Below are positions 1 to 56,641 of a DNA stretch of 56,641 nt, one piece after another (within the stretch, counting starts at the first letter, position 1; each line of letters starts with the position of its first letter). Both the position numbers and the translations under genes were made by a program. The notes below the pieces were generated by a model, which did no database searches, was not told where the DNA came from, and was given only the letters and a program-made list of their open reading frames with translations. This DNA comes from Aestuariivirga sp. (GTDB taxonomy: Bacteria; Pseudomonadota; Alphaproteobacteria; Rhizobiales; Aestuariivirgaceae): assembly GCF_020252395.1 (NCBI RefSeq), contig NZ_JADCDB010000015.1, forward strand, positions 1 through 56,641, given 5' to 3'.

Positions 1-706
1 GCGGCGGGTCCGCTTGTGATAAGCCTTACCGGCATAGACCGCCTTCTCGCCGCCCATGATGAGATCGCCGGTCACTTCGCTCTCATAGGTCTTGGCGCCC
101 GTCAGCCGGCGCGCCCGGATCAGGCCCGATCCCTGATCGACCGCGATGTGTGCCTTGTAACCGAAGAACAGCCGCCGTTTGGCGCCTTGCCGTGTCCAGT
201 TTGGCATCAGGGCCGTGGGACGAGCGGCTCCCGGCCGTGCGCGGTGTTGATCCCGGCGCGGGCGTCCGCCCTGAGCTCTGCACCAGCCTGGCATCGATCA
301 GAGTCCCCGTCTTCAGGACATATCCAGCCGCTTCGAGCTGCCGGAGAACCTCCTGAAACAGAACCTCTCCCAGGCCAGCCTGACAAAGCGCGTTGCGGAA
401 CCGGCACAGCGCCGTCTCGTCGGGCGTCTCGGCATCCAGCGCGAAGCCGCAGAAGCGCCGGAACGACACCCGGTCCAGCAAGGCCTCCTCGAGACCGGGG
501 CCGGAAAAGCCGTACCACTGCTGCAGAAGCAAGGCCTTGAACATCGCCAGCGCCACGTAGGGCGGACGGCCCGTCTCGCCCGGCCGCACCTTGCGGACCA
601 GGACGGCAAGGCGGTCCCAATCGATCAAACCGGTCATCCGCTCCAGCCGCTCGATGCGCCCGAACCCCGCCGGCAGCAAAGCCTCGATGAAACTGTCCTG
701 CGTCAT
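1..706 (-). pseudogene. IS5-family transposase, frameshifted and truncated by window edge
   Basis: The N-terminal frame (706 down to about 210) encodes the DUF772-type domain of IS5 transposases, with the typical PYVALAMFKALLLQQWYG and DETALCRFRNAL stretches and an LVQSS motif. The catalytic part that follows (FFGYKAHIAVDQ, then YESEVTGDLIMGGEKAVYAG) is in another frame. The shift falls near 205-212 in a short A run where one extra A separates the frames. Some IS5 subgroups make transposase by programmed frameshifting, but no strong slippery heptamer is visible here, so a disabling indel or a sequencing error is as likely. A plausible ribosome-binding site (GGAGGTG) precedes the ATG at 706. 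Confidence 0.8.
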
Positions 707-765
707 GCTGATTCACCTCCGCATGAACAGAAGTGAACCGCATCCGAAGCAAGCAGTCACGTTTC
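1..765 (-). mobile_element. IS5-family insertion sequence, partial (cut by window edge)
   Basis: The segment holds a DDE transposase reading frame of the IS5 type, continuing off the left edge. Its right border lies between the transposase start (706) and the prfB stop (806). The inverted repeat cannot be confirmed because the other end is outside the window, so 765 is approximate. The element sits a few tens of bases downstream of prfB and does not interrupt it. Confidence 0.75.
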
Positions 766-805
766 GCAGAGGTCCCGCTTGCAGGAGAGGACGTTGGAGA
801 AACGC

Positions 806-1937
806 CTACTCGATATCCTCGATCACCTGGCCGCCGCCGCCCTTCACCTTGTGGGCGAGGGAGGCCTGGATGAAGTCCTCGACTTCGCCGTCGAGCACGT
901 CGCCGGGCGCGGTGGAGGTGTGGCCGGTGCGCAGGTCCTTCACCAGCTGGTAGGGCTGGAGCACGTAGGAGCGGATCTGGTGGCCCCAGCCGATATCGGT
1001 CTTCTTGGCATTGGCGGCATCGACTTTTTCCTGCTGCTTCTGCAGCTCCATCTCGTAAAGCCTCGCCTTCAGCATCTTGAGGGCGGTGGCGCGGTTCTTG
1101 TGCTGCGAGCGCTCGGCCTGGCAAGCGACGATGATGCCGGTGGGCACGTGGGTGATGCGCACGGCGGAGTCGGTGGTGTTCACGTGCTGGCCACCGGCGC
1201 CCGAGGCGCGGTAGGTGTCGACCTTGAGGTCTGACTCGACCACGACGATGTCGATGTTGTCATCGACCACCGGATAGACCCAGACGGAGGAGAAGGAGGT
1301 GTGGCGGCGCGCATTCGAGTCATAGGGCGAAATGCGCACAAGGCGATGCACGCCCGACTCGGTCTTGAGCTTGCCATAGGCATTGTGGCCTTTGATCTGG
1401 ATGGTGCAGGACTTGATGCCCGCCTCTTCGCCCGCATGCTCGTCCAGCACCTCGGCCTTGAAGCCATATTTATTGGCGTAGCGGAGATACATGCGCATCA
1501 GCATCGAGGCCCAGTCCTGGCTCTCGGTGCCGCCGGCGCCTGCATTGATCTGGAGGTAGGCGTCATTGGCGTCGGCCTCGCCCGAGAGCAACGTTTCGAT
1601 CTCGGTCTCGGCCACCCTGGGCTTCAAGGCCTGCAGCGCCTTCTCGGCCTCGCCGACGATGGAGGCATCGCCCTCCATCTCGCCCATCTCGATCAATTCG
1701 GTGTTGTCGGCAATCGCCTGCTCCAGATCGCGGATCATGCCGATGCGCTTGTCGAGGTCCTGACGCTCGCGCATCAGCTTCTGCGCCTTCTGGGGATCGT
1801 TCCAGATGGACGGGTCTTCGGATTTGGCGTTCAGCTCGGCGAGACGGCGGAGGGCATTGTCCCAGTCAAAGATGCCTCCTCAGCAGCCCGATTGACTGCT
1901 TCATGCCGTCGACGAGCGACGAGATTTCAGCGCGCAT
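806..1937 (-). CDS. prfB: Peptide chain release factor 2 (programmed +1 frameshift)
   Basis: RF2 releases finished proteins at UGA and UAA codons. The product is about 376 residues, normal for the family. It shows the peptidyl-hydrolysis motif GGQ (in [17 protein letters not shown]) and the stop-recognition tripeptide as SPY ([13 protein letters not shown]) in place of the enterobacterial SPF. To my knowledge this variant is common in alphaproteobacteria. Translation starts at the ATG at 1937, reads 23 codons, meets an in-frame TGA (1866-1868) and must shift +1 to continue as [14 protein letters not shown]. An open frame beginning at 1774 therefore lacks about 50 N-terminal residues. The gene is convergent with nothing; an IS5-type element lies just downstream and PBP1A just upstream. 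Confidence 0.95.
1865..1880 (-). promoter_or_regulatory. prfB programmed +1 ribosomal frameshift site
   Basis: Read on the minus strand the site is AGGAGG CAT CTT TGA C. A perfect internal Shine-Dalgarno (AGGAGG) sits three bases upstream of the CTT TGA C shift cassette, as in Escherichia coli (AGGGGG TAT CTT TGA C). Scarce RF2 lets the ribosome pause at UGA and slip +1, so the factor controls its own synthesis. The downstream +1 frame encodes the rest of RF2 without interruption. Confidence 0.95.
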
Positions 1938-1972
1938 GATTTCCGTTCATTTTGAAAACAACGTTATGGGCC

Positions 1973-4528
1973 TCAATAGAGGCCGCTGCCCGGCCCCGTC
2001 AATCCGCCAGTGGCGGGAGGCTGTTGGGGCGCGGGCTCGGCGGACAAGGAGCCGCCCGGTTCTCCCTGACCGGGCGGAACCAGCATGACGCCGCCATTGG
2101 TGGCGGTTCCTGCGGCCGCAATGGCGTCTTCGCCGATAATCTTGGTCGAATCCGGCGGCTCGTCACCCGGCTTGAAGGCCTCGAGGATCACGCCCGGCTG
2201 GCCGAAGATGCCGCGCTTGCCGCTCTTGGCGTCGATGGGGATCAGCTCGATGGCGCGCGGCACGCGGAACGGCGTCGCCGGCTTGTCCTTCAGGGCGAGC
2301 TTCATGAAGTCGGCGACGATGGGGGCAACCAGCTCGCCGCCGGTACGGCCCTTGCCCATGGGCTTCGGATTGTCGAAGCCGACATAGCAGCCCACCACCA
2401 AGTCTGGCGTGAAGCCGATGAACCACGCATCGCGCTCATCGTTGGAGGTGCCAGTCTTACCGGCCACGGGCTTGCCCACTGCCAGGATCTTCTTGCCGGT
2501 GCCGCGCTGCACCACGCCTTCCATCATCGAGGTGATCTGGTAGGCGGTGTAGGGATTCATCACCTGCTCGCTGACGTCCACCAGCTCCGGCTCCGGCAGG
2601 TCCGGCGTCCAGGCGGGGGCCTCGCAGTTGGCGCAGTCGCGCTTGTCATGGCGGAAGATGGTCTTGCCGTAGCGGTCCTGGATGCGGTCGATCAGCGTGG
2701 GATCGACGCGCCTGCCGCTGTTGTCGATGATGGCATAGGCGGCGACCATTTTCATAAGCGTGGTCTCGCCTGCGCCCAGCGCCATAGCGAGCTGGGCGGG
2801 CAGCTTATCATAGACGCCAAGGCGGGTCGCGAGGTCGATGATCTTAGCCATGCCGAGCTCGCTGGCGAGCCTGACCGTCATCACATTGCGCGACTGTTCG
2901 ATGCCGCGGCGCAGCGTCGAGGGGCCGAAGAACTTGTTCTGGTAGTTCTTGGGCTTCCACATCGAGCCATCCGGCATCTTGAACTCGATGGGCGCATCCA
3001 TGATGACGGAAGCCGGCGAATAGCCATTGTCGAGGGCCGCGGCATAGACGATGGGTTTGAAGGATGAGCCCGGCTGGCGCAGCGCCTGGACGGCGCGGTT
3101 GAACTGGCTCCGACCATAGGAGAAGCCGCCGACGAGGGCTAGCACGCGGCCGGTGTGCGGGTCCATGGCGATCATGGCGCCGTCAACCTCCGGCACCTGC
3201 ATAAGGTGATACTGGCCGGTGTCCTTGTTGGAAGCAACATAGACGATGTCGCCCGGCTTCAGCACGTCCGATGCCTTCTTGACCTGAGGCCCGAGCGCCG
3301 TACCATCGACATAGGCGCGTGCCCAGCTCATGAGCTCCAACGGTATCTTGCCGGTCTCGCGCTCCGGCGCCAGCGTGCCGTCCGGCCGGGCATTGGGCTG
3401 CAGCCCGATCGTGGCTTCGCCGTCATTGACATCGAGTACCACGGCGATGCGCCAGGGCGCCATGTCTTCCGGCACCTTCCTGTCCTTGATGAGCAGCGCC
3501 CAGTCCGGCGCGACGCCCAGTTCGGCGGCGGCGATGGGGCCGCGGTAGCCGCGCTTGCGGTCGAAGGCGATGAGGCCGCGGGCCAGTGACTGGCGGGCGT
3601 AGAGCTGCAACTTGGGATCGAGCGTGGTGCGGACCGAGAGGCCGCCCTTTTCCATCTTGTCCTTGCCGTAGAGATCGATCAGCTCGCGGCGCACTTCCTC
3701 GGCGAAGCTTTCAGCGTTGAACAGCTGCGCGCCGAAGGGGCGAGGCGTCACGACCAGGGGTTTGGCCTGCGCCTCTTTCATCTGCTCTTCGGTGATGTAG
3801 CCGTTCTCGTGCATCTGCAGCAGCACCCAGTTGCGGCGCTCGATGGCACGTTCCTTCTGGCGGAAGGGATGGTAGTTGTTGGGGCCCTTGGGAAGGGCCG
3901 CCAGATAGGCCATCTCCTCCAGCGACAGCTGGTCGAGCGACTTGCCGAAATAATTGAGCGAGGCGGCGGCGACGCCATAGGAATTCATGCCGAGGAAAAT
4001 CTCGTTCAGGTAGAGTTCGAGGATCTGGTCCTTGGTGAAGGTCTGCTCGATGCGGCGAACGAGGATCGCCTCCTTCATCTTGCGTTCGAGCGAGCGTTCG
4101 TTGGTGAGGAGGAAGTTCTTGGCCACCTGCTGGGTGATGGTGGAGGCACCGACGACGGTGCCCTTGCCGGTGAGCTTGAATTGCGCGTAGCGCAAGGCGG
4201 CGCTGGCGATTCCCATCCAGTCGAGCCCGCCGTGGGTGAAGAAGGTCTTGTCCTCGGCCGAGGTGAAGGCGTCGATCAAGGGCTTCGGCATCTGGCTGAC
4301 GGGCACGAAGAGGCGGCGCTCCTCGGCATATTCGGCAAGCATCGAGCCGTCGGCGGCATAGATGCGGGTCATCACCGGCGGGGCATAATTCGCGAGCTGG
4401 GTATAGTCCGGCAGGTCCTTCGAGTTGCTCCACAGCACATAGCCCACGCCCGCCGCTCCGGCGATGAAGAGCATGAAACCGACCGCAAATAACCACCCGA
4501 GGAAACGAAGCATTCTACGAAACGACAC
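1973..4528 (-). CDS. mrcA: Penicillin-binding protein 1A (bifunctional glycosyltransferase/transpeptidase)
   Basis: This class A PBP polymerises and cross-links peptidoglycan at the outer face of the inner membrane. The chain of about 850 residues starts with a cytoplasmic tail and one membrane anchor (about 9-33). A GT51 glycosyltransferase domain follows, with SAEDKTFFTHGG and GASTITQQVAKN, then EIFLGMNSYG. The transpeptidase domain has the nucleophile motif SSFK, an SRN motif and KTGTSNDERDAW. The first start is GTG at 4528; an in-frame ATG at 4513 gives a product five residues shorter. The tail is Pro/Gly rich. It is followed by prfB and preceded by the amidase on the same strand, so a cell-wall unit is likely. 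Confidence 0.95.
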   Translation of the reverse strand: MSFRRMLRFLGWLFAVGFMLFIAGAAGVGYVLWSNSKDLPDYTQLANYAPPVMTRIYAADGSMLAEYAEERRLFVPVSQMPKPLIDAFTSAEDKTFFTHGGLDWMGIASAALRYAQFKLTGKGTVVGASTITQQVAKNFLLTNERSLERKMKEAILVRRIEQTFTKDQILELYLNEIFLGMNSYGVAAASLNYFGKSLDQLSLEEMAYLAALPKGPNNYHPFRQKERAIERRNWVLLQMHENGYITEEQMKEAQAKPLVVTPRPFGAQLFNAESFAEEVRRELIDLYGKDKMEKGGLSVRTTLDPKLQLYARQSLARGLIAFDRKRGYRGPIAAAELGVAPDWALLIKDRKVPEDMAPWRIAVVLDVNDGEATIGLQPNARPDGTLAPERETGKIPLELMSWARAYVDGTALGPQVKKASDVLKPGDIVYVASNKDTGQYHLMQVPEVDGAMIAMDPHTGRVLALVGGFSYGRSQFNRAVQALRQPGSSFKPIVYAAALDNGYSPASVIMDAPIEFKMPDGSMWKPKNYQNKFFGPSTLRRGIEQSRNVMTVRLASELGMAKIIDLATRLGVYDKLPAQLAMALGAGETTLMKMVAAYAIIDNSGRRVDPTLIDRIQDRYGKTIFRHDKRDCANCEAPAWTPDLPEPELVDVSEQVMNPYTAYQITSMMEGVVQRGTGKKILAVGKPVAGKTGTSNDERDAWFIGFTPDLVVGCYVGFDNPKPMGKGRTGGELVAPIVADFMKLALKDKPATPFRVPRAIELIPIDAKSGKRGIFGQPGVILEAFKPGDEPPDSTKIIGEDAIAAAGTATNGGVMLVPPGQGEPGGSLSAEPAPQQPPATGGLTGPGSGLY

Positions 4529-4770
4529 CTGCCTGTTGCAGTCCGCCGGATAACACAGCCGGATGACCCATTTATAATTAATTCGCTAGGAGCCGATTGT
4601 GGCCCTTGGGTGGCAGGAACCGGGTCTCTGCGCCGCTCCGCGCGAGACAGGCGAATGCTTCGCCGTGCCGGCGCACACAGTCCGGAACGAGGCGATGACC
4701 TTGGGCGTGCAACGCAAGGGGCGTGAGACAGGCAAACCAGCTGCCTATTCGTTGAATCTGATCCTGGCTT

Positions 4771-6033
4771 TCAGGGCGTCTTGGCGGCGAGCTGGGTGGC
4801 GAAATATTTTTCGACGGCCCTGCCCATGGCGGCAGCGACCTTCTGCTGCCACTCGGGCGAGGTGAGCTGGCTTTCATCCTGCTTGCTCGACAGGAAGCCG
4901 AGCTCGATGAGCACCGAGGGCACATCCGCCGCCTTCAGCACCATGAAGCCCGCCGAGCGCATCGGCTTGCCGGTGAAGACCGTGACAGGCGCCATCTCCG
5001 CCACCGCCTTCTTGGCGAAGACCAGCGAGTGGGTTTTCGATTCGCGCTGGGCAAGGTCGATGAGAATGTCGGTCACTTCCTGGTTCTCGGCTTCGAGGTC
5101 GACGCCGGCGATGATGCCGGCGCGGTTTTCCTTGTGTGCCAGGGCCTCCGCCTCGGCGTCGGAGGCCTTTTCGGAAAGGGTGTAAATTGTGGCACCGCGG
5201 GCATCCTGGCCGCGGACCGTGTCGGCATGTATGGCGATGAACAGGTCCGCCTCTTTCTCGCGCGCGATCTTTACGCGGTCACGCAGCGTCAGGAATGTGT
5301 CGTCGGAGCGGGTCATCACCACATCGATTGCGCCAGTCGCTTCAAGCACCTTCTTCAGCTTAAGGCCGAAGGCCAGGACGACATCCTTCTCGCGCGTCTT
5401 GCTGAGGCCGATGGCGCCGGGGTCGATGCCGCCGTGGCCGGGGTCAATGACGACGAGCTTGCGCTCGCGCGGGACGGCGCTGCCAGCGGCGGGCGGTATT
5501 TCCCCGGCGGGGGCGGCTTCAGCCGTGGCGCGGGCCGCATCGGCTGCCAGCTGAGCGTCGAAGGCCTGTTTGGTGGTTCTGACGATATCGACGACGATGC
5601 GTGCCGGCTGGCCGTCCTCCGGCTTGAGCAGGAAGGCCTTGTCGATGAGTACCGGGCCGTCGGTATCAAGAACGATGCGGGAATGCGCATCGTCCACCGG
5701 GCCATAGCGATATTGGGTCACCAGGCCCCGGGTGCTGTCGCCCGCCCCTTCTGGGAGAGAAAACGACACCTGCGGCAGGTCGATCATCACCCGGTAGGGA
5801 TTGGCCATCACGTAAACGGTGTATCCCACGGGCGCCGTAAGATCCGCCACGAAGCGGGTGCGGGTCCCGTCGCCGGCCACCCGCGCCGCCGTGGCGACGG
5901 CAATGGTGGACGTATCGGCGGCATCCGCCTCAGGCAGGCGGTAGCCGGCGGCCATAAACAGTAAGGCCAGAATCAGCCCGGGCAGCAGGCGGGCTGCGGC
6001 CCAGCGGCGAAGACTGGCTGTTTCAAGTGTCAT
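4771..6033 (-). CDS. amiC: N-acetylmuramoyl-L-alanine amidase, AmiC type
   Basis: A periplasmic zinc amidase that cuts the bond between MurNAc and the stem peptide, chiefly to separate daughter cells. Residues 1 to about 38 form a signal peptide. An AMIN domain (about 40-150) targets it to septal peptidoglycan or the outer membrane. The Amidase_3 domain (about 190-410) has zinc ligands in DPGHGG, TREKD and AIHAD, and the catalytic glutamate in IELGFLS. Length (420 residues) fits the family. It lies directly upstream of PBP1A on the same strand, 240 bases apart, and diverges from rne. Confidence 0.93.
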   Translation of the reverse strand: MTLETASLRRWAAARLLPGLILALLFMAAGYRLPEADAADTSTIAVATAARVAGDGTRTRFVADLTAPVGYTVYVMANPYRVMIDLPQVSFSLPEGAGDSTRGLVTQYRYGPVDDAHSRIVLDTDGPVLIDKAFLLKPEDGQPARIVVDIVRTTKQAFDAQLAADAARATAEAAPAGEIPPAAGSAVPRERKLVVIDPGHGGIDPGAIGLSKTREKDVVLAFGLKLKKVLEATGAIDVVMTRSDDTFLTLRDRVKIAREKEADLFIAIHADTVRGQDARGATIYTLSEKASDAEAEALAHKENRAGIIAGVDLEAENQEVTDILIDLAQRESKTHSLVFAKKAVAEMAPVTVFTGKPMRSAGFMVLKAADVPSVLIELGFLSSKQDESQLTSPEWQQKVAAAMGRAVEKYFATQLAAKTP

Positions 6034-6550
6034 GGGTCGGCGGCACTGCGGGTTGGAGACCGTTTCCGCACAAGCTAGGCTGTCCAGGGTTAATCAATGG
6101 TTGCCGGGTGGCCCGCCAGGCGCTGCGCAGAGGAAAGCTTGCATTTTGGCAACCTGCCTCATAAGAAGTAAAGCACTCCCGAGGTCAGGGCCGCGACTCT
6201 GCAGCAGAATCGATTTCGGGTTGAGAATTTCGCGAAAAGCGGGGGTCCGGAGGCAGTTGCTGCCAGCCCCGCTCGACGCGGCCGAAGAGCGAGATCCTGT
6301 GCCGGATCCGCCATTTAGAACCGTTCCGTGATCCGGAACATAAGGAAATCTTGGGCATGTCCCACGCCACGACGAGCGCGCTGAACGAGGACCGGGCAAG
6401 ACCGGCTCGCGTCGCCTGTTTGCCCGTGTCCGCTGGCTGGACCCACATGCCCCATTCGCGCTGCAGCACCCGCATCTCCAACAGGCGTCTCCTCACCGGA
6501 GCGGAGAACCTATGGGCACATTTGCCGGGCTGGCGCAGAGGACGAGACTC
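6034..6550 (+). other. Divergent amidase/rne intergenic region with long rne leader
   Basis: No gene is supported in these 517 bases, which separate the amidase from rne. RNase E messages are known to carry long structured 5' leaders through which the enzyme regulates its own level, and this fits that size. A weak promoter candidate for rne is TTGCAT (6139-6144) with CATAAG 16 bases later (about 6161-6166). Several GC-rich inverted segments occur after 6380. None of this is strong enough to list on its own. Confidence 0.4.
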
Positions 6551-9418
6551 ATGGGCAGCAAGATGCTCATCGATGCCAGCCACCCCGAAGAAACCCGCGT
6601 TGTGGTGCTCAAGGGAAACCGCATCGAGGAATTCGATTTCGAAAGCGCCGCACGCCGGCAGCTGAAGGGCAATATCTACCTCGCCAAGGTGACGCGCGTT
6701 GAGCCGTCGCTCCAGGCGGCCTTCGTGGAATACGGCGGCAACCGCCATGGCTTCCTCGCCTTCTCGGAAATCCACCCGGACTACTACCAGATCCCGCTCG
6801 CCGACCGCATGGCGCTGCTCGCCGCCGAGGAGGAAGAGCATGCCCGCGAGGCCGCGGACGAAGACGACGAAGGCGAAGGTAATGGCCGCCGGCGCCGTGG
6901 CCGCGACCGCGGCCGTGACCGGGGCAGACGCCGCGGAGAAGAGAACACCGAGGGCGGCGTGGAGGAAATCTCCGAGCCGGAATATGCCGAGGACACCGAG
7001 GCGGCGGGAGACGACTCTTTCGCCGAGGACCATGGCCCCGAGACCAACGAAGAGGAGAGCCCCGACTCCCGTGTGCTCGACATGTCTGCGTCCAAGGCGA
7101 TCGAGGGCGAGGCCGTCGAATACCACAACGAGGCGGATGACGACGGCGATGACACGCCGCCGCGCGCTGAGCCAATGTCGGCGAACCACGAGGACCCGTC
7201 GGTCTCCGAGCCGGTCGAAAATGGCGGGGAGACCACCGAGGCGGAAGAGACCATCGAGGCCCGCCTGGCCGGACCGTACCCGGACGCCCCGGGCGACGCC
7301 GAGGTGGAGGCCGCGGCCCCTGCCCCCTCCATGCAGCACGGCATGCCGGGCGAACTCGGCAATGGCGTCGAGGAAGTGGGCGAGGACCCGGACGCCGTCC
7401 GTGTCGAGGAGATCGGCGCCGAGGACGCACTCGAGGAAGTGCCGCAGCGCCGCCGCAAAGTGCAGCGCAAACAGTACAAGATCCAGGAAGTGATCAAGCG
7501 CCGCCAGGTGATCCTGGTGCAGGTCGTGAAGGAAGAGCGCGGCAACAAGGGTGCCGCTCTCACCACCTATCTCTCGCTCGCCGGCCGCTATTGCGTGCTG
7601 ATGCCCAACACCGCGAGGGGCGGCGGCATTTCCCGCAAGATCACCGACTCGGGCGACCGCCGGCGGCTGAAGGAGATGGTGAAGGAGATCGAGGTGCCGC
7701 AGGGTATGGGCCTCATCGTCCGCACCGCGGGCGCCCAGCGCACCAAGACCGAGATCAAGCGCGACTATGACTACCTTCTGCGCCTTTGGGAAAGCGTGCG
7801 TGACCTGACGCTGAAGAGCCAGGCCCCGGCGCTCGTCTACGAGGAAGGGAGCCTGGTGAAACGTGCGATCCGCGATCTTTACACCAAGGACGTCGACGAG
7901 GTGATCGTCGAGGGCGAAGAGGCCTATCGTGAAGTCAAGGACTTCATGAAGATGCTGATGCCGAGCCACGCCAAGAACGTCAAGCCCTACAAGGATTCGC
8001 GCCCGCTGTTCTCGCGCTACCAGGCGGAGAGCCAGCTCGACGGGCTCTATTCGCCCACTGTCACGCTGCCTTCGGGCGGCTACATGGTGATCAACCAAAC
8101 GGAGGCGCTCGTCTCGATCGACATAAACTCCGGAAAGGCGACGCGCGAGCACAACATCGAGGACACAGCCTACAAGACCAACCTTGAAGCCTCCGATGAA
8201 ATCGCCCGCCAGCTGCGCCTGCGCGACCTGGCCGGCCTTGTCGTCATCGACTTCATCGACATGGAGGAGAAGCGCAACAACCGCAATGTCGAGCGCCGCC
8301 TGAAGGACGCGCTGAAGAACGACCGGGCGCGCATCCAGGTCGGCCACATCAGCCATTTCGGCCTGCTCGAAATGTCGCGCCAGCGGCTGCGTCCCGGCCT
8401 GCTGGAAGGTTCCTCGCGCACCTGCCCGCATTGCGAGGGCCGCGGCGTGGTGCGTTCGATCTCGTCCTGCGGCCTCTCGGTGCTGCGGGCGGTCGAGGAG
8501 CACCTGATTGCGCGCAAGCCCGAGAACATCACCGTCAAATGCACGCGCGAGATCGCCTTCTACATCCTCAACGAGAAGCGCGACAACCTGCTCGCCATCG
8601 AGACCACCTACGGCATCTCGGTGTTCATCACGCCGAGCGAGGACCTCAAGGGCTCGCAGGCGCTGATCGAGCGGGCGCCGGAGCGCAACATTCCGCCGCG
8701 CCGGGTGATGACGGCTCCGGTGCGTATCGACTCCGCCTTCGATGAGGAAGACGGGGACGCCGAGACCGAGGAGATCGCGGCCGAGGACGAGAATGGCGCC
8801 GGGGAGGCCGGCGATGCGTCCGGCGAAGAGCGCCAGTCCGGCAATGACAATGGCGAGCGCGAGGGGGGTGACCGCGAAGGTGGCCGCCGCCGCCGCCGCC
8901 GCCGTGGCCGGCGCGGCGGGCGCGGACGCGACGAACAGCAGGCACAGAATGGTGAGGGCGATGACGTGCCCGGTCGTGGCGAACAGCCTGACTTCGGCTC
9001 CGAAGACGACCGTGACGCCGAGGAGAGCCAGACCGAGGCTGGCGACGAGAGCGCCGTGGCGGAGGCCGGAGGCGAGGAGCGTTCAGAAGAAGTCGAACGT
9101 CCGCGCCGTGGCCGTGACCGCTGGGGCCGCGACCGTGGCGAGCGCCCGCGTCGCGAAGACCGCGGCCGCCGCGACGAGCGCCCGGAGGCCGCCACCGGGG
9201 CGGGCGAGGCGCCTGTCGCCAAGAACCCCGCCGCGGACGGGCCAGTGGTGTCTGCCCCCGGTCCGGCTCTGGCCACGGCGCCCGCGCCAGTGACCGCCGC
9301 CGATCCGATGGTGGAGGCCCCCGCCCCGGTGGAACCGCCGCGCCGCTGGCAGCCACCGAGCCCCACTGTGACTGCCGCCGCCTCGGAGCGTAAGTCCGGC
9401 TGGTGGAACAAGCGCTGA
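6551..9418 (+). CDS. rne: Ribonuclease E
   Basis: The main endoribonuclease of mRNA decay and rRNA/tRNA processing, and the scaffold of the degradosome. I chose the ATG at 6551 (MGSKMLIDASHPEETRVVV), the usual alphaproteobacterial N-terminus, preceded by AGAGGA; an earlier in-frame start at 6512 adds 13 atypical residues. The S1 domain begins near residue 37 and is split by an acidic, low-complexity insertion of about 200 residues (roughly 93-298). It resumes with VQRKQYKIQEVIKRRQ. The catalytic core follows, with the zinc-link CPHCEGRG near 624. The C-terminal third (about 700-955) is a disordered scaffold alternating acidic and Arg-rich blocks and ends in SGWWNKR. Total 955 residues. Confidence 0.95.
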   Translation: MGSKMLIDASHPEETRVVVLKGNRIEEFDFESAARRQLKGNIYLAKVTRVEPSLQAAFVEYGGNRHGFLAFSEIHPDYYQIPLADRMALLAAEEEEHAREAADEDDEGEGNGRRRRGRDRGRDRGRRRGEENTEGGVEEISEPEYAEDTEAAGDDSFAEDHGPETNEEESPDSRVLDMSASKAIEGEAVEYHNEADDDGDDTPPRAEPMSANHEDPSVSEPVENGGETTEAEETIEARLAGPYPDAPGDAEVEAAAPAPSMQHGMPGELGNGVEEVGEDPDAVRVEEIGAEDALEEVPQRRRKVQRKQYKIQEVIKRRQVILVQVVKEERGNKGAALTTYLSLAGRYCVLMPNTARGGGISRKITDSGDRRRLKEMVKEIEVPQGMGLIVRTAGAQRTKTEIKRDYDYLLRLWESVRDLTLKSQAPALVYEEGSLVKRAIRDLYTKDVDEVIVEGEEAYREVKDFMKMLMPSHAKNVKPYKDSRPLFSRYQAESQLDGLYSPTVTLPSGGYMVINQTEALVSIDINSGKATREHNIEDTAYKTNLEASDEIARQLRLRDLAGLVVIDFIDMEEKRNNRNVERRLKDALKNDRARIQVGHISHFGLLEMSRQRLRPGLLEGSSRTCPHCEGRGVVRSISSCGLSVLRAVEEHLIARKPENITVKCTREIAFYILNEKRDNLLAIETTYGISVFITPSEDLKGSQALIERAPERNIPPRRVMTAPVRIDSAFDEEDGDAETEEIAAEDENGAGEAGDASGEERQSGNDNGEREGGDREGGRRRRRRRGRRGGRGRDEQQAQNGEGDDVPGRGEQPDFGSEDDRDAEESQTEAGDESAVAEAGGEERSEEVERPRRGRDRWGRDRGERPRREDRGRRDERPEAATGAGEAPVAKNPAADGPVVSAPGPALATAPAPVTAADPMVEAPAPVEPPRRWQPPSPTVTAAASERKSGWWNKR

Positions 9419-9429
9419 TGTTACAAATT

Positions 9430-9456
9430 GGTCAGCCGCCCGAAGGCCGGCTGACC
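9430..9456 (+). terminator. Hairpin downstream of rne
   Basis: GGTCAGCCG (9430-9438) pairs perfectly with CGGCTGACC (9448-9456) eleven bases after the rne stop. No U-tract follows, so it may be a 3' stabilising hairpin rather than a true intrinsic terminator. Confidence 0.45.
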
Positions 9457-9522
9457 CTGCCCCGCGGAGCCTCAAACTCGCCTCAATCTCACCCGATTGA
9501 CGGATCGGGAGGCTGACAACCC

Positions 9523-10905
9523 ATGCTACGAACCGCTTCGTTCTTTTGCGCCACGGCCCGCCTGATGGCGGCGCTCATGGCCTGCATGAGCGTGGCTCTG
9601 CCGCAAGCCGAAGCCGCCCAGCGCGGCAAGCCGCTGCCGATCATCCGCGACGCGGAAATCGAGGGGCTCATGCGCCTCTATACCCGGCCGATCTTCAAGG
9701 CGGCCGGCATCAACCCCAGGGCGGTGAAGGTCTATATTCTGAACGACCGGTCGATCAACGCCTTCGTGGCCGGCGGACAGCGCATCTTCATCAACACCGG
9801 GCTGATCGAGCGGGCGGACACGCCGAACGAAGTGATCGGCGTGCTGGCTCACGAGACGGGCCACATCGCCGGCGGCCACCTGGCGCGCATGGGCGTCGAA
9901 ATCGATTCGGCCAATTACACGCAGATCGCCGGCATGTTGCTGGGCCTTGCCGCCATCGCCGGCGGCGTAGCCTCCGGCAATGGCGAGATCGCGCAGGCAG
10001 GTCAGGGCATCATGGCGGGCACCCAGGGGCTGGCGCAGCGCAACTTCCTCACCTATGCCCGCGGCATGGAAGCCTCCGCCGACCAGGCGGCGCTTAAGTT
10101 CCTCAACGAGACCCGCCAGTCGGCGCGCGGCATGGTCACCCTGTTCGAGACCCTGGCGCGCGAGAACATCGCAACACTCGCTGATGTCGATCCCTATGTG
10201 ATGTCTCACCCCATGCCGATGGACCGCATCCGCAATTTCGAGGTGGAGGCCAAGAAGTCTCCCTACTGGGATGCCAAGGACCCGCCGGCGCTGATGCTGC
10301 GCCACCAGCTGGTGCAGGCCAAGCTCGCGGGCTACATCGGCGGCGCCCAAGCGGTGATGCAGAAATACCCGTCCACCGACCAGTCGATGCCGGCGCGCTA
10401 TGCCCGGGCGATCGCCATGTTCCGGCGGGGCGACATCCAGAATGCCCTGCCGATCATAGACGGCCTCATAAAGGAGCTGCCGGAAAATCCCTATTTCTGG
10501 GAGTTGAAGGCCCAGGCGTTGCTCGAGAACGGCCGCGCGGCGGAGGCTGCCGTGCCGGTCCGCAAGGCGCTGGAACTGCTGCCAAGCAACGGGCTGATCC
10601 TGATTCTGGCGGCACAGACCTATATCGACACCGGGAAGCCGGACAATGCTGGGGAGGCAATCAAGCTGCTACGCCAGGCGCAGCGCACCGAGGGCGAGAC
10701 GCCCGAGACCTTCCGCTTACTGGCCCGCGCCTATGCCCTGACCGGGGACGTGCCGCGCGCCGAACTCGCGACCGCCCAAGCCGCCCTGCTGATGGGCGAC
10801 ACCAAACTCGCTCTGGAAAAGGCGCGCTCCGCCCAGGCCGCCTTCAAGACCGGAACACCCGAATGGACGCGCGCCAGCGACGTGATCAGCTTCGCCGGAC
10901 GCTGA
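9523..10905 (+). CDS. Periplasmic M48-family metalloprotease with TPR repeats (BepA-like)
   Basis: A zinc protease thought to act in outer-membrane protein quality control. A signal peptide ends near QAEAAQ (about residue 30). The peptidase M48 domain carries HETGH at 110-114 and a downstream glutamate region (GMEASADQAALKFL). The second half (about 270-455) is helical and TPR-like, which in BepA contacts the BAM machinery. Length (460 residues) fits BepA. GGGAGG lies ahead of the ATG. The next gene, a periplasmic thiol oxidoreductase 62 bases downstream, suggests a shared envelope-folding transcript. The exact orthology to BepA is inferred. Confidence 0.88.
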   Translation: MLRTASFFCATARLMAALMACMSVALPQAEAAQRGKPLPIIRDAEIEGLMRLYTRPIFKAAGINPRAVKVYILNDRSINAFVAGGQRIFINTGLIERADTPNEVIGVLAHETGHIAGGHLARMGVEIDSANYTQIAGMLLGLAAIAGGVASGNGEIAQAGQGIMAGTQGLAQRNFLTYARGMEASADQAALKFLNETRQSARGMVTLFETLARENIATLADVDPYVMSHPMPMDRIRNFEVEAKKSPYWDAKDPPALMLRHQLVQAKLAGYIGGAQAVMQKYPSTDQSMPARYARAIAMFRRGDIQNALPIIDGLIKELPENPYFWELKAQALLENGRAAEAAVPVRKALELLPSNGLILILAAQTYIDTGKPDNAGEAIKLLRQAQRTEGETPETFRLLARAYALTGDVPRAELATAQAALLMGDTKLALEKARSAQAAFKTGTPEWTRASDVISFAGR

Positions 10906-10967
10906 CCGACATGGACCGAAGCACCGCTTTGCGGCAAAAAATGACCCAAACCAAAGGATGACGCCTG

Positions 10968-11723
10968 ATGACTTTCCGCCTCCGCTTCGCCGCCGCCGCC
11001 GCCCTGCTGGCCCTCGCGCCCGCGGCATTCGCCGACGGCAACTTCAATGACGCCCAGAAGAAGGAAATCGGCGACATCGTCCGGCAATATCTGTTGGAAA
11101 ACCCCGAAGTGCTGCTCGACGTTTCCAAGTCGCTTGACGCAAGACAGCAGCAGCAGGAAGTCCAACAGCGCGGCGCCGTGCTGCAATCCAGCGCCGATCA
11201 GATCTTCCGCTCGCCAGCCGATTATGTGGCCGGCGACCCCGAGGGCGACGTCACCATGGTCGAGTTCTTCGACTATAATTGCGGTTGGTGCAAGAAGGGA
11301 TTCTCCGAGGTGATGACGCTTCTCGAAAAGGACAAGAACCTGCGCTTCGTGCTAAAGGAGTTTCCGATTTTCGGCGGCGATTCCGATTATGCCGCCATGG
11401 CCGCCATCGCCGCCAAGAAGCAGAACAAGTACTGGGAACTGCACAAGGCCCTTTTCGAGCATGAAGGCAAGGTGACCAAGGAGGCGGTGGACGAACTCGC
11501 CGCCAAGCAGGGTATCGATGTCGCCAGGATGAAGGAAGACATGAAGGACCCGGCCGTGGCCAAGGAGCTGGCAGACAACCATGCGCTGGCCCAGGCGCTG
11601 GCGATCAACGGCACACCCGCCTTCATCGTCGATGACAAGGTCTTGCCCGGCTATGTGCCGGCCGACGGGCTGGCGGAACTTGTAGACCAGGTGCGCAAGG
11701 GCGGCGGCTGCAAGCTCTGCTGA
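10968..11723 (+). CDS. DsbA-family thiol:disulfide oxidoreductase
   Basis: A periplasmic thioredoxin-fold protein of 251 residues with a signal peptide (cleavage near AFADG). The redox motif is CGWC at residues 105-108 (FFDYNCGWCKKGF). The cis-proline loop is NGTPAFIVDD. An N-terminal helical extension (about 25-75), rich in Q and L, precedes the fold and is typical of ScsC/Com1-like members rather than classical DsbA. It ends in a further Cys pair (GGGCKLC). Whether it oxidises or isomerises disulfides cannot be told from sequence. It follows the M48 protease and precedes aroQ. Confidence 0.9.
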   Translation: MTFRLRFAAAAALLALAPAAFADGNFNDAQKKEIGDIVRQYLLENPEVLLDVSKSLDARQQQQEVQQRGAVLQSSADQIFRSPADYVAGDPEGDVTMVEFFDYNCGWCKKGFSEVMTLLEKDKNLRFVLKEFPIFGGDSDYAAMAAIAAKKQNKYWELHKALFEHEGKVTKEAVDELAAKQGIDVARMKEDMKDPAVAKELADNHALAQALAINGTPAFIVDDKVLPGYVPADGLAELVDQVRKGGGCKLC

Positions 11724-11803
11724 GGCCCGCCACCCTGGCCGCTTCCAACTGGCGCCGCGACCGCCTATAAGCAGCGGTCCGCCCTGGGGAATCGTGGGGA
11801 TCG

Positions 11804-12253
11804 ATGAAACCTGTCTTTGTGCTCAACGGCCCGAACCTGAACCTGCTCGGCCTGCGCGAACCTGCGATCTATGGCTACGCGACGCTAAAGGATGTCGAGA
11901 ACCGCTGCCGCGACCACGCGGCCGCACTCGGCCTGAGTATTGATTTCCGCCAGAGCAACCACGAGGGCGACCTCATCGACTGGATCCACGAGGCGCGGGA
12001 CAAGGCGTCCGCCATCGCCATCAACGCCGGTGCCTATACCCACACCTCGGTGGGCCTGCATGATGCGCTGAAAGCCGCCGATACCCCCTCGGTCGAGCTC
12101 CATCTTTCCAACATCCACAAACGCGAGGCCTTTCGTAACGTCAGCTTCACCGCTCCGGCGGTGAACGGCGTGATCTGCGGCTTCGGCGTCGACAGCTATC
12201 TCCTGGCGATCACCGCGCTTCATTCCCTCATCTCAGCCGCCAAGAAGGGTTGA
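11804..12253 (+). CDS. aroQ: 3-dehydroquinate dehydratase, type II
   Basis: Catalyses the third step of the shikimate pathway (3-dehydroquinate to 3-dehydroshikimate) in the cytoplasm. The 149-residue chain shows the family signature [13 protein letters not shown], the lid tyrosine in the following segment (AIYGYATL), [10 protein letters not shown] and the catalytic-histidine motif HLSNIHKRE. Start ATG is preceded by GTGGGGAT. It lies three bases upstream of accB, an arrangement conserved in alphaproteobacteria, so it is probably co-transcribed with accBC. Confidence 0.96.
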
Positions 12254-12256
12254 CCA

Positions 12257-12754
12257 ATGCCCCCCTCGAAGAAAGCGTCGTCCAAATCCGCTCTCAACGA
12301 TCCAGATCTCGAACTGATCGAGAGCCTCGCCGAGATCCTGAACGACACGGGATTGAGCGAGATCGAGCTTGACCGCAAGGGCACCAAGTTCCGTGTGGCG
12401 AAGCAGATGACAGCGGTGGCAACCGTCGCCTCCCCAGCGCCCGCCCCGGTCTTGCACGCCCATGCCGCGCCTACGCATGAGGCGCCTGCAGCGCCTGCCC
12501 CCAAGTCCGCCGTCGATCATCCCGGGACGGTGAAATCGCCGATGGTGGGCACCGTCTACATGGCGCCCTCGCCCGGTGCGGCGAACTTCATCGAGATCGG
12601 CGCGAATGTGAAGGAAGGCCAGACCCTCCTCATCATCGAGGCGATGAAGACCATGAACCAGATCCACGCGCCGCGCGCTGGCAAGGTGACGGCGATCTAT
12701 GTCGACAACGGCCATCCGGTCGAGTATGGCGAACCTCTCGTGGCGATCGAGTAG
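12257..12754 (+). CDS. accB: Biotin carboxyl carrier protein of acetyl-CoA carboxylase
   Basis: Carries the biotin that shuttles carboxyl groups between AccC and the AccAD transferase, the committed step of fatty-acid synthesis. Residues 1-55 form the N-terminal domain. A flexible Ala/Pro-rich linker spans about 60-90. The biotinyl domain (about 90-165) carries the attachment site EAMKTMNQI with the modified lysine at position 131. It is 165 residues long, three bases after aroQ and five before accC. Confidence 0.96.
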
Positions 12755-12759
12755 GGGCG

Positions 12760-14103
12760 ATGTTCGACAAGGTCCTCATCGCCAACCGGGGTGAAATCGC
12801 ACTCCGCGTGCTGCGCGCCTGCCGCGAGCTCGGTATCCAGACGGTGGCCGTGCATTCTACCGCCGACGCCGACGCCATGCATGTCAGGCTCGCCGACGAG
12901 AGCGTGTGCATCGGCCCGCCGCCGGCACGCGACAGCTATCTTAACATACCCGCCATCGTCGCCGCCTGCGAGATCACCGGTGCGGACGCCGTGCATCCGG
13001 GCTACGGCTTCCTGTCGGAGAATGCACGCTTTGCCGACATTCTCACCGAGCATGGCGTGAAATTCATCGGCCCCTCGGCCGAGCACATCCGCATCATGGG
13101 CGACAAGATCACCGCGAAGCTGACCGCGCAGGAACTGGGCATTCCCGTGGTCCCCGGTTCGGAAGGCGGCGTCAACGACATCGATGAAGCGAGGCGGGTG
13201 GCGAAAGACATCGGCTATCCGGTGATCGTCAAGGCCACCGCCGGCGGCGGCGGGCGCGGCATGAAGGTGGCGCGCAGAGAGACCGACCTCGAGATCGCCA
13301 TGAGCACCGCACAGTCCGAGGCCAAGGCCGCCTTCGGCAATGGCGATGTCTATATCGAGAAATACCTCGAGAAGCCGCGCCACATCGAGATCCAGGTGCT
13401 GGGCGACGGCAAGGGCCGCGCCGTTCACCTCGGCGAGCGCGACTGCTCGCTGCAGCGCCGCCACCAGAAGATCTGGGAGGAGGCGCATTCGCCGGCCCTC
13501 AACGCCGCCCAGCGCGGCGAGATCGGAGGCCGCGTGGCCCGCGCCATGGAGAAGCTCGGCTACGAGGGCGCCGGCACCGTCGAGTTCCTTTACGAGAACG
13601 GCGAGTTCTATTTCATCGAGATGAACACCCGCCTGCAGGTGGAGCATCCGGTGACCGAGGCGATTACCGGCCTCGACCTCGTGCAGGAGCAGCTGCGCGT
13701 CGCCTCCGGCGCCGACCTTGCCTATACGCAGGCGGACATCACTTTCTCCGGCCACGCCATCGAGTGCCGCATCAATGCCGAGAACCCGACGACCTTCGCG
13801 CCGTCGCCGGGCCGGGCCGACGCGGTGCATTTCCCCGGTGGCTTGGGCGTGCGCGTCGATTCGGCGCTCTATGCCGGCTACCGCATTCCGCCCTATTACG
13901 ACAGCCTCATCGGCAAGCTGATCGTCTCCGGCAAGAGCCGCACCGAATGCATGATGCGGCTCAAGCGCGCGCTCAGCGAATTCGTGGTGGAGGGCATCGA
14001 GACCACCATCCCGCTGTTCCAGCAGCTCCTGGCCGAACCAGACATTATCGACGGCCACTATGACATCCACTGGCTGGAGCATTATCTCGCCCGCCAGGCG
14101 TGA
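12760..14103 (+). CDS. accC: Biotin carboxylase subunit of acetyl-CoA carboxylase
   Basis: ATP-grasp enzyme that carboxylates biotin on AccB. The 447-residue chain has the N-terminal carboxylase domain (MFDKVLIANRGEIALRVLRA), the glycine-rich ATP loop KATAGGGGRGMKV, and the active-site stretches EMNTRLQVEHPVTE and RINAENP, ending in the C-terminal biotin carboxylase domain. Its TGA overlaps the start of aat (TGATG), so translation of the two is probably coupled. Confidence 0.97.
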   Translation: MFDKVLIANRGEIALRVLRACRELGIQTVAVHSTADADAMHVRLADESVCIGPPPARDSYLNIPAIVAACEITGADAVHPGYGFLSENARFADILTEHGVKFIGPSAEHIRIMGDKITAKLTAQELGIPVVPGSEGGVNDIDEARRVAKDIGYPVIVKATAGGGGRGMKVARRETDLEIAMSTAQSEAKAAFGNGDVYIEKYLEKPRHIEIQVLGDGKGRAVHLGERDCSLQRRHQKIWEEAHSPALNAAQRGEIGGRVARAMEKLGYEGAGTVEFLYENGEFYFIEMNTRLQVEHPVTEAITGLDLVQEQLRVASGADLAYTQADITFSGHAIECRINAENPTTFAPSPGRADAVHFPGGLGVRVDSALYAGYRIPPYYDSLIGKLIVSGKSRTECMMRLKRALSEFVVEGIETTIPLFQQLLAEPDIIDGHYDIHWLEHYLARQA

Positions 14104-14762
14104 TGAGCTCGATCACCCCACAGATCCTGTTGCGCGCCTATGCGGCAGGAATGTTCCCGATGGCCGAGAGTGCGGAGGACAGCGCGCTGCACTGGGTGGA
14201 ACCCGAAGAGCGCGGTGTCATTCCGCTCGACAGGCTGAAGATTTCGCATTCGCTGAAGAAGACGCTGCGGCGCAAGGCCTTCGAGGTGAGCGTCGACCGC
14301 GACTTCTCCGCGGTGATCGCCGCCTGTGCGGAAAAAACCCAGGACCGCCGCTCCACGTGGATCAATGCCCGCATAAAGGCGCTCTATACGCAACTCCACC
14401 GCATGGGCTGCTGCCATTCAATCGAGTGCCGCCAGAATGGCGCACTGGTGGGTGGGCTCTATGGCGTGCGCATTGGGGCGGTGTTTTTCGGCGAGAGCAT
14501 GTTCTCGCGCGCCACCGACGCCTCGAAGGTGGCGCTCGTCCATCTGGTGGCGCGGCTCAATTTCGGCGGTTTCGGGCTGCTCGACGCGCAGTTCGTCAAC
14601 CCGCATCTCGAGCGGCTGGGCGCCATCGCAGTGCCGCGCGCCGGCTACCACAAGATCATGGAACCGCTGCTCGACAGGAATGCGGATTTCTTTGCGTTCC
14701 GGGAGGATGTCGACCCCGGGGCGGTGCTCGCCTGGGCGGCGCCAGCTCAGTCGTCAGGCTGA
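14103..14762 (+). CDS. aat: Leucyl/phenylalanyl-tRNA-protein transferase
   Basis: Adds Leu or Phe to N-terminal Lys or Arg and so makes N-degrons for ClpS/ClpAP. The 219-residue protein begins MSSITPQILLRAYAAGMFPM and has the family blocks WVEPEERGVIPL, WINARIKALYTQLHRMG, GGLYGVRIGAVFFGESMFS and LLDAQFVNPHLERLGA. The ATG at 14103 shares a base with the accC stop; a GTG at 14100 is a less likely alternative. The 3' end overlaps the convergent DUF2155 gene by 16 bases. Confidence 0.95.
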   Translation: MSSITPQILLRAYAAGMFPMAESAEDSALHWVEPEERGVIPLDRLKISHSLKKTLRRKAFEVSVDRDFSAVIAACAEKTQDRRSTWINARIKALYTQLHRMGCCHSIECRQNGALVGGLYGVRIGAVFFGESMFSRATDASKVALVHLVARLNFGGFGLLDAQFVNPHLERLGAIAVPRAGYHKIMEPLLDRNADFFAFREDVDPGAVLAWAAPAQSSG

Positions 14763-15211
14763 TCGTCCTTCGGTCTCCCGAGCTGGCCGTTGGCGTCGGT
14801 GGCGGGTGCGGTTTCAACGGCGGGGGGTGGGGCGTTGGGGTCCCGGCAGCCTGTCAGCCACACATCATACGTGGCGTGTTCCATGGCGTTGAGGCCGGGG
14901 CTTTCGGCGAACATCCAGCCGGAGAAGATGGGTTTGCGCGTGTTGTCGGTCTCGACCTGGTCGATCTTGACGAAGCTTGTGGTCTTGGGCTGTTCGGTGA
15001 CGGGACGCGTATAGCAGACGTTCGGCTTGACGATCACGCTGCCGAAGCGGCGTTCCTCGCCGATGGGAATTTCGAAGGTGGTGGTGACGCCGGTGATCTT
15101 GTCCAGCCCTGCGAACATGGCGATCGGATTTGCAATGCGCTCCGCCCAGGCAGCGCTACCCATGGCCGTGACGAAAACGATGGATGCGCTGCCGAGAAAA
15201 ACGACTCTCAT
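14747..15211 (-). CDS. DUF2155 domain-containing exported protein
   Basis: A secreted protein of about 154 residues. I chose the ATG at 15211 (MRVVFLGSASIVFV) because a signal peptide follows directly, ending near AWAER; an upstream start adds residues with no signal character. The core FAGLDKITGVTTTFEIPIG, KPNVCYTRP and IFSGWMFAESPGLNAMEH is that of the DUF2155 family, widespread in alphaproteobacteria and of unknown function. A Pro/Ala/Asp-rich tail follows. Its start overlaps the stop of the upstream methyltransferase remnant (ATGA), and it ends the minus-strand operon with mlaD and the NDUFA12 gene. Confidence 0.88.
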   Translation of the reverse strand: MRVVFLGSASIVFVTAMGSAAWAERIANPIAMFAGLDKITGVTTTFEIPIGEERRFGSVIVKPNVCYTRPVTEQPKTTSFVKIDQVETDNTRKPIFSGWMFAESPGLNAMEHATYDVWLTGCRDPNAPPPAVETAPATDANGQLGRPKDDQPDD

Positions 15212-15462
15212 GCCTTCACCGCCTCGACCCGCAGCCGGACGTAATCCGCCGTCCGGTTGCCGCCGGCGCAGCACGGTGCGAGCCGCAGCAGATCGGCTGT
15301 GAGCACGCCATCGCCGCAGCCCAGGTCAAGAATGCGTTCGCTGGGCTTGGGAGCCAGCCATTCGACCACGCCGGAGGCAAGGCCGGAGACGAAGCGCGCG
15401 TGCGTGGCGTAACGTCCGGCGGACCATTGCTGAGGGCGAAGGGCGGGCCGGGCTTCCGCCAT
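15208..15462 (-). pseudogene. SAM-dependent methyltransferase with internal in-frame deletion
   Basis: The 84-residue frame starts like a complete class I methyltransferase: a substrate-cap helix (YATHARFVSGLASGVVEWL) followed by SAM motif I (ERILDLGCGDGVLT). After about 20 further residues it ends in TADYVRLRVEAVKA, which looks like the C-terminus of the same family. Roughly 150 residues between these two parts appear to be missing, with the frame kept. Both edges still overlap their neighbours (TGATG with mlaD, ATGA with DUF2155), so it may survive only as a translational bridge. It cannot bind SAM or catalyse as it stands. Confidence 0.7.
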
Positions 15463-15977
15463 CACGGGGTCTTGGTGTCGGTGGCAGGAACGTCCTGGTC
15501 ACCGCCGGCAGGCGCCTCGCTCTGCTGGCCCGGACCCTTGTTGGCGAACATCGCCTCGCTGATGAGCGACCAGATGTCGACCGCGCCTTGCGTGTTGGAG
15601 ATGACGCCGCCGTTGGCAAGAACGGTTTCCGAGCCGCCCTGCTCCAGCGCGATGAACTTCGAGCCAAGCAGGCCCTCGGATGTGACTTTGGCGGTGGCGT
15701 CGTCGGTGAGTTTCACCTTGGGATCAAGTTCCATGACCGTGTTGGCCTGGAAGTTCTCGGTGTTGAGCGTGAAGTCGATCACGGAGCCCACCTTGACGCC
15801 TGCGATGCGCACGTCAGTACCGACACTCACGCCCTCGGCATTGTCGAATTCGGCGCTGAGTCGATAAGCACCGGAGGCATGGCCCTTGCCGGAGGTCTGA
15901 TAGGCGAAGAAGAAAAACGCCGCCGCGATGATCACCACCGCGGCGCCGATCAGGGTTTCCACTGCCGAATTCTTCAC
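15462..15977 (-). CDS. mlaD: MlaD-like phospholipid transport substrate-binding protein (MCE domain)
   Basis: Periplasmic MCE-domain protein of the Mla system, which keeps outer-membrane lipid asymmetry by moving phospholipids between membranes. One N-terminal membrane anchor (about 8-27, GAAVVIIAAAFFFFAY) is followed by the MCE domain (about 38-120; VGTDVRIAGVKVGSV, TSEGLLGSKFIALEQGG). The C-terminus is short and Pro/Asp-rich. Start is GTG with a strong GGAGGGG ahead. At 171 residues it fits short alphaproteobacterial MlaD. No mlaE or mlaF lies in the window. Upstream is the NDUFA12 gene on the same strand. Confidence 0.92.
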   Translation of the reverse strand: MKNSAVETLIGAAVVIIAAAFFFFAYQTSGKGHASGAYRLSAEFDNAEGVSVGTDVRIAGVKVGSVIDFTLNTENFQANTVMELDPKVKLTDDATAKVTSEGLLGSKFIALEQGGSETVLANGGVISNTQGAVDIWSLISEAMFANKGPGQQSEAPAGGDQDVPATDTKTP

Positions 15978-16040
15978 GCCGCCCCTCCTCTCAGTCGTTG
16001 GCCGGGATAGCGATGAACCCTAGCCGAAATATGGCGGGCC

Positions 16041-16439
16041 TTATTCCGGCCGCCAGGCGGAATAGTCAGCCGCGCTGGGCGCGGGCTTGGCGCCCGAAAG
16101 GATCGAGCCCTTGGGCCGGTATGCATTGGGCGTTCCGGTCTGGTTGGGAATAAAGGGCTTCTGCCACTCGCGCGGGGTATAGTTTTCCTCGGTCGGCGGC
16201 GCATCGGCGCGGTGGTGCATCCAGCCATGCCAGCCGGGCGGAATGGTGGAGGCTTCGGAATAGCCGTTATAGATCACCCAGCGGCGCTCACTGATCGATC
16301 GCGGCACCGCCGATTTGGCGCGGTAATACTTGTTGCCGAACTGGTCTGCGCCGACAAAGTTGCCCTTGCGCCAAGTGTAGAAGCGAGTGTTGAGCGTCTG
16401 GCCATTCCACCAGGTGAATAACTGCTTAAGGAGTAACAT
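16041..16439 (-). CDS. NDUFA12-family NADH:ubiquinone oxidoreductase accessory subunit
   Basis: A homologue of the mitochondrial complex I accessory subunit NDUFA12 (B17.2), found in alphaproteobacterial complex I. The 132-residue product begins MLLLKQLFTWWNGQTLNTRF and contains FVGADQFGNKYYR, RRWVIYNGYSEASTIPP and WHGWMHHRADAPP, all hallmarks of the family. I prefer the ATG at 16439 over an upstream start at 16502 because family members start here. It leads the operon with mlaD and DUF2155, an association often seen in Rhizobiales and not explained by known function. Confidence 0.93.
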   Translation of the reverse strand: MLLLKQLFTWWNGQTLNTRFYTWRKGNFVGADQFGNKYYRAKSAVPRSISERRWVIYNGYSEASTIPPGWHGWMHHRADAPPTEENYTPREWQKPFIPNQTGTPNAYRPKGSILSGAKPAPSAADYSAWRPE

Positions 16440-16570
16440 GTCGACTCGTCCGTTGCGGGCCAGCGCGCCCCAAAAATCGCCGCGGAATATGGCGGAACGC
16501 ACCAGCCCCGTCCAGTGCCGAATTGGCCTGTGGGCCGGCCTCTGCAGCGGCAGCCGGAAAACCGCGCCCG

Positions 16571-18589
16571 TCAGGGAATGGCGGTGATCAGGTCCTGCCG
16601 GATTCCCCCGCGCTCATGCCCGGACAGGATGGCGATTCCCCCCGCGCGCGACAGCACGCCCCGCAGCTCGGCAATGTCGGCATCCGATGCCGGACGCGGC
16701 GAGGGAATGGCGTAGAGGTCGAAGCCATGCGTTCTCACCTCGCGGGTAAGGCTCACGAGATAGATCGGCTTATAGGCCGAGCCTTCCACCGCGGCGAGGC
16801 CGGTCTTGTAGACGCGGATCACCTCGCGCCCCTCACCGCCGCCAGGGGCAGCCCGCGTGAGCGTGAGCTTCGCTTTGAGGCCCTCATGCAGGGCCGGCCG
16901 CGGCGCGAGGTCCGGCAGCGCCGCATTGGGGTTGAGGTAAGGCAGGCTCTGCCGCCAGGTCCACACCGGCATCGCGCTCCAGCCGCTGGCTTCGAGCTGA
17001 CCCGCCAGCAGGTCGAGGTTGCCGGCAAACTGCGCGATGAAGCCCTCCTCCGGCTTGCCGGCGAGATCGATGCGGCGGGCGGGCAGCTTCTCCCAATCCT
17101 TCTCGACCCATTGCGCGACGGGGACGAGCGTCAGCGGCTCCGCCATGGCGTACATTTCGCTGGCGCGCGTGAAACCGGTGGCGACATGCAGCGCGCCCGC
17201 GCCGATGAACACCACGAGTGAGGTGGCGAACAGGCCGAGCGGCTTGATGCGACGCGGCGGAATTGCCTCGATCGCCACTCCGAAGGCCGCCATCATGACG
17301 ACGCCGAAGGTGAGGCCCGCCAGCACGTCCGACAGCCAGTGCGCCCCGAGATAGAGGCGCGAATAGGCAATGGCGACGACCAGTATGGCGCAGGTGGCAT
17401 AAACGAGGGCCCTGCCCCAGCGGCCCATGGAGTGGCTCACCAGCACGGCAAGGATACCGAATATCACCGCCGCCATGGTGGCGTGGCCCGACGGAAAGCT
17501 GAACAGGCTGGCGCCGGAATAGGAGAGTTCGGTTGGCCGGGCCCGCTGGATGCCGAGCTTCATGGCAAGCTCGAAGGCTTTGGCCGCCACGATGGCGATG
17601 CCCGCCGCCCAGGCGGCGCGATAGGCCTTGTGCCAGACGAGCCAGCCCAGTATGGCGAGCGCCAGCGCGGACATCACCATGGTGTCGCCCATCATGGTAA
17701 TGACCGTCATCAGCTCGTCGGCCGGTGCATTGCGCGACTCGCGCATCAGGGTGGCAAGCGAAACGTCCATGTTGGAAACGGCTTCGCTGGAGGCCGCCCG
17801 GATGGCGAGGTCGGCCAGCGCAACGAGGCCGGTGAACACGATGGCGGCGAACAGCACGATCATCACCGAGCGAGGATTGCCGGGGGACACTGCCCTGGCG
17901 AACCGCTGCCAGGAGCGGCCGCGCTTGGTCCTGGCCCACGCGGACACCCGCGCCAGCAGGTGGTTGAGAAAGGGCGAGACGCCCGCCGCCGCAAGGCGGA
18001 TGATGAAGCCCGCCAGCGCCAGCAGCACGAGCAGAACCAGCAGCACCACGAGCAAGCGCCCCGACAGCTCTCCGGCAAAGGCCAGTCCCTGCCCGATCAG
18101 CACGCCCGGCACGATATGCGCGAAGGACCAGACGATGCCCGACGTCACGTTGACGAAGACAAAGAACAGCTGGTTCATGCCGAACATGCCGACGATACCG
18201 GGCACCACCGACTTTACGCCGGGCACGAAGCGGCCGATGGCGATCGACTTGCCGCCATGCACGCGCACGAAATCCTCGCCCTTTGCAACGAGCTGCGGAT
18301 ACAGGTTCAGGGGCCACATGGTCTTGAGCCGCTGGCCGAACATCCGGCCGGCCCAATAGGAAATCTGGTCGCCCACAATGCAGCCGACGGCGGTTACGAT
18401 GACGACGGGCCAGAAGCCGAGGTGGCCCGTTCCCACCAGCACGCCCGCCCCCACCAGCACCGCCGTCGAGGGCACGAACAGGCCGATGATCAGCAGCGCC
18501 TCGCCCATCGCAATCAGGAAAATGATGACGAGCGCCCACTCCGGATGGGCGGTGAAATAATCGAGATAGGGTTGAATGATGTCGAACAC
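16571..18589 (-). CDS. Three-domain membrane protein: DedA, PAP2 phosphatase and LssY-like C-terminus
   Basis: The 672-residue protein joins three modules. Residues 1 to about 205 are a DedA (SNARE-associated/VTT) domain with GEALLIIGLFVPSTAVL and GRFVPGVKSVVPGIVGMFG. DedA proteins are linked to undecaprenyl-phosphate and lipid flipping. Residues about 235-440 are a PAP2 phosphatase with all three catalytic motifs: KLGIQRARP, PSGH and SRLYLGAHWLSD. The last ~210 residues resemble the LssY C-terminal domain seen with PAP2 in the Legionella Lss locus. A joint lipid-carrier flip-and-dephosphorylate role is inference. Start is GTG with AAGGA upstream. It lies 131 bases upstream of the NDUFA12 gene. 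Confidence 0.9.
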   Translation of the reverse strand: MFDIIQPYLDYFTAHPEWALVIIFLIAMGEALLIIGLFVPSTAVLVGAGVLVGTGHLGFWPVVIVTAVGCIVGDQISYWAGRMFGQRLKTMWPLNLYPQLVAKGEDFVRVHGGKSIAIGRFVPGVKSVVPGIVGMFGMNQLFFVFVNVTSGIVWSFAHIVPGVLIGQGLAFAGELSGRLLVVLLVLLVLLALAGFIIRLAAAGVSPFLNHLLARVSAWARTKRGRSWQRFARAVSPGNPRSVMIVLFAAIVFTGLVALADLAIRAASSEAVSNMDVSLATLMRESRNAPADELMTVITMMGDTMVMSALALAILGWLVWHKAYRAAWAAGIAIVAAKAFELAMKLGIQRARPTELSYSGASLFSFPSGHATMAAVIFGILAVLVSHSMGRWGRALVYATCAILVVAIAYSRLYLGAHWLSDVLAGLTFGVVMMAAFGVAIEAIPPRRIKPLGLFATSLVVFIGAGALHVATGFTRASEMYAMAEPLTLVPVAQWVEKDWEKLPARRIDLAGKPEEGFIAQFAGNLDLLAGQLEASGWSAMPVWTWRQSLPYLNPNAALPDLAPRPALHEGLKAKLTLTRAAPGGGEGREVIRVYKTGLAAVEGSAYKPIYLVSLTREVRTHGFDLYAIPSPRPASDADIAELRGVLSRAGGIAILSGHERGGIRQDLITAIP

Positions 18590-19010
18590 AGCGAAGCGGG
18601 TTCCTTGGTCGTCGCGGATTACGAAAGTTGCGGGCGGGTGATAGCAGCCTCAGCGTCCGGCCTCCCGCTCTTCCTCCGGGGCGCGACAATAAGGCCCGGA
18701 CAATGGACTCTGCTCCCAGGGGTTTGCCGCGCGCTGCCTGGTTTCGCCGGAGCAGGCTTCCGGCGGCGCAAACAGGACGTGAGCATGCAGCACTGCCTCC
18801 CGACATATCCCGGCTTGTCCCCCGCCCGCCGTCCGGTCGTCGTGTCCCTTCCGGCTCATCGCCGGGGCGGGGCCGGCGCAGCCTACGGGCAGGCATGTTG
18901 GCAGGCGACGCATGGATCTCACTTAAGGAAATCGGTTTGGCAATTACAAGTCTCACAACCGCTTTCCGGGCATTGGATCGGGCAGACGCCTGGTCCATAG
19001 TGCCGCTCGA
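18590..19010. other. Divergent intergenic region, no gene seen
   Basis: These 421 bases separate the DedA-PAP2 gene and a DHA2 transporter. The open frames here are antisense or low-complexity artefacts of high GC. AT-richer sequence near 18930-18960 may hold the transporter promoter, but no convincing -35/-10 pair or repressor dyad is visible, and no clear Shine-Dalgarno precedes 19011. Confidence 0.4.
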
Positions 19011-20567
19011 ATGACGGAAAGTGCCTTGCCCGCTAACCCTTTAAACCTGACACGCAAGTGGCTTGGCTTTGCGGCGCTTTGTACCGGCATGTTCATGGCG
19101 GTGCTGGACATCCAGATCGTCATCACCTCGCTCGGCGTGATCGAGAGGGCTTTAGAGGTCGGCGCCGACCGGATGAGTTGGGTGCAGACGTCCTATCTCA
19201 TCGCCGAGATCGTGACGATTCCACTGACCGGCCTGCTCATGCGCATCTTTTCCATGCGCAACCTGCTGGCGGTTGCCGTGGTCATGTTCACGCTCGCCTC
19301 GGTGGGCTGCGCGATGAGCACGGGCTTCGCCACGCTGGTGGGCTTCCGGGTGCTGCAGGGCATGGCGGCGGGCGTGCTGATGCCGCTGGTCTTCGCCGCC
19401 ATCTTCCTGCTGTTCAGGCCCGGCGCCGAACAGGGGGTGGCCACGGTGCTTGCGGCGGTGGTGGCGGTCATCGCGCCCACCACCGGCCCGGTCGTCGGCG
19501 GCATCATCACCGAAAGCCTGTCCTGGCAATGGCTGTTCCTGATCAACACGGTTCCCGGCGCCATCACCCTTGTGCTCGGATTGCTGTGTCTGCCGCGCGA
19601 GAGGATGGAACTCAGCCTGCTGCGCCACCTCGACGCCGTGTCGATTCTGTTCATTGCCGTATCTCTGGCCTGCCTCGAGATCGGGCTCAAGGAAGCCCCT
19701 GACATGGGGTGGTTCTCACCGGTGACACTCGCCCTTTTCGCAGGCTTTGCGGTGCTGATGGCGCTGACCGTCATGAGGCCCCGGCCCGCAGTGGATTTCA
19801 GCCTGTTCCGCGACCGTTTTCTTGCTTATGGCTGCGCGCTGAGCTTCATTCTCGGCATCGGGCTCTATGGCTCGGTCTATCTGCTGCCAGTTTTTCTGTC
19901 GCTGGTGCGCTATATGGGGCCGGTCGAGATTGGGCTGGTGGTGCTGGTGACCGGCGTCGCGCAGCTCGTGTCAGCCCCGCTCTCGGTGCTGCTCGACCGG
20001 GTGATGCCGGCCCGCATGCTGAGCATGATCGGCTTTGCGATGTTCGCGGCGGGCCTTGCCATGAGCGGCTTCGAGACCAGGCTCTCAGGCTATGACGAGT
20101 TGTTCTGGCCACAGGTAGTGCGCGGCGTGGCGCTGGGCCTCTGCATCGTACCGGTCACCCGCTTTTCCATGGGTTTCCTGCCGCCGGAGAAGGTGAGCGA
20201 CGCGAGCGGGCTTTACAACCTGTCCCGGGCGCTCGGCGGCATCATCGGCATTGCACTGATCGACACCATTCTGTTCACCCGCTCGGCCGAGCACGCCGAC
20301 CGCATCAAGGACCTGATGACGGCCGACCCGGAAGCGGCCGCCCGGCTGCTGCACATCGCCCCCGGCGAGCTGCCCGACCCCACTGACCCGATGGGACTGC
20401 TCGGCGTCATGGACACAATCCAGGAAGGCGCGGTGACTTTCGCCGTCAACGAGGCCTGGCTGCTGATGGGGGGCTGCACCCTCGCGGCGCTCGCCCTGCT
20501 CGTCATGCTGGGTCCGATTCGGGAGCCCAAACCCGGGGTTCTTCTGGGCCAACAGGCGGAATTCTAG
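19011..20567 (+). CDS. MFS transporter, DHA2 (drug:H+ antiporter, 14-TM) family
   Basis: A 518-residue inner-membrane carrier with about 14 predicted helices. Diagnostic parts are the first helix ([16 protein letters not shown]), [20 protein letters not shown], the RxLQG loop (FRVLQGMAAG) and motif C-like GPVVGGIITESLSWQWLF. The substrate is unknown; DHA2 proteins usually export drugs or organic acids. No periplasmic adaptor or outer-membrane partner lies next to it, unlike EmrAB systems. A clear paralogue lies at 45524-47053 in the same window. Confidence 0.9.
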   Translation: MTESALPANPLNLTRKWLGFAALCTGMFMAVLDIQIVITSLGVIERALEVGADRMSWVQTSYLIAEIVTIPLTGLLMRIFSMRNLLAVAVVMFTLASVGCAMSTGFATLVGFRVLQGMAAGVLMPLVFAAIFLLFRPGAEQGVATVLAAVVAVIAPTTGPVVGGIITESLSWQWLFLINTVPGAITLVLGLLCLPRERMELSLLRHLDAVSILFIAVSLACLEIGLKEAPDMGWFSPVTLALFAGFAVLMALTVMRPRPAVDFSLFRDRFLAYGCALSFILGIGLYGSVYLLPVFLSLVRYMGPVEIGLVVLVTGVAQLVSAPLSVLLDRVMPARMLSMIGFAMFAAGLAMSGFETRLSGYDELFWPQVVRGVALGLCIVPVTRFSMGFLPPEKVSDASGLYNLSRALGGIIGIALIDTILFTRSAEHADRIKDLMTADPEAAARLLHIAPGELPDPTDPMGLLGVMDTIQEGAVTFAVNEAWLLMGGCTLAALALLVMLGPIREPKPGVLLGQQAEF

Positions 20568-20778
20568 AGTCGGCTGGAATTTCAGTCTGTGGATAGCGGT
20601 GATGACCGGGCCAATCCGGGTAACCGCCATTCCCTCTCTCCCCTTGACTCGCGCGTCACTGACCATCAGGCGCAGGAGGGCCAGCCTGTGGACAGCGCGC
20701 ATAAGCCAAGGGAGTCCTTGAGCTTACCTGCAGAATCGTATGAAGCTGCGACAGAGAGTGCTCAGCCGGGTCCTTAGA

Positions 20779-20825
20779 ACACAAGATATGGTGTTAATCT
20801 TTCGTTAACACACTATTTGTTGACG
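20779..20825 (+). promoter_or_regulatory. Pair of NrdR-box-like sites upstream of nrdJ
   Basis: Box 1 (20779-20794) reads ACACAAGATATGGTGT and matches 14 of 16 positions of the NrdR consensus ACACWATATATWGTGT. Box 2 (20810-20825) reads ACACTATTTGTTGACG and matches 11 of 16, mainly in its left half. Their starts are 31 bases apart, three helical turns, the spacing known for NrdR pairs. NrdR represses ribonucleotide reductase genes when dATP is high. No nrdR gene is in the window. Confidence 0.75.
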
Positions 20826-20848
20826 CTAAGAGGCTTGAGGTATTAAAT
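20820..20848 (+). promoter_or_regulatory. Candidate nrdJ promoter overlapping the second NrdR-like box
   Basis: TTGACG (20820-20825) is followed after 17 bases by TTAAAT (20843-20848). The -35 lies inside the second NrdR-like box, which would let the repressor block RNA polymerase. It leaves an untranslated leader of about 200 bases before the nrdJ ATG. Confidence 0.5.
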
Positions 20849-21053
20849 TCGTTTTCGAGGCTGAGGGGCGGAGAGGAGAAGGTTGCGGGGGCAGCCGTAT
20901 CTTCCACGGAACACTCAATAGAAGAGCCTGAACAAACCGGGGACGGCAGTTTCCGGAGACAGGGTGAGTGCGTCTTGCAACTGGGTGGATGAAGCAGCTC
21001 GGGCAAATTTCCGTGTGCTCGTGGCAATGATTTTACAGAGGGACCTGAAAAGA

Positions 21054-24000
21054 ATGCGCATTGAACGCCGCTACACTAAGGCAGGGCAGGACGCTTACGC
21101 GGATCTCGATTTTCGCCGCGCCACGAGCGAGATCAAGAATCCGGACGGCTCGATTGTCTTCCGCCTCGCGGACATCGACGTCCCTTCCTCCTGGAGCCAG
21201 GTGGCGACCGACATTCTAGCGCAGAAGTATTTCCGCAAGGCGGGCGTTCCGGCCGCCCTGAAGCGCGTCGAGGAAGAAACCGTTCCTTCCTGGCTGTGGC
21301 GCTCCGTGGCCGACGAGGAAGCCCTGGCCAAGCTGCCCGAGAAGGAGCGCATCGTGGGCGAGCGGTCCTCCACCCAGGTCTTCAACCGTCTAGCAGGCAC
21401 CTGGACCTATTGGGGCTGGAAGGGCAAGTATTTCAACACCGAGGAGGACGCGCGCGCCTTCTATGACGAGATGCGCTTCATGCTCGCCACGCAGAAGTGC
21501 GCCCCCAACTCGCCGCAGTGGTTCAACACTGGCCTGCACTGGGCCTATGGCATCGATGGCCCGGGCCAGGGCCATTATTACGTCGACCCCGAAACCGGCC
21601 GCATGACCAAGTCCAAGTCGGCCTATGAACATCCGCAGCCGCATGCCTGCTTCATCCAGTCGGTTGCTGACGACCTCGTCAACGAGGGCGGCATCATGGA
21701 CCTGTGGGTGCGCGAGGCGCGCCTCTTCAAGTATGGTTCTGGCACGGGCTCAAACTTCTCGGATCTGCGCGGCGAAAACGAGAAGCTGTCGGGCGGCGGC
21801 AAATCCTCGGGCCTGATGAGCTTCCTCAAGATCGGCGACCGCGCGGCGGGCGCTATCAAGTCCGGCGGCACCACAAGGCGCGCAGCCAAAATGGTGATCG
21901 TCGACGTCGATCATCCGGACGTTGAGGAATTCGTGGACTGGAAGGTCCGCGAGGAACAGAAGGTGGCGGCCCTCGTGACCGGCTCCAAGACGGTCAAGAA
22001 GCACCTGCAGGCGGTGATGAAGGCCTGCGTCAACTGCGACGGACCGGATGGCGACTGCTATGAGATCGACAAGAACCCCGCGCTGAAGCGCGCGGTGAAG
22101 GACGCCCGCAAGGCGCTGGTCTCCGACAACTATATCAAGCGCGTCATCCAGTTCGCCAAGCAGGGCTATACCGAGCTCGAATTCGACACCTATGACACCG
22201 ACTGGGACGGCGAGGCCTATCGCACCGTGTCCGGCCAAAACTCCAACAATTCGGTGCGCGTGACGGACGAGTTCCTGCTGGCCGTCGAGCGCGGCCTCGA
22301 CTGGCAGCTGAAATCGCGCCTCACCTCCAATGTGACCAAGACCGTCAAGGCTGCCGCCCTGTGGGACAAGATCTCCTATGCCGCCTGGGCCTCGGCCGAC
22401 CCGGGCATCCAGTATCACACCACCATCAACGACTGGCACACCTGCCCGGCCTCCGGCCAGATCCGCGCGTCCAACCCGTGCTCGGAATACATGTTCCTCG
22501 ACGACACGGCCTGCAACCTCGCCTCGCTGAACCTGATCCAGTTCCGCGATCCGGCAACGGGCAAGTTCGACATCGCCTCCTTCGAGCATGCGGTGCGCCT
22601 GTGGACCATGGTGCTCGAAATCTCGGTGATGATGGCGCAGTTCCCGTCGAAGGAGATCGCCAAGCTCTCCTACGAGTTCCGCACGCTGGGCTTAGGCTTT
22701 GCCAATATCGGCGGCCTCCTGATGACCGCCGGCATCCCCTATGACAGCCATGAGGGCCGGGCGATCTGCGCTGCCATCTCGGCCATCATGACGGGCGTCT
22801 CCTATGCCACCTCCGCCGAAATGGCGAAGGAACTCGGCCCCTTCAATGGCTTCGCCAAGAACCGCGAGCACATGCTGCGCGTCATGCGCAACCATCGCCG
22901 CGCGGCCTATGGCGCGGCTGTCGGCTACGAGGACCTGCGCACCATTCCGGTGGCGCTTGACGAGACGGACTTGAAGGACAAGGACCTCGCTGTCGCAGCC
23001 CGCCGCGCCTGGGACCTCGCGGTCTCGCTGGGCGAGGAGCATGGCTACCGCAACGCGCAAGCCACCGTCATCGCGCCCACCGGCACGATCGGCCTCGTCA
23101 TGGATTGCGACACCACCGGCATCGAGCCCGACTTCGCACTGGTGAAGTTCAAGAAGCTGGCGGGCGGCGGCTACTTCAAGATCATCAATCAGGCGGTGCC
23201 GGAAGCGCTGCGCACGCTGGGCTACGGGCCAGAGCAGATCGAGAAGATCATTGCCTATGCGGTGGGCCACGGCTCGCTGGCCGATGCCCCGGGCATCAAC
23301 CACAAGGCGCTGAAGTCCAAGGGCTTCGGCGAGGAGCAGATCGCCAGGATCGAGGGGGGCCTCGCATCTGCCTTCGACATCAAGTTCGTGTTCAACAAGT
23401 GGACGCTAGGCGAGGAGTTCTGCCGCTCGGTGCTGGGCATCTCGGACGAGCAGATCAACGACTTCGGCTTCGACATGCTGGCCCATCTCGGCTTCTCCAG
23501 GGCCGACATAGACAAGGCCAACATCCATGTCTGCGGCGCGATGACGCTGGAAGGCGCACCCGGTCTCAAGGACGGGGACCTGCCGGTGTTCGACTGCGCC
23601 AACCCCTGCGGCCGCCTCGGCAAGCGCTACCTCTCGGTTGAGAGCCACATCCGCATGATGGCGGCAAGCCAGCCCTTCATCTCGGGCGCCATCTCCAAGA
23701 CCATCAACATGCCGAACGACGCCACTGTGGAGGACTGCGCCAGCGCCTATATGCTGTCGTGGAAGCTGGCCATCAAGGCCAATGCGCTCTACCGCGACGG
23801 CTCCAAGCTGTCGCAGCCGCTCTCTTCGCAGCTTCTCGCCGATGACGACGCGGATTCGGACGAGGTGGCAGAGGCGCTGATGACCAAGACGGTCGCGGCG
23901 CGGGTCGAAACGGTGGTCGAGAAGATCGTGGAACGCGTGGTGGAGCGCGAGCGTTCGCGCCTCAGGCTCCCCAACCGGCGCAAGGGCTATACCCAGAAGT

Positions 24001-24698
24001 CGGTGGTGGGCGGCCACAAGGTCTATCTCCGCACCGGCGAATATGACGACGGCAAGCTGGGCGAAATCTTCATCGACATGCACAAGGAGGGCGCTGCACT
24101 CCGCGCCATGATGAACAATTTCGCCATCGCGGTGTCGGTTGGCCTCCAATACGGCGTGCCGCTGGAAGAGTTCGTTGACGCCTTCACCTTCACCAAGTTC
24201 GAGCCCGCCGGCATGGTGCAGGGCAATGATTCGATCAAGAACGCCACCTCGATCCTCGACTATGTGTTCCGCGAACTGGCGGTCTCCTATCTCGGCCGCA
24301 GCGACCTTGCCCATGTCGAACCCTCGGAAATGGGCTTCGACTCGCTCGGCAGGGGCGAAGCCCCGGGCGATGCGCCGCGCGTGCCCGCGTCCCGCGTGCT
24401 CTCGTCGGGCTTCGTGCGGAAGCCCAACCTCGCCTCCTCTAATGTCGTGGTGATGTCGGGCGCGCAGCCCGCGCTGGCGCTTGCCGATGCGCCGGCCCAG
24501 GTGACGGTGACCCGCCAGGAAATGGCGGTGGCGGTCGAGACCACCACATCGGTGATCGCCGCGAACGACCGCCGCGCCGAAGCGCGCATGAAGGGCTATG
24601 AGGGCGAGAGCTGCTCCGAATGCGGCAACTTCACCATGGTGAGGAACGGCACTTGCCTGAAGTGCGACACCTGCGGCTCGACGAGCGGATGCTCGTGA
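21054..24698 (+). CDS. nrdJ: Vitamin B12-dependent ribonucleoside-diphosphate reductase (class II)
   Basis: Reduces ribonucleotides to deoxyribonucleotides using adenosylcobalamin as radical source, so it works with or without oxygen. I set the start at the ATG 21054 ([11 protein letters not shown]), preceded by AGAGGGA, because the family begins there; 30 in-frame residues upstream look untranslated. The 1214-residue chain has the radical-site block [21 protein letters not shown] split over the barrel, then [22 protein letters not shown] charged linker ([19 protein letters not shown]) precedes a TSCPD-type domain. The C-terminal redox tail is Cys rich ([16 protein letters not shown]). No class I nrdAB is present in the window. 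Confidence 0.96.
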
Positions 24699-24725
24699 TC
24701 GCACGGAAGACCATGCGAAACATCG

Positions 24726-24759
24726 GAGAGGCCGGACATGTTCCGGCCTCTCTGCTTTT
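24726..24759 (+). terminator. Intrinsic terminator of nrdJ
   Basis: A perfect 11-bp stem, GAGAGGCCGGA (24726-24736) with TCCGGCCTCTC (24742-24752), five-base loop CATGT, followed by TGCTTTT. It lies 28 bases after the nrdJ stop. Confidence 0.9.
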
Positions 24760-24760
24760 G

Positions 24761-25253
24761 TGAATGAGCATGGGCGATGGATGGGCTCTCCCGCGCGTGT
24801 GGGAGCGCGATCCGTGCATCGCAAGAGGCCGTTCAGAGGTCATCTGAAAGGCTTCAAATGCCCATCGACAGCAAGGCCGCAGAAAAATTATCCACACTTT
24901 CTTCGCCGCCGCCGCCGGCGGTCTTGACACGGCGCGGCGTGTGGAGAATGCGCCGGAAACGGCATTCGTCCGTAGGCTGATGAAAGCGAAAAAGCCTTGT
25001 TTTATTGGGTTTTCGCGCTGAATCGCGGTTTTCGTCCGTGCACGCACGGTTTTGCGGTTTTTCCGAGCGTTTACCGGTTGTTAGAGAGAATCCGTGAGGG
25101 TGCGGAACGCGGTTCGGCATATTGCCGAATCACACAAGCGGGTGCAGAAACCATTCCGATGACTGGTCAAGTTGGGATCTCTCATGCCAGCTTACCTGTC
25201 TGTGTGAGGCTTACCTGCGTTGTGGGGCACTAACAACTCTAGGAGAGACAGCA
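24761..25253 (+). other. Intergenic region upstream of the Lys/Ala-rich small gene
   Basis: No protein gene is supported in these 493 bases. They contain a perfect DnaA-box 9-mer TTATCCACA at 24888-24896. A second, one-mismatch box (CTATCCACA read on the minus strand) lies at 20588-20596 on the other side of nrdJ. The stretch 25000-25090 is T-rich with repeated GGTTTT motifs (CGCGGTTTTCG, ACGGTTTTGCGGTTTTTCC). The promoter of the 25254 gene should lie here; I could not fix it. Confidence 0.45.
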
Positions 25254-25367
25254 ATGGCTGCGAAGAAAGCTGCGAAGAAGCCTGCCAAGAAGGCCGCCAA
25301 GAAGGCCGCCAAGAAGCCGGCTAAGAAGGCCGCAAAGAAGCCGGCCAAGAAGGCCGCGAAGAAGTAG
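25254..25367 (+). CDS. 37-residue Lys/Ala/Pro repeat protein, histone H1-like
   Basis: After Met-Ala the whole protein is made of AAKK and PAKK units (MAAKKAAKKPAKKAAKK and so on), about half lysine and without any acidic, aromatic or sulfur residue beyond Met1. Such sequences resemble the C-terminal tails of eukaryotic histone H1 and bacterial H1-like proteins (Hc1/Hc2, AlgP type) that bind DNA or RNA through charge. No signal peptide is present, so it should act in the cytoplasm. AGGAGA precedes the ATG by seven bases and a strong terminator follows, so it is an independent, expressed-looking gene. The nucleoid role is inferred from composition only. Confidence 0.8.
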   Translation: MAAKKAAKKPAKKAAKKAAKKPAKKAAKKPAKKAAKK

Positions 25368-25388
25368 TTTTCCAGGACTTCAGGACTG

Positions 25389-25425
25389 GACCCCGGATGG
25401 CGCAAGCCTCCGGGGTCAGTTATTT
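25389..25425 (+). terminator. Intrinsic terminator of the Lys/Ala-rich gene
   Basis: GACCCCGGA (25389-25397) pairs with TCCGGGGTC (25409-25417). An inner GGC/GCC stem is capped by a GCAA tetraloop. AGTTATTTTC follows. Confidence 0.88.
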
Positions 25426-25445
25426 TCGGGGCCAATCCGCCCAAA

Positions 25446-25475
25446 CGAAAAGGGCCGCGGCATGCTGCGGCCCTT
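25446..25475 (-). terminator. Intrinsic terminator of the L,D-transpeptidase gene
   Basis: On the minus strand AAGGGCCGC (25475-25467) pairs with GCGGCCCTT (25458-25450) and runs into TTTTCGTTT. It lies 20 bases beyond the stop of the convergent gene at 25495. Confidence 0.85.
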
Positions 25476-25494
25476 CATCTTCGCGGCGGCGGGT

Positions 25495-26313
25495 TTATTG
25501 GTAAACATAGACCTTGGCGCCGATCTTCACCTTGCCATAGAGCTCGATCACGTCGGCGTTCATCATGCGGATGCAGCCCGAGGACGCCGCCGTGCCGATC
25601 GAGGAGGGCGCATTGGTGCCGTGGATGCGGTAGATCTTGCCGCCGATATACATGGCGCGCGCGCCAAGCGGGTTCTCGGGGCCGCCCTCCATCTCGGTTG
25701 GCAGCATGTGGCCCTTCGCAGCTTCGCGCCTGATCATTTCCGCCGGCGGGCGCCAGGTGGGCCACTCGGCCTTGCTGACGATGGTGGAGGAGCCCGACCA
25801 CTGGAAGCCCTCGCGGCCGACGCCCACGCTGTAGCGCCGCGCCTGGCCGGGGCCCGTGACGAAGTAAAGGGCGCGCTCCGGTGTGGAGACGACGATCGAA
25901 CCAATGGCGTATTTGGAGGCGGGCGCCCAGTCGATGTCCTCGCCCGTGGCTTGGTCCGGCACAGACCGGGAGGACACCCGCGCTGAGGCACGCTGCACGC
26001 CTGCGCGTGGCTTGTTGCGGTTCTGGAACAGGCATTCGAGGAAGCCGTCACAGGCCCAGCCCGGCTGGTTCGCTTTCCGCTGCGCCGCCGCTTGCCTGCG
26101 CGCCTCGGTGGCCTTTCTGGCGGCAGCCGATTTCTTGGCGTCCGCCGCCTTCTTTGCGTCGGCCTTCTTCCTGGACTCGGCGGCCTGCCGCTTCTTCTTC
26201 AGCAGAATCTGCTGCTTCTCGCTGGCCGCAGGCGTTGTGGCCGCGGAGGCCACGGCCGTTACCCCGCTCATCGGCAACAGCGCCAGCATGAACACCAAGA
26301 GGATTATGCGCAT
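25495..26313 (-). CDS. L,D-transpeptidase (YkuD domain) with Lys/Ala-rich N-terminal region
   Basis: A 272-residue envelope enzyme that forms 3-3 peptidoglycan cross-links or attaches proteins to the wall. The signal peptide ends near ASAATTP (about 25). Residues about 35-85 are a charged helix of KKADAKK and AARKATEARRQ units. A Cys-containing segment (WACDGFLECLFQ) follows. The YkuD domain spans about 135-272, with HGTNAPSSIG and the catalytic motif SSGCIRMMNADV. AGGTGA precedes the ATG. It is convergent with the Lys/Ala-rich small gene, each with its own terminator. Confidence 0.93.
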   Translation of the reverse strand: MRIILLVFMLALLPMSGVTAVASAATTPAASEKQQILLKKKRQAAESRKKADAKKAADAKKSAAARKATEARRQAAAQRKANQPGWACDGFLECLFQNRNKPRAGVQRASARVSSRSVPDQATGEDIDWAPASKYAIGSIVVSTPERALYFVTGPGQARRYSVGVGREGFQWSGSSTIVSKAEWPTWRPPAEMIRREAAKGHMLPTEMEGGPENPLGARAMYIGGKIYRIHGTNAPSSIGTAASSGCIRMMNADVIELYGKVKIGAKVYVYQ

Positions 26314-26449
26314 TCACCTCACCCCAGTCTTGCCCGTGCTTCTTAGCAACGGCCACGGCGGCGGCGCAAGCCTGCCATAATGTCGTGACGTTGATGAGGT
26401 GTTCGCATATGCTCGGACAAAACGCCCTCGTCCACCTCCAGGAGACTTC

Positions 26450-27655
26450 ATGAGCCTGATCCGTAGATACCTCGCCGCCGCCTGCCTGTCGTCTGCTGCC
26501 CTTGTGCCGGGCCTCGCCCAGGCGCAAGACGCGCCTCCGGCAGTCAAAGCCTTCCTCGAAAACCTGCAGCGGCAGACCTCGGTCAAGCCGAGCTATGACA
26601 GCCTGAAGGTCGACGGCGGCAACGTCACCATCACCAATCTGGCGCTGAGCAAGCCTGCCAAGGACAATGACCCGGCGCTGAGCGTGAAGACGGCGGAGGT
26701 GAGCCTCACCGGCATTTCCGACCAGGGCAATTCGCTGTGGAAGGTGGGCGAGGCGCGCTTCACGAACACCTCCGTCGAGATCACCGACAAGGACGCCAAG
26801 CTCTCGATGAGCATTCCCGGCGCCTCGGCCGAGGGCTGGTACATCCGCGCCCTGCCTGCCGCACCGTCGCCCAGGGACGAGATGCTGTCCAACCTCACCT
26901 TCGCCAATAAGATGACGAGCGGGCCGATCACCATTACCACCTCCGGGCAGACGTTAAAGATCGACAGCATCGACACCGTCTGGACCGGCGACCCCGCAAC
27001 CGGCACGGGCCAGTACACGCTGAAAGTCAGCAACCTGGCAATCCCCGGGTCCACGCTCGCCTTCTTCGGCAACGGCGACATGTGGAAGAAGCTGGGCTAC
27101 GACAGCCTCAACATTGACCTCCGCACCGAGGGCGATCTATCGCCCTCGGGCGACGATCTTGCCTACAGCTTCGGCCTGTCGCTCGGTGCGCGCGATGTCG
27201 GATCGCTGAGCTTCAAGGTGGCTGTCGACAAGCTGCCGGTCGCGGCCTATGCCCAGATGCTGAAGGATCAGATGTCCGGCAAGAGCTTCGACTTCGCCGG
27301 CCTCTCGCCGCAGCTTCAGGGCGTGACGGTGAAGGGCGCGTCCCTGCGCTTTGACGACGCCTCGATCACCAGGAAGATGCTGCCCCTGATGGCCGCCATG
27401 CAAGGCATGGACGAAAAGGTGCTGATCGCCTCAATACCGCCCAACGTGCAGCTGACCTTCGTGCAACTCCAGAACGAGGCGCTGACCAAGCAGGCGGTGG
27501 ACGCGGTGACCAAATTCCTCGCCGACCCCAAGAGCCTGATGCTGAGCATCAACCCGGCCTCCCCTATGAAGGTCTCCGACATCAGCGCGCTCGACCCCGC
27601 GAAGCCTGGTGACGCCGTCACCAAGCTCGGTGTAACGGTGACGGCCAACCAATAG
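26450..27655 (+). CDS. Exported protein of unknown function, 401 residues
   Basis: I do not recognise the family. The ATG at 26450 has a good GGAG site and is followed by a clean signal peptide (ACLSSAALVPGLAQAQD), so the product should be periplasmic; an earlier in-frame start at 26399 would spoil the signal. The mature chain alternates short beta-like stretches with the recurring pattern GG-N-V-T-I-T-N-L (near 50, echoed as SGPITITTSGQTLKI near 160). No cysteines, membrane spans or catalytic motif are evident. A lipid- or envelope-related beta-rich fold is possible but only a guess. It is convergent with aspS. Confidence 0.8.
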   Translation: MSLIRRYLAAACLSSAALVPGLAQAQDAPPAVKAFLENLQRQTSVKPSYDSLKVDGGNVTITNLALSKPAKDNDPALSVKTAEVSLTGISDQGNSLWKVGEARFTNTSVEITDKDAKLSMSIPGASAEGWYIRALPAAPSPRDEMLSNLTFANKMTSGPITITTSGQTLKIDSIDTVWTGDPATGTGQYTLKVSNLAIPGSTLAFFGNGDMWKKLGYDSLNIDLRTEGDLSPSGDDLAYSFGLSLGARDVGSLSFKVAVDKLPVAAYAQMLKDQMSGKSFDFAGLSPQLQGVTVKGASLRFDDASITRKMLPLMAAMQGMDEKVLIASIPPNVQLTFVQLQNEALTKQAVDAVTKFLADPKSLMLSINPASPMKVSDISALDPAKPGDAVTKLGVTVTANQ

Positions 27656-27679
27656 CGCCGAAGCCGCTCCGGCCTGACG

Positions 27680-27704
27680 AAAAACGCCCGGACATTGTCC
27701 GGGC
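27680..27704 (-). terminator. Intrinsic terminator of aspS, possibly bidirectional
   Basis: On the minus strand GCCCGGACA (27704-27696) pairs with TGTCCGGGC (27694-27686), loop of one base plus closing pairs, followed by GTTTTTCG. On the plus strand the same hairpin lies 30 bases after the 27655 stop but lacks a U-tract. Confidence 0.82.
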
Positions 27705-27729
27705 AACTCCCATTCGGGGGCAGCGGCTC

Positions 27730-29508
27730 TCACGCCTCCGGCAGGTTCAGCCGGATGTGAAGCTCGCGCAGCTGCTTCGCCGTCACCTCGGAAGGCGCCC
27801 CCATCAGCAGGTCTTCGGCCTGCTGGTTCATCGGGAACAGCACCACTTCGCGGATGTTCGGCTCGTTGCAGAGCAGCATGACGATGCGGTCCACCCCCGG
27901 CGCGATGCCGCCATGGGGCGGTGCGCCATACTGGAAGGCGCGGTACATGCCGCCGAACTTCTCGAGCAGCACGCTCTCGGGGTAGCCCGCGATTTCGAAG
28001 GCCTTCTTCATCACCTCGGGGCGATGGTTGCGGATGGCGCCGGAGGAGAGCTCCACGCCATTGCAGACGATATCATACTGGTAGGCGAGGATATCGAGCG
28101 GGTCCTTGGTCTCGAGTGCCTCGAGGCCGCCTTGCGGCATGGAGAAGGGGTTGTGCGAGAAGTCGACCTTCTTCTCCTCCTCGTTCCACTCATACATCGG
28201 GAAGTCGACGATCCAGCAGAACTCGAAACGGTCCTTGGCGGTGAGGTTCAGTTCCTCGCCCACCTTGTTCCGGGCGTCACCCGCAAACTTGTAGAATTTC
28301 TCAGGCCGCCCCGCGACGAAGAAGCAGGCATCGCCCACGCCGAGGCCAAGCTGCGTGCGGATCGCCTCCGCGCGCTCCGGCCCGATGTTCTTGGCGATGG
28401 GGCCGGCACCGCCCTCCTCGCCCTCGCGCCAGAAGACATAGCCGAGGCCCGGCTGGCCCTGCTGCTGGGCATAGGAGTTCATGCGATCGCAGAAGGCTCT
28501 GCTGCCGCCCTTGGGCGCGGGAATGGCCCAGACCTCGACCTTGGGGTCCGCCGCGATCATGCCGGCGAAGACCTTGAAACCCGAATCCCTGAAGTGCTCG
28601 GTGACGGCCTGCATCTTGATCGGGTTGCGCAAGTCCGGCTTGTCGGAGCCGTACCAGCGGATCGAGTCTTTGTACGCGATGTGCGGGAACTTCTGTGTCA
28701 CCGGCAGGCCGCCGCCGAATTCCTCGAACACGCCGCGCAGCACGGGCTCCACCGCGTTGAACACGTCGTCCTGGGTGACGAAGCTCATCTCGATATCGAG
28801 CTGGTAGAACTCGCCGGGCGAACGGTCGGCGCGCGCATCCTCGTCGCGGAAGCAGGCGGCGATCTGGAAGTAGCGGTCGAAGCCCGACATCATGATCAGC
28901 TGCTTGAACTGCTGCGGCGCCTGCGGCAGCGCATAGAACTTGCCGGGGTGGATGCGCGACGGCACGAGGAAGTCACGCGCACCTTCGGGCGAGGACGCGG
29001 TGAGGATCGGCGTCTGGAACTCGAAGAAGCCCTGCTCCACCATGCGGCGGCGCAGCGAGTTGATGATGGCCCCGCGCTTCATGATATTCTTGTGGATGCG
29101 CTCGCGGCGCAGATCGAGAAAGCGGTAGCGCAGCCGGATGTCTTCCGGATACTCCGTATCGCCGAACACGGGCAGCGGCAGCTCGGCCGCCTGGCTCAGC
29201 ACCTCGATATGGGTGGCGAAGACCTCGATGAGGCCGGTCGGGAGCTCGGTGTTCTCGGTGCCGGGGGGCCGCGGGCGCACCTTGCCGTCAACCCGGATCA
29301 CCCACTCGGAGCGCACTTTTTCAGCGGTCTTGAAGGCGGGCGAATCCGGGTCCGCCACCACCTGGGTCATGCCGTAATGGTCGCGCAGGTCGATGAACAG
29401 CACGCCGCCATGATCACGGACCCGGTGAACCCAGCCGGAAATGCGGATGTCCTGCCCGGCATTCCCGGGGCGGAGCTGGCCACAGGTGTGGCTGCGGTAG
29501 GCGTGCAT
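27730..29508 (-). CDS. aspS: Aspartyl-tRNA synthetase
   Basis: Class II synthetase charging tRNA-Asp, and possibly also tRNA-Asn in bacteria that use GatCAB. The 592-residue product starts [15 protein letters not shown] (ATG 29508 with GAGGA ahead). It has the OB-fold anticodon-binding domain, then [12 protein letters not shown] and class II motif 2 in [19 protein letters not shown]. The bacterial GAD insertion is at about 290-420. Motif 3 is near the end ([13 protein letters not shown]). The length is typical of bacterial rather than archaeal AspRS. Discriminating versus non-discriminating activity is not determined. Confidence 0.96.
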
Positions 29509-29630
29509 CAAATCCTCGCAAATCAGGCCGTTTCGGGCGCTAGAGCGCATGGAGGGGGCGGTTTGTCAAGGCGGAGGGGTTCCGCGCCGCGGCACAGGGA
29601 ACGGTGTCCGCTGCCCACAACGGCCTGGTC

Positions 29631-30259
29631 TCAGTCCAGCCAGTTGAAAAGGGCGTCCGTCTTGCGCTTCATCTCGGAGCCCAGCTCCTCACTGCTGGCG
29701 AAGAAGCCGCCCTTGATCACCACGCGGGTGTTGCTGAGGCCCGTCTTCCGCACGAGGGCGAAGAGGATCGCGGCGTTGGCGGGCAGGATGCGCACGCAGC
29801 CGTGGGAGGCGCGGCGGCCGAGGCTCTTCACATGATAGCTGCCGTGCAGCGCGTGGCCGTCGCCAGTGAAGAAGATCGAGTGAGGCATGGGCGCATCGTC
29901 CCATTCCTTGGAGAAGTGCTCCTTCTCCATGCGGAACGGCCTGAACGTGCCCGAGGGCGTGTCATAGCCTGGCGCTCCGGTCGAGACCGGCCACTTGTAA
30001 AGCTGCTCGCCGTCGAGATCGACGGTCAACTTCTGGCTCACCTTGTTGACGGTAATGATCAGGCGCGGCGGTGCCGGGGGGCCTTTTTCTTGACGCCCTG
30101 CTTCTTGGCAGCCGGCTTCTTGGCGGCAGCCGGCTTGGCAGGAGCCTTGGTAACGGGCTTGGCCTTTTCCGGCGGCGGCGTGGGGCTGGTGGCGGCCTGC
30201 GCCGCGAGGGGGGCCAAAGCGGCCCCAAGCGCCAGGATCAGCTTGCGTCTCGAAATCAT
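29631..30259 (-). pseudogene. L,D-transpeptidase (YkuD) split by a single-base frameshift
   Basis: The start (ATG 30259, MISRRKLILALGAALAPLAAQA) gives a signal peptide and a Lys/Ala/Pro linker (PAKPAAAKKPAAKKQG), then stops at about 30059. The catalytic part, from RLIITVNKVSQKLTVDLDG to the YkuD motif HALHGSYHVKSLG and SHGCVRILPANAA, is in the -1 frame. One extra C in the six-C run near 30079, or a -1 slip at GAAAAAG just before it, would join them into a protein of about 209 residues. It may be a real null allele, a sequencing indel, or programmed frameshifting. Neighbours are aspS downstream and rimO, divergent. Confidence 0.8.
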
Positions 30260-30392
30260 CTCGTCTTTCCCACGGCAGCTCGGCTTTGCAACGCGGCCAT
30301 GCCAATTAACCGGATTATGGCGGAAGGCGAGCCGTTCGTGAAGTGGCGCGGGCAATTTGCGCTTTCCGCCCTCCTCCGCTAAGGACCGCCCC

Positions 30393-31718
30393 ATGAACAA
30401 GCATGTCCCCAGGGTCGGATTGGTGTCGCTCGGCTGCCCCAAGGCGCTGGTCGATTCGGAACGCATCATCACCCAGCTCCGCGCCGAAGGCTATGTCATG
30501 TCGTCCGGCTATGAGGATGCCGACGTGGTGCTGGTCAACACCTGCGGCTTCCTCGACAGCGCCAAGGCCGAATCATTGGCCGCCATCGGCGAGGCGATGG
30601 AGGAGAACGGCCGGGTGATCGTGACGGGGTGCTTAGGCGTCGAGGCCGACACCATCATGAAGGCGCATCCCGGCGTGCTCGCCGTCACCGGCCCGCACCA
30701 GTACGAGGCGGTGGTGGGTGCGGTCCACAAGGCGCTGCCGCCGGTGCATGACCCGAAGCTGGATCTCGTGCCGCCGCAGGGCCTGCACCTGACGCCCAGG
30801 CACTATGCCTACCTCAAGATTTCCGAAGGCTGCAACAACCGCTGCTCCTTCTGCATTATTCCCTCAATCCGCGGCAACCTGGTTTCGCGCCCCGTGGCCT
30901 CGGTGCTCTATGAAGCGGAGCGGCTGGTGAAGGCGGGCGTCAAGGAGCTGCTCGTCATCAGCCAGGACACCTCGGCCTATGGCGTCGACATCAAGTATGC
31001 GGCGTCGAAATTCCATGGCCGCGAGGCGCGCGCCAAGTTCTACGACCTCGCCAAGGAACTGGGCGAGCTGGGCGCCTGGGTGCGCCTGCACTATGTCTAT
31101 CCGTATCCGCATGTCGACGAGGTGATCCCGCTGATGGCGGAGGGCAAGATTCTGCCCTATCTCGACATCCCCTTCCAGCACGCGGCCCCCAATGTGCTGA
31201 AGGCGATGAAGCGCCCGGCGAACCAGGAGAAGGTGCTGGACCGCTTGGCCTCCTGGCGCGCGGTCTGCCCGGACATCGCCATCCGCTCCACCTTCATCGT
31301 CGGCTTCCCCGGCGAGACGGAGGCGGATTTCGACTACCTTCTGCAGTGGATGAAGGAAGCCCGCATCGAGCGTGCCGGCTGCTTCAAGTATGAGCCGGTC
31401 TCCGGCGCCAGGGCCAATGATCTGGGCCTCGCGCAGGTGCCGGACGCGGTGAAGCAGGAACGCTGGGAGCGCTTCATGAAGGCCCAGCAGGAGATTTCCG
31501 CCCAGATCCTCGCGGGCAAGGTCGGCCGCGAGATCGACGTATTGGTCGATGAGATCGACGAGGAAAACGAAGAAGCCATCGCCCGCTCCCCCTGGGACGC
31601 GCCGGAAATCGACGGCAACGTATTCCTGCCGGGCGAGACGGAACTGAAGCCCGGCGAGATGGTCCGTGTACGGATTATCGGGGCGGAGGAGTATGATTTG
31701 GTGGGCGAGAAAGTCTAA
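30393..31718 (+). CDS. rimO: Ribosomal protein S12 methylthiotransferase
   Basis: Radical-SAM enzyme that methylthiolates an aspartate of ribosomal protein S12. The 441-residue chain starts [21 protein letters not shown] (ATG 30393, AAGGA ahead). The N-terminal UPF0004 domain supplies three cluster cysteines (GCPKA, NTCGF, TGCLG). The radical-SAM core carries [10 protein letters not shown]-terminal TRAM domain runs from about 375. SLGCPK, not the MiaB signature, favours RimO. It diverges from the broken L,D-transpeptidase. Confidence 0.95.
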
Positions 31719-31927
31719 ATCCTTTTTCTCTCAGCCAAGACGCCGTAGACCGTAGCCGTCAAAGAGGCGACAACGAGAATGGAGATCGCAAAAGCTGCTA
31801 ACTTCGCTAACAGCAATACAGTCCGAATGCTGAAGCTGTTCCACCCCAGCGGCCCATACCTGAAAATCTGAAGTTGGACCGCAAACAGAGCAGCTGAAAC
31901 CACGATCTCCAAGAATGTCAGTGCCAC
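31715..31927 (-). CDS. Small two-helix membrane protein, possibly the 3' remnant of a larger gene
   Basis: The 70-residue frame predicts two membrane helices ([18 protein letters not shown] and [19 protein letters not shown]) and a basic C-terminal end (AERKRI). The GTG start has no clear ribosome-binding site. The same frame stays open upstream for about 20 codons without an ATG, which suggests a truncated gene. The DNA is visibly lower in GC than both neighbours. Its stop overlaps the end of rimO by four bases. I do not recognise the family. Confidence 0.4.
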
Positions 31928-32019
31928 GGCATGATCTTTGGTGTCGGCTGAGTATTCCGCGCATCCGAAGATGCCAAACTACCAGGACGGGGCTTGATTG
32001 TGGGTTTTTCAACAGCCTG

Positions 32020-32580
32020 CTAGACCTTCATCCCATCGGCCCCGCGGGTGATGCCGGCGACGCCGGTGCGGGCGACTTCGACGAGGCCCAGCGGCACCAT
32101 GAGCGAGATGAATTGCTCCACCTTGTCGGTCTTGCCCGTGATCTCGAAGATGAAGCTCGATGTGCCGGCATCGATGACGCGGGCGCGGAAGGCATCCGCC
32201 AGGCGCAGGGCCTCGACGCGCTTCTCGCCCGTACCCGAAACCTTGACCATCGCAAGCTCGCGGGTGAGCGCGTTGCCCTGCACAGTCAAGTCCGCAACGG
32301 AGTGCACAGGCACCATGCGGCCGAGCTGGTTCTTGATCTGCTCGATCACCGCGGGCGTGCCGCTGGTGACGATGGTGATGCGCGAGACGTGCTTCTCGTG
32401 CTGCGTCTCCGACACGGTGAGTGACTCGATATTGTAGCCTCTCCCTGAGAACAGGCCGATGACGCGGGCAAGCACGCCCGGCTCGTTGTCGACGATCACG
32501 GCGAGCGCGTGGGTTTCGGCCACCGGCTTGACGGTGTCGAGGAAATAGGCCGAGCCCGAGGGCTGAAGATGTGCGTTCAT
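32020..32580 (-). CDS. ilvN: Acetolactate synthase small (regulatory) subunit
   Basis: Valine-binding regulatory subunit of acetohydroxyacid synthase. The 186-residue protein carries the N-terminal ACT domain (HALAVIVDNEPGVLARVIGLFSGRGYNIESLTV) followed by the C-terminal ALS_ss domain (ELAMVKVSG, then FIFEITGKTDKVEQFISLM). The stop lies at the border of an AT-richer segment next to rimO. It is 17 bases downstream of the large-subunit gene, so both form one operon under the leader-peptide attenuator at 34426-34530. It is also called ilvH. Confidence 0.95.
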   Translation of the reverse strand: MNAHLQPSGSAYFLDTVKPVAETHALAVIVDNEPGVLARVIGLFSGRGYNIESLTVSETQHEKHVSRITIVTSGTPAVIEQIKNQLGRMVPVHSVADLTVQGNALTRELAMVKVSGTGEKRVEALRLADAFRARVIDAGTSSFIFEITGKTDKVEQFISLMVPLGLVEVARTGVAGITRGADGMKV

Positions 32581-32597
32581 GTGTCTTGTCTCCTCCC

Positions 32598-34367
32598 TTA
32601 GACCAGCATCTTGCCCTTGGCGTCGATCACCGTGCCGACATCCTCGTCTGCCACGTCCTCGCCCAGGATCATCTCGTTATGCGCCTTGCCCGAGGGGATC
32701 ATCGGGAAGCAGTTGGCGAGGGCCGCCACGCGGCAGTCGAAGATCACCGGGCGCTTGACCTTGATCATTTCCCTGATCGCATCGTCGAGCTCCAGGGGCT
32801 TGGTGGCGCGCATTCCCACACAGCCATAGGCCTCCGCCAGCTTGACGAAATCCGGCAGCGCTTCCGTATAGGAGTGCGACAGACGGTTGCCGTGCAGCAG
32901 CTGCTGCCACTGGCGCACCATGCCCATGTACTGGTTGTTGAGGATGAAGATCTTGATCGGCAACTCATACTGAATGGCAGTCGACATTTCCTGCATGGTC
33001 ATCAGAACCGAGGCGTCACCCGCGATATCGATGACGAGGGCATCGGGGTGCGCCTGCTGCACGCCCACCGCGGCGGGCAGGCCATAACCCATGGTGCCGA
33101 GGCCGCCCGACGTCATCCAGCGGTTCGGTTCCTCGAAGCGGTAGAACTGCGCAGCCCACATCTGGTGCTGGCCCACTTCCGTGGTGATGTAGGTGTTCTC
33201 GTTCTTGGTCAGCTCATAGAGCCGCTCGACGGCATATTGCGGCATGATGACGTCGTCATTCTTCTTGTAGCGGAGGCAGTCCTTGGCGCGCCAGCCGTCG
33301 ATCTGCTTCCACCAGGTGTCGAGGGCCTTCTTGTCGAGGGTCACGGACTTCGCCTTCCAGACGCGGATCATGTCTTCCAGCGCATGCGCCACGTCGGCGA
33401 CGACCGGCACGTCGACGCGCACCGTTTTGTTGATGGACGACGGGTCGATGTCGATGTGGATCTTCTTCGAATTTGGCGAGAAGGCGTTGAGGCGGCCGGT
33501 GATGCGGTCATCGAAGCGGGCGCCGGCGCAAATCATCACGTCGCAGTCATGCATGGCCATGTTGGCCTCGTACATGCCGTGCATGCCGAGCATGCCGAGC
33601 CAGTTCTTGCCCGATGCCGGATAGGCGCCGAGTCCCATCAGCGTGGAGGTGATGGGGATGCCGGTCATCTCCACGAAGTCGCGCAACAGCTTGGATGCCG
33701 TGGGTCCCGAGTTGATCACACCGCCGCCGGTGTAAAGGATCGGGCGCTTCGCGGTGGCGATCAGCTCCACCGCGGCGCGGATGGCGTTCTGGTCGGCCTT
33801 GACCTGCGGGCGGTAGGTCTTGTGCTCGATGTTCTTGGGGCCGACATAGCGGCCCTTGGCGAACTGCACGTCTTTCGGGATGTCGACGACGACCGGGCCG
33901 GGGCGGCCGTGGGTGGCGACATAGAAGGCCTCATGCAGGATGCGCGCGAGGTCGTTCACGTCCTTCACCAGATAATTGTGCTTGGTGCAGGGGCGCGTGA
34001 TGCCGACAGTGTCGCATTCCTGGAAGGCGTCAGAGCCGATCAGGTGGGTTGGCACCTGGCCGGTGATGCAGACCATGGGGATCGAGTCCAACAGCGCATC
34101 GGTCAGGCCCGTCACCGCATTGGTGGCGCCGGGGCCGGAGGTGACAAGCACCACGCCGCACTTCCCAGTGGAGCGGGCATAGCCTTCCGCGGCATGGGTG
34201 GCGCCCTGCTCATGGCGGACGAGGATGTGCTCCACCTTCTCCTGCTGGAAGATCTCGTCATAGATCGGCAGCACCGCACCGCCCGGATAGCCGAACACGG
34301 TGTCGACCCCTTGGTCCTGCAGCGCCTTCAGCACCATTTCGGCGCCGGTCATCTCGTTGGTGGCCAT
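32598..34367 (-). CDS. ilvB: Acetolactate synthase large (catalytic) subunit
   Basis: Thiamin-diphosphate enzyme that makes acetolactate or acetohydroxybutyrate, the first common step to valine, leucine and isoleucine. The 589-residue chain starts MATNEMTGAEMVLKALQ (ATG 34367, AGAGGTGAG ahead); the open frame extends upstream into the leader but that part is not protein. It shows the catalytic glutamate in VRHEQGATHAAEGYAR, the substrate-channel segment QVPTHLIGSDAFQE and the ThDP/Mg site beginning GDASVLMTMQEM with the later NNQYMGMVRQW. It is also called ilvI. Confidence 0.97.
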   Translation of the reverse strand: MATNEMTGAEMVLKALQDQGVDTVFGYPGGAVLPIYDEIFQQEKVEHILVRHEQGATHAAEGYARSTGKCGVVLVTSGPGATNAVTGLTDALLDSIPMVCITGQVPTHLIGSDAFQECDTVGITRPCTKHNYLVKDVNDLARILHEAFYVATHGRPGPVVVDIPKDVQFAKGRYVGPKNIEHKTYRPQVKADQNAIRAAVELIATAKRPILYTGGGVINSGPTASKLLRDFVEMTGIPITSTLMGLGAYPASGKNWLGMLGMHGMYEANMAMHDCDVMICAGARFDDRITGRLNAFSPNSKKIHIDIDPSSINKTVRVDVPVVADVAHALEDMIRVWKAKSVTLDKKALDTWWKQIDGWRAKDCLRYKKNDDVIMPQYAVERLYELTKNENTYITTEVGQHQMWAAQFYRFEEPNRWMTSGGLGTMGYGLPAAVGVQQAHPDALVIDIAGDASVLMTMQEMSTAIQYELPIKIFILNNQYMGMVRQWQQLLHGNRLSHSYTEALPDFVKLAEAYGCVGMRATKPLELDDAIREMIKVKRPVIFDCRVAALANCFPMIPSGKAHNEMILGEDVADEDVGTVIDAKGKMLV

Positions 34368-34425
34368 CTCACTCACCTCTTCAAATTGAGCGTTCGTCAA
34401 ACACATGTTGGGTGATCCAGGCAAC

Positions 34426-34506
34426 AAAAAAGGCCCCCAAGGGAGCCTCATTTCCGCGCAGCGCCACCTGATCCTGGAGGCTTTAAACCTCCCCGGCGCT
34501 GCGCGG
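34426..34506 (-). promoter_or_regulatory. ilv attenuator: alternative hairpins and terminator
   Basis: On the minus strand, arm 1 CCGCGCAGCGCC (34506-34495) lies within the leader-peptide codons and pairs perfectly over 12 bp with GGCGCTGCGCGG (34465-34454). Between them a small GGAGG/CCTCC hairpin forms. The terminator is GGCTCC-CTTG-GGGGCC (34447-34432) followed by six Ts (34431-34426). AGCCTC of the small hairpin can instead pair with GAGGCT at the terminator's left arm, giving an antiterminator. The layout is that of classical leader-peptide attenuation. Confidence 0.85.
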
Positions 34507-34530
34507 ACCTACTACAAGAATGGTGTTCAT
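34483..34530 (-). CDS. ilv operon leader peptide, 15 residues
   Basis: The peptide is MNTILVVGPRSAGEV. It places Ile, Leu, Val and Val in a row just ahead of the codons that form arm 1 of the attenuator. Stalling for lack of any charged branched-chain tRNA would free the downstream arms and allow read-through into ilvB. There is no Shine-Dalgarno, and the candidate promoter at 34539-34567 puts the transcript start at or within a few bases of the ATG, so the peptide may be read from a leaderless message, as reported for trpL in Sinorhizobium. Confidence 0.85.
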   Translation of the reverse strand: MNTILVVGPRSAGEV

Positions 34531-34538
34531 CGGCTAAC

Positions 34539-34567
34539 TCATTAGGGGGCGGGAGGGGCGGCGTCAA
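34539..34567 (-). promoter_or_regulatory. Candidate ilv promoter
   Basis: On the minus strand TTGACG (34567-34562) is followed after 17 bases by TAATGA (34544-34539). The -10 match is poor, but the -35 is good and the position predicts transcription starting at about 34532, next to the leader-peptide ATG (34530). Confidence 0.45.
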
Positions 34568-34589
34568 GAGTGCTTGGCGCCGGCGGCAG

Positions 34590-35069
34590 CTACGGTGAGC
34601 CTGGCGCCCCCTCGCAGGGGTCTTTCCCAGGCCGGTCAACAGGCTGCAGCTTCGCTTGGAGTTCGTGGAACGCAAGCAGCCGTTCGAGATGGCGGGGCAT
34701 GTCGTTGGTGATGAAAAACGCCGCGTCAAAGGCCGGGTTGCCGACATTAATCTCTGAGGCGATGCCGGGCGCCTTGGGTCAGCGGTGGCACCACGTCTCG
34801 CGGCGGATCACGAAGGAGGTCCCGTCCCGCTGGATCAGGCCAAGATGCTTGCCCGTGGGTCCACCGAACCGCGCCAGGACCGTATACTGGAGCGTTTCAC
34901 TGCCCGAAGCCCCCTGCCGGAGATGACGGCCGAACAGGAACTGCCCCCCGCACCAACGCGTAGACGGCAAAGATTCAGAGCGGAAACAAATAGCCATGTC
35001 GCTTTTCCCTGCAACCACGTAGGCGCGGGCTCCATCGGGTACAAGAGTTCGTGCACGGGCCGGGAGGAA
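34590..35069 (-). pseudogene. Degraded reading frame with an in-frame TGA, family unknown
   Basis: One frame stays open from 35069 to 34590 except for a single TGA at 34779-34781. Before it the translation reads ...GKHLGLIQRDGTSFVIRRETW; after it, KAPGIASEINVGNPAFDAAF and ITNDMPRHLERLLAFHELQ. The sequence composition is protein-like and third positions are GC-rich. No convincing start or ribosome-binding site is present. It may be a decayed gene in the otherwise empty 680-base gap between the ilv leader and the DMT gene, or chance antisense openness. I do not recognise it. Confidence 0.35.
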
Positions 35070-35213
35070 TCATTCGACGGAAGCGCTTTGCAAGGATGAG
35101 GGCTTGCTCCGGCGGGTCATGGTCCCGATGGCCAGTCAGTCTCCCCCCTCATGCCTCAGCGATTGACCGCTGCCCGAACATCGGGCACGCATGGTTTTCC
35201 ACTCGGATTCCGG

Positions 35214-36110
35214 ATGAACAGCACCAAGACCCGCGCCATTCTCGCCCTGATCCTCGCCATGCTGTTCTGGGGCTGCGCTGCCGTTTTCATGCGCACGCTG
35301 GCGCTGGCGCTGAGCGCCGGGAACTCCATCGCGCTGCGCTATGTGGTGCTCAGCATCATCAGCCTTGGCGGTCTGCTTTGGCTTGGCACATGGCGCATCC
35401 CGCGGGCGGACTGGCCGCGTTTCCTCATCGCCGGGCTTGCCGGCATGGCGGGCTACAACTGGTTCGTGAACGCCGGCTTCGAGCTGGTGCCCGCCGGCGT
35501 GGGCACGCTGGTCACCATGATCGAGCCGCTGATGATCGCCATGCTCGCGGCCCTGACGCTGGGCGAGAAGCTGACGCGCTATGTGCTGCTCGGCGTGGCG
35601 CTGGCGATTGCGGGCTCCATCGTTCTGTTCTGGCCGGACCTCACCACCGAAACGCAACACCCGGTTTCGGTCCGCGGCCTTGTCTACCTGCTCCTGTGCT
35701 GCATCGGCTGGGCGATCTATACGATCGCGACGAAGCCCCTGCTCAACCGCCATGACAGCTTCACCGTCACCGCCGTCACCATGCTGATTGCAGCCCCCAT
35801 CATGATCGGCGCGGCCAGTGAGCCGCTGCCGCAGCTTGCCGCAAGGCTCGACGCCCGCCAGTGGTTCGAGGCTGCCTATCTCGTGCTCGCCTCAGGCCTC
35901 GGCGGCACCATGCTGTGGAACTACGGAGCCAAGCACCTCTCCAGCACCGCGGCAGGAACCTTCCTCTACCTGATCCCGGTTATCGCGGTGGCGGCAGGCG
36001 CACTGGTGCTGGGCGAGCAGGTGACGGCCTATGTGGTGGCGGGCGGGCTTCTTATGCTGGCCGGTGTCGCCGCCGCGCAATTCGGCCCCACCCTCATGAG
36101 CCGAAGGTAG
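35214..36110 (+). CDS. DMT-superfamily (EamA) transporter, single unit
   Basis: A 298-residue inner-membrane protein with ten predicted helices in two EamA repeats (about 10-140 and 155-290). Typical parts are AMLFWGCAAVFMRTLA at the first helix, GTLVTMIEPLMIAMLAAL, and the second repeat ending FLYLIPVIAVAAGALVLGEQVT. EamA proteins export or import small metabolites; the substrate is unknown. ATG 35214 was preferred to a start 63 bases upstream that adds a non-hydrophobic leader. It is six bases upstream of the fused DMT gene, to which it is clearly related. Confidence 0.88.
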   Translation: MNSTKTRAILALILAMLFWGCAAVFMRTLALALSAGNSIALRYVVLSIISLGGLLWLGTWRIPRADWPRFLIAGLAGMAGYNWFVNAGFELVPAGVGTLVTMIEPLMIAMLAALTLGEKLTRYVLLGVALAIAGSIVLFWPDLTTETQHPVSVRGLVYLLLCCIGWAIYTIATKPLLNRHDSFTVTAVTMLIAAPIMIGAASEPLPQLAARLDARQWFEAAYLVLASGLGGTMLWNYGAKHLSSTAAGTFLYLIPVIAVAAGALVLGEQVTAYVVAGGLLMLAGVAAAQFGPTLMSRR

Positions 36111-36116
36111 GCCGTC

Positions 36117-37943
36117 ATGGAGCTCCGCGCCTTCGCGGCCATGATGTTCACCATCGTCATATGGGGCATCGGACCCGTGTTCCTGCGCTCGCTCTCGGTC
36201 GAACTCGGTCCCGCCGACCACCTTGTTATCCGCTATACCATCGTCACCGTCATTTATGCGTTCAGCCTGGCGATCTTCGGCGGCTGGCGCATCGAGCGGA
36301 AGGACTGGCCGCGCCTGCTCGTTATCTCGCTCATCGGCATGATGGGCTACAATCTCGGCTCCGCCTTCGGCTTCGCGCATGTGACCGCCGGCATCGGCAG
36401 CCTCATCATCGGCACACAGCCGCTGCTCATCGCGCTGATGGGCACGCTCATCGCCAAGGAGCGGCTCACGCTCGCCGCCATCGCGGGCCTTATCATCGGA
36501 TTCCTCGGCATCGTGCTGCTGGTCTGGCACGACCTCGGCAGCAGCACCGACGGCTGGGGTTTCCTCGCCGGCTGCACCCTGATCTTCCTGTCGGGCGCGG
36601 CCTGGGCGGTCTATGTTATCGTCAGCAAGCCGCTGATCCGGAAATACGGCGCCTTCAGCATCTCGGCCATGTCGCTCTCATTGTGCTCATTGGCGATGGT
36701 GCCCATGCTGGCCCGGCCATCGACCCTCACGACGCTGACCAATATGACGGCCCGCAGCTGGCTGGAGCTCGGCTACATCGCCATCATCTCCACCATGCTG
36801 TGCTCTGTCACCTGGAACTATGCCGCCTCGCGCATGCGCGCCGCGGCCTCCGGCGCCTTCCTCTATCTGATACCGATCATCGGCGTCGCCGCAGGCGCCG
36901 TGATACTGAGCGAGCACGTCACCTCGGGCATGGTGATGGGTGGCGCCCTGATTCTCATCGGCGTCGCCATCGCCCAGTTCGGGGGCAGGCTCAGGCTCGG
37001 TGGCAGCCTTGCGGCGCTGGCCGCCGTGCTCTTCGCCGTCACCATGTGGGGGCTGATCCCGGTGGCCATGCGCTATCTCATCACCGAGCTCAGCCCGCAG
37101 ACGGCCATGGTGCTGAGGCTTTATCCGGCGGGTGTCCTCGCCATTATCGTCTGCATTTTCACCGGCGTGCGTCCGATCGCCTGGCGCGACTGGGGCCGCA
37201 TCGCGATTGCGGCGCTGGCAGGAAATCTCGGTTACCAGATCCTCGCCGCCTTCGGCATGCAGTCGGTGCCGGCAAGCTGGACCGGCCTCCTCTTCGGCCT
37301 CGAACCCGTGTTCATCGCGCTCTTCGCTGTGGTGCTGGCGGGGGACCGTCTCACGGCCTGGCTCATCGGCGGCATCTTCGTCTCGATGCTGGGCACCGCA
37401 GCGCTGATGCTGGGCAGCACGCTGTCGCCGTCCGGCGATGTCTCGCTGTTTGGCCTTGTGCTGGTGACGCTCTCGACCATGGGCTGGGGCATCTACACGG
37501 TGGTGATCCGCCCGGCGACGCTGAAGTACGGTGCACTTCCGGTGTCCTGTCTTGCCATGGCCATCACCGCGCTCCCAATGCCGTTTTTCGTGAGCCCCGG
37601 CCTGCCGCTCACGCTCGCTTCCATGACCGGCGCCTCGTGGCTGGCCGTCGGCTTCGTCGTGGTGTTCGGCACCTTCCTCGCCACCGCGGCATGGAACTAT
37701 GCGCTGGGGGCAATGGACAGCTCGATTGCCGGCGTCTTCCTGTATGTGCAGCCGGTGGTGGCGGCAATCGGCGGCATCCTGCTCCTGGGCGAGCGCCTTA
37801 CCTGGCCATTGCTGCTGGGCGGCGCGCTGATCGTCCTGGGCGTCGCCATCGCCCAGTTCGGGCCACTCATCACCAGGCGCGTTGCAGCCATCGGCAATTC
37901 GCGTTTGAGGGGCGCGCGCGAGCCCGTTATGGAAACACCATGA
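36117..37943 (+). CDS. Double-length DMT (EamA) transporter: two carriers fused head to tail
   Basis: The 608-residue chain is twice the usual DMT length and predicts about 20 helices. Residues 1 to about 290 form one complete ten-helix carrier (MMFTIVIWGIGPVFLRSL ... GVAIAQFG). Residues about 295-600 form a second (LFAVTMWGLIPVAMRYL ... GVAIAQFG). The end of each half repeats the same phrase GVAIAQFG, and the free-standing neighbour at 35214-36110 ends in the similar GVAAAQFG, so a duplicated gene has lost its stop codon. The C-terminal tail is basic. Its stop overlaps the next start (ATGA). Confidence 0.9.
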   Translation: MELRAFAAMMFTIVIWGIGPVFLRSLSVELGPADHLVIRYTIVTVIYAFSLAIFGGWRIERKDWPRLLVISLIGMMGYNLGSAFGFAHVTAGIGSLIIGTQPLLIALMGTLIAKERLTLAAIAGLIIGFLGIVLLVWHDLGSSTDGWGFLAGCTLIFLSGAAWAVYVIVSKPLIRKYGAFSISAMSLSLCSLAMVPMLARPSTLTTLTNMTARSWLELGYIAIISTMLCSVTWNYAASRMRAAASGAFLYLIPIIGVAAGAVILSEHVTSGMVMGGALILIGVAIAQFGGRLRLGGSLAALAAVLFAVTMWGLIPVAMRYLITELSPQTAMVLRLYPAGVLAIIVCIFTGVRPIAWRDWGRIAIAALAGNLGYQILAAFGMQSVPASWTGLLFGLEPVFIALFAVVLAGDRLTAWLIGGIFVSMLGTAALMLGSTLSPSGDVSLFGLVLVTLSTMGWGIYTVVIRPATLKYGALPVSCLAMAITALPMPFFVSPGLPLTLASMTGASWLAVGFVVVFGTFLATAAWNYALGAMDSSIAGVFLYVQPVVAAIGGILLLGERLTWPLLLGGALIVLGVAIAQFGPLITRRVAAIGNSRLRGAREPVMETP

Positions 37944-39178
37944 GCACCGACATCCGCCAAGCCGATGACCTCCCCTGGTACCACACCATCACCGCGATGA
38001 TCGTCGCGGGCTGCCTCGTGGCCATCGTCAATTTCGGCGTCAGGTCTACCTTCGGCTTCTTCACCGTGCCGGTGTCGGAGGCCCATGGCTGGGGCCGCGA
38101 GGTCTTCTCCTTCGCCATGGCGATGCAGAACCTGATCTGGGGCCTCGCCACGCCGCTCGCCGGCATGCTGGCGGACCGCTATGGCTCGGCCCGGGTGCTG
38201 ATGACGGGTGCGGCCATCTACTGCATCGGCATGCTGATGATGGCCTATACCTCGTCTGCCCCGATGTTCAATCTGGGTGGCGGCGTGCTGGTGGGCATCG
38301 GCATCGCCTTCTCCTCCTTCTCGATCGTCATGGCCGCCCTGGGCCGCATCGTGCCGCCAGAGCGGCGCAGCTGGGCCTTCGGCATTGCCACGGCCTCGGG
38401 CTCTTTGGGCCAGTTCATCTTCGCGCCCTTGGGCGCCATGCTGGTCTCGGCCTATGGCTGGCAGCAGGCGCTGGTGATCCTCGCCAGCCTGTCCCTTCTC
38501 ATCATCCTCTTTGCGGCACCGCTGATGAAGCAGAACACCTCCGGCAGCCGCCCCACGCCGGGCGAGGCGGACCTCACCATGAAGGCGGCGATCGGGCTTG
38601 CCTTCGGCCACCGCTCCTACATCCTGCTCGTCTCGGGCTTCTTCGTCTGTGGCTTCCAGCTCGCCTTCATCACCGTGCACATGCCGGCCTATCTGGCCGA
38701 GCACGGCATCTCGAAGGAGTTCGCCGGCATCGCCATGGGGCTGATCGGGCTCTTCAACGTGGCCGGCTCCTATGTCTCCGGCATCATCGGCGGGCGCGGC
38801 GAGAAGCGCGTACCGCTGGCCTTCATCTATTTGATCCGCGCGGGCCTCACCGCCGCCTTCGTGCTGCTGCCGGTCACGCCGGTGACGACGCTGCTCTTCA
38901 CCTGCTCCATGGGCCTGTTGTGGCTCTCCACCGTGCCGCTCACCATGGGGCTCGTGACCGTGATGTTCGGCACCCGCTACATGGCAACGCTCTATGGCTT
39001 CGTCTTCGTCAGCCACCAGATCGGCTCCTTCCTCGGCGTGTGGCTGGCCGGAAGGCTTTATGACCAGTTCGGCTCCTATGACATCGTGTGGTGGCTGAGC
39101 GTGGCGCTGGGCGTCTTCGCTTTCCTCGTCAACCTGCCGATCCGCGAGCAGCGCGCGCAGCGCTTCGCCACGGCCTGA
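37940..39178 (+). CDS. MFS transporter, 12-TM (oxalate/formate or monocarboxylate antiporter-like)
   Basis: A 412-residue major facilitator with 12 predicted helices. The start MSTDIRQADDLPWYHT (ATG 37940) overlaps the stop of the fused DMT gene. It shows a motif A-like loop GMLADRYGSARVLM, PPERRSWAFGIATASGSLGQF and HGISKEFAGIAMGLIGLFNV. This arrangement is typical of the MCT/OFA branch that moves monocarboxylates, but the substrate cannot be read from sequence. Coupling to two DMT genes suggests a shared physiological theme. Confidence 0.88.
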   Translation: MSTDIRQADDLPWYHTITAMIVAGCLVAIVNFGVRSTFGFFTVPVSEAHGWGREVFSFAMAMQNLIWGLATPLAGMLADRYGSARVLMTGAAIYCIGMLMMAYTSSAPMFNLGGGVLVGIGIAFSSFSIVMAALGRIVPPERRSWAFGIATASGSLGQFIFAPLGAMLVSAYGWQQALVILASLSLLIILFAAPLMKQNTSGSRPTPGEADLTMKAAIGLAFGHRSYILLVSGFFVCGFQLAFITVHMPAYLAEHGISKEFAGIAMGLIGLFNVAGSYVSGIIGGRGEKRVPLAFIYLIRAGLTAAFVLLPVTPVTTLLFTCSMGLLWLSTVPLTMGLVTVMFGTRYMATLYGFVFVSHQIGSFLGVWLAGRLYDQFGSYDIVWWLSVALGVFAFLVNLPIREQRAQRFATA

Positions 39179-39546
39179 TGAAACGCTCCGGGCACCGGCT
39201 GGCGCTGGCGCTGTTCGCGGGCGTCATCGCCATCTGGCTCATGGGCATGGCGGTGGTGATGCGCCACGCAGCGCTCCCGGCGGAGGCGAGCGGCACAATG
39301 CTGGCCGTCTTCGAGCCCGGCACGCCGGAGGGCGATGTCTTCGCCGCCCTCACCCGTGCAGATGCGCGCATCGTGAAGCCCTCGGGCCTCGGCTTCATCT
39401 GGGTCGTCGCCAGTGACGAACCGGGCCTCGCTGGCCGTCTCCACCGCGAAGGGGCGCTTGGCGCCTATCGCGAACTCCCCATCAGCCCGGTGATCGCCGG
39501 CTGCTTCGCCTTCGCCGATGCCAAGGTGGCAAGTTTCTCGCAATAA
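39178..39546 (+). CDS. Small membrane-anchored protein of unknown function
   Basis: A 122-residue protein starting MKRSGHRLALALFAGVIAI, with one membrane helix (about 8-27) and a soluble periplasmic-side domain (about 35-122) containing FEPGTPEGDVFAALTRADAR and WVVASDEPGLAGRLHREGALGAY. The pattern suggests a small alpha/beta sensor-like domain; I do not recognise the family. ATG overlaps the upstream MFS stop (TGATG), so the two are translationally coupled and probably work together. Confidence 0.75.
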   Translation: MKRSGHRLALALFAGVIAIWLMGMAVVMRHAALPAEASGTMLAVFEPGTPEGDVFAALTRADARIVKPSGLGFIWVVASDEPGLAGRLHREGALGAYRELPISPVIAGCFAFADAKVASFSQ

Positions 39547-39674
39547 GTCTGGCAGCACTCTCGAAGAAAAGCTGCTAAGATATTGAATTTATTTGCAATC
39601 GCGAAGTTACACTCTTGACGCGAACGATCGCCTTTTGGCAGCATTGTCGAGTCTCAACAGCCAGGAGGGAAAAC

Positions 39675-39944
39675 ATGGGCGACCGGGACTTCGAATGTCA
39701 GCTGCAGGGCTGGAGCCTCACCACAGCCGAAATAATGTACCGCATGCCGGATTTCAGGAACGTTCTCCAAACCTACATCTGGCAGGACTACGACCTCGCT
39801 CCGAAATTCCCCCGCCTCATAAAATTCCTCGATTTCTGGTCGCACAACCTCGAAGGTCCGCTGGCCCAGGTGCGCGTGGCGCATGCGGGGATCGTCCGCC
39901 CCGTCGAACTCCACCACGTCGGGGCGGAATGGAGGCTGCACTGA
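39675..39944 (+). CDS. usg: Usg family protein
   Basis: An 89-residue protein of the alphaproteobacterial Usg family, historically labelled tryptophan-synthase-beta-like though no such activity is established. It contains QLQGWSLTTAEIMYRMPDF, TYIWQDYDLAPKFPRL and FLDFWSHNLEGPLAQVRVAH, the defining stretches. ATG 39675 has an excellent AGGAGGG. An earlier in-frame start at 39615 adds unrelated residues. The function is unknown. It is convergent with the phosphatidyltransferase gene. Confidence 0.9.
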   Translation: MGDRDFECQLQGWSLTTAEIMYRMPDFRNVLQTYIWQDYDLAPKFPRLIKFLDFWSHNLEGPLAQVRVAHAGIVRPVELHHVGAEWRLH

Positions 39945-39959
39945 GCCGCAAGGCTGCCT

Positions 39960-40715
39960 TCAGCCCGTCCCGCCCGCGTCAATCCGCTGTGCCTTGCGGT
40001 AATTGCCGATCACTTCCACCGCCGCATCGCCCAGCGTGTAGAGCAGGAACCAGATCATCGCGGCCCACAGCAGCCCCGCCGTCCAGGCGAGGAAGGCCAG
40101 CAGCGGCAACAGCGTGTCGAGCCCGGAGAGCACGCTGAACACGGTGTCGAAAGCCTTGTGCTTGCCCGGCGCGCCCGGCGGTTGCTGCGGTTCCAGCACC
40201 TCCGCCCACAACCCGCCGGCATAGATGCGGTTCAACCGCGCATAGGTCGCCAGGAAGCCGCAGCACAGCCCAACCGCCAGCCATGGGAAAGCCGCCCCCG
40301 GCCAGATGTGGTCGGCAATCAGCCCGAGGCTGGCATAGGCGGTGGTGCGATAGGCGATGTCGGTTGCAAAATCGAGGTAGCGCCCGCTGAGCGAACTGGT
40401 CCCGGTGGCGCGGGCCAGTTGGCCGTCGGCGCAGTCCAGAACGTTGAACATCAGCGCCAGCGCCACAACCACGGCCATGGCCGTGGCAGGCTGCAGAAAC
40501 CAAGCCGACAGCGCAATCAGCGGCACCATCAGAGCGCCCGCGGCCGTCAGTTGTGTCGGCGTAATTCCCAGCGTCGCGGCCGCCCAGGCGAGGGTGGACG
40601 CCGGCAGGCGGTAGAACACCACCGACCCCCAGTCACCCACCAATTCATCCCTCAGCTTGTTTGCCCGGTAATCCGCCACGATGGAGGCCAAAGACACCGT
40701 CTTCATCTTACCCAT
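39960..40715 (-). CDS. CDP-alcohol phosphatidyltransferase family protein
   Basis: A 251-residue membrane enzyme that joins a CDP-activated lipid or sugar alcohol to an acceptor. The full catalytic signature D-G-x2-A-R-x8-G-x3-D-x3-D is visible (DCADGQLARATGTSSLSGRY then LDFATD). About six membrane helices are predicted. AGGAG stands just ahead of the ATG at 40715; an ATG at 40706 is also possible and better spaced. The acceptor is unknown, and no other phospholipid synthesis genes are adjacent. Confidence 0.88.
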   Translation of the reverse strand: MGKMKTVSLASIVADYRANKLRDELVGDWGSVVFYRLPASTLAWAAATLGITPTQLTAAGALMVPLIALSAWFLQPATAMAVVVALALMFNVLDCADGQLARATGTSSLSGRYLDFATDIAYRTTAYASLGLIADHIWPGAAFPWLAVGLCCGFLATYARLNRIYAGGLWAEVLEPQQPPGAPGKHKAFDTVFSVLSGLDTLLPLLAFLAWTAGLLWAAMIWFLLYTLGDAAVEVIGNYRKAQRIDAGGTG

Positions 40716-40840
40716 GACTCCTGATATGCGCAGCGCACCAATACCTCATCACGGCTGAAACAAAAGGGCGTTCGACATGGCAGTTTCAACTGCGGTGATT
40801 CTCGCCGCGGGCCGCGTCATGCGCCAGCGGACGGAGGTGA

Positions 40841-41380
40841 TCAGCGCGGCTCCCGGCTGCGGGTCTCGGGCTGCATGATGATGTCCCACAGCACGTCCTT
40901 GCCCAGCACGTAGGACATCTCTCGGAAGGCCGTGAGCGGCAGCAGCATCACATAGAGCAGCCCGGCATAGACCAGCACGCCATACCAGCTCCCGCCGCCG
41001 AGATGCAGCACGCGCTCCACCACCGGCTGGCCTTTGATCAGCGCCCCGATCGCCTCCTCGGCGACGTGGAAGCCCATCAGCAGCGCGGTGAACAGCAGTG
41101 TGCGCCCCAGCACCACCAGCACGAAGGCGCGCTTGCGCAAACCCGCACCCAGATCGAGGATCTCGCCCAGCAGCAGCACCTTGGCGAAGATCAAGGCATT
41201 GACGATGACATAGCCCTGCGTCCACGGGTTGATGCCATTCTCCTTCAGCAGCAGCGTGCGGTACATGCCGAGAAGGAAGAACAGCACCCACAGATAGGCG
41301 GTGAGAGCCGCGAATTTCTTCACTTCATCCAGGGCCTTCGCCTTGAAGTTCCGCGCCTCCGGTTGTTTGTGAACGGTCAT
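40841..41380 (-). CDS. Four-helix membrane protein of unknown function
   Basis: The 179-residue product predicts four membrane helices (about 23-45, 53-75, 82-108 and 132-156), with a short basic N-terminus (MTVHKQPEARNFKAKALDE) and a C-terminus rich in charged residues. The start ATG 41380 follows GAGGAG; upstream open sequence is leader. I do not recognise the family. It is downstream of rpsD on the same strand but separated by hairpins that probably end the rpsD transcript. Confidence 0.78.
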   Translation of the reverse strand: MTVHKQPEARNFKAKALDEVKKFAALTAYLWVLFFLLGMYRTLLLKENGINPWTQGYVIVNALIFAKVLLLGEILDLGAGLRKRAFVLVVLGRTLLFTALLMGFHVAEEAIGALIKGQPVVERVLHLGGGSWYGVLVYAGLLYVMLLPLTAFREMSYVLGKDVLWDIIMQPETRSREPR

Positions 41381-41410
41381 GCCGGCGTCTCCTCTTTGAC
41401 AGGTGAACGG

Positions 41411-41438
41411 AAAAGGGCCCTGCCATCGGCAGAGCCCC
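41411..41438 (-). terminator. Terminator-like hairpin between rpsD and the four-helix protein
   Basis: On the minus strand GGGCTCTGCC (41437-41428) pairs with GGCAGGGCCC (41424-41415) with one mismatch, loop GAT, followed by TTTTCC. It sits 31 bases ahead of the 41380 start codon, so it could end rpsD transcription or attenuate the next gene. Confidence 0.7.
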
Positions 41439-41542
41439 CGTATTCGTCCGCTGAAGGCCTGAGCCCTTATAGCATCGTGCGAGCAAGTGGAATCGCTTGC
41501 GAAGCGAAAGATGCTCAAGTGTCAAAGCTGGCGCAACTTTAC

Positions 41543-41570
41543 GCCCTCAAGTGCGGATGCACTTGAGGGC
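41543..41570. repeat. Perfect 12-bp inverted repeat after rpsD
   Basis: GCCCTCAAGTGC (41543-41554) and GCACTTGAGGGC (41559-41570) with a four-base loop, nine bases beyond the rpsD stop. It lacks a U-tract on either strand and may stabilise the mRNA end. Confidence 0.7.
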
Positions 41571-41578
41571 CGGTTGCG

Positions 41579-42196
41579 CTAGCGCGAGTAGTATTCCACC
41601 ACCAGGTTCGGCTGCATCTGGACGGGATAAGGCACGTCCGACAGAGCCGGGATGCGCACCAGGCGGGCGGTCATGCCCTTGTGGTCGGCTTCGATGTAGT
41701 CCGGCGTGTCACGCTCGGCCAGCTGCACGGCTTCGAGCACGGTGGCAAGGCCCTTGGCCTTGTCAGTGAGCTCGATGGTGTCGCCCGCCTTGAGGCGGAT
41801 CGAGGCGATGGTGACCCGCTGGCCGTTCACCTTCACGTGGCCGTGCGAAACGAACTGGCGGGCGGCGAAGACGGTCGGCACGAACTTGGCGCGGTAGACC
41901 ACCATGTCGAGGCGGCGCTCGAGCAGGCCGATGAGGTTTTCAGACGAGTCGCCCGTCAGGCGTATCGCTTCGTCATAGGTCTTGCGGAACTGGCGCTCCG
42001 ACAGGTTGGCGTAATAGCCCTTGAGCTTCTGCTTGGCCTTCAGCTGGGTGCCGAAGTCCGACATCTTGCCCTTGCGGCGCTGGCCGTGCTGGCCGGGGCC
42101 ATATTCACGCTTGTTGACGGGGCTCTTCGGGCGGCCCCAGATGTTCTCGCCCATGCGGCGGTCGATCTTGTATTTCGCGTTTGCGCGCTTCGTCAT
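41579..42196 (-). CDS. rpsD: 30S ribosomal protein S4
   Basis: A primary 16S rRNA-binding protein that nucleates assembly of the 30S body. The 205-residue chain begins [21 protein letters not shown], with the S4 N-terminal domain and the RNA-binding S4 motif (about 95-155; [32 protein letters not shown] in two parts). It lacks the Cys zinc site of some S4 proteins. GGAGACC precedes the ATG. The gene stands alone, as usual in alphaproteobacteria, instead of in the alpha operon. Confidence 0.97.
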
Positions 42197-42553
42197 TTAC
42201 GGTCTCCAAGTGACGCTGTGTGAGAACCCACCCTCCTGGCGCCGGTTTCCCGGCCGACAGCCCCCAAAGGGGCGCGGGCAAGCATTGACAGAGCCCGGAA
42301 GCTCCATGCCGCCGCGCGTATAGGGGAAGCGGGGGGCGGTGTCAAATGAGCCAAACCCGCCAGTTCCGTCACCCTACCCCTGAAGCCCCCTTCCATCCCC
42401 AGTGTTTCCGTCACCCACCCCTCAATCACGTCAACGCAGCGAAAGCTGGGGCCCAGCTTTGGCCGTCTGCCATGCGGAAAGCTGCATCCAGGCCCGCGCC
42501 GGGATGACGCCGCGGTTGGGGCGACATATCCCGTCTGATAACCTCCCCCACCC
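42197..42553. repeat. Intergenic region with palindromic repeat-like sequence
   Basis: No gene is supported. A perfect palindrome AAAGCTGGG-G-CCCAGCTTT lies at 42442-42460, followed by GCCGGGATGACGCC (near 42500). CCGTCACCC occurs at 42367 and again near 42410, and similar CCGTCACCCCCC / GCTGGGCTGACGG text follows the next gene at 43422-43455. This resembles dispersed intergenic palindromes of alphaproteobacteria, here on both sides of the ABC permease. Confidence 0.5.
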
Positions 42554-43387
42554 ATGCCGCACTCGCCCCTCCTCCGCCACCTCCGGGACCTCGCCGCCGT
42601 CGCCACGGTGGTCCTCTTCATGTTCCCGCTCTTCTGGTGGGGGCTGAACTCCATCAAGCCCGCCCATGCCATCTTCGCGAATTTCAGCGTCACCTGGTTC
42701 GACTTCACCCCCACGCTCGACAATTACCGGGTCACCCTTGCCGGCGAGGGACCCGCCTTCTTCGCCTCCCGCCAGGCCATCCTCGACACGATCCTGGTGG
42801 CCACTGGCGCCACCTTGCTCACCCTTCTCGCCGCCCTGCCCGCCGCCTTCGCCCTCTCCCTCCTTTCCTTCGCCCGCAAGCGCGCGGTCTTCCTCTGGCT
42901 GCTGTTCCACCGCATCCTGCCGCCCATTGCCGTGCTGGTGCCCCTCGTTTTCGCCTTCACACTCGCAGGGCTGCGTGACACGCGGACTGGCGTCATCCTC
43001 GCCCACGCCGCCGTCAACCTCCCCTTCGCCGCGCTGCTGCTCAAGTCCTTTCTCGACGAGGTGCCGCGCGAGGTGGGCGAAGCCGCGCTCATCGACGGCG
43101 CCACCCGTCTGCAGAGCTTCACCCGCATTTACGCGCCCCTCGTCAAAGGCGGCATCGCCGCCACTGCCGTTTTGTGCTTCATCTTCTCCTGGACGGAATT
43201 CCTCATGGCGCTGTTCCTCACCAGCACCATCCGCCTGCTTCCCGTCCAGTTGAGCCTTGTCGTCACCCAGACCTGGGGCTTCACCGCAGCCCTCTCCACC
43301 GCCTCGATCCTCCCCGCCTTCCTCTTCGTCCTCCTCGTCCAGCGCCACCTGGTGCGAGGTCTCACGATGGGACTGGCGAAGGGGTAG
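42554..43387 (+). CDS. ABC transporter permease, sugar type (MalG-like), orphan
   Basis: A 277-residue binding-protein-dependent permease with about six membrane helices. The ATPase-contact EAA loop is intact: EAALIDGATRLQSFTRIYAP. Length and the C-terminal end fit the MalG/UgpE branch (carbohydrate permease 2). No partner permease, ATPase or binding protein lies in the window, and the gene is flanked by intergenic repeats. It either works with genes elsewhere or is the remnant of a moved operon. The start has no strong Shine-Dalgarno. Confidence 0.85.
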   Translation: MPHSPLLRHLRDLAAVATVVLFMFPLFWWGLNSIKPAHAIFANFSVTWFDFTPTLDNYRVTLAGEGPAFFASRQAILDTILVATGATLLTLLAALPAAFALSLLSFARKRAVFLWLLFHRILPPIAVLVPLVFAFTLAGLRDTRTGVILAHAAVNLPFAALLLKSFLDEVPREVGEAALIDGATRLQSFTRIYAPLVKGGIAATAVLCFIFSWTEFLMALFLTSTIRLLPVQLSLVVTQTWGFTAALSTASILPAFLFVLLVQRHLVRGLTMGLAKG

Positions 43388-43530
43388 CCGCCACACCCCT
43401 GGCGCCATCGCCCCGCCTGCGTGCCGTCACCCCCCGTTTTCGCTGGGCTGACGGCCGGAAGGGAAAACCCAATTTCGGAGAATGCGCCTTCTTAGCAAAA
43501 CGAGCGCGCGCTGTCAAGGACTATTTTCCC

Positions 43531-44352
43531 TCACTGGACTTTCAGATCCAGAAACTCCGGCAGGTGGAAACTCATCTTCGCATAGGCCGGCAGCGCATCC
43601 TCCGCCGCGGACCGCGTGGACGTCAGCAGCACGGAATTATGGGGCGGCACTGGCTTCGAGGGTTCCTTTGGCGCCACGTCCTTCAGCACATCCGCCACCC
43701 GCCGGGCGATAGCCGGCGCCGGGTCGATGTAGCGCACCACCCAGGGCTCCACCTTCGCCATCTCGTCGGCAAGCAGCGGGTAATGGGTGCAGCCCAGCAC
43801 CACGACGTCGGTGCGCCTTCCGCCCTCCTCCACGAACACCGGCGCAATCTCAGCCTTCAGCTCCGCAAGGTCGGCAGGAACGCCCTTCAGCTTGCGCTCC
43901 GCGATCTCCGCCAGTTTTGGCGCGCCATGCAGGCTCACATGGCAGTGCGAGGCGAAGTCGTGGATCAGCGCATGCGTATATTCGCGCCTGACGGTTCCCG
44001 GCGTCGCCAGCACCCCGATGATATGCGACTTCGATTGCGCCGCGGCGGGCTTGATCGCCGGTACTGTCCCCACGAAGGGCACATCGAACTTTTCCCGCAA
44101 CTGGGCGAGCGCGATGGTGGAGGCGGTGTTGCAGGCAATGACCACGATGCCGGGCTCCACCCGCTCGATCAGCTTGCCCATTACGGACAGGATGCGCTGG
44201 ACGAGCGCCCGCTCCTCCCACGCGCCATAGGGGAAGGCCGCATTGTCGGCCGAATAGACGAGATGCGCGAAGGGCAGTTCGTGGCGCACCGAGCGCGCCA
44301 CGGTGAGCCCGCCCATGCCACTGTCGAACAGCAGAATGCGCGGCTGGCTCAT
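43531..44352 (-). CDS. murI: Glutamate racemase
   Basis: Makes D-glutamate for the peptidoglycan stem peptide. The 273-residue protein has FDSGMGGLTVARSVRHELP at the N-terminus and the two catalytic cysteines in ACNTASTIAL and LGCTHYPLL. ATG overlaps the stop of the upstream methyltransferase gene (ATGA), so the two are co-translated. The functional link between trmJ and murI is not obvious. Confidence 0.95.
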   Translation of the reverse strand: MSQPRILLFDSGMGGLTVARSVRHELPFAHLVYSADNAAFPYGAWEERALVQRILSVMGKLIERVEPGIVVIACNTASTIALAQLREKFDVPFVGTVPAIKPAAAQSKSHIIGVLATPGTVRREYTHALIHDFASHCHVSLHGAPKLAEIAERKLKGVPADLAELKAEIAPVFVEEGGRRTDVVVLGCTHYPLLADEMAKVEPWVVRYIDPAPAIARRVADVLKDVAPKEPSKPVPPHNSVLLTSTRSAAEDALPAYAKMSFHLPEFLDLKVQ

Positions 44353-45182
44353 CCTTCGCCCCGCTCCCTCCCGCGCTGTTCCTTCCGCTTCTCATGCGCG
44401 CGGGTGAGCGAGGAGACGATGCCGCGCAGCGAGCGCACCTCCTGTTCGGTGAGTTCTGCCCGGCCGAAGAGGTTGCGGATATTCCGCATCATGCCCGGCT
44501 TCTTGTCCTCCGTCTTGAAGAAGCCCGCGATGTCGAGCTCGCGTTCGAGGTGACCGAAGAAGCCGTAGAGCTCCTCCTTGGTGGCGGGGCGGGTGCCGGG
44601 CATCACGAGGCCAGGGCCTTCCAGCGCCGGCAGCTCCGGAGTATTTTCGCCCAGCGTGGTGGCCAGGCCCTTGTACCACTCGTACCCCATCAGCAGCACT
44701 GCCTGCGCGATGTTGATCGAGGCGAAGGCGGGGTTGACGGGCGCGGTGACGATCACGTCCGCCATCGAGATCTCGTCATTGGAAAGCCCGGTGCGCTCGC
44801 GGCCGAAGAGGATCGCCACCGTCTCGCCACGCGCCACGCGGACGCGCATGTCCTCCCCCGCCTGCTCGGGCGTGATCACTTCCTTCACCATGCCGCGCGG
44901 CCTGGCCGTCGTGGCATAGACGTAGGTTACGTCGGCCAGCGTTTCCTCCAGCGTCCAATGCACCGTGGCACGGTCGAGAATCCAGTGCGCGCCGGACGAG
45001 GTGGCGAGCGCCTTCTCGTTAGGCCAGGCGTCGCGCGGGTCGAACAGCCGCATCTCGTGGAGGCCGAAATTCGCCATGGCGCGCGCCGCCGTGCCGATGT
45101 TCTCGCCCAGTTGCGGGTTCACCAGCACCGCGATGGGTGCGGGCCCCAGCACCTGCTTCTTCGTCTTGTCGGTTCCTGCCAT
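44349..45182 (-). CDS. trmJ: TrmJ-family tRNA/rRNA 2'-O-methyltransferase (SpoU fold)
   Basis: A SPOUT enzyme that probably methylates the ribose at tRNA position 32. The 277 residues contain motif 1 (NPQLGENIGTAARAMANFG), motif 2 (AILFGRERTGLSNDE) and motif 3 (NPAFASINIAQAVLLMGYEW). A C-terminal helical extension with FFGHLERELDIAGFF then LFGRAELTEQEVRSLRG is characteristic of TrmJ over TrmL or TrmH. Its stop overlaps murI. The ribosome-binding site is weak. Confidence 0.92.
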   Translation of the reverse strand: MAGTDKTKKQVLGPAPIAVLVNPQLGENIGTAARAMANFGLHEMRLFDPRDAWPNEKALATSSGAHWILDRATVHWTLEETLADVTYVYATTARPRGMVKEVITPEQAGEDMRVRVARGETVAILFGRERTGLSNDEISMADVIVTAPVNPAFASINIAQAVLLMGYEWYKGLATTLGENTPELPALEGPGLVMPGTRPATKEELYGFFGHLERELDIAGFFKTEDKKPGMMRNIRNLFGRAELTEQEVRSLRGIVSSLTRAHEKRKEQRGRERGEG

Positions 45183-45203
45183 GGTGGCGCTGCAATAGCG
45201 GCC

Positions 45204-45332
45204 TCAGCCCCGCCCGTCCAGCCACCGCGCGGTGCGCAGTTCCGGGAACCAGCGCGACCAGAAGAAGGCCACCCCCATGGTGCCCACACCCCCGAGCGCC
45301 ACGGGCCCTCGATGATCGTTCCGCGCAATCAA
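45204..45332 (-). pseudogene. Possible C-terminal remnant of an MFS permease
   Basis: The last ~40 codons of a minus-strand frame read GPVALGGVGTMGVAFFWSRW then FPELRTARW, which resembles the final helix and PEL tail of MFS_3 (EntS-like) permeases. Upstream the frame degenerates into Arg/Ala/Pro-rich sequence with no further helices. It may be the decayed end of a deleted transporter between trmJ and the DHA2 gene. Confidence 0.3.
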
Positions 45333-45523
45333 TCGCAAAGCGCAGGCAGTGCCCGCGGCGGGGCCTGCCGCCCGCGGCTGAAGCGCCTGAAATGTCATGA
45401 AGTTCGCTTGCCACCGCGCGGCAAAGCCACCTAACATCGCAATCCGATGCGCCAGATTCTCAGCCCCCGCACCTGCCAAGCCGCTTGCCCGGCGCGGGCC
45501 GCTTGGCCGTGCGCCCGGCCGAG

Positions 45524-47053
45524 ATGAGGGCCGGGGCCCCGCCCGCCGGCGCCGCACCGTTGCGCGTCTGGCTCGGCTTTGCCGCCATGTCGCTCGGCAT
45601 GTTCATGGCGGTGCTCGATATCCAGATTGTCGTCACATCGCTGCCCGCCATCCAGCAGGCGCTGGGCATAGATGCCGACCTGATGAGCTGGGTGCAGACC
45701 TCCTATCTCATCGCCGAGGTCATCGCCATTCCGCTGACTGGCATCCTCACCCGCATCTTCTCGCTCAAATACGTCTTCGCGCTGGCCATCGGGGGCTTCA
45801 CGCTGGCATCGATCGGCTGCGCGCTGAGCGGCGGCTTCGCCTCGCTCATCTTCATGCGCGTGCTGCAGGGCTTCTGCGGCGGCTTGCTCATCCCGCTGGT
45901 CTTCTCCGCCGTCTTCACCTTGTTCAAGCCGGGCCTCGAACAGGCGATCGCAACCTCGGTGGCCGGCGTGCTGGCGATCCTCGCCCCGGCCTTCGGCCCG
46001 ATCGGCGGCGGCTACATCACCCATCACCTCTCCTGGCACTGGTTGTTCCTGGTCAACGTGCTGCCGGGCATCGCCAGCCTCGGCGCAGGGCTCCTCACCC
46101 TGCCCGCGGCGGAGCGCCAGATGGGGTTGCTGCGGCGGCTCGACTGGCTGTCGCTGGCGGCGATCGGCGGCGGCCTCGCCGCCCTCGAGATCGGCCTCAA
46201 GAACGCGCCGGACAATGGCTGGCTGTCAGTCAAGGTTCTGGCGCTGCTCGCCGCCGCGGCGGTGCTGATCGGAGCGGCCACGCGGCGCCGCAATCCGGTG
46301 GTCGAGTTCCGGCTGCTGCGCGACCGCACTCTGGCCTATGGCTGCGCGGCGAGCTTCCTGCTCGGCGCCAGCCTTTATGGCGCGGGCTACATCATGCCGG
46401 TCTTCCTCGCCTTTGTGCGCAGGCATGACCCGCTTGAGATCGGCGGCATCGTGCTCGTCACAGGCCTCACCCAGCTCTTGACTGCGCCCATCGCTGTGCT
46501 GCTCGACCGGTATCTGCCGCCGCGGCCGCTCGCGGCGATCGGCTTTGCCGGCCTCGCGGTGGGCGTTGCCATGAGCGCCTTCCAGGACGTCAACACAGAC
46601 TATGACCAGATGTTCTGGCCGCAGGTTGTCCGCGGCTGCTTCATGGCGCTGTGCATGCTGCCGCTCACGAGGCTGTCGCTTGGGCCAATACCGCTCGGCC
46701 AGGTGAGCGACGCCAGCGGCCTTTACAACCTCTCGCGCAATCTGGGCGGAGCCATCGGCATTGCGCTTGCCGATACGGTGATCTTCGGCCGCGCGGCAGA
46801 CTATGCCGACAAGATCGCCGATCTGGTGCGCAGCGGCGCGCCGGAGGCCGCGCAACTCCTCGGCATGCTGCCTGACGACGTGCCTGCGCCTGATGATGCC
46901 GTGGGCATGATGTCGATCATGGATGCGATCCAGGATGCCGGCGTGACGCTCGCCATCAACGATGCATGGCTGATGTTCTCTGTCATCACGGCGGCGGCCA
47001 TCCCACTGCTGTGGATGATGGGTCCGGTGCGGAAGAACCCGCACCGGAATTAG
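45524..47053 (+). CDS. MFS transporter, DHA2 family (second copy)
   Basis: A 509-residue, about 14-helix carrier, paralogous to the one at 19011-20567. They share long phrases: [35 protein letters not shown] and the helix starting YGC. Start choice is uncertain: ATG 45524 ([18 protein letters not shown]) is preferred to a TTG at 45485. No adaptor protein is adjacent. The substrate is unknown. The 3' end overlaps the convergent glycosyltransferase by four bases. Confidence 0.88.
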
Positions 47054-47772
47054 CGGATGTCGCGGTAGTCCGTGGTGGCCGGGCGCTTGAGCACGGCCTC
47101 GGAGACGAAGTTCAGCGTGTAGACTGCGGCGGTGCGCGCCAGCCCTTCCGCCTTGAGGCGGCGCGCCGAGGTCTGCATCACCAGCTTCAACATGAAGCGC
47201 ACCCGCCCGGCGGCGGAGAGCCGCCGCGCGATGTCCGTGTCCTCGCCGTAGAAGGCGATGCTGCGGTCGAAGCCGCCGATCTTGACCAGCGCCTCCCGGC
47301 GCGCCGCGAAGTTGCCGCCCACGGCCATGTAGCCCGTCAGCGCCGCCACCGGCACCGCGAGCCACCAGAAGACCCGCACCAGCGCCTTCGAAACCCGCCC
47401 GAGATCGTAATAGACATAGGGACCGCTGACACAGACCGTGGCAGGGTCGGCCGCGAAGCTGTCGATCACCTGCCGGCACCAGCCCCGCGGCATGCGGGTG
47501 TCGGCATCGGCATAACCGACGATCTCGCCCCGCGCCTCTTCGAGGCCGCGCTGCCGCGCCTTGGTGAGACCCTTGTCAGGTTCATGCGCCACCCGCACGC
47601 CCGCGAAGGAGCCGGCGATTTCGGCTGTCCTGTCGGTGCTGGCATTGTCGATGACCAGCACCTCGATCGCCTCCCGCCCGGCGGTCTGCGCCACCTCGTC
47701 CAGCACATGGTGCAGGCAGTCTCCGAGATAGGCTTCCTCGTTATAGGCTGGGATCACGATGGTGAGTTTCAC
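47050..47772 (-). CDS. Family 2 glycosyltransferase
   Basis: A 240-residue GT-A fold enzyme using a nucleotide-sugar donor. The nucleotide-binding start [19 protein letters not shown], the substrate-side [14 protein letters not shown], the metal-binding [10 protein letters not shown] and the catalytic-base region [14 protein letters not shown] are all present. One hydrophobic segment ([15 protein letters not shown]) lies in the middle. Acceptor and product are unknown; no polysaccharide cluster surrounds it. It diverges from icd across about 300 bases. Confidence 0.9.
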
Positions 47773-48075
47773 GATGGCGGGGATTCCGGAACGGGACGTG
47801 CGGGTGGGATTGTGACGGACAAATCACAACCATGCGGCTACTGCAGAGCACAGCCCCGCACAAGGATTTTCGCGGAGGGCGTCTGCCCAAACGTCAGGCT
47901 TGCCGCATTCGGCGATGACCGCCGGGACAGGATTCCGCCCCGCAGCCGGTGCGATTTCAAGCCCTTGAACCGAGAGGGGGCAAGGCGCCTCCGCCTACAG
48001 TCTGATTTGCCGCTCACCCCTCTGGCTGCTATAGGCGGTGCACCAATTTCCGCAGCGCAACAGAAGGCTTTCCCC
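47773..48075. other. Divergent region between glycosyltransferase and icd, with a 20-bp dyad
   Basis: No gene is supported in these 303 bases. A perfect dyad TTGTGA-N8-TCACAA lies at 47810-47829, 38 bases upstream of the glycosyltransferase start. It resembles a CRP/FNR-family site (TGTGA-N6-TCACA) but the spacer is two bases longer, so a different regulator is likely if it is used at all. No clear icd promoter was identified. Confidence 0.4.
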
Positions 48076-49287
48076 ATGGCGAAGATCAAGGTCCAGAACC
48101 CGGTTGTCGAGTTGGACGGCGACGAGATGACCCGCATCATCTGGGACCTCATCAAGAAGAAGCTGATCCTGCCCTACCTCGACGTCGACCTGCACTATTA
48201 CGATCTCTCGGTCGAGAACCGCGACCGCACCGATGACCAGGTGACGGTCGACAGCGCCAACGCCATCAAGAAATACGGCGTCGGCGTCAAATGCGCCACC
48301 ATCACGCCGGACGAGGCCCGCGTGAAGGAGTTCCACCTCAAGCAGATGTGGAAGTCGCCCAACGGCACGATCCGCAACATTCTGGGCGGCGTGATCTTCC
48401 GTGAACCGATCATCTGCAGGAACGTGCCGCGCCTCGTTCCCGGCTGGACGCAGCCCATCGTCATCGGCCGCCACGCCTTCGGCGACCAGTACCGCGCCAC
48501 CGACTTCACCTTCCCCGGCAAGGGCACGCTCACGGTGAAGTTCGTGGGCGAGGACGGCGCGGTAATCGAGAAGGAAGTGTTCAAGGCGCCCGGTGCGGGC
48601 GTTGCCATGGCCATGTATAACTTGGACGAGTCGATCAAGGACTTCGCCCGCGCCTCGTTCAACTATGGCCTGATGCGCAATTACCCGGTCTATCTCTCGA
48701 CCAAGAACACCATCCTCAAGGCCTATGACGGCCGCTTCAAGGATATCTTCCAGGACATCTACGACGCCGAGTTCAAGGCGGCGTTCGAGACGCGCAAGCT
48801 GTTCTACGAGCACCGCCTGATCGACGACATGGTGGCCTCGGCGCTGAAGTGGACTGGCGGCTATGTCTGGGCCTGCAAGAACTATGATGGCGACGTGCAG
48901 TCCGACATCGTGGCCCAGGGCTTCGGCTCGCTCGGCCTCATGACCTCCGTCCTGATGACGCCGGACGGCAAGACGGTCGAAGCCGAAGCCGCGCACGGCA
49001 CGGTGACCCGCCACTACCGCCTGCACCAGGAGGGCAAGCAGACCTCCACCAACTCGGCAGCCTCGATCTATGCCTGGACCGGCGGCCTCAAGCACCGTGC
49101 CAAGCTGGACAGCAACGACAAGCTGGGCCGCTTCGCCGGCGCGCTCGAGAAGGTCGTCGTCCAGACGATCGAGGACGGCAAGATGACCAAGGACCTCGCC
49201 GTCCTCATCGGGCCCGACCAGAACTGGCTCACCACCGAGGGCTTCCTCGACGCGGTCGACGCCAATTTGCAGACGGCGATGGGATAA
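48076..49287 (+). CDS. icd: NADP-dependent isocitrate dehydrogenase
   Basis: TCA-cycle enzyme converting isocitrate to 2-oxoglutarate with NADPH. The 403-residue chain starts [20 protein letters not shown] (ATG 48076, AGAAGG ahead). This is the eukaryote-like dimeric type II IDH shared by alphaproteobacteria and mitochondria, distinct from the E. coli enzyme. Substrate residues appear in [12 protein letters not shown] and SPNGTIRN; the NADP region is [18 protein letters not shown] long open frame upstream (from 46966) is not coding. Confidence 0.97.
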
Positions 49288-49489
49288 GGAAGCGGCGCGG
49301 GGGCCGCCAGCCTCACCCACGGCCGCGCGCTGCGCTACGGCCGGGGCTCCGCGCGCGGCCTCCTGCAACACGTCCCGGGACACTGCCCCGCATCCATATC
49401 CCCTAGTGAAAAGTTTCAGAAAGTTCGCACTGGCGTGGTGAGGAACCGCATACCTTGCCGCGGTTCCCGCGGGACTCGTTGCCGGATGT

Positions 49490-49498
49490 TGCTACAAT
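49490..49498 (+). promoter_or_regulatory. Extended -10 promoter candidate for the small gene at 49527
   Basis: TGCTACAAT (49490-49498, with T at 49490) fits the extended -10 form TGnTATAAT with one change in the hexamer (TACAAT). No -35 is seen at the proper distance. It predicts transcription about 22 bases ahead of the ATG. Confidence 0.4.
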
Positions 49499-49526
49499 CG
49501 TTCTCTGAAACCGATTGGAGACAGGC

Positions 49527-49736
49527 ATGCCCAGCATCGACCATGAAACACGCAATGCGTTTAATGAGTTGCTTGTGATGGACGGTCTGTCCCAGCTTCC
49601 GGTGGGTGCAATTTTGCGGGTGTTGCAAACGTTACCGGTGCCTGTGCTGGCGGTGGCGGTCAGCGGAGCTTTGCAAAGCCCTTGCCGGGATGGCGGGGCG
49701 TCTCACGCGGCGAGCCCCCCGCCAGGCTCCCGATGA
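49527..49736 (+). CDS. Small hypothetical protein, 69 residues
   Basis: The frame starts MPSIDHETRNAFNELLVMDG, preceded by GGAGACAGGC at good spacing and by a TACAAT promoter candidate. The first 45 residues form a plausible helical protein with a hydrophobic stretch (VLQTLPVPVLAVAVSGAL). The last 20 are Ser/Pro/Gly rich and may be read-through of non-coding DNA. No family recognised. It is convergent with copA. Confidence 0.4.
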   Translation: MPSIDHETRNAFNELLVMDGLSQLPVGAILRVLQTLPVPVLAVAVSGALQSPCRDGGASHAASPPPGSR

Positions 49737-49843
49737 TCGGGCAACAGGGACTGCCGTTAGCGTGACAGTTGGCATCCAAGTAATTCAATATATTGGCTAT
49801 TTCAAATATCCCGCAGGGCTAGGCTGGCGGCCTCGCGGCGTGT

Positions 49844-52303
49844 TCAGGGACTTACCTGCTTCGGACGGTAGCTCCTAAGCCGCAGGGCATTGCTGACCAC
49901 GAAGACACTGGAGAGCGCCATGGCCCCCGCCCCGATCATGGGCGACAAGAGCGTGCCGTTGACCGGGTAGAGCACGCCGGCCGCGACGGGGATCAGCAGC
50001 ACATTGTAGGCGAAGGCCCAGAACAGGTTCTCCTTGATGTTGCGGATAACGGCCTGGGAGAGGCCGATGGCTGTGGGCACGCCCCGCAAGTCGCCGGACA
50101 TGAGCACCACGCCGGCGCTCTCGATGGCAATGTCCGTGCCGGTGCCGATGGCGATGCCGACATCGGCGGCGGCCAGTGCGGGCGCATCGTTGATGCCGTC
50201 GCCGACGAAGGCAACGCGGCCTCGCCTTTTCAGGCGCGCGACGGCCTCCACCTTGCCGTTGGGCAGAACCTCGGCGATCACCTCATCGATGCCCAGCGTC
50301 TTCGCGATGGCCTCCGCGGTGCGGCGGTTGTCGCCGGTGATCATCGCGACCTTCAGGCCCATGGCATGCAGCGCTGCAAGTGCCGGAGGCGTTGCCGGCT
50401 TCAGCGGATCGGCCACCGCGATGATGGCGGCGAGCTTGCTGTCGATGGCGGCATAGAGCGGCGTCTTGCCCTGCTCACCCAGACGCTCCGCGCTTGCGGC
50501 GAAGGACGAGACGTCGAGGCCGAGCTTCACCATGTAGCGGTCCGCACCCACGGCCACCGCACGGCCCGCAACAAGCCCGTGCGCGCCGAAACCGGGGACG
50601 GCTTCAAAGCCGCCAACGGCGGGAATGGCGAGGCCCTTCGCCTTGGCGGCAGAGACGATGGCGGCGGCGATGGGATGCTCCGACAGGCTCTCGACCGCCG
50701 CGATGAGGGCCAGCGCCGCATCGGGCGCAAGACCGTGGACCTCGAAGTCGGTGAGTTCCGGGCGGCCTTCGGTGAGCGTGCCGGTCTTGTCCAGCGCCAC
50801 CACCGCGACGTCACGCAGGCTCTGCAGCGCTTCGCCCTTGCGGAACAGCACGCCCAGCTCTGCCGCGCGGCCGGTGCCGACCATAATGGAAGTGGGTGTC
50901 GCAAGCCCCATGGCGCAGGGGCACGCGATGATCAGCACGGCCACCGCATTGACGAGTCCGAAGGTGAACGCCGGTTCCGGCCCGCAGACCAGCCAGACGA
51001 AGAAGGTCAAAGCCGCCACCGCCATCACAGCGGGCACGAACCACGCCGTGATGCGGTCCACCAGCGCCTGGATCGGCAGCTTGGCGCCTTGCGCCTGCTC
51101 CACCATGCGGATGATCTGGGCGAGCAGCGTGTCCGCCCCCACCTTGGTGGCGCGATAGGTGAAGCTTCCCGTCTTGTTGATGGTGCCGCCGGTGACATTC
51201 GCGCCTTCAGCCTTGGCGACGGGAACGGGCTCGCCGGTGATCATCGCCTCATCGACGAAGGAGGAGCCTGCGACGACGATGCCGTCGACCGGCAGCCGGT
51301 CGCCCGGGCGCACTTGCACGATGTCGCCCACCACCACCTGGTCGAGAGGAACGTCGAGGATTGCGCCATCGCGCGCGACACGCGCCGATTTGGCTTGCAG
51401 GCCCACGAGCTTCGCCACCGCCGCACTGGTGCGCCCCTTGGCGCGGGCTTCCAGCAGCCGGCCGAGCAGGATCAGCGTCACAATGACGGCGGAGGCCTCA
51501 TAATAAACATTGGCCGTGCCCGCGGGCAGCAGCGCGGGCCAGAAGGTGGCCACCGCCGAATAGCCCCAGGCGGCGGTGGAGCCCAGCACCACCAACGAGT
51601 TCATATCGGGCGTGAGCTTCAAGAGGTTGGGAACGCCCTTCTGGTAGAACCGCAGGCCGGGGCCGAACTGCACGATGCTGGCGAGTAGGAAATAAACCAC
51701 ATAGAGCTTGAAGCGGCCGGACCCATGCAGCCAGTGGCCCACGGCGGGAATGAGGTGCGCGCCCATCTCCATCACGAAGAGCGGCAGCGTGAAGACGGCG
51801 GCGATGAGAAAGTCGCGCCTGAGTTTCGCATAGTCCGCGTCCTTCGCAGCCTGATGCGCATTGGTATCGAGCGCATCGAGACGCCGCGGCTCATAACCCG
51901 CCTGGCGGATGGCGGTCTCGATGGAGGAGAACGGTGTGCCGGCCACCAGCTTCACGGTCGCGCGCTCCGTGGCAAGGTTGACGGCGGCGGAGACGACGCC
52001 GGGCACAGCGTCGATGGCCTTTTCGACACGCCGCACGCAGGAGGCGCAGGTCATGCCCTCGATGCCAAGATCGATGGTCTGGCTCGCCACGTCATAGCCC
52101 GCACCTTTGATGGCGGCGATGACGGCCTCCGCCGTTGCGGGTTCGGCAAGGCGCACATCGACGCGCTCGGTGGCGAGGTTGACGGACGCACTCTCGATGC
52201 CGGGCACGGCGGCAATGGCGGTCTCCACCCGGCGCACGCAGGAGGCGCAGGTCATGCCCTCCACGGGAAAGCTCTGAAGCCGCGCGGGTGCGATCTGGTT
52301 CAT
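49844..52303 (-). CDS. copA: Copper-translocating P1B-type ATPase with two metal-binding domains
   Basis: Exports Cu(I) from the cytoplasm. The 819-residue chain begins with two heavy-metal-associated domains in tandem, each with GMTCASC (about 15-75 and 82-145). Eight membrane helices follow. The actuator loop is near 400 (MITGEP), the transmembrane metal site is CPC ([14 protein letters not shown]), the phosphorylation site is DKTGTLTEG, the P1B-specific SEHPIAAAI histidine is present and the hinge is [14 protein letters not shown] precedes the ATG, yet the predicted promoter would start the transcript at the ATG itself. No copper chaperone is adjacent. Confidence 0.96.
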
Positions 52304-52305
52304 GA

Positions 52306-52336
52306 GATATGGACCTTACCATGATGGAAGGGTCAA
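52306..52336 (-). promoter_or_regulatory. CueR-like (MerR-family) copA promoter/operator
   Basis: On the minus strand TTGACC (52336-52331) is separated by exactly 19 bases from a -10-like CATATC (52311-52306). The long spacer holds the dyad CCTTCC-ATCATG-GTAAGG. The E. coli copA promoter has the same order, TTGACC with a CCTTCC/GGAAGG dyad in a 19-bp spacer that CueR untwists when it binds copper. The -10 match is weak. No cueR gene is in the window. Confidence 0.75.
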
Positions 52337-52504
52337 GGGGGGAATTCAAGCGGGTGCTTGACGTGGCGGCCTCCGCCTCTGCCTCACGGCGCCTTTCGCC
52401 TTCCGCTTTGCCGGGGTGATGGATCCGTGACGGAGTCACCGGGCCGGGGCACGGTTTTCTAAGATAGTCTGCTGCGCTACCGGTCGCATGGACCGAGGTG
52501 GAGC

Positions 52505-52743
52505 ATGGACGGAAAGAACGGGTTGGAACCGCGTGTGACGGAGGCCATGGCCGTGCCGCCGCTGCGGTTTTCGGCGAAGGGGACGCTGGCGGCCGTGCAG
52601 CGCTTGCCGCGGGGCGAGGAGATCGGGCGCCTCAAAGCCAAGGCGGACGAGATCGCCATGGGCGCAAGCCGCCCAATCAGATCAGGGCCGGACAGAAGGC
52701 CCTTGCATCCGAAGCCGCCACGGAGTTCAAGTCGGCGGCATAG
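52505..52743 (+). pseudogene. Small hypothetical gene, probably one protein broken by a one-base shift
   Basis: The frame from ATG 52505 (GAGGTGGAGC ahead) reads MDGKNGLEPRVTEAMAVPPL and on to KADEIAMGASRP. There one extra C in CGCCCAATC (about 52671-52676) would carry it into the other frame, NQIRAGQKALASEAATEFKS, ending at 52743. The joined product would be about 79 residues with no membrane span. Without the correction the first frame runs on into the phzF region as low-complexity sequence. Family unknown. Confidence 0.35.
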
Positions 52744-52784
52744 CCAGCGCAGTACGCTGTCTCATAACCGTGCCCCGGAACAGA

Positions 52785-53699
52785 ATGACGATGAAGTTGC
52801 CGTTCACCACCTATGACGTTTTCACCAGCCGCAAATTTGCCGGCAACCCGCTCGCCATCGTGGAGGAGGCCGATGGCCTCACGACCGGGCAGATGCAGAC
52901 CATCGCGCGCGAGTTCAATCTGTCGGAGACGATCTTCGTTAGGACTCCGGCGGATGGCGCCAACACGGCCAGCGTGCGCATCTTCTTCCCCACGGCGGAA
53001 ATCCCCTTCGCCGGACACCCCACCATCGGCTGCGCCATTCACCTGGCGGCCAAGAAATACAAGGATGGCTGCTCCTTCGAGACGGTCATCCGGCTTGAGG
53101 AGGTGGCGGGCCTCGTGCCGGTGAAGGTAAGCCGCATCGGCGGCGTGCCGCGCGCCCAGTTCACCGCACCGGTGACGCCCTTCGCCGTTGAACAGCCCTT
53201 GCCCTCTCCGGAAGAAGCAGCGCGGGCCCTGTCGCTCGACCCCTCCGAGATCGGTTTTGCCGGGCACGGCCTTGGCTATTTCCAGGGCGGCCCGCGCTTT
53301 CTCTACATCCCCCTGAAGAGCCGCGATGCGCTGTCGCGGGCGAGGCCTCTTGAGCCCTATTGGACGGGTATGCTGAAGCCCATCGGCTGCCAGATGGGTT
53401 ATGTCTATGTGCAGGGTGGCGACGATCCCACGACGGCCTATCGCGGACGCATGTTCGCGCCCGATACGGGCACCTTCGAAGACCCCGCCACCGGCTCGGC
53501 CACGGCGATCTTCGCCGCGCAGCTTCTTGCGGCGGAAAAACTGGCGGACGGAACCCACCGCTGGAAGCTCGAGCAGGGCTATGAAATGGGCCGCCCCTCC
53601 GACCTTTGGCTCGAGGCCGATGTTGCAGGTGCGAAACTCAGTGCCGTGCGGGTGGCAGGTCAGGCGGTGCAAATCAGTTCGGGCGTGCTAGACATCTGA
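52785..53699 (+). CDS. PhzF-family isomerase/epimerase-like protein
   Basis: A 304-residue protein of the diaminopimelate-epimerase fold. It starts MTMKLPFTTYDVFTSRKFAG (ATG 52785; ATG 52791 also possible) and carries the PhzF catalytic glutamate in REFNLSETIFV, the conserved FFPTAEIPFAGHPTIG, and the C-terminal FAPDTGTFEDPATGSAT loop. Phenazine genes are absent, so this is one of the many stand-alone PhzF proteins of unknown substrate. An earlier start at 52770 lacks a good ribosome-binding site. Confidence 0.93.
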   Translation: MTMKLPFTTYDVFTSRKFAGNPLAIVEEADGLTTGQMQTIAREFNLSETIFVRTPADGANTASVRIFFPTAEIPFAGHPTIGCAIHLAAKKYKDGCSFETVIRLEEVAGLVPVKVSRIGGVPRAQFTAPVTPFAVEQPLPSPEEAARALSLDPSEIGFAGHGLGYFQGGPRFLYIPLKSRDALSRARPLEPYWTGMLKPIGCQMGYVYVQGGDDPTTAYRGRMFAPDTGTFEDPATGSATAIFAAQLLAAEKLADGTHRWKLEQGYEMGRPSDLWLEADVAGAKLSAVRVAGQAVQISSGVLDI

Positions 53700-53747
53700 C
53701 GGGGAACAAGCACAGCGGACACCGGCCGGGGGAGGGCCGCACGCCAC

Positions 53748-54170
53748 ATGAAGACTATTCTGCTCATCGCCCACCTGATTGCGATTGCCACGGGCACGGG
53801 CATGAGCATTGCCAACTACATCAACATCAGGATCGCTTCGGGCGAGACGGGCGACCGGCGGGCCGCGCTGGCCTTCCTCCGCCGAATTCTGGCGCGCATC
53901 GGGGATATCGTGATCCTCGCCATCTGGATCACCGGCATCGGCCTGTGGCTGAACCTGCCGCCGCAGGACGGGCCGAACAGCTGGTTCATCGTCAAGATGG
54001 GTTTCGTGGTGCTGCTGACACTCTGCCATGGGCTTGCCCGCATGACGGCGGGCAAGATGATGCGCAGCGGCGACCAGTCGCTCTATCCGCGCATGGAGCT
54101 GCTGGTGTCGGGCGTGTGGATCTCGGCGCTCGCCGCCATCATCCTGGCGGTGCTGGCCTTCGAGACCTGA
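53748..54170 (+). CDS. Four-helix integral membrane protein of unknown function
   Basis: The 140-residue product predicts four membrane helices (about 2-22, 46-68, 81-100 and 113-135). Its histidine near the first helix (IAHLIAIATG) and another in the third (LCHGLARM) recall small haem- or copper-associated membrane proteins such as the CopD/DUF2269 type, but the match is loose. It follows phzF by 48 bases on the same strand, so they may share a transcript. A short hairpin (CTGTGGC/GCCACAG, 54174-54193) follows the stop. Confidence 0.75.
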   Translation: MKTILLIAHLIAIATGTGMSIANYINIRIASGETGDRRAALAFLRRILARIGDIVILAIWITGIGLWLNLPPQDGPNSWFIVKMGFVVLLTLCHGLARMTAGKMMRSGDQSLYPRMELLVSGVWISALAAIILAVLAFET

Positions 54171-54373
54171 CGGGCTGTGGCCTTCGCGCCACAGGCCGCG
54201 ATCAAAGTAAACAGTAAGTAATAAACACGGTTGTATCCGGGCGCGAAGGCTGTTATCCGCAGCGCCGTTCCGGATGACACCGTCCGAGCCCATACGGCGC
54301 AGCGTTTCCGCTGGCCGCCGCGCCTCTCTCTGAGAACGCGCGTAGCAGGGCCGGAACAGGACTGACGGAAAGA

Positions 54374-54441
54374 GGAAGGTGAAACTCCAGGTGGAGGCAC
54401 GCCACACGGCGTGACTGGGTTCGACTCCCATCATCGTTCCA
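54374..54441 (+). other. tRNA-like sequence with D-arm, long variable arm, T-arm and CCA but no anticodon arm
   Basis: Read 5' to 3': GGAAGGTG (possible acceptor strand), CTCC-AGGT-GGAG (54385-54396, D-arm-like), CACGCC-ACAC-GGCGTG (54398-54413, variable-arm-like), TGGG-TTCGACT-CCCA (54416-54430, T-arm), then an acceptor 3' strand ending CCA at 54439-54441. Only four acceptor base pairs form (GGAA/TTCC). The order recalls tRNA-Sec or another class II tRNA that has lost its anticodon arm. It is probably a pseudogene, four bases upstream of the Arg-type tRNA. Confidence 0.35.
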
Positions 54442-54445
54442 CAAC

Positions 54446-54519
54446 TTGCGAATAGCTCATCTGGTTAGAGCAACAGACTACGAATCTGTGGGTAGAGGGT
54501 TCGAATCCCTCTTCGCGGC
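54446..54519 (+). tRNA. tRNA-Arg (anticodon ACG), atypical
   Basis: A full cloverleaf folds: acceptor 54446-54452 with 54512-54518, D-stem GCTC/GAGC, anticodon stem ACAGA/TCTGT around loop CTACGAA (anticodon ACG at 54480-54482), variable loop GGGTA, T-arm GAGGG-TTCGAAT-CCCTC. Three oddities: the first two acceptor pairs are U-G wobbles, the discriminator base is C, and position 20 in the D-loop is U where bacterial tRNA-Arg usually has the identity base A20. CCA is not encoded. It may be a second, diverging copy or a pseudo-tRNA. Confidence 0.65.
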
Positions 54520-54857
54520 AGGCCTTACCCTGTCTCGTTCTGTCCAACTGAGCCTTCCGGGGCGGCCGGTGACGCTTCAACGCCACTGCGCGAGCAAGGG
54601 CGGAGGAGATGCTTGCCGCCGGCCGGCAGCCCGTGCCGCGGCGGTTGCCCGTGCGGCGCCCTGGGGCCGTCCTTCATCCTGCGGGAGGAAGGATCGCTTC
54701 TTTGGGCCCTGCACTGGCCATGCCGCAGCCCGCTGCTGGCTGGTCAAAGGCCCCCCGGAAGGTGTTCGCAACAACCGCAACCCCTAACCCAACCAACCAA
54801 GAAGGACCACCCGCCTCATGCGATGACGCTGACGCGCTTGATGAAGGAGACACTGAG
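54520..54857 (+). other. Intergenic region between tRNA and slipin gene
   Basis: No gene is supported in these 338 bases. The slipin frame is open here but composition and lack of a start site argue it is not translated. AAGGAGA at 54844-54850 is the ribosome-binding site for the ATG at 54858. Confidence 0.5.
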
Positions 54858-55997
54858 ATGATCGAGACCAAGACCAGATTTATCAGAACACGGATCACCG
54901 TGACGGAAGGCGAACGCGCCATTCTGTTGATCGATGGCGTGCTGGCGGGAATTCTGCGGCCGGGCCGCCATGGCTTCTGGTCGTTCCGCCGGAAGATCGC
55001 CTGCGAGGGCCATGCCTTCAAGGAGCCGGTGTTCCGCAGTGTCTATGAGCAGGCGATCCGTCTCCGTCCGAATCTGATGGCGGAACACTTCACCGAGGTG
55101 CGTACCAGTGCGGCCGAAGTCGCGGTGCTGTACCGCGACGGGAAGCTCTACAGCGTGCTGGGGCCGGATGGCCGCTTGCTGCTGTGGACGGACGCCGGTC
55201 CGTGGCGGGTCGAGATCATCGCCGTGCCGGACACGCTGGAGGTGGAGGACGCGCTGAGCCGCCGCCTCCTCGCCGCGAGCTCGGTCGACCGCGTCAAGCG
55301 CTTCGTAGTGGAGCAGGGCCAGACCGGCCTTCTGTTCATCGACGGCGCTTTCATCCGCGCGCTGGAGCCGGGGCTGCACAGCTTCTGGAACACCGGCCGA
55401 ACGGTGAATGTGAAGATCGTCGACACGCGTGAGCACGCGATGGAGGTGACCGGCCAGGAGGTGCTGACGCGCGACAAGGTGTCGATCCGCGTCAACCTCG
55501 TGGCGCGCTACAGCGTGACCGATCCGGTACGCGCGGTGAGCGCCGTGAAGGACTATGCCGACGCGCTCTACCGGTCGCTGCAGCATGCCTTCCGCCAGTC
55601 GCTCGCCACGCGGACGCTGGACGACATCCTGTCGCGCAAGGGCGAGACCGATGCCGAGGCGGCGGCCGCGGTGCGCTACGAGATGCTGGCGATCGGCATC
55701 GAGGTGGCGGGGATCGCCATCAAGGACGTGGTGCTGCCGGGCGACATGCGGGACCTCCTGAACAAGGTCGTGGCGGCCGAGAAGGACGCCGAGGCCCAGG
55801 TGATCCGCCGGCGGGAGGAGACCAACGCCACGCGCTCGCTGCTCAACACGGCGCGCGTCATGGCGGAAAACCCGGCGATGCTGCGGCTGAAGGAACTGGA
55901 GGCGCTCGAGCAGATCGCCTCCAAGGTGCAGTCGCTCACCATCCACAACGGCACCCGCGGGCTGCTGGAGGACATCGCCTCCCTCAGCGCCCGGTGA
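54858..55997 (+). CDS. Slipin / SPFH-domain protein with duplicated N-terminal module
   Basis: A 379-residue member of the stomatin-prohibitin-flotillin-HflK/C superfamily, which builds membrane-associated oligomers. A start module (residues about 14-41, TEGERAILLIDGVLAG then RPGRHGFW) recurs at about 150-177 (EQGQTGLLFIDGAFIRALEP then GLHSFW). It leads into the SPFH domain proper (VNVKIVDTREHAMEVTGQEV; VNLVARYSVTDP). The C-terminus is a coiled coil (AAEKDAEAQVIRRREETNAT). No membrane helix is obvious, so attachment would be peripheral. No NfeD partner gene is adjacent. Confidence 0.85.
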   Translation: MIETKTRFIRTRITVTEGERAILLIDGVLAGILRPGRHGFWSFRRKIACEGHAFKEPVFRSVYEQAIRLRPNLMAEHFTEVRTSAAEVAVLYRDGKLYSVLGPDGRLLLWTDAGPWRVEIIAVPDTLEVEDALSRRLLAASSVDRVKRFVVEQGQTGLLFIDGAFIRALEPGLHSFWNTGRTVNVKIVDTREHAMEVTGQEVLTRDKVSIRVNLVARYSVTDPVRAVSAVKDYADALYRSLQHAFRQSLATRTLDDILSRKGETDAEAAAAVRYEMLAIGIEVAGIAIKDVVLPGDMRDLLNKVVAAEKDAEAQVIRRREETNATRSLLNTARVMAENPAMLRLKELEALEQIASKVQSLTIHNGTRGLLEDIASLSAR

Positions 55998-56044
55998 CGA
56001 CAACGCTCCTCTCCGCCACTGGCGGGGAGGAGCCTGCCCGCGCC

Positions 56045-56284
56045 TTACCGCGCCAGCATCGCGGTGGCGTCCGCGATGACGTCGGCCGCCTCGTCCTCGT
56101 TTCCTGCGGCACAGAGCTTTTCGGCCTGGGCTACCATGTCCTGAACCTGGGACGTGACGTCCGCCTGGGCGCTGCTCTGCGACAGCTGTGACTTGAGGGC
56201 GGGAAGGTCGGTGTCGCAAGTACCGGCGAGGACCGGCGTTGCGAAAACGGCACACAGGCCGGGGACGAGCAGGGCGGATTTCAT
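56045..56284 (-). CDS. Small secreted protein of unknown function
   Basis: A 79-residue product with a signal peptide (MKSALLVPGLCAVFATPVLA) and a short mature helical domain of about 59 residues with two cysteines (GTCDTDL and EKLCAAGN) that could form one disulfide in the periplasm. ATG 56284 is preceded by GAGGTTGCC; an upstream start at 56314 would mask the signal. Family not recognised. It is convergent with the slipin gene. Confidence 0.65.
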   Translation of the reverse strand: MKSALLVPGLCAVFATPVLAGTCDTDLPALKSQLSQSSAQADVTSQVQDMVAQAEKLCAAGNEDEAADVIADATAMLAR

Positions 56285-56476
56285 GGAGGCAACCTCTTTC
56301 GTCAGTGCCCGCACCTATAGCCCAGGGCGGCAGCCGCGCCAATCCTACCTGTGGTGAAATGTCGGTAGCACACGATATGTGCAGTCGTTTGGGCCCCTTG
56401 GGGAGGTCTGAAAGGGCCCTTGTCCCCGGGCGTGGTGTAGGTTCTGGGGGTTAAGCCGCTCGCGAAGCGGGCCCTT

Positions 56477-56641
56477 GGGGACTGTCGTGACTCTTGTGCA
56501 CGGGGCCATCGTGATGGAGAGGAGAACCACCTATGGCAATCGACAAGGAACTGCTGGACAGACTTCTCGCGGGGCGTGATCCCAGGGACCTGTTTTCAAA
56601 GGATGGCCTGCTCGACGATCTGAAGAAGGCGCTGTCCGAGC
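56477..56641 (+). mobile_element. IS256-family insertion sequence, left end (continues off window)
   Basis: The transposase start at 56533 is preceded by GGGACTGTCGTGACTCTTGT (from 56478), which has the form of IS256-family terminal repeats that begin GGGACTGT. The other end lies outside the window, so the terminal repeat and target duplication cannot be verified. Confidence 0.75.
56533..56641 (+). CDS. IS256-family transposase, N-terminus only
   Basis: The 36 visible codons read MAIDKELLDRLLAGRDPRD then LFSKDGLLDDLKKALSE, the conserved opening of IS256 (Mutator-type) transposases. GAGAGGAG precedes the ATG. The DDE catalytic core is beyond the right edge, so intactness is unknown. Confidence 0.85.
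   Translation, partial: MAIDKELLDRLLAGRDPRDLFSKDGLLDDLKKALSE

Follow-up and report, generated by a model that had tools for sequence, protein, structure and literature searches.

In this study, we identified what is probably a ribosome-mediated transcription attenuator of ilvB-ilvN in Aestuariivirga sp., with a leader peptide that would be translated from a leaderless RNA (5′-UTR of 0–2 nt). It lies on the minus strand of the window, that is, the whole stretch of 56,641 nt that was analysed. The leader peptide ORF MNTILVVGPRSAGEV (34483–34530) has 15 codons and a TAA stop codon at 34485–34483 (ATG AAC ACC ATT CTT GTA GTA GGT CCG CGC AGC GCC GGG GAG GTT TAA), and consecutive Ile-Leu-Val-Val control codons (ATT CTT GTA GTA) are read at 34510–34521. 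Folding gave three structures: the stem P1, with a perfect 12-bp core (left arm 34495–34506, right arm 34454–34465) that grows to 14 pairs in the minimum free energy (MFE) structure through an extra A-U and an extra G-U; the middle hairpin P2 (34476–34492; arms 34492–34486 and 34482–34476), which has the stop codon TAA as its three-base loop; and an intrinsic terminator (34426–34449), also found by a terminator scan, with an 8-bp stem (arms 34449–34442 and 34437–34430) and then six T (34431–34426). The terminator is the one found between the leader ORF and ilvB, against 0.5 expected from shuffles. The 105 nt from the ATG to the T tract have an MFE of −50.2 kcal/mol, compared with −36.8 (sd 3.6) for shuffles (z = −3.7), and none of the 200 shuffles was equally low. 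Downstream are ilvB, for the acetolactate synthase large subunit (32598–34367; TPP_enzyme_N/M/C), and ilvN/ilvH, for the small subunit (32020–32580; ALS_ss_C, ACT_AHAS_ss), both on the minus strand. All these parts, from the 15-codon ORF to ilvB, were found on the minus strand where the sequence-only reading had put them. That reading also had the left arm of the stem overlapping the leader codons; the arm does cover codons 9–12, but it follows Ile-Leu-Val-Val and does not include those codons. Because the P1 core starts 3 nt past the last Val codon, stalling on the control codons would place the ribosome over the left arm.

On the other flank, the closest neighbour of the attenuator that could be identified is an EamA transporter gene (35151–36110) in the opposite orientation, so the attenuator leader is probably the first element of its operon. 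The product of this plus-strand gene has two EamA stretches, and the neighbouring ORF (36117–37943, plus strand) is 608 aa long with four EamA stretches, equivalent to two such transporters in one frame; both ORFs adjoin the attenuator on the other strand.

The promoter of the window places the transcript start very close to the leader AUG. A −35 element, TTGACG (34562–34567), stands at the same TTGAC-to-ATG distance as in relatives and is separated by a 17-nt spacer from a weak −10 element, TAATGA (34539–34544), with 8 nt between its last base and the ATG. From this geometry we infer a candidate start at 34530–34532 (minus strand) and hence a 5′-UTR of 0–2 nt. The −35 element proposed earlier was sound, but TAATGA failed the −10 rule of a promoter scan, which returned no sigma-70-type site between 34350 and 34850. 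The absence of a Shine-Dalgarno sequence was borne out, the energy being only −2.2 kcal/mol. Two further counterpoints are that the −1 base is G and that a canonical start 7 nt past the −10 element would give a 2-nt leader. On balance, and taken together with the relatives described below, the sequence evidence indicates that the ilv leader peptide of the window is very probably leaderless.

To place the window among its relatives, we used 130 loci, comprising 30 from a relatives sample that includes the window (L017), 20 new ones from the order and 80 hand-picked loci, the last mostly one or two per genus among the matches listed, with weaker matches under-represented. An ORF in which three or more Ile, Leu or Val codons follow one another was present in all 130 fetched loci; as controls, the opposite strand gave such an ORF in 6 of 130 cases and a stretch some 190 nt further upstream in 16 of 130. 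IlvB followed the leader in 125 loci. A scan of named records (80 loci, 72–79% IlvB identity, many of them metagenome-assembled genomes, near relatives possibly absent) gave a leader by the selection rule in 59 loci and none in 21; the 59 include L163 and L175, which both have the same sequence as L002 in the 130-locus set. Of these 189 leaders, L143 lacked a T run and was dropped, and the remaining 188 were thinned to 100, of which 88 were aligned and 12 left out. The RNAalifold consensus of the 88 sequences contained P1, P2 and the terminator. In 15 of its 18 pairs at least one sequence was changed on both sides with pairing kept, namely in 7/7 pairs of P1, 4/4 of P2 and 4/7 of the terminator. 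Double-changed cells numbered 212, compared with 75.3 (sd 6.9) in shuffles, none of 500 being as high, and 89.7% of cells were paired, compared with 77.8% in shuffles; when the partners were slid by 1–3 columns, 36–60% of cells were paired, with 14–72 double changes. The claim of a branched-chain attenuator is therefore upheld by conserved control codons, a covarying stem, a terminator and IlvB downstream, and the lack of conservation in relatives that had been named as a refuting outcome did not occur.

Promoters at these loci were scored as −35/−10 pairs (TTGACA, 16–18 nt, TATAAT). With ad hoc weights and a cut-off of 12.5, both chosen by us after the scores were known, the distance from the −10 element to the start codon was bimodal, at 6–9 nt in 59 loci and 24–69 nt in 63, with 8 of the 130 having no clear promoter. 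The window (gap of 8 nt, ATG start) and its genus belong to the short-gap group. Thus, a promoter at leaderless distance from the AUG is widespread, which supports by comparison, short of proof, the leaderless leader proposed for the window, but it is not general in the order. The two groups differed in several respects. All 59 short-gap loci but only 50 of 63 long-gap loci start with AUG, although in either group the start-codon rule gave ATG precedence over GTG and TTG. The Shine-Dalgarno energy was −4 kcal/mol or lower in 5/59 short-gap and 54/63 long-gap loci (medians −0.7 and −5.9 kcal/mol), and a pyrimidine stood at −1 in 57/59 and 34/63, the window with its G being one of the two short-gap exceptions. 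The contrast persisted in the thinned set, both for AUG (31/31 vs 53/63, p = 0.03) and for the pyrimidine (29/31 vs 35/63, p = 0.0001); in the named records it held for AUG (37/37 vs 16/20, p = 0.01) and was weak for the pyrimidine (35/37 vs 15/20, p = 0.08). Elsewhere in these loci, three of 8905 ATGs reached the score of the window (13.5) at 6–9 nt, compared with 57 of the 130 leaders; at a score of at least 14 the figures were 0/8905 and 51/130. The pattern CTTGAC-N17/18-TA-N10/12-ATGA occurred at eight places in the genome that holds the window, and the reversed pattern at none. Three ORFs of this genome with ATGs at leaderless distance from a promoter-like pair, L249 (189 aa), L251 (297 aa) and L255 (135 aa), are possible leaderless genes.

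In the window's own family (f1), 28 loci were short-gap and one unclear; the short-gap form accounted for 16/16 loci in f23 (the family holding Rhizobium ecuadorense), 9/9 in f27, 2/2 in f22, 2/8 in f16 and 2/13 in f6, and no short-gap locus was found in the remaining families of the 130-locus set. A further 27 loci of f23, all preceding IlvB, were short-gap without exception. The 59 named-record leaders comprised 37 short-gap, 20 long-gap (22–34 nt) and two unclear cases. The short-gap names include Rhizobium, Mesorhizobium, Agrobacterium, Allorhizobium, Sinorhizobium, Neorhizobium, Ochrobactrum, Aminobacter, Nitratireductor, Mycoplana, Aurantimonas and Jiella, among others, and the long-gap names include Bradyrhizobium, Bosea (two records), Microvirga, Chelatococcus, Methylocystis and Methylocella, among others. 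Given that relatives fall into a short-gap and a long-gap group, the initiation mode, as read from promoter geometry, has switched at a homologous attenuator. A quick IlvB tree (about 195 residues, 168 of 205 rows, those of unclear mode or identical sequence dropped, changes counted without direction) gave at least eight mode changes, compared with about 56 for shuffled labels; eight is a point estimate because 86 of the 165 inner branches are weak, and the well-supported branches force at least two. Homologous attenuators that stand before the same gene in both forms in related bacteria offer a natural comparison for leaderless initiation, and may help to answer why and how attenuator leader peptides use it.

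The element of the window is the same RNA as a known Rfam family. A cmscan search matched RF02502 at 34416–34537 (minus strand; 65.9 bits, gathering cut-off 50, E 1.2e-13) over the whole model (1–122 of 122), and the alignment takes in the control codons, P1, P2 and the terminator. Rfam files RF02502 not as a cis-regulatory leader but as ‘Gene; sRNA’, under the name Rhizobiales sRNA Atu_C8. Since the attenuator of the window belongs to it, this sRNA family is, judged by sequence, an ilv attenuator leader, and it thereby gains a likely function. Its place ahead of ilvB in 125/130 loci argues for reclassifying it as a cis-regulatory leader. At E ≤ 0.001, RF02502 was detected in 46/61 genomes of the relatives sample (38 above the cut-off), 165/297 genomes from the order (53 above), 78/81 genomes of f23 (75 above) and 4/192 genomes across the class (two above; the window's own genome included), numbers obtained with strict filters that lose weak matches and with a model that hardly reaches attenuators of other orders; none of 14 control genomes gave a match. 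For two relatives, L150 (Agrobacterium genomosp. 13) and L002, the first base of the match is the G of the leader AUG. If the ends of RF02502 follow the sequenced sRNA, the 5′ end would lie at the AUG in Agrobacterium too.

We propose that the attenuator works as follows. A ribosome would bind the growing transcript at its 5′ AUG. When charged Ile, Leu and Val tRNAs suffice, it would pass Ile-Leu-Val-Val, reach the stop codon in the P2 loop and leave; P1 would then fold, the terminator would form and an RNA of about 105 nt would be released. When Ile, Leu or Val tRNA is uncharged, the ribosome would stall on these codons and mask the left arm of P1, and with P1 unfolded RNA polymerase would continue into ilvB. 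We searched by folding for an antiterminator that could carry the effect of P1 loss to the terminator. Masking the stalled ribosome did not remove the terminator at equilibrium: its mean probability was 0.95 with and without stalling (100 sequences). In transcripts that end short of the terminator's right arm, pairing of the left arm rose from 0.37 to 0.57 on stalling (102 sequences), the change being an increase of more than 0.2 in 52 sequences and a decrease in five. However, shuffled left arms (12 per sequence) reached 0.55 in the stalled state, compared with 0.57 for the native ones (p = 0.52). The gain on stalling was nevertheless larger for native than for shuffled left arms (0.19 vs 0.06), because the native arm is freer while P1 is formed. 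With the ribosome at the stop codon, left-arm pairing was 0.49, compared with 0.58 when stalled, and it was lower by more than 0.2 in 24 sequences and higher in one (106 sequences); in the window the two states were nearly equal (0.72 at the stop, 0.74 stalled). As shuffled controls equalled the native arms and the two states of the window hardly differed, these tests do not demonstrate a specific antiterminator. The model that we put forward is that P1 favours termination and that a stalled ribosome would block P1.

These folding tests bear on how far P1 acts by itself. P1, folded behind RNA polymerase, might be decisive in aiding termination, with the stalled ribosome merely preventing it from forming; this is an alternative that we regard as possible but take up only tentatively. 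It would account for the failure to find a specific antiterminator in spite of double changes in 7/7 consensus pairs of P1, and for the larger gain of the native left arm on stalling. The folding models are simple, however, and a weak or kinetic antiterminator would escape them; L012 and L022 do pair the left arm of P2 with the left arm of the terminator in the stalled state, and the lower pairing of the terminator left arm at the stop codon than on stalling is what a classical antiterminator predicts.

Other alternatives concern the transcript rather than the fold. The attenuator may be genuine while its transcript starts further upstream, with initiation that is independent of a Shine-Dalgarno sequence on a normal 5′-UTR. 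In favour of this, homologous attenuators in many families have a gap of 24–69 nt, mostly with a Shine-Dalgarno sequence, so that attenuation as such needs no leaderlessness; moreover, the −10 element of the window is weak and the promoter scan finds no consensus promoter there. Nevertheless, the window itself has just a weak Shine-Dalgarno sequence, the short-gap group uses AUG starts only, and the 28 scored loci of f1, like all 16 plus 27 loci of f23, have their promoter 6–9 nt from the AUG. A longer transcript in the window is thus improbable. The Rfam type of RF02502 raises the further question of whether the RNA is a trans-acting sRNA that lies ahead of ilvB by chance, its ORF and terminator being incidental. 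With the run of Ile, Leu or Val codons in 130/130 loci, IlvB downstream in 125/130 and an ORF rate of 6/130 on the opposite strand, we give this almost no credence. The same catalogue entry would also suit a cis attenuator whose terminated RNA or peptide acts in trans as well, by analogy with rnTrpL and peTrpL, for which trpL of Sinorhizobium meliloti provides a precedent in passages of PMC7298713 and PMC10117765; such a dual role is conceivable here, although we think it unlikely. A cis-acting, leaderless attenuator of ilvB-ilvN remains the preferred reading.

Attenuators of ilvB and ilvIH in Alphaproteobacteria were reportedly described by Vitreschak in 2004, and attenuation of Caulobacter ilvBN is said to have been found by Tarleton in 1994. 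Several lines of published work bear on the attenuator of the window, and alphaproteobacterial ilv attenuation, leaderless trpL and an ilv leader free of a ribosome-binding site are all already known. Passages in the literature treat ilv attenuation in Caulobacter (PMC4117421), list the S. meliloti ilvIH leader as a cis-regulatory element, after Vitreschak 2004 (PMC2573895), and cite an alphaproteobacterial ilvB leader peptide as described before (PMC1273637). These systems likewise have a leader ahead of acetolactate synthase genes, and the passages concerned do not state the mode of leader initiation. Going by its description, trpL/rnTrpL of S. meliloti is likewise an attenuator leader peptide that begins at the RNA 5′ end (passages of PMC10117765 and PMC7298713), but it has Trp codons, precedes trpE(G) and is reported there to act in trans. 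In the window's own genome, a search for a leaderless trpL by the pattern TGGTGGTGGGC, which covers only its codons and spacing, gave 23 places; all were read and none was accepted, the two short ORFs with Trp codons among them having, by eye, neither an attenuator promoter nor a terminator. Leaderless transcripts have been described in S. meliloti, where all start with AUG (in part of PMC3616915), and in Bradyrhizobium (in part of PMC4842269). No word beginning with ‘ilv’ occurs in the main texts of PMC3616915, PMC4842269, PMC10117765 and PMC10469942.

A parallel in another phylum is ilvBNC of Corynebacterium glutamicum, whose branched-chain amino acid leader peptide is likewise described as lacking a ribosome-binding site (title of Morbach 2000, cited in PMC10272879); a passage of PMC11857589 discusses leaderless initiation for it. 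Given this precedent, leaderlessness in an ilv leader does not amount to a new kind of element. The passages of PMC10272879 and PMC11857589 on the C. glutamicum leader make no mention of a switch between leaderless and led forms. The ilvB1 attenuator of Mycobacterium tuberculosis, as described in part of PMC13236596, likewise has control codons (LVVI) and a terminator ahead of ilvB1 but differs in its leader of 166 nt. In the literature searched (main texts or abstracts, as far as they were covered), leaderless alphaproteobacterial ilv leaders were not stated, and neither a lineage switch of initiation mode nor an attenuator before a Bcr/CflA transporter was reported. The switch of mode between lineages and the transporter-linked copies are the more interesting part of our results.

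Six copies of the leader precede a transporter gene rather than ilvB: L035, L084 and L085 (f23) and L043 and L044 (f6), all among the 130 loci, and L270, which comes from a different order within the class. All six are short-gap (7–8 nt). The transporter products share 49–81% identity with one another, those of L084 and L085 being cut by the fetched stretch. Pfam searches with two of the six, the L035 and L043 proteins, gave MFS_1 for both; against NCBIfam TIGR00710 (Bcr/CflA efflux, cut-off 200.9), the L043 protein scored above the cut-off (217.1) and the L035 protein below it (178.9). The leader peptides contain MALVVV, MVVV, MIVV, MVLIVV, MVLVVV and SVVV. In view of runs such as MVVV, MALVVV and SVVV, valine dominates these leaders. 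The copies suggest that an amino-acid attenuator may be reusable as a translation-stress switch. One could go further and regard the leaderless branched-chain leader as a portable ribosome-sensing module, which would have switched repeatedly between leaderless and Shine-Dalgarno forms, would stand in Val-rich copies before Bcr/CflA-like genes in three or more families (one from a different order) and might, as the terminated Atu_C8 RNA, also act in trans; this is speculative and, in our opinion, rather doubtful. If it were true, a slowed or starved ribosome would turn on export by a Bcr/CflA-type transporter.

More than one copy of the leader was seen in some genomes. Rhizobium ecuadorense (G058) has a second leaderless copy (L083) before an IlvB paralogue with 69% identity to the IlvB of the window. 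Two RF02502 matches were also found in G207 and G570 among the 81 genomes of f23, the second match of G207 (L084) being transporter-linked. In family f11, the pairs L064/L065, L066/L067 and L122/L123 each consist of two attenuator copies that share a strand and are separated by about 2.7 kb, and each copy precedes an IlvB-like gene; within each pair a clear long-gap promoter is seen at one copy only, and L065, L067 and L122 are the copies that lack one.
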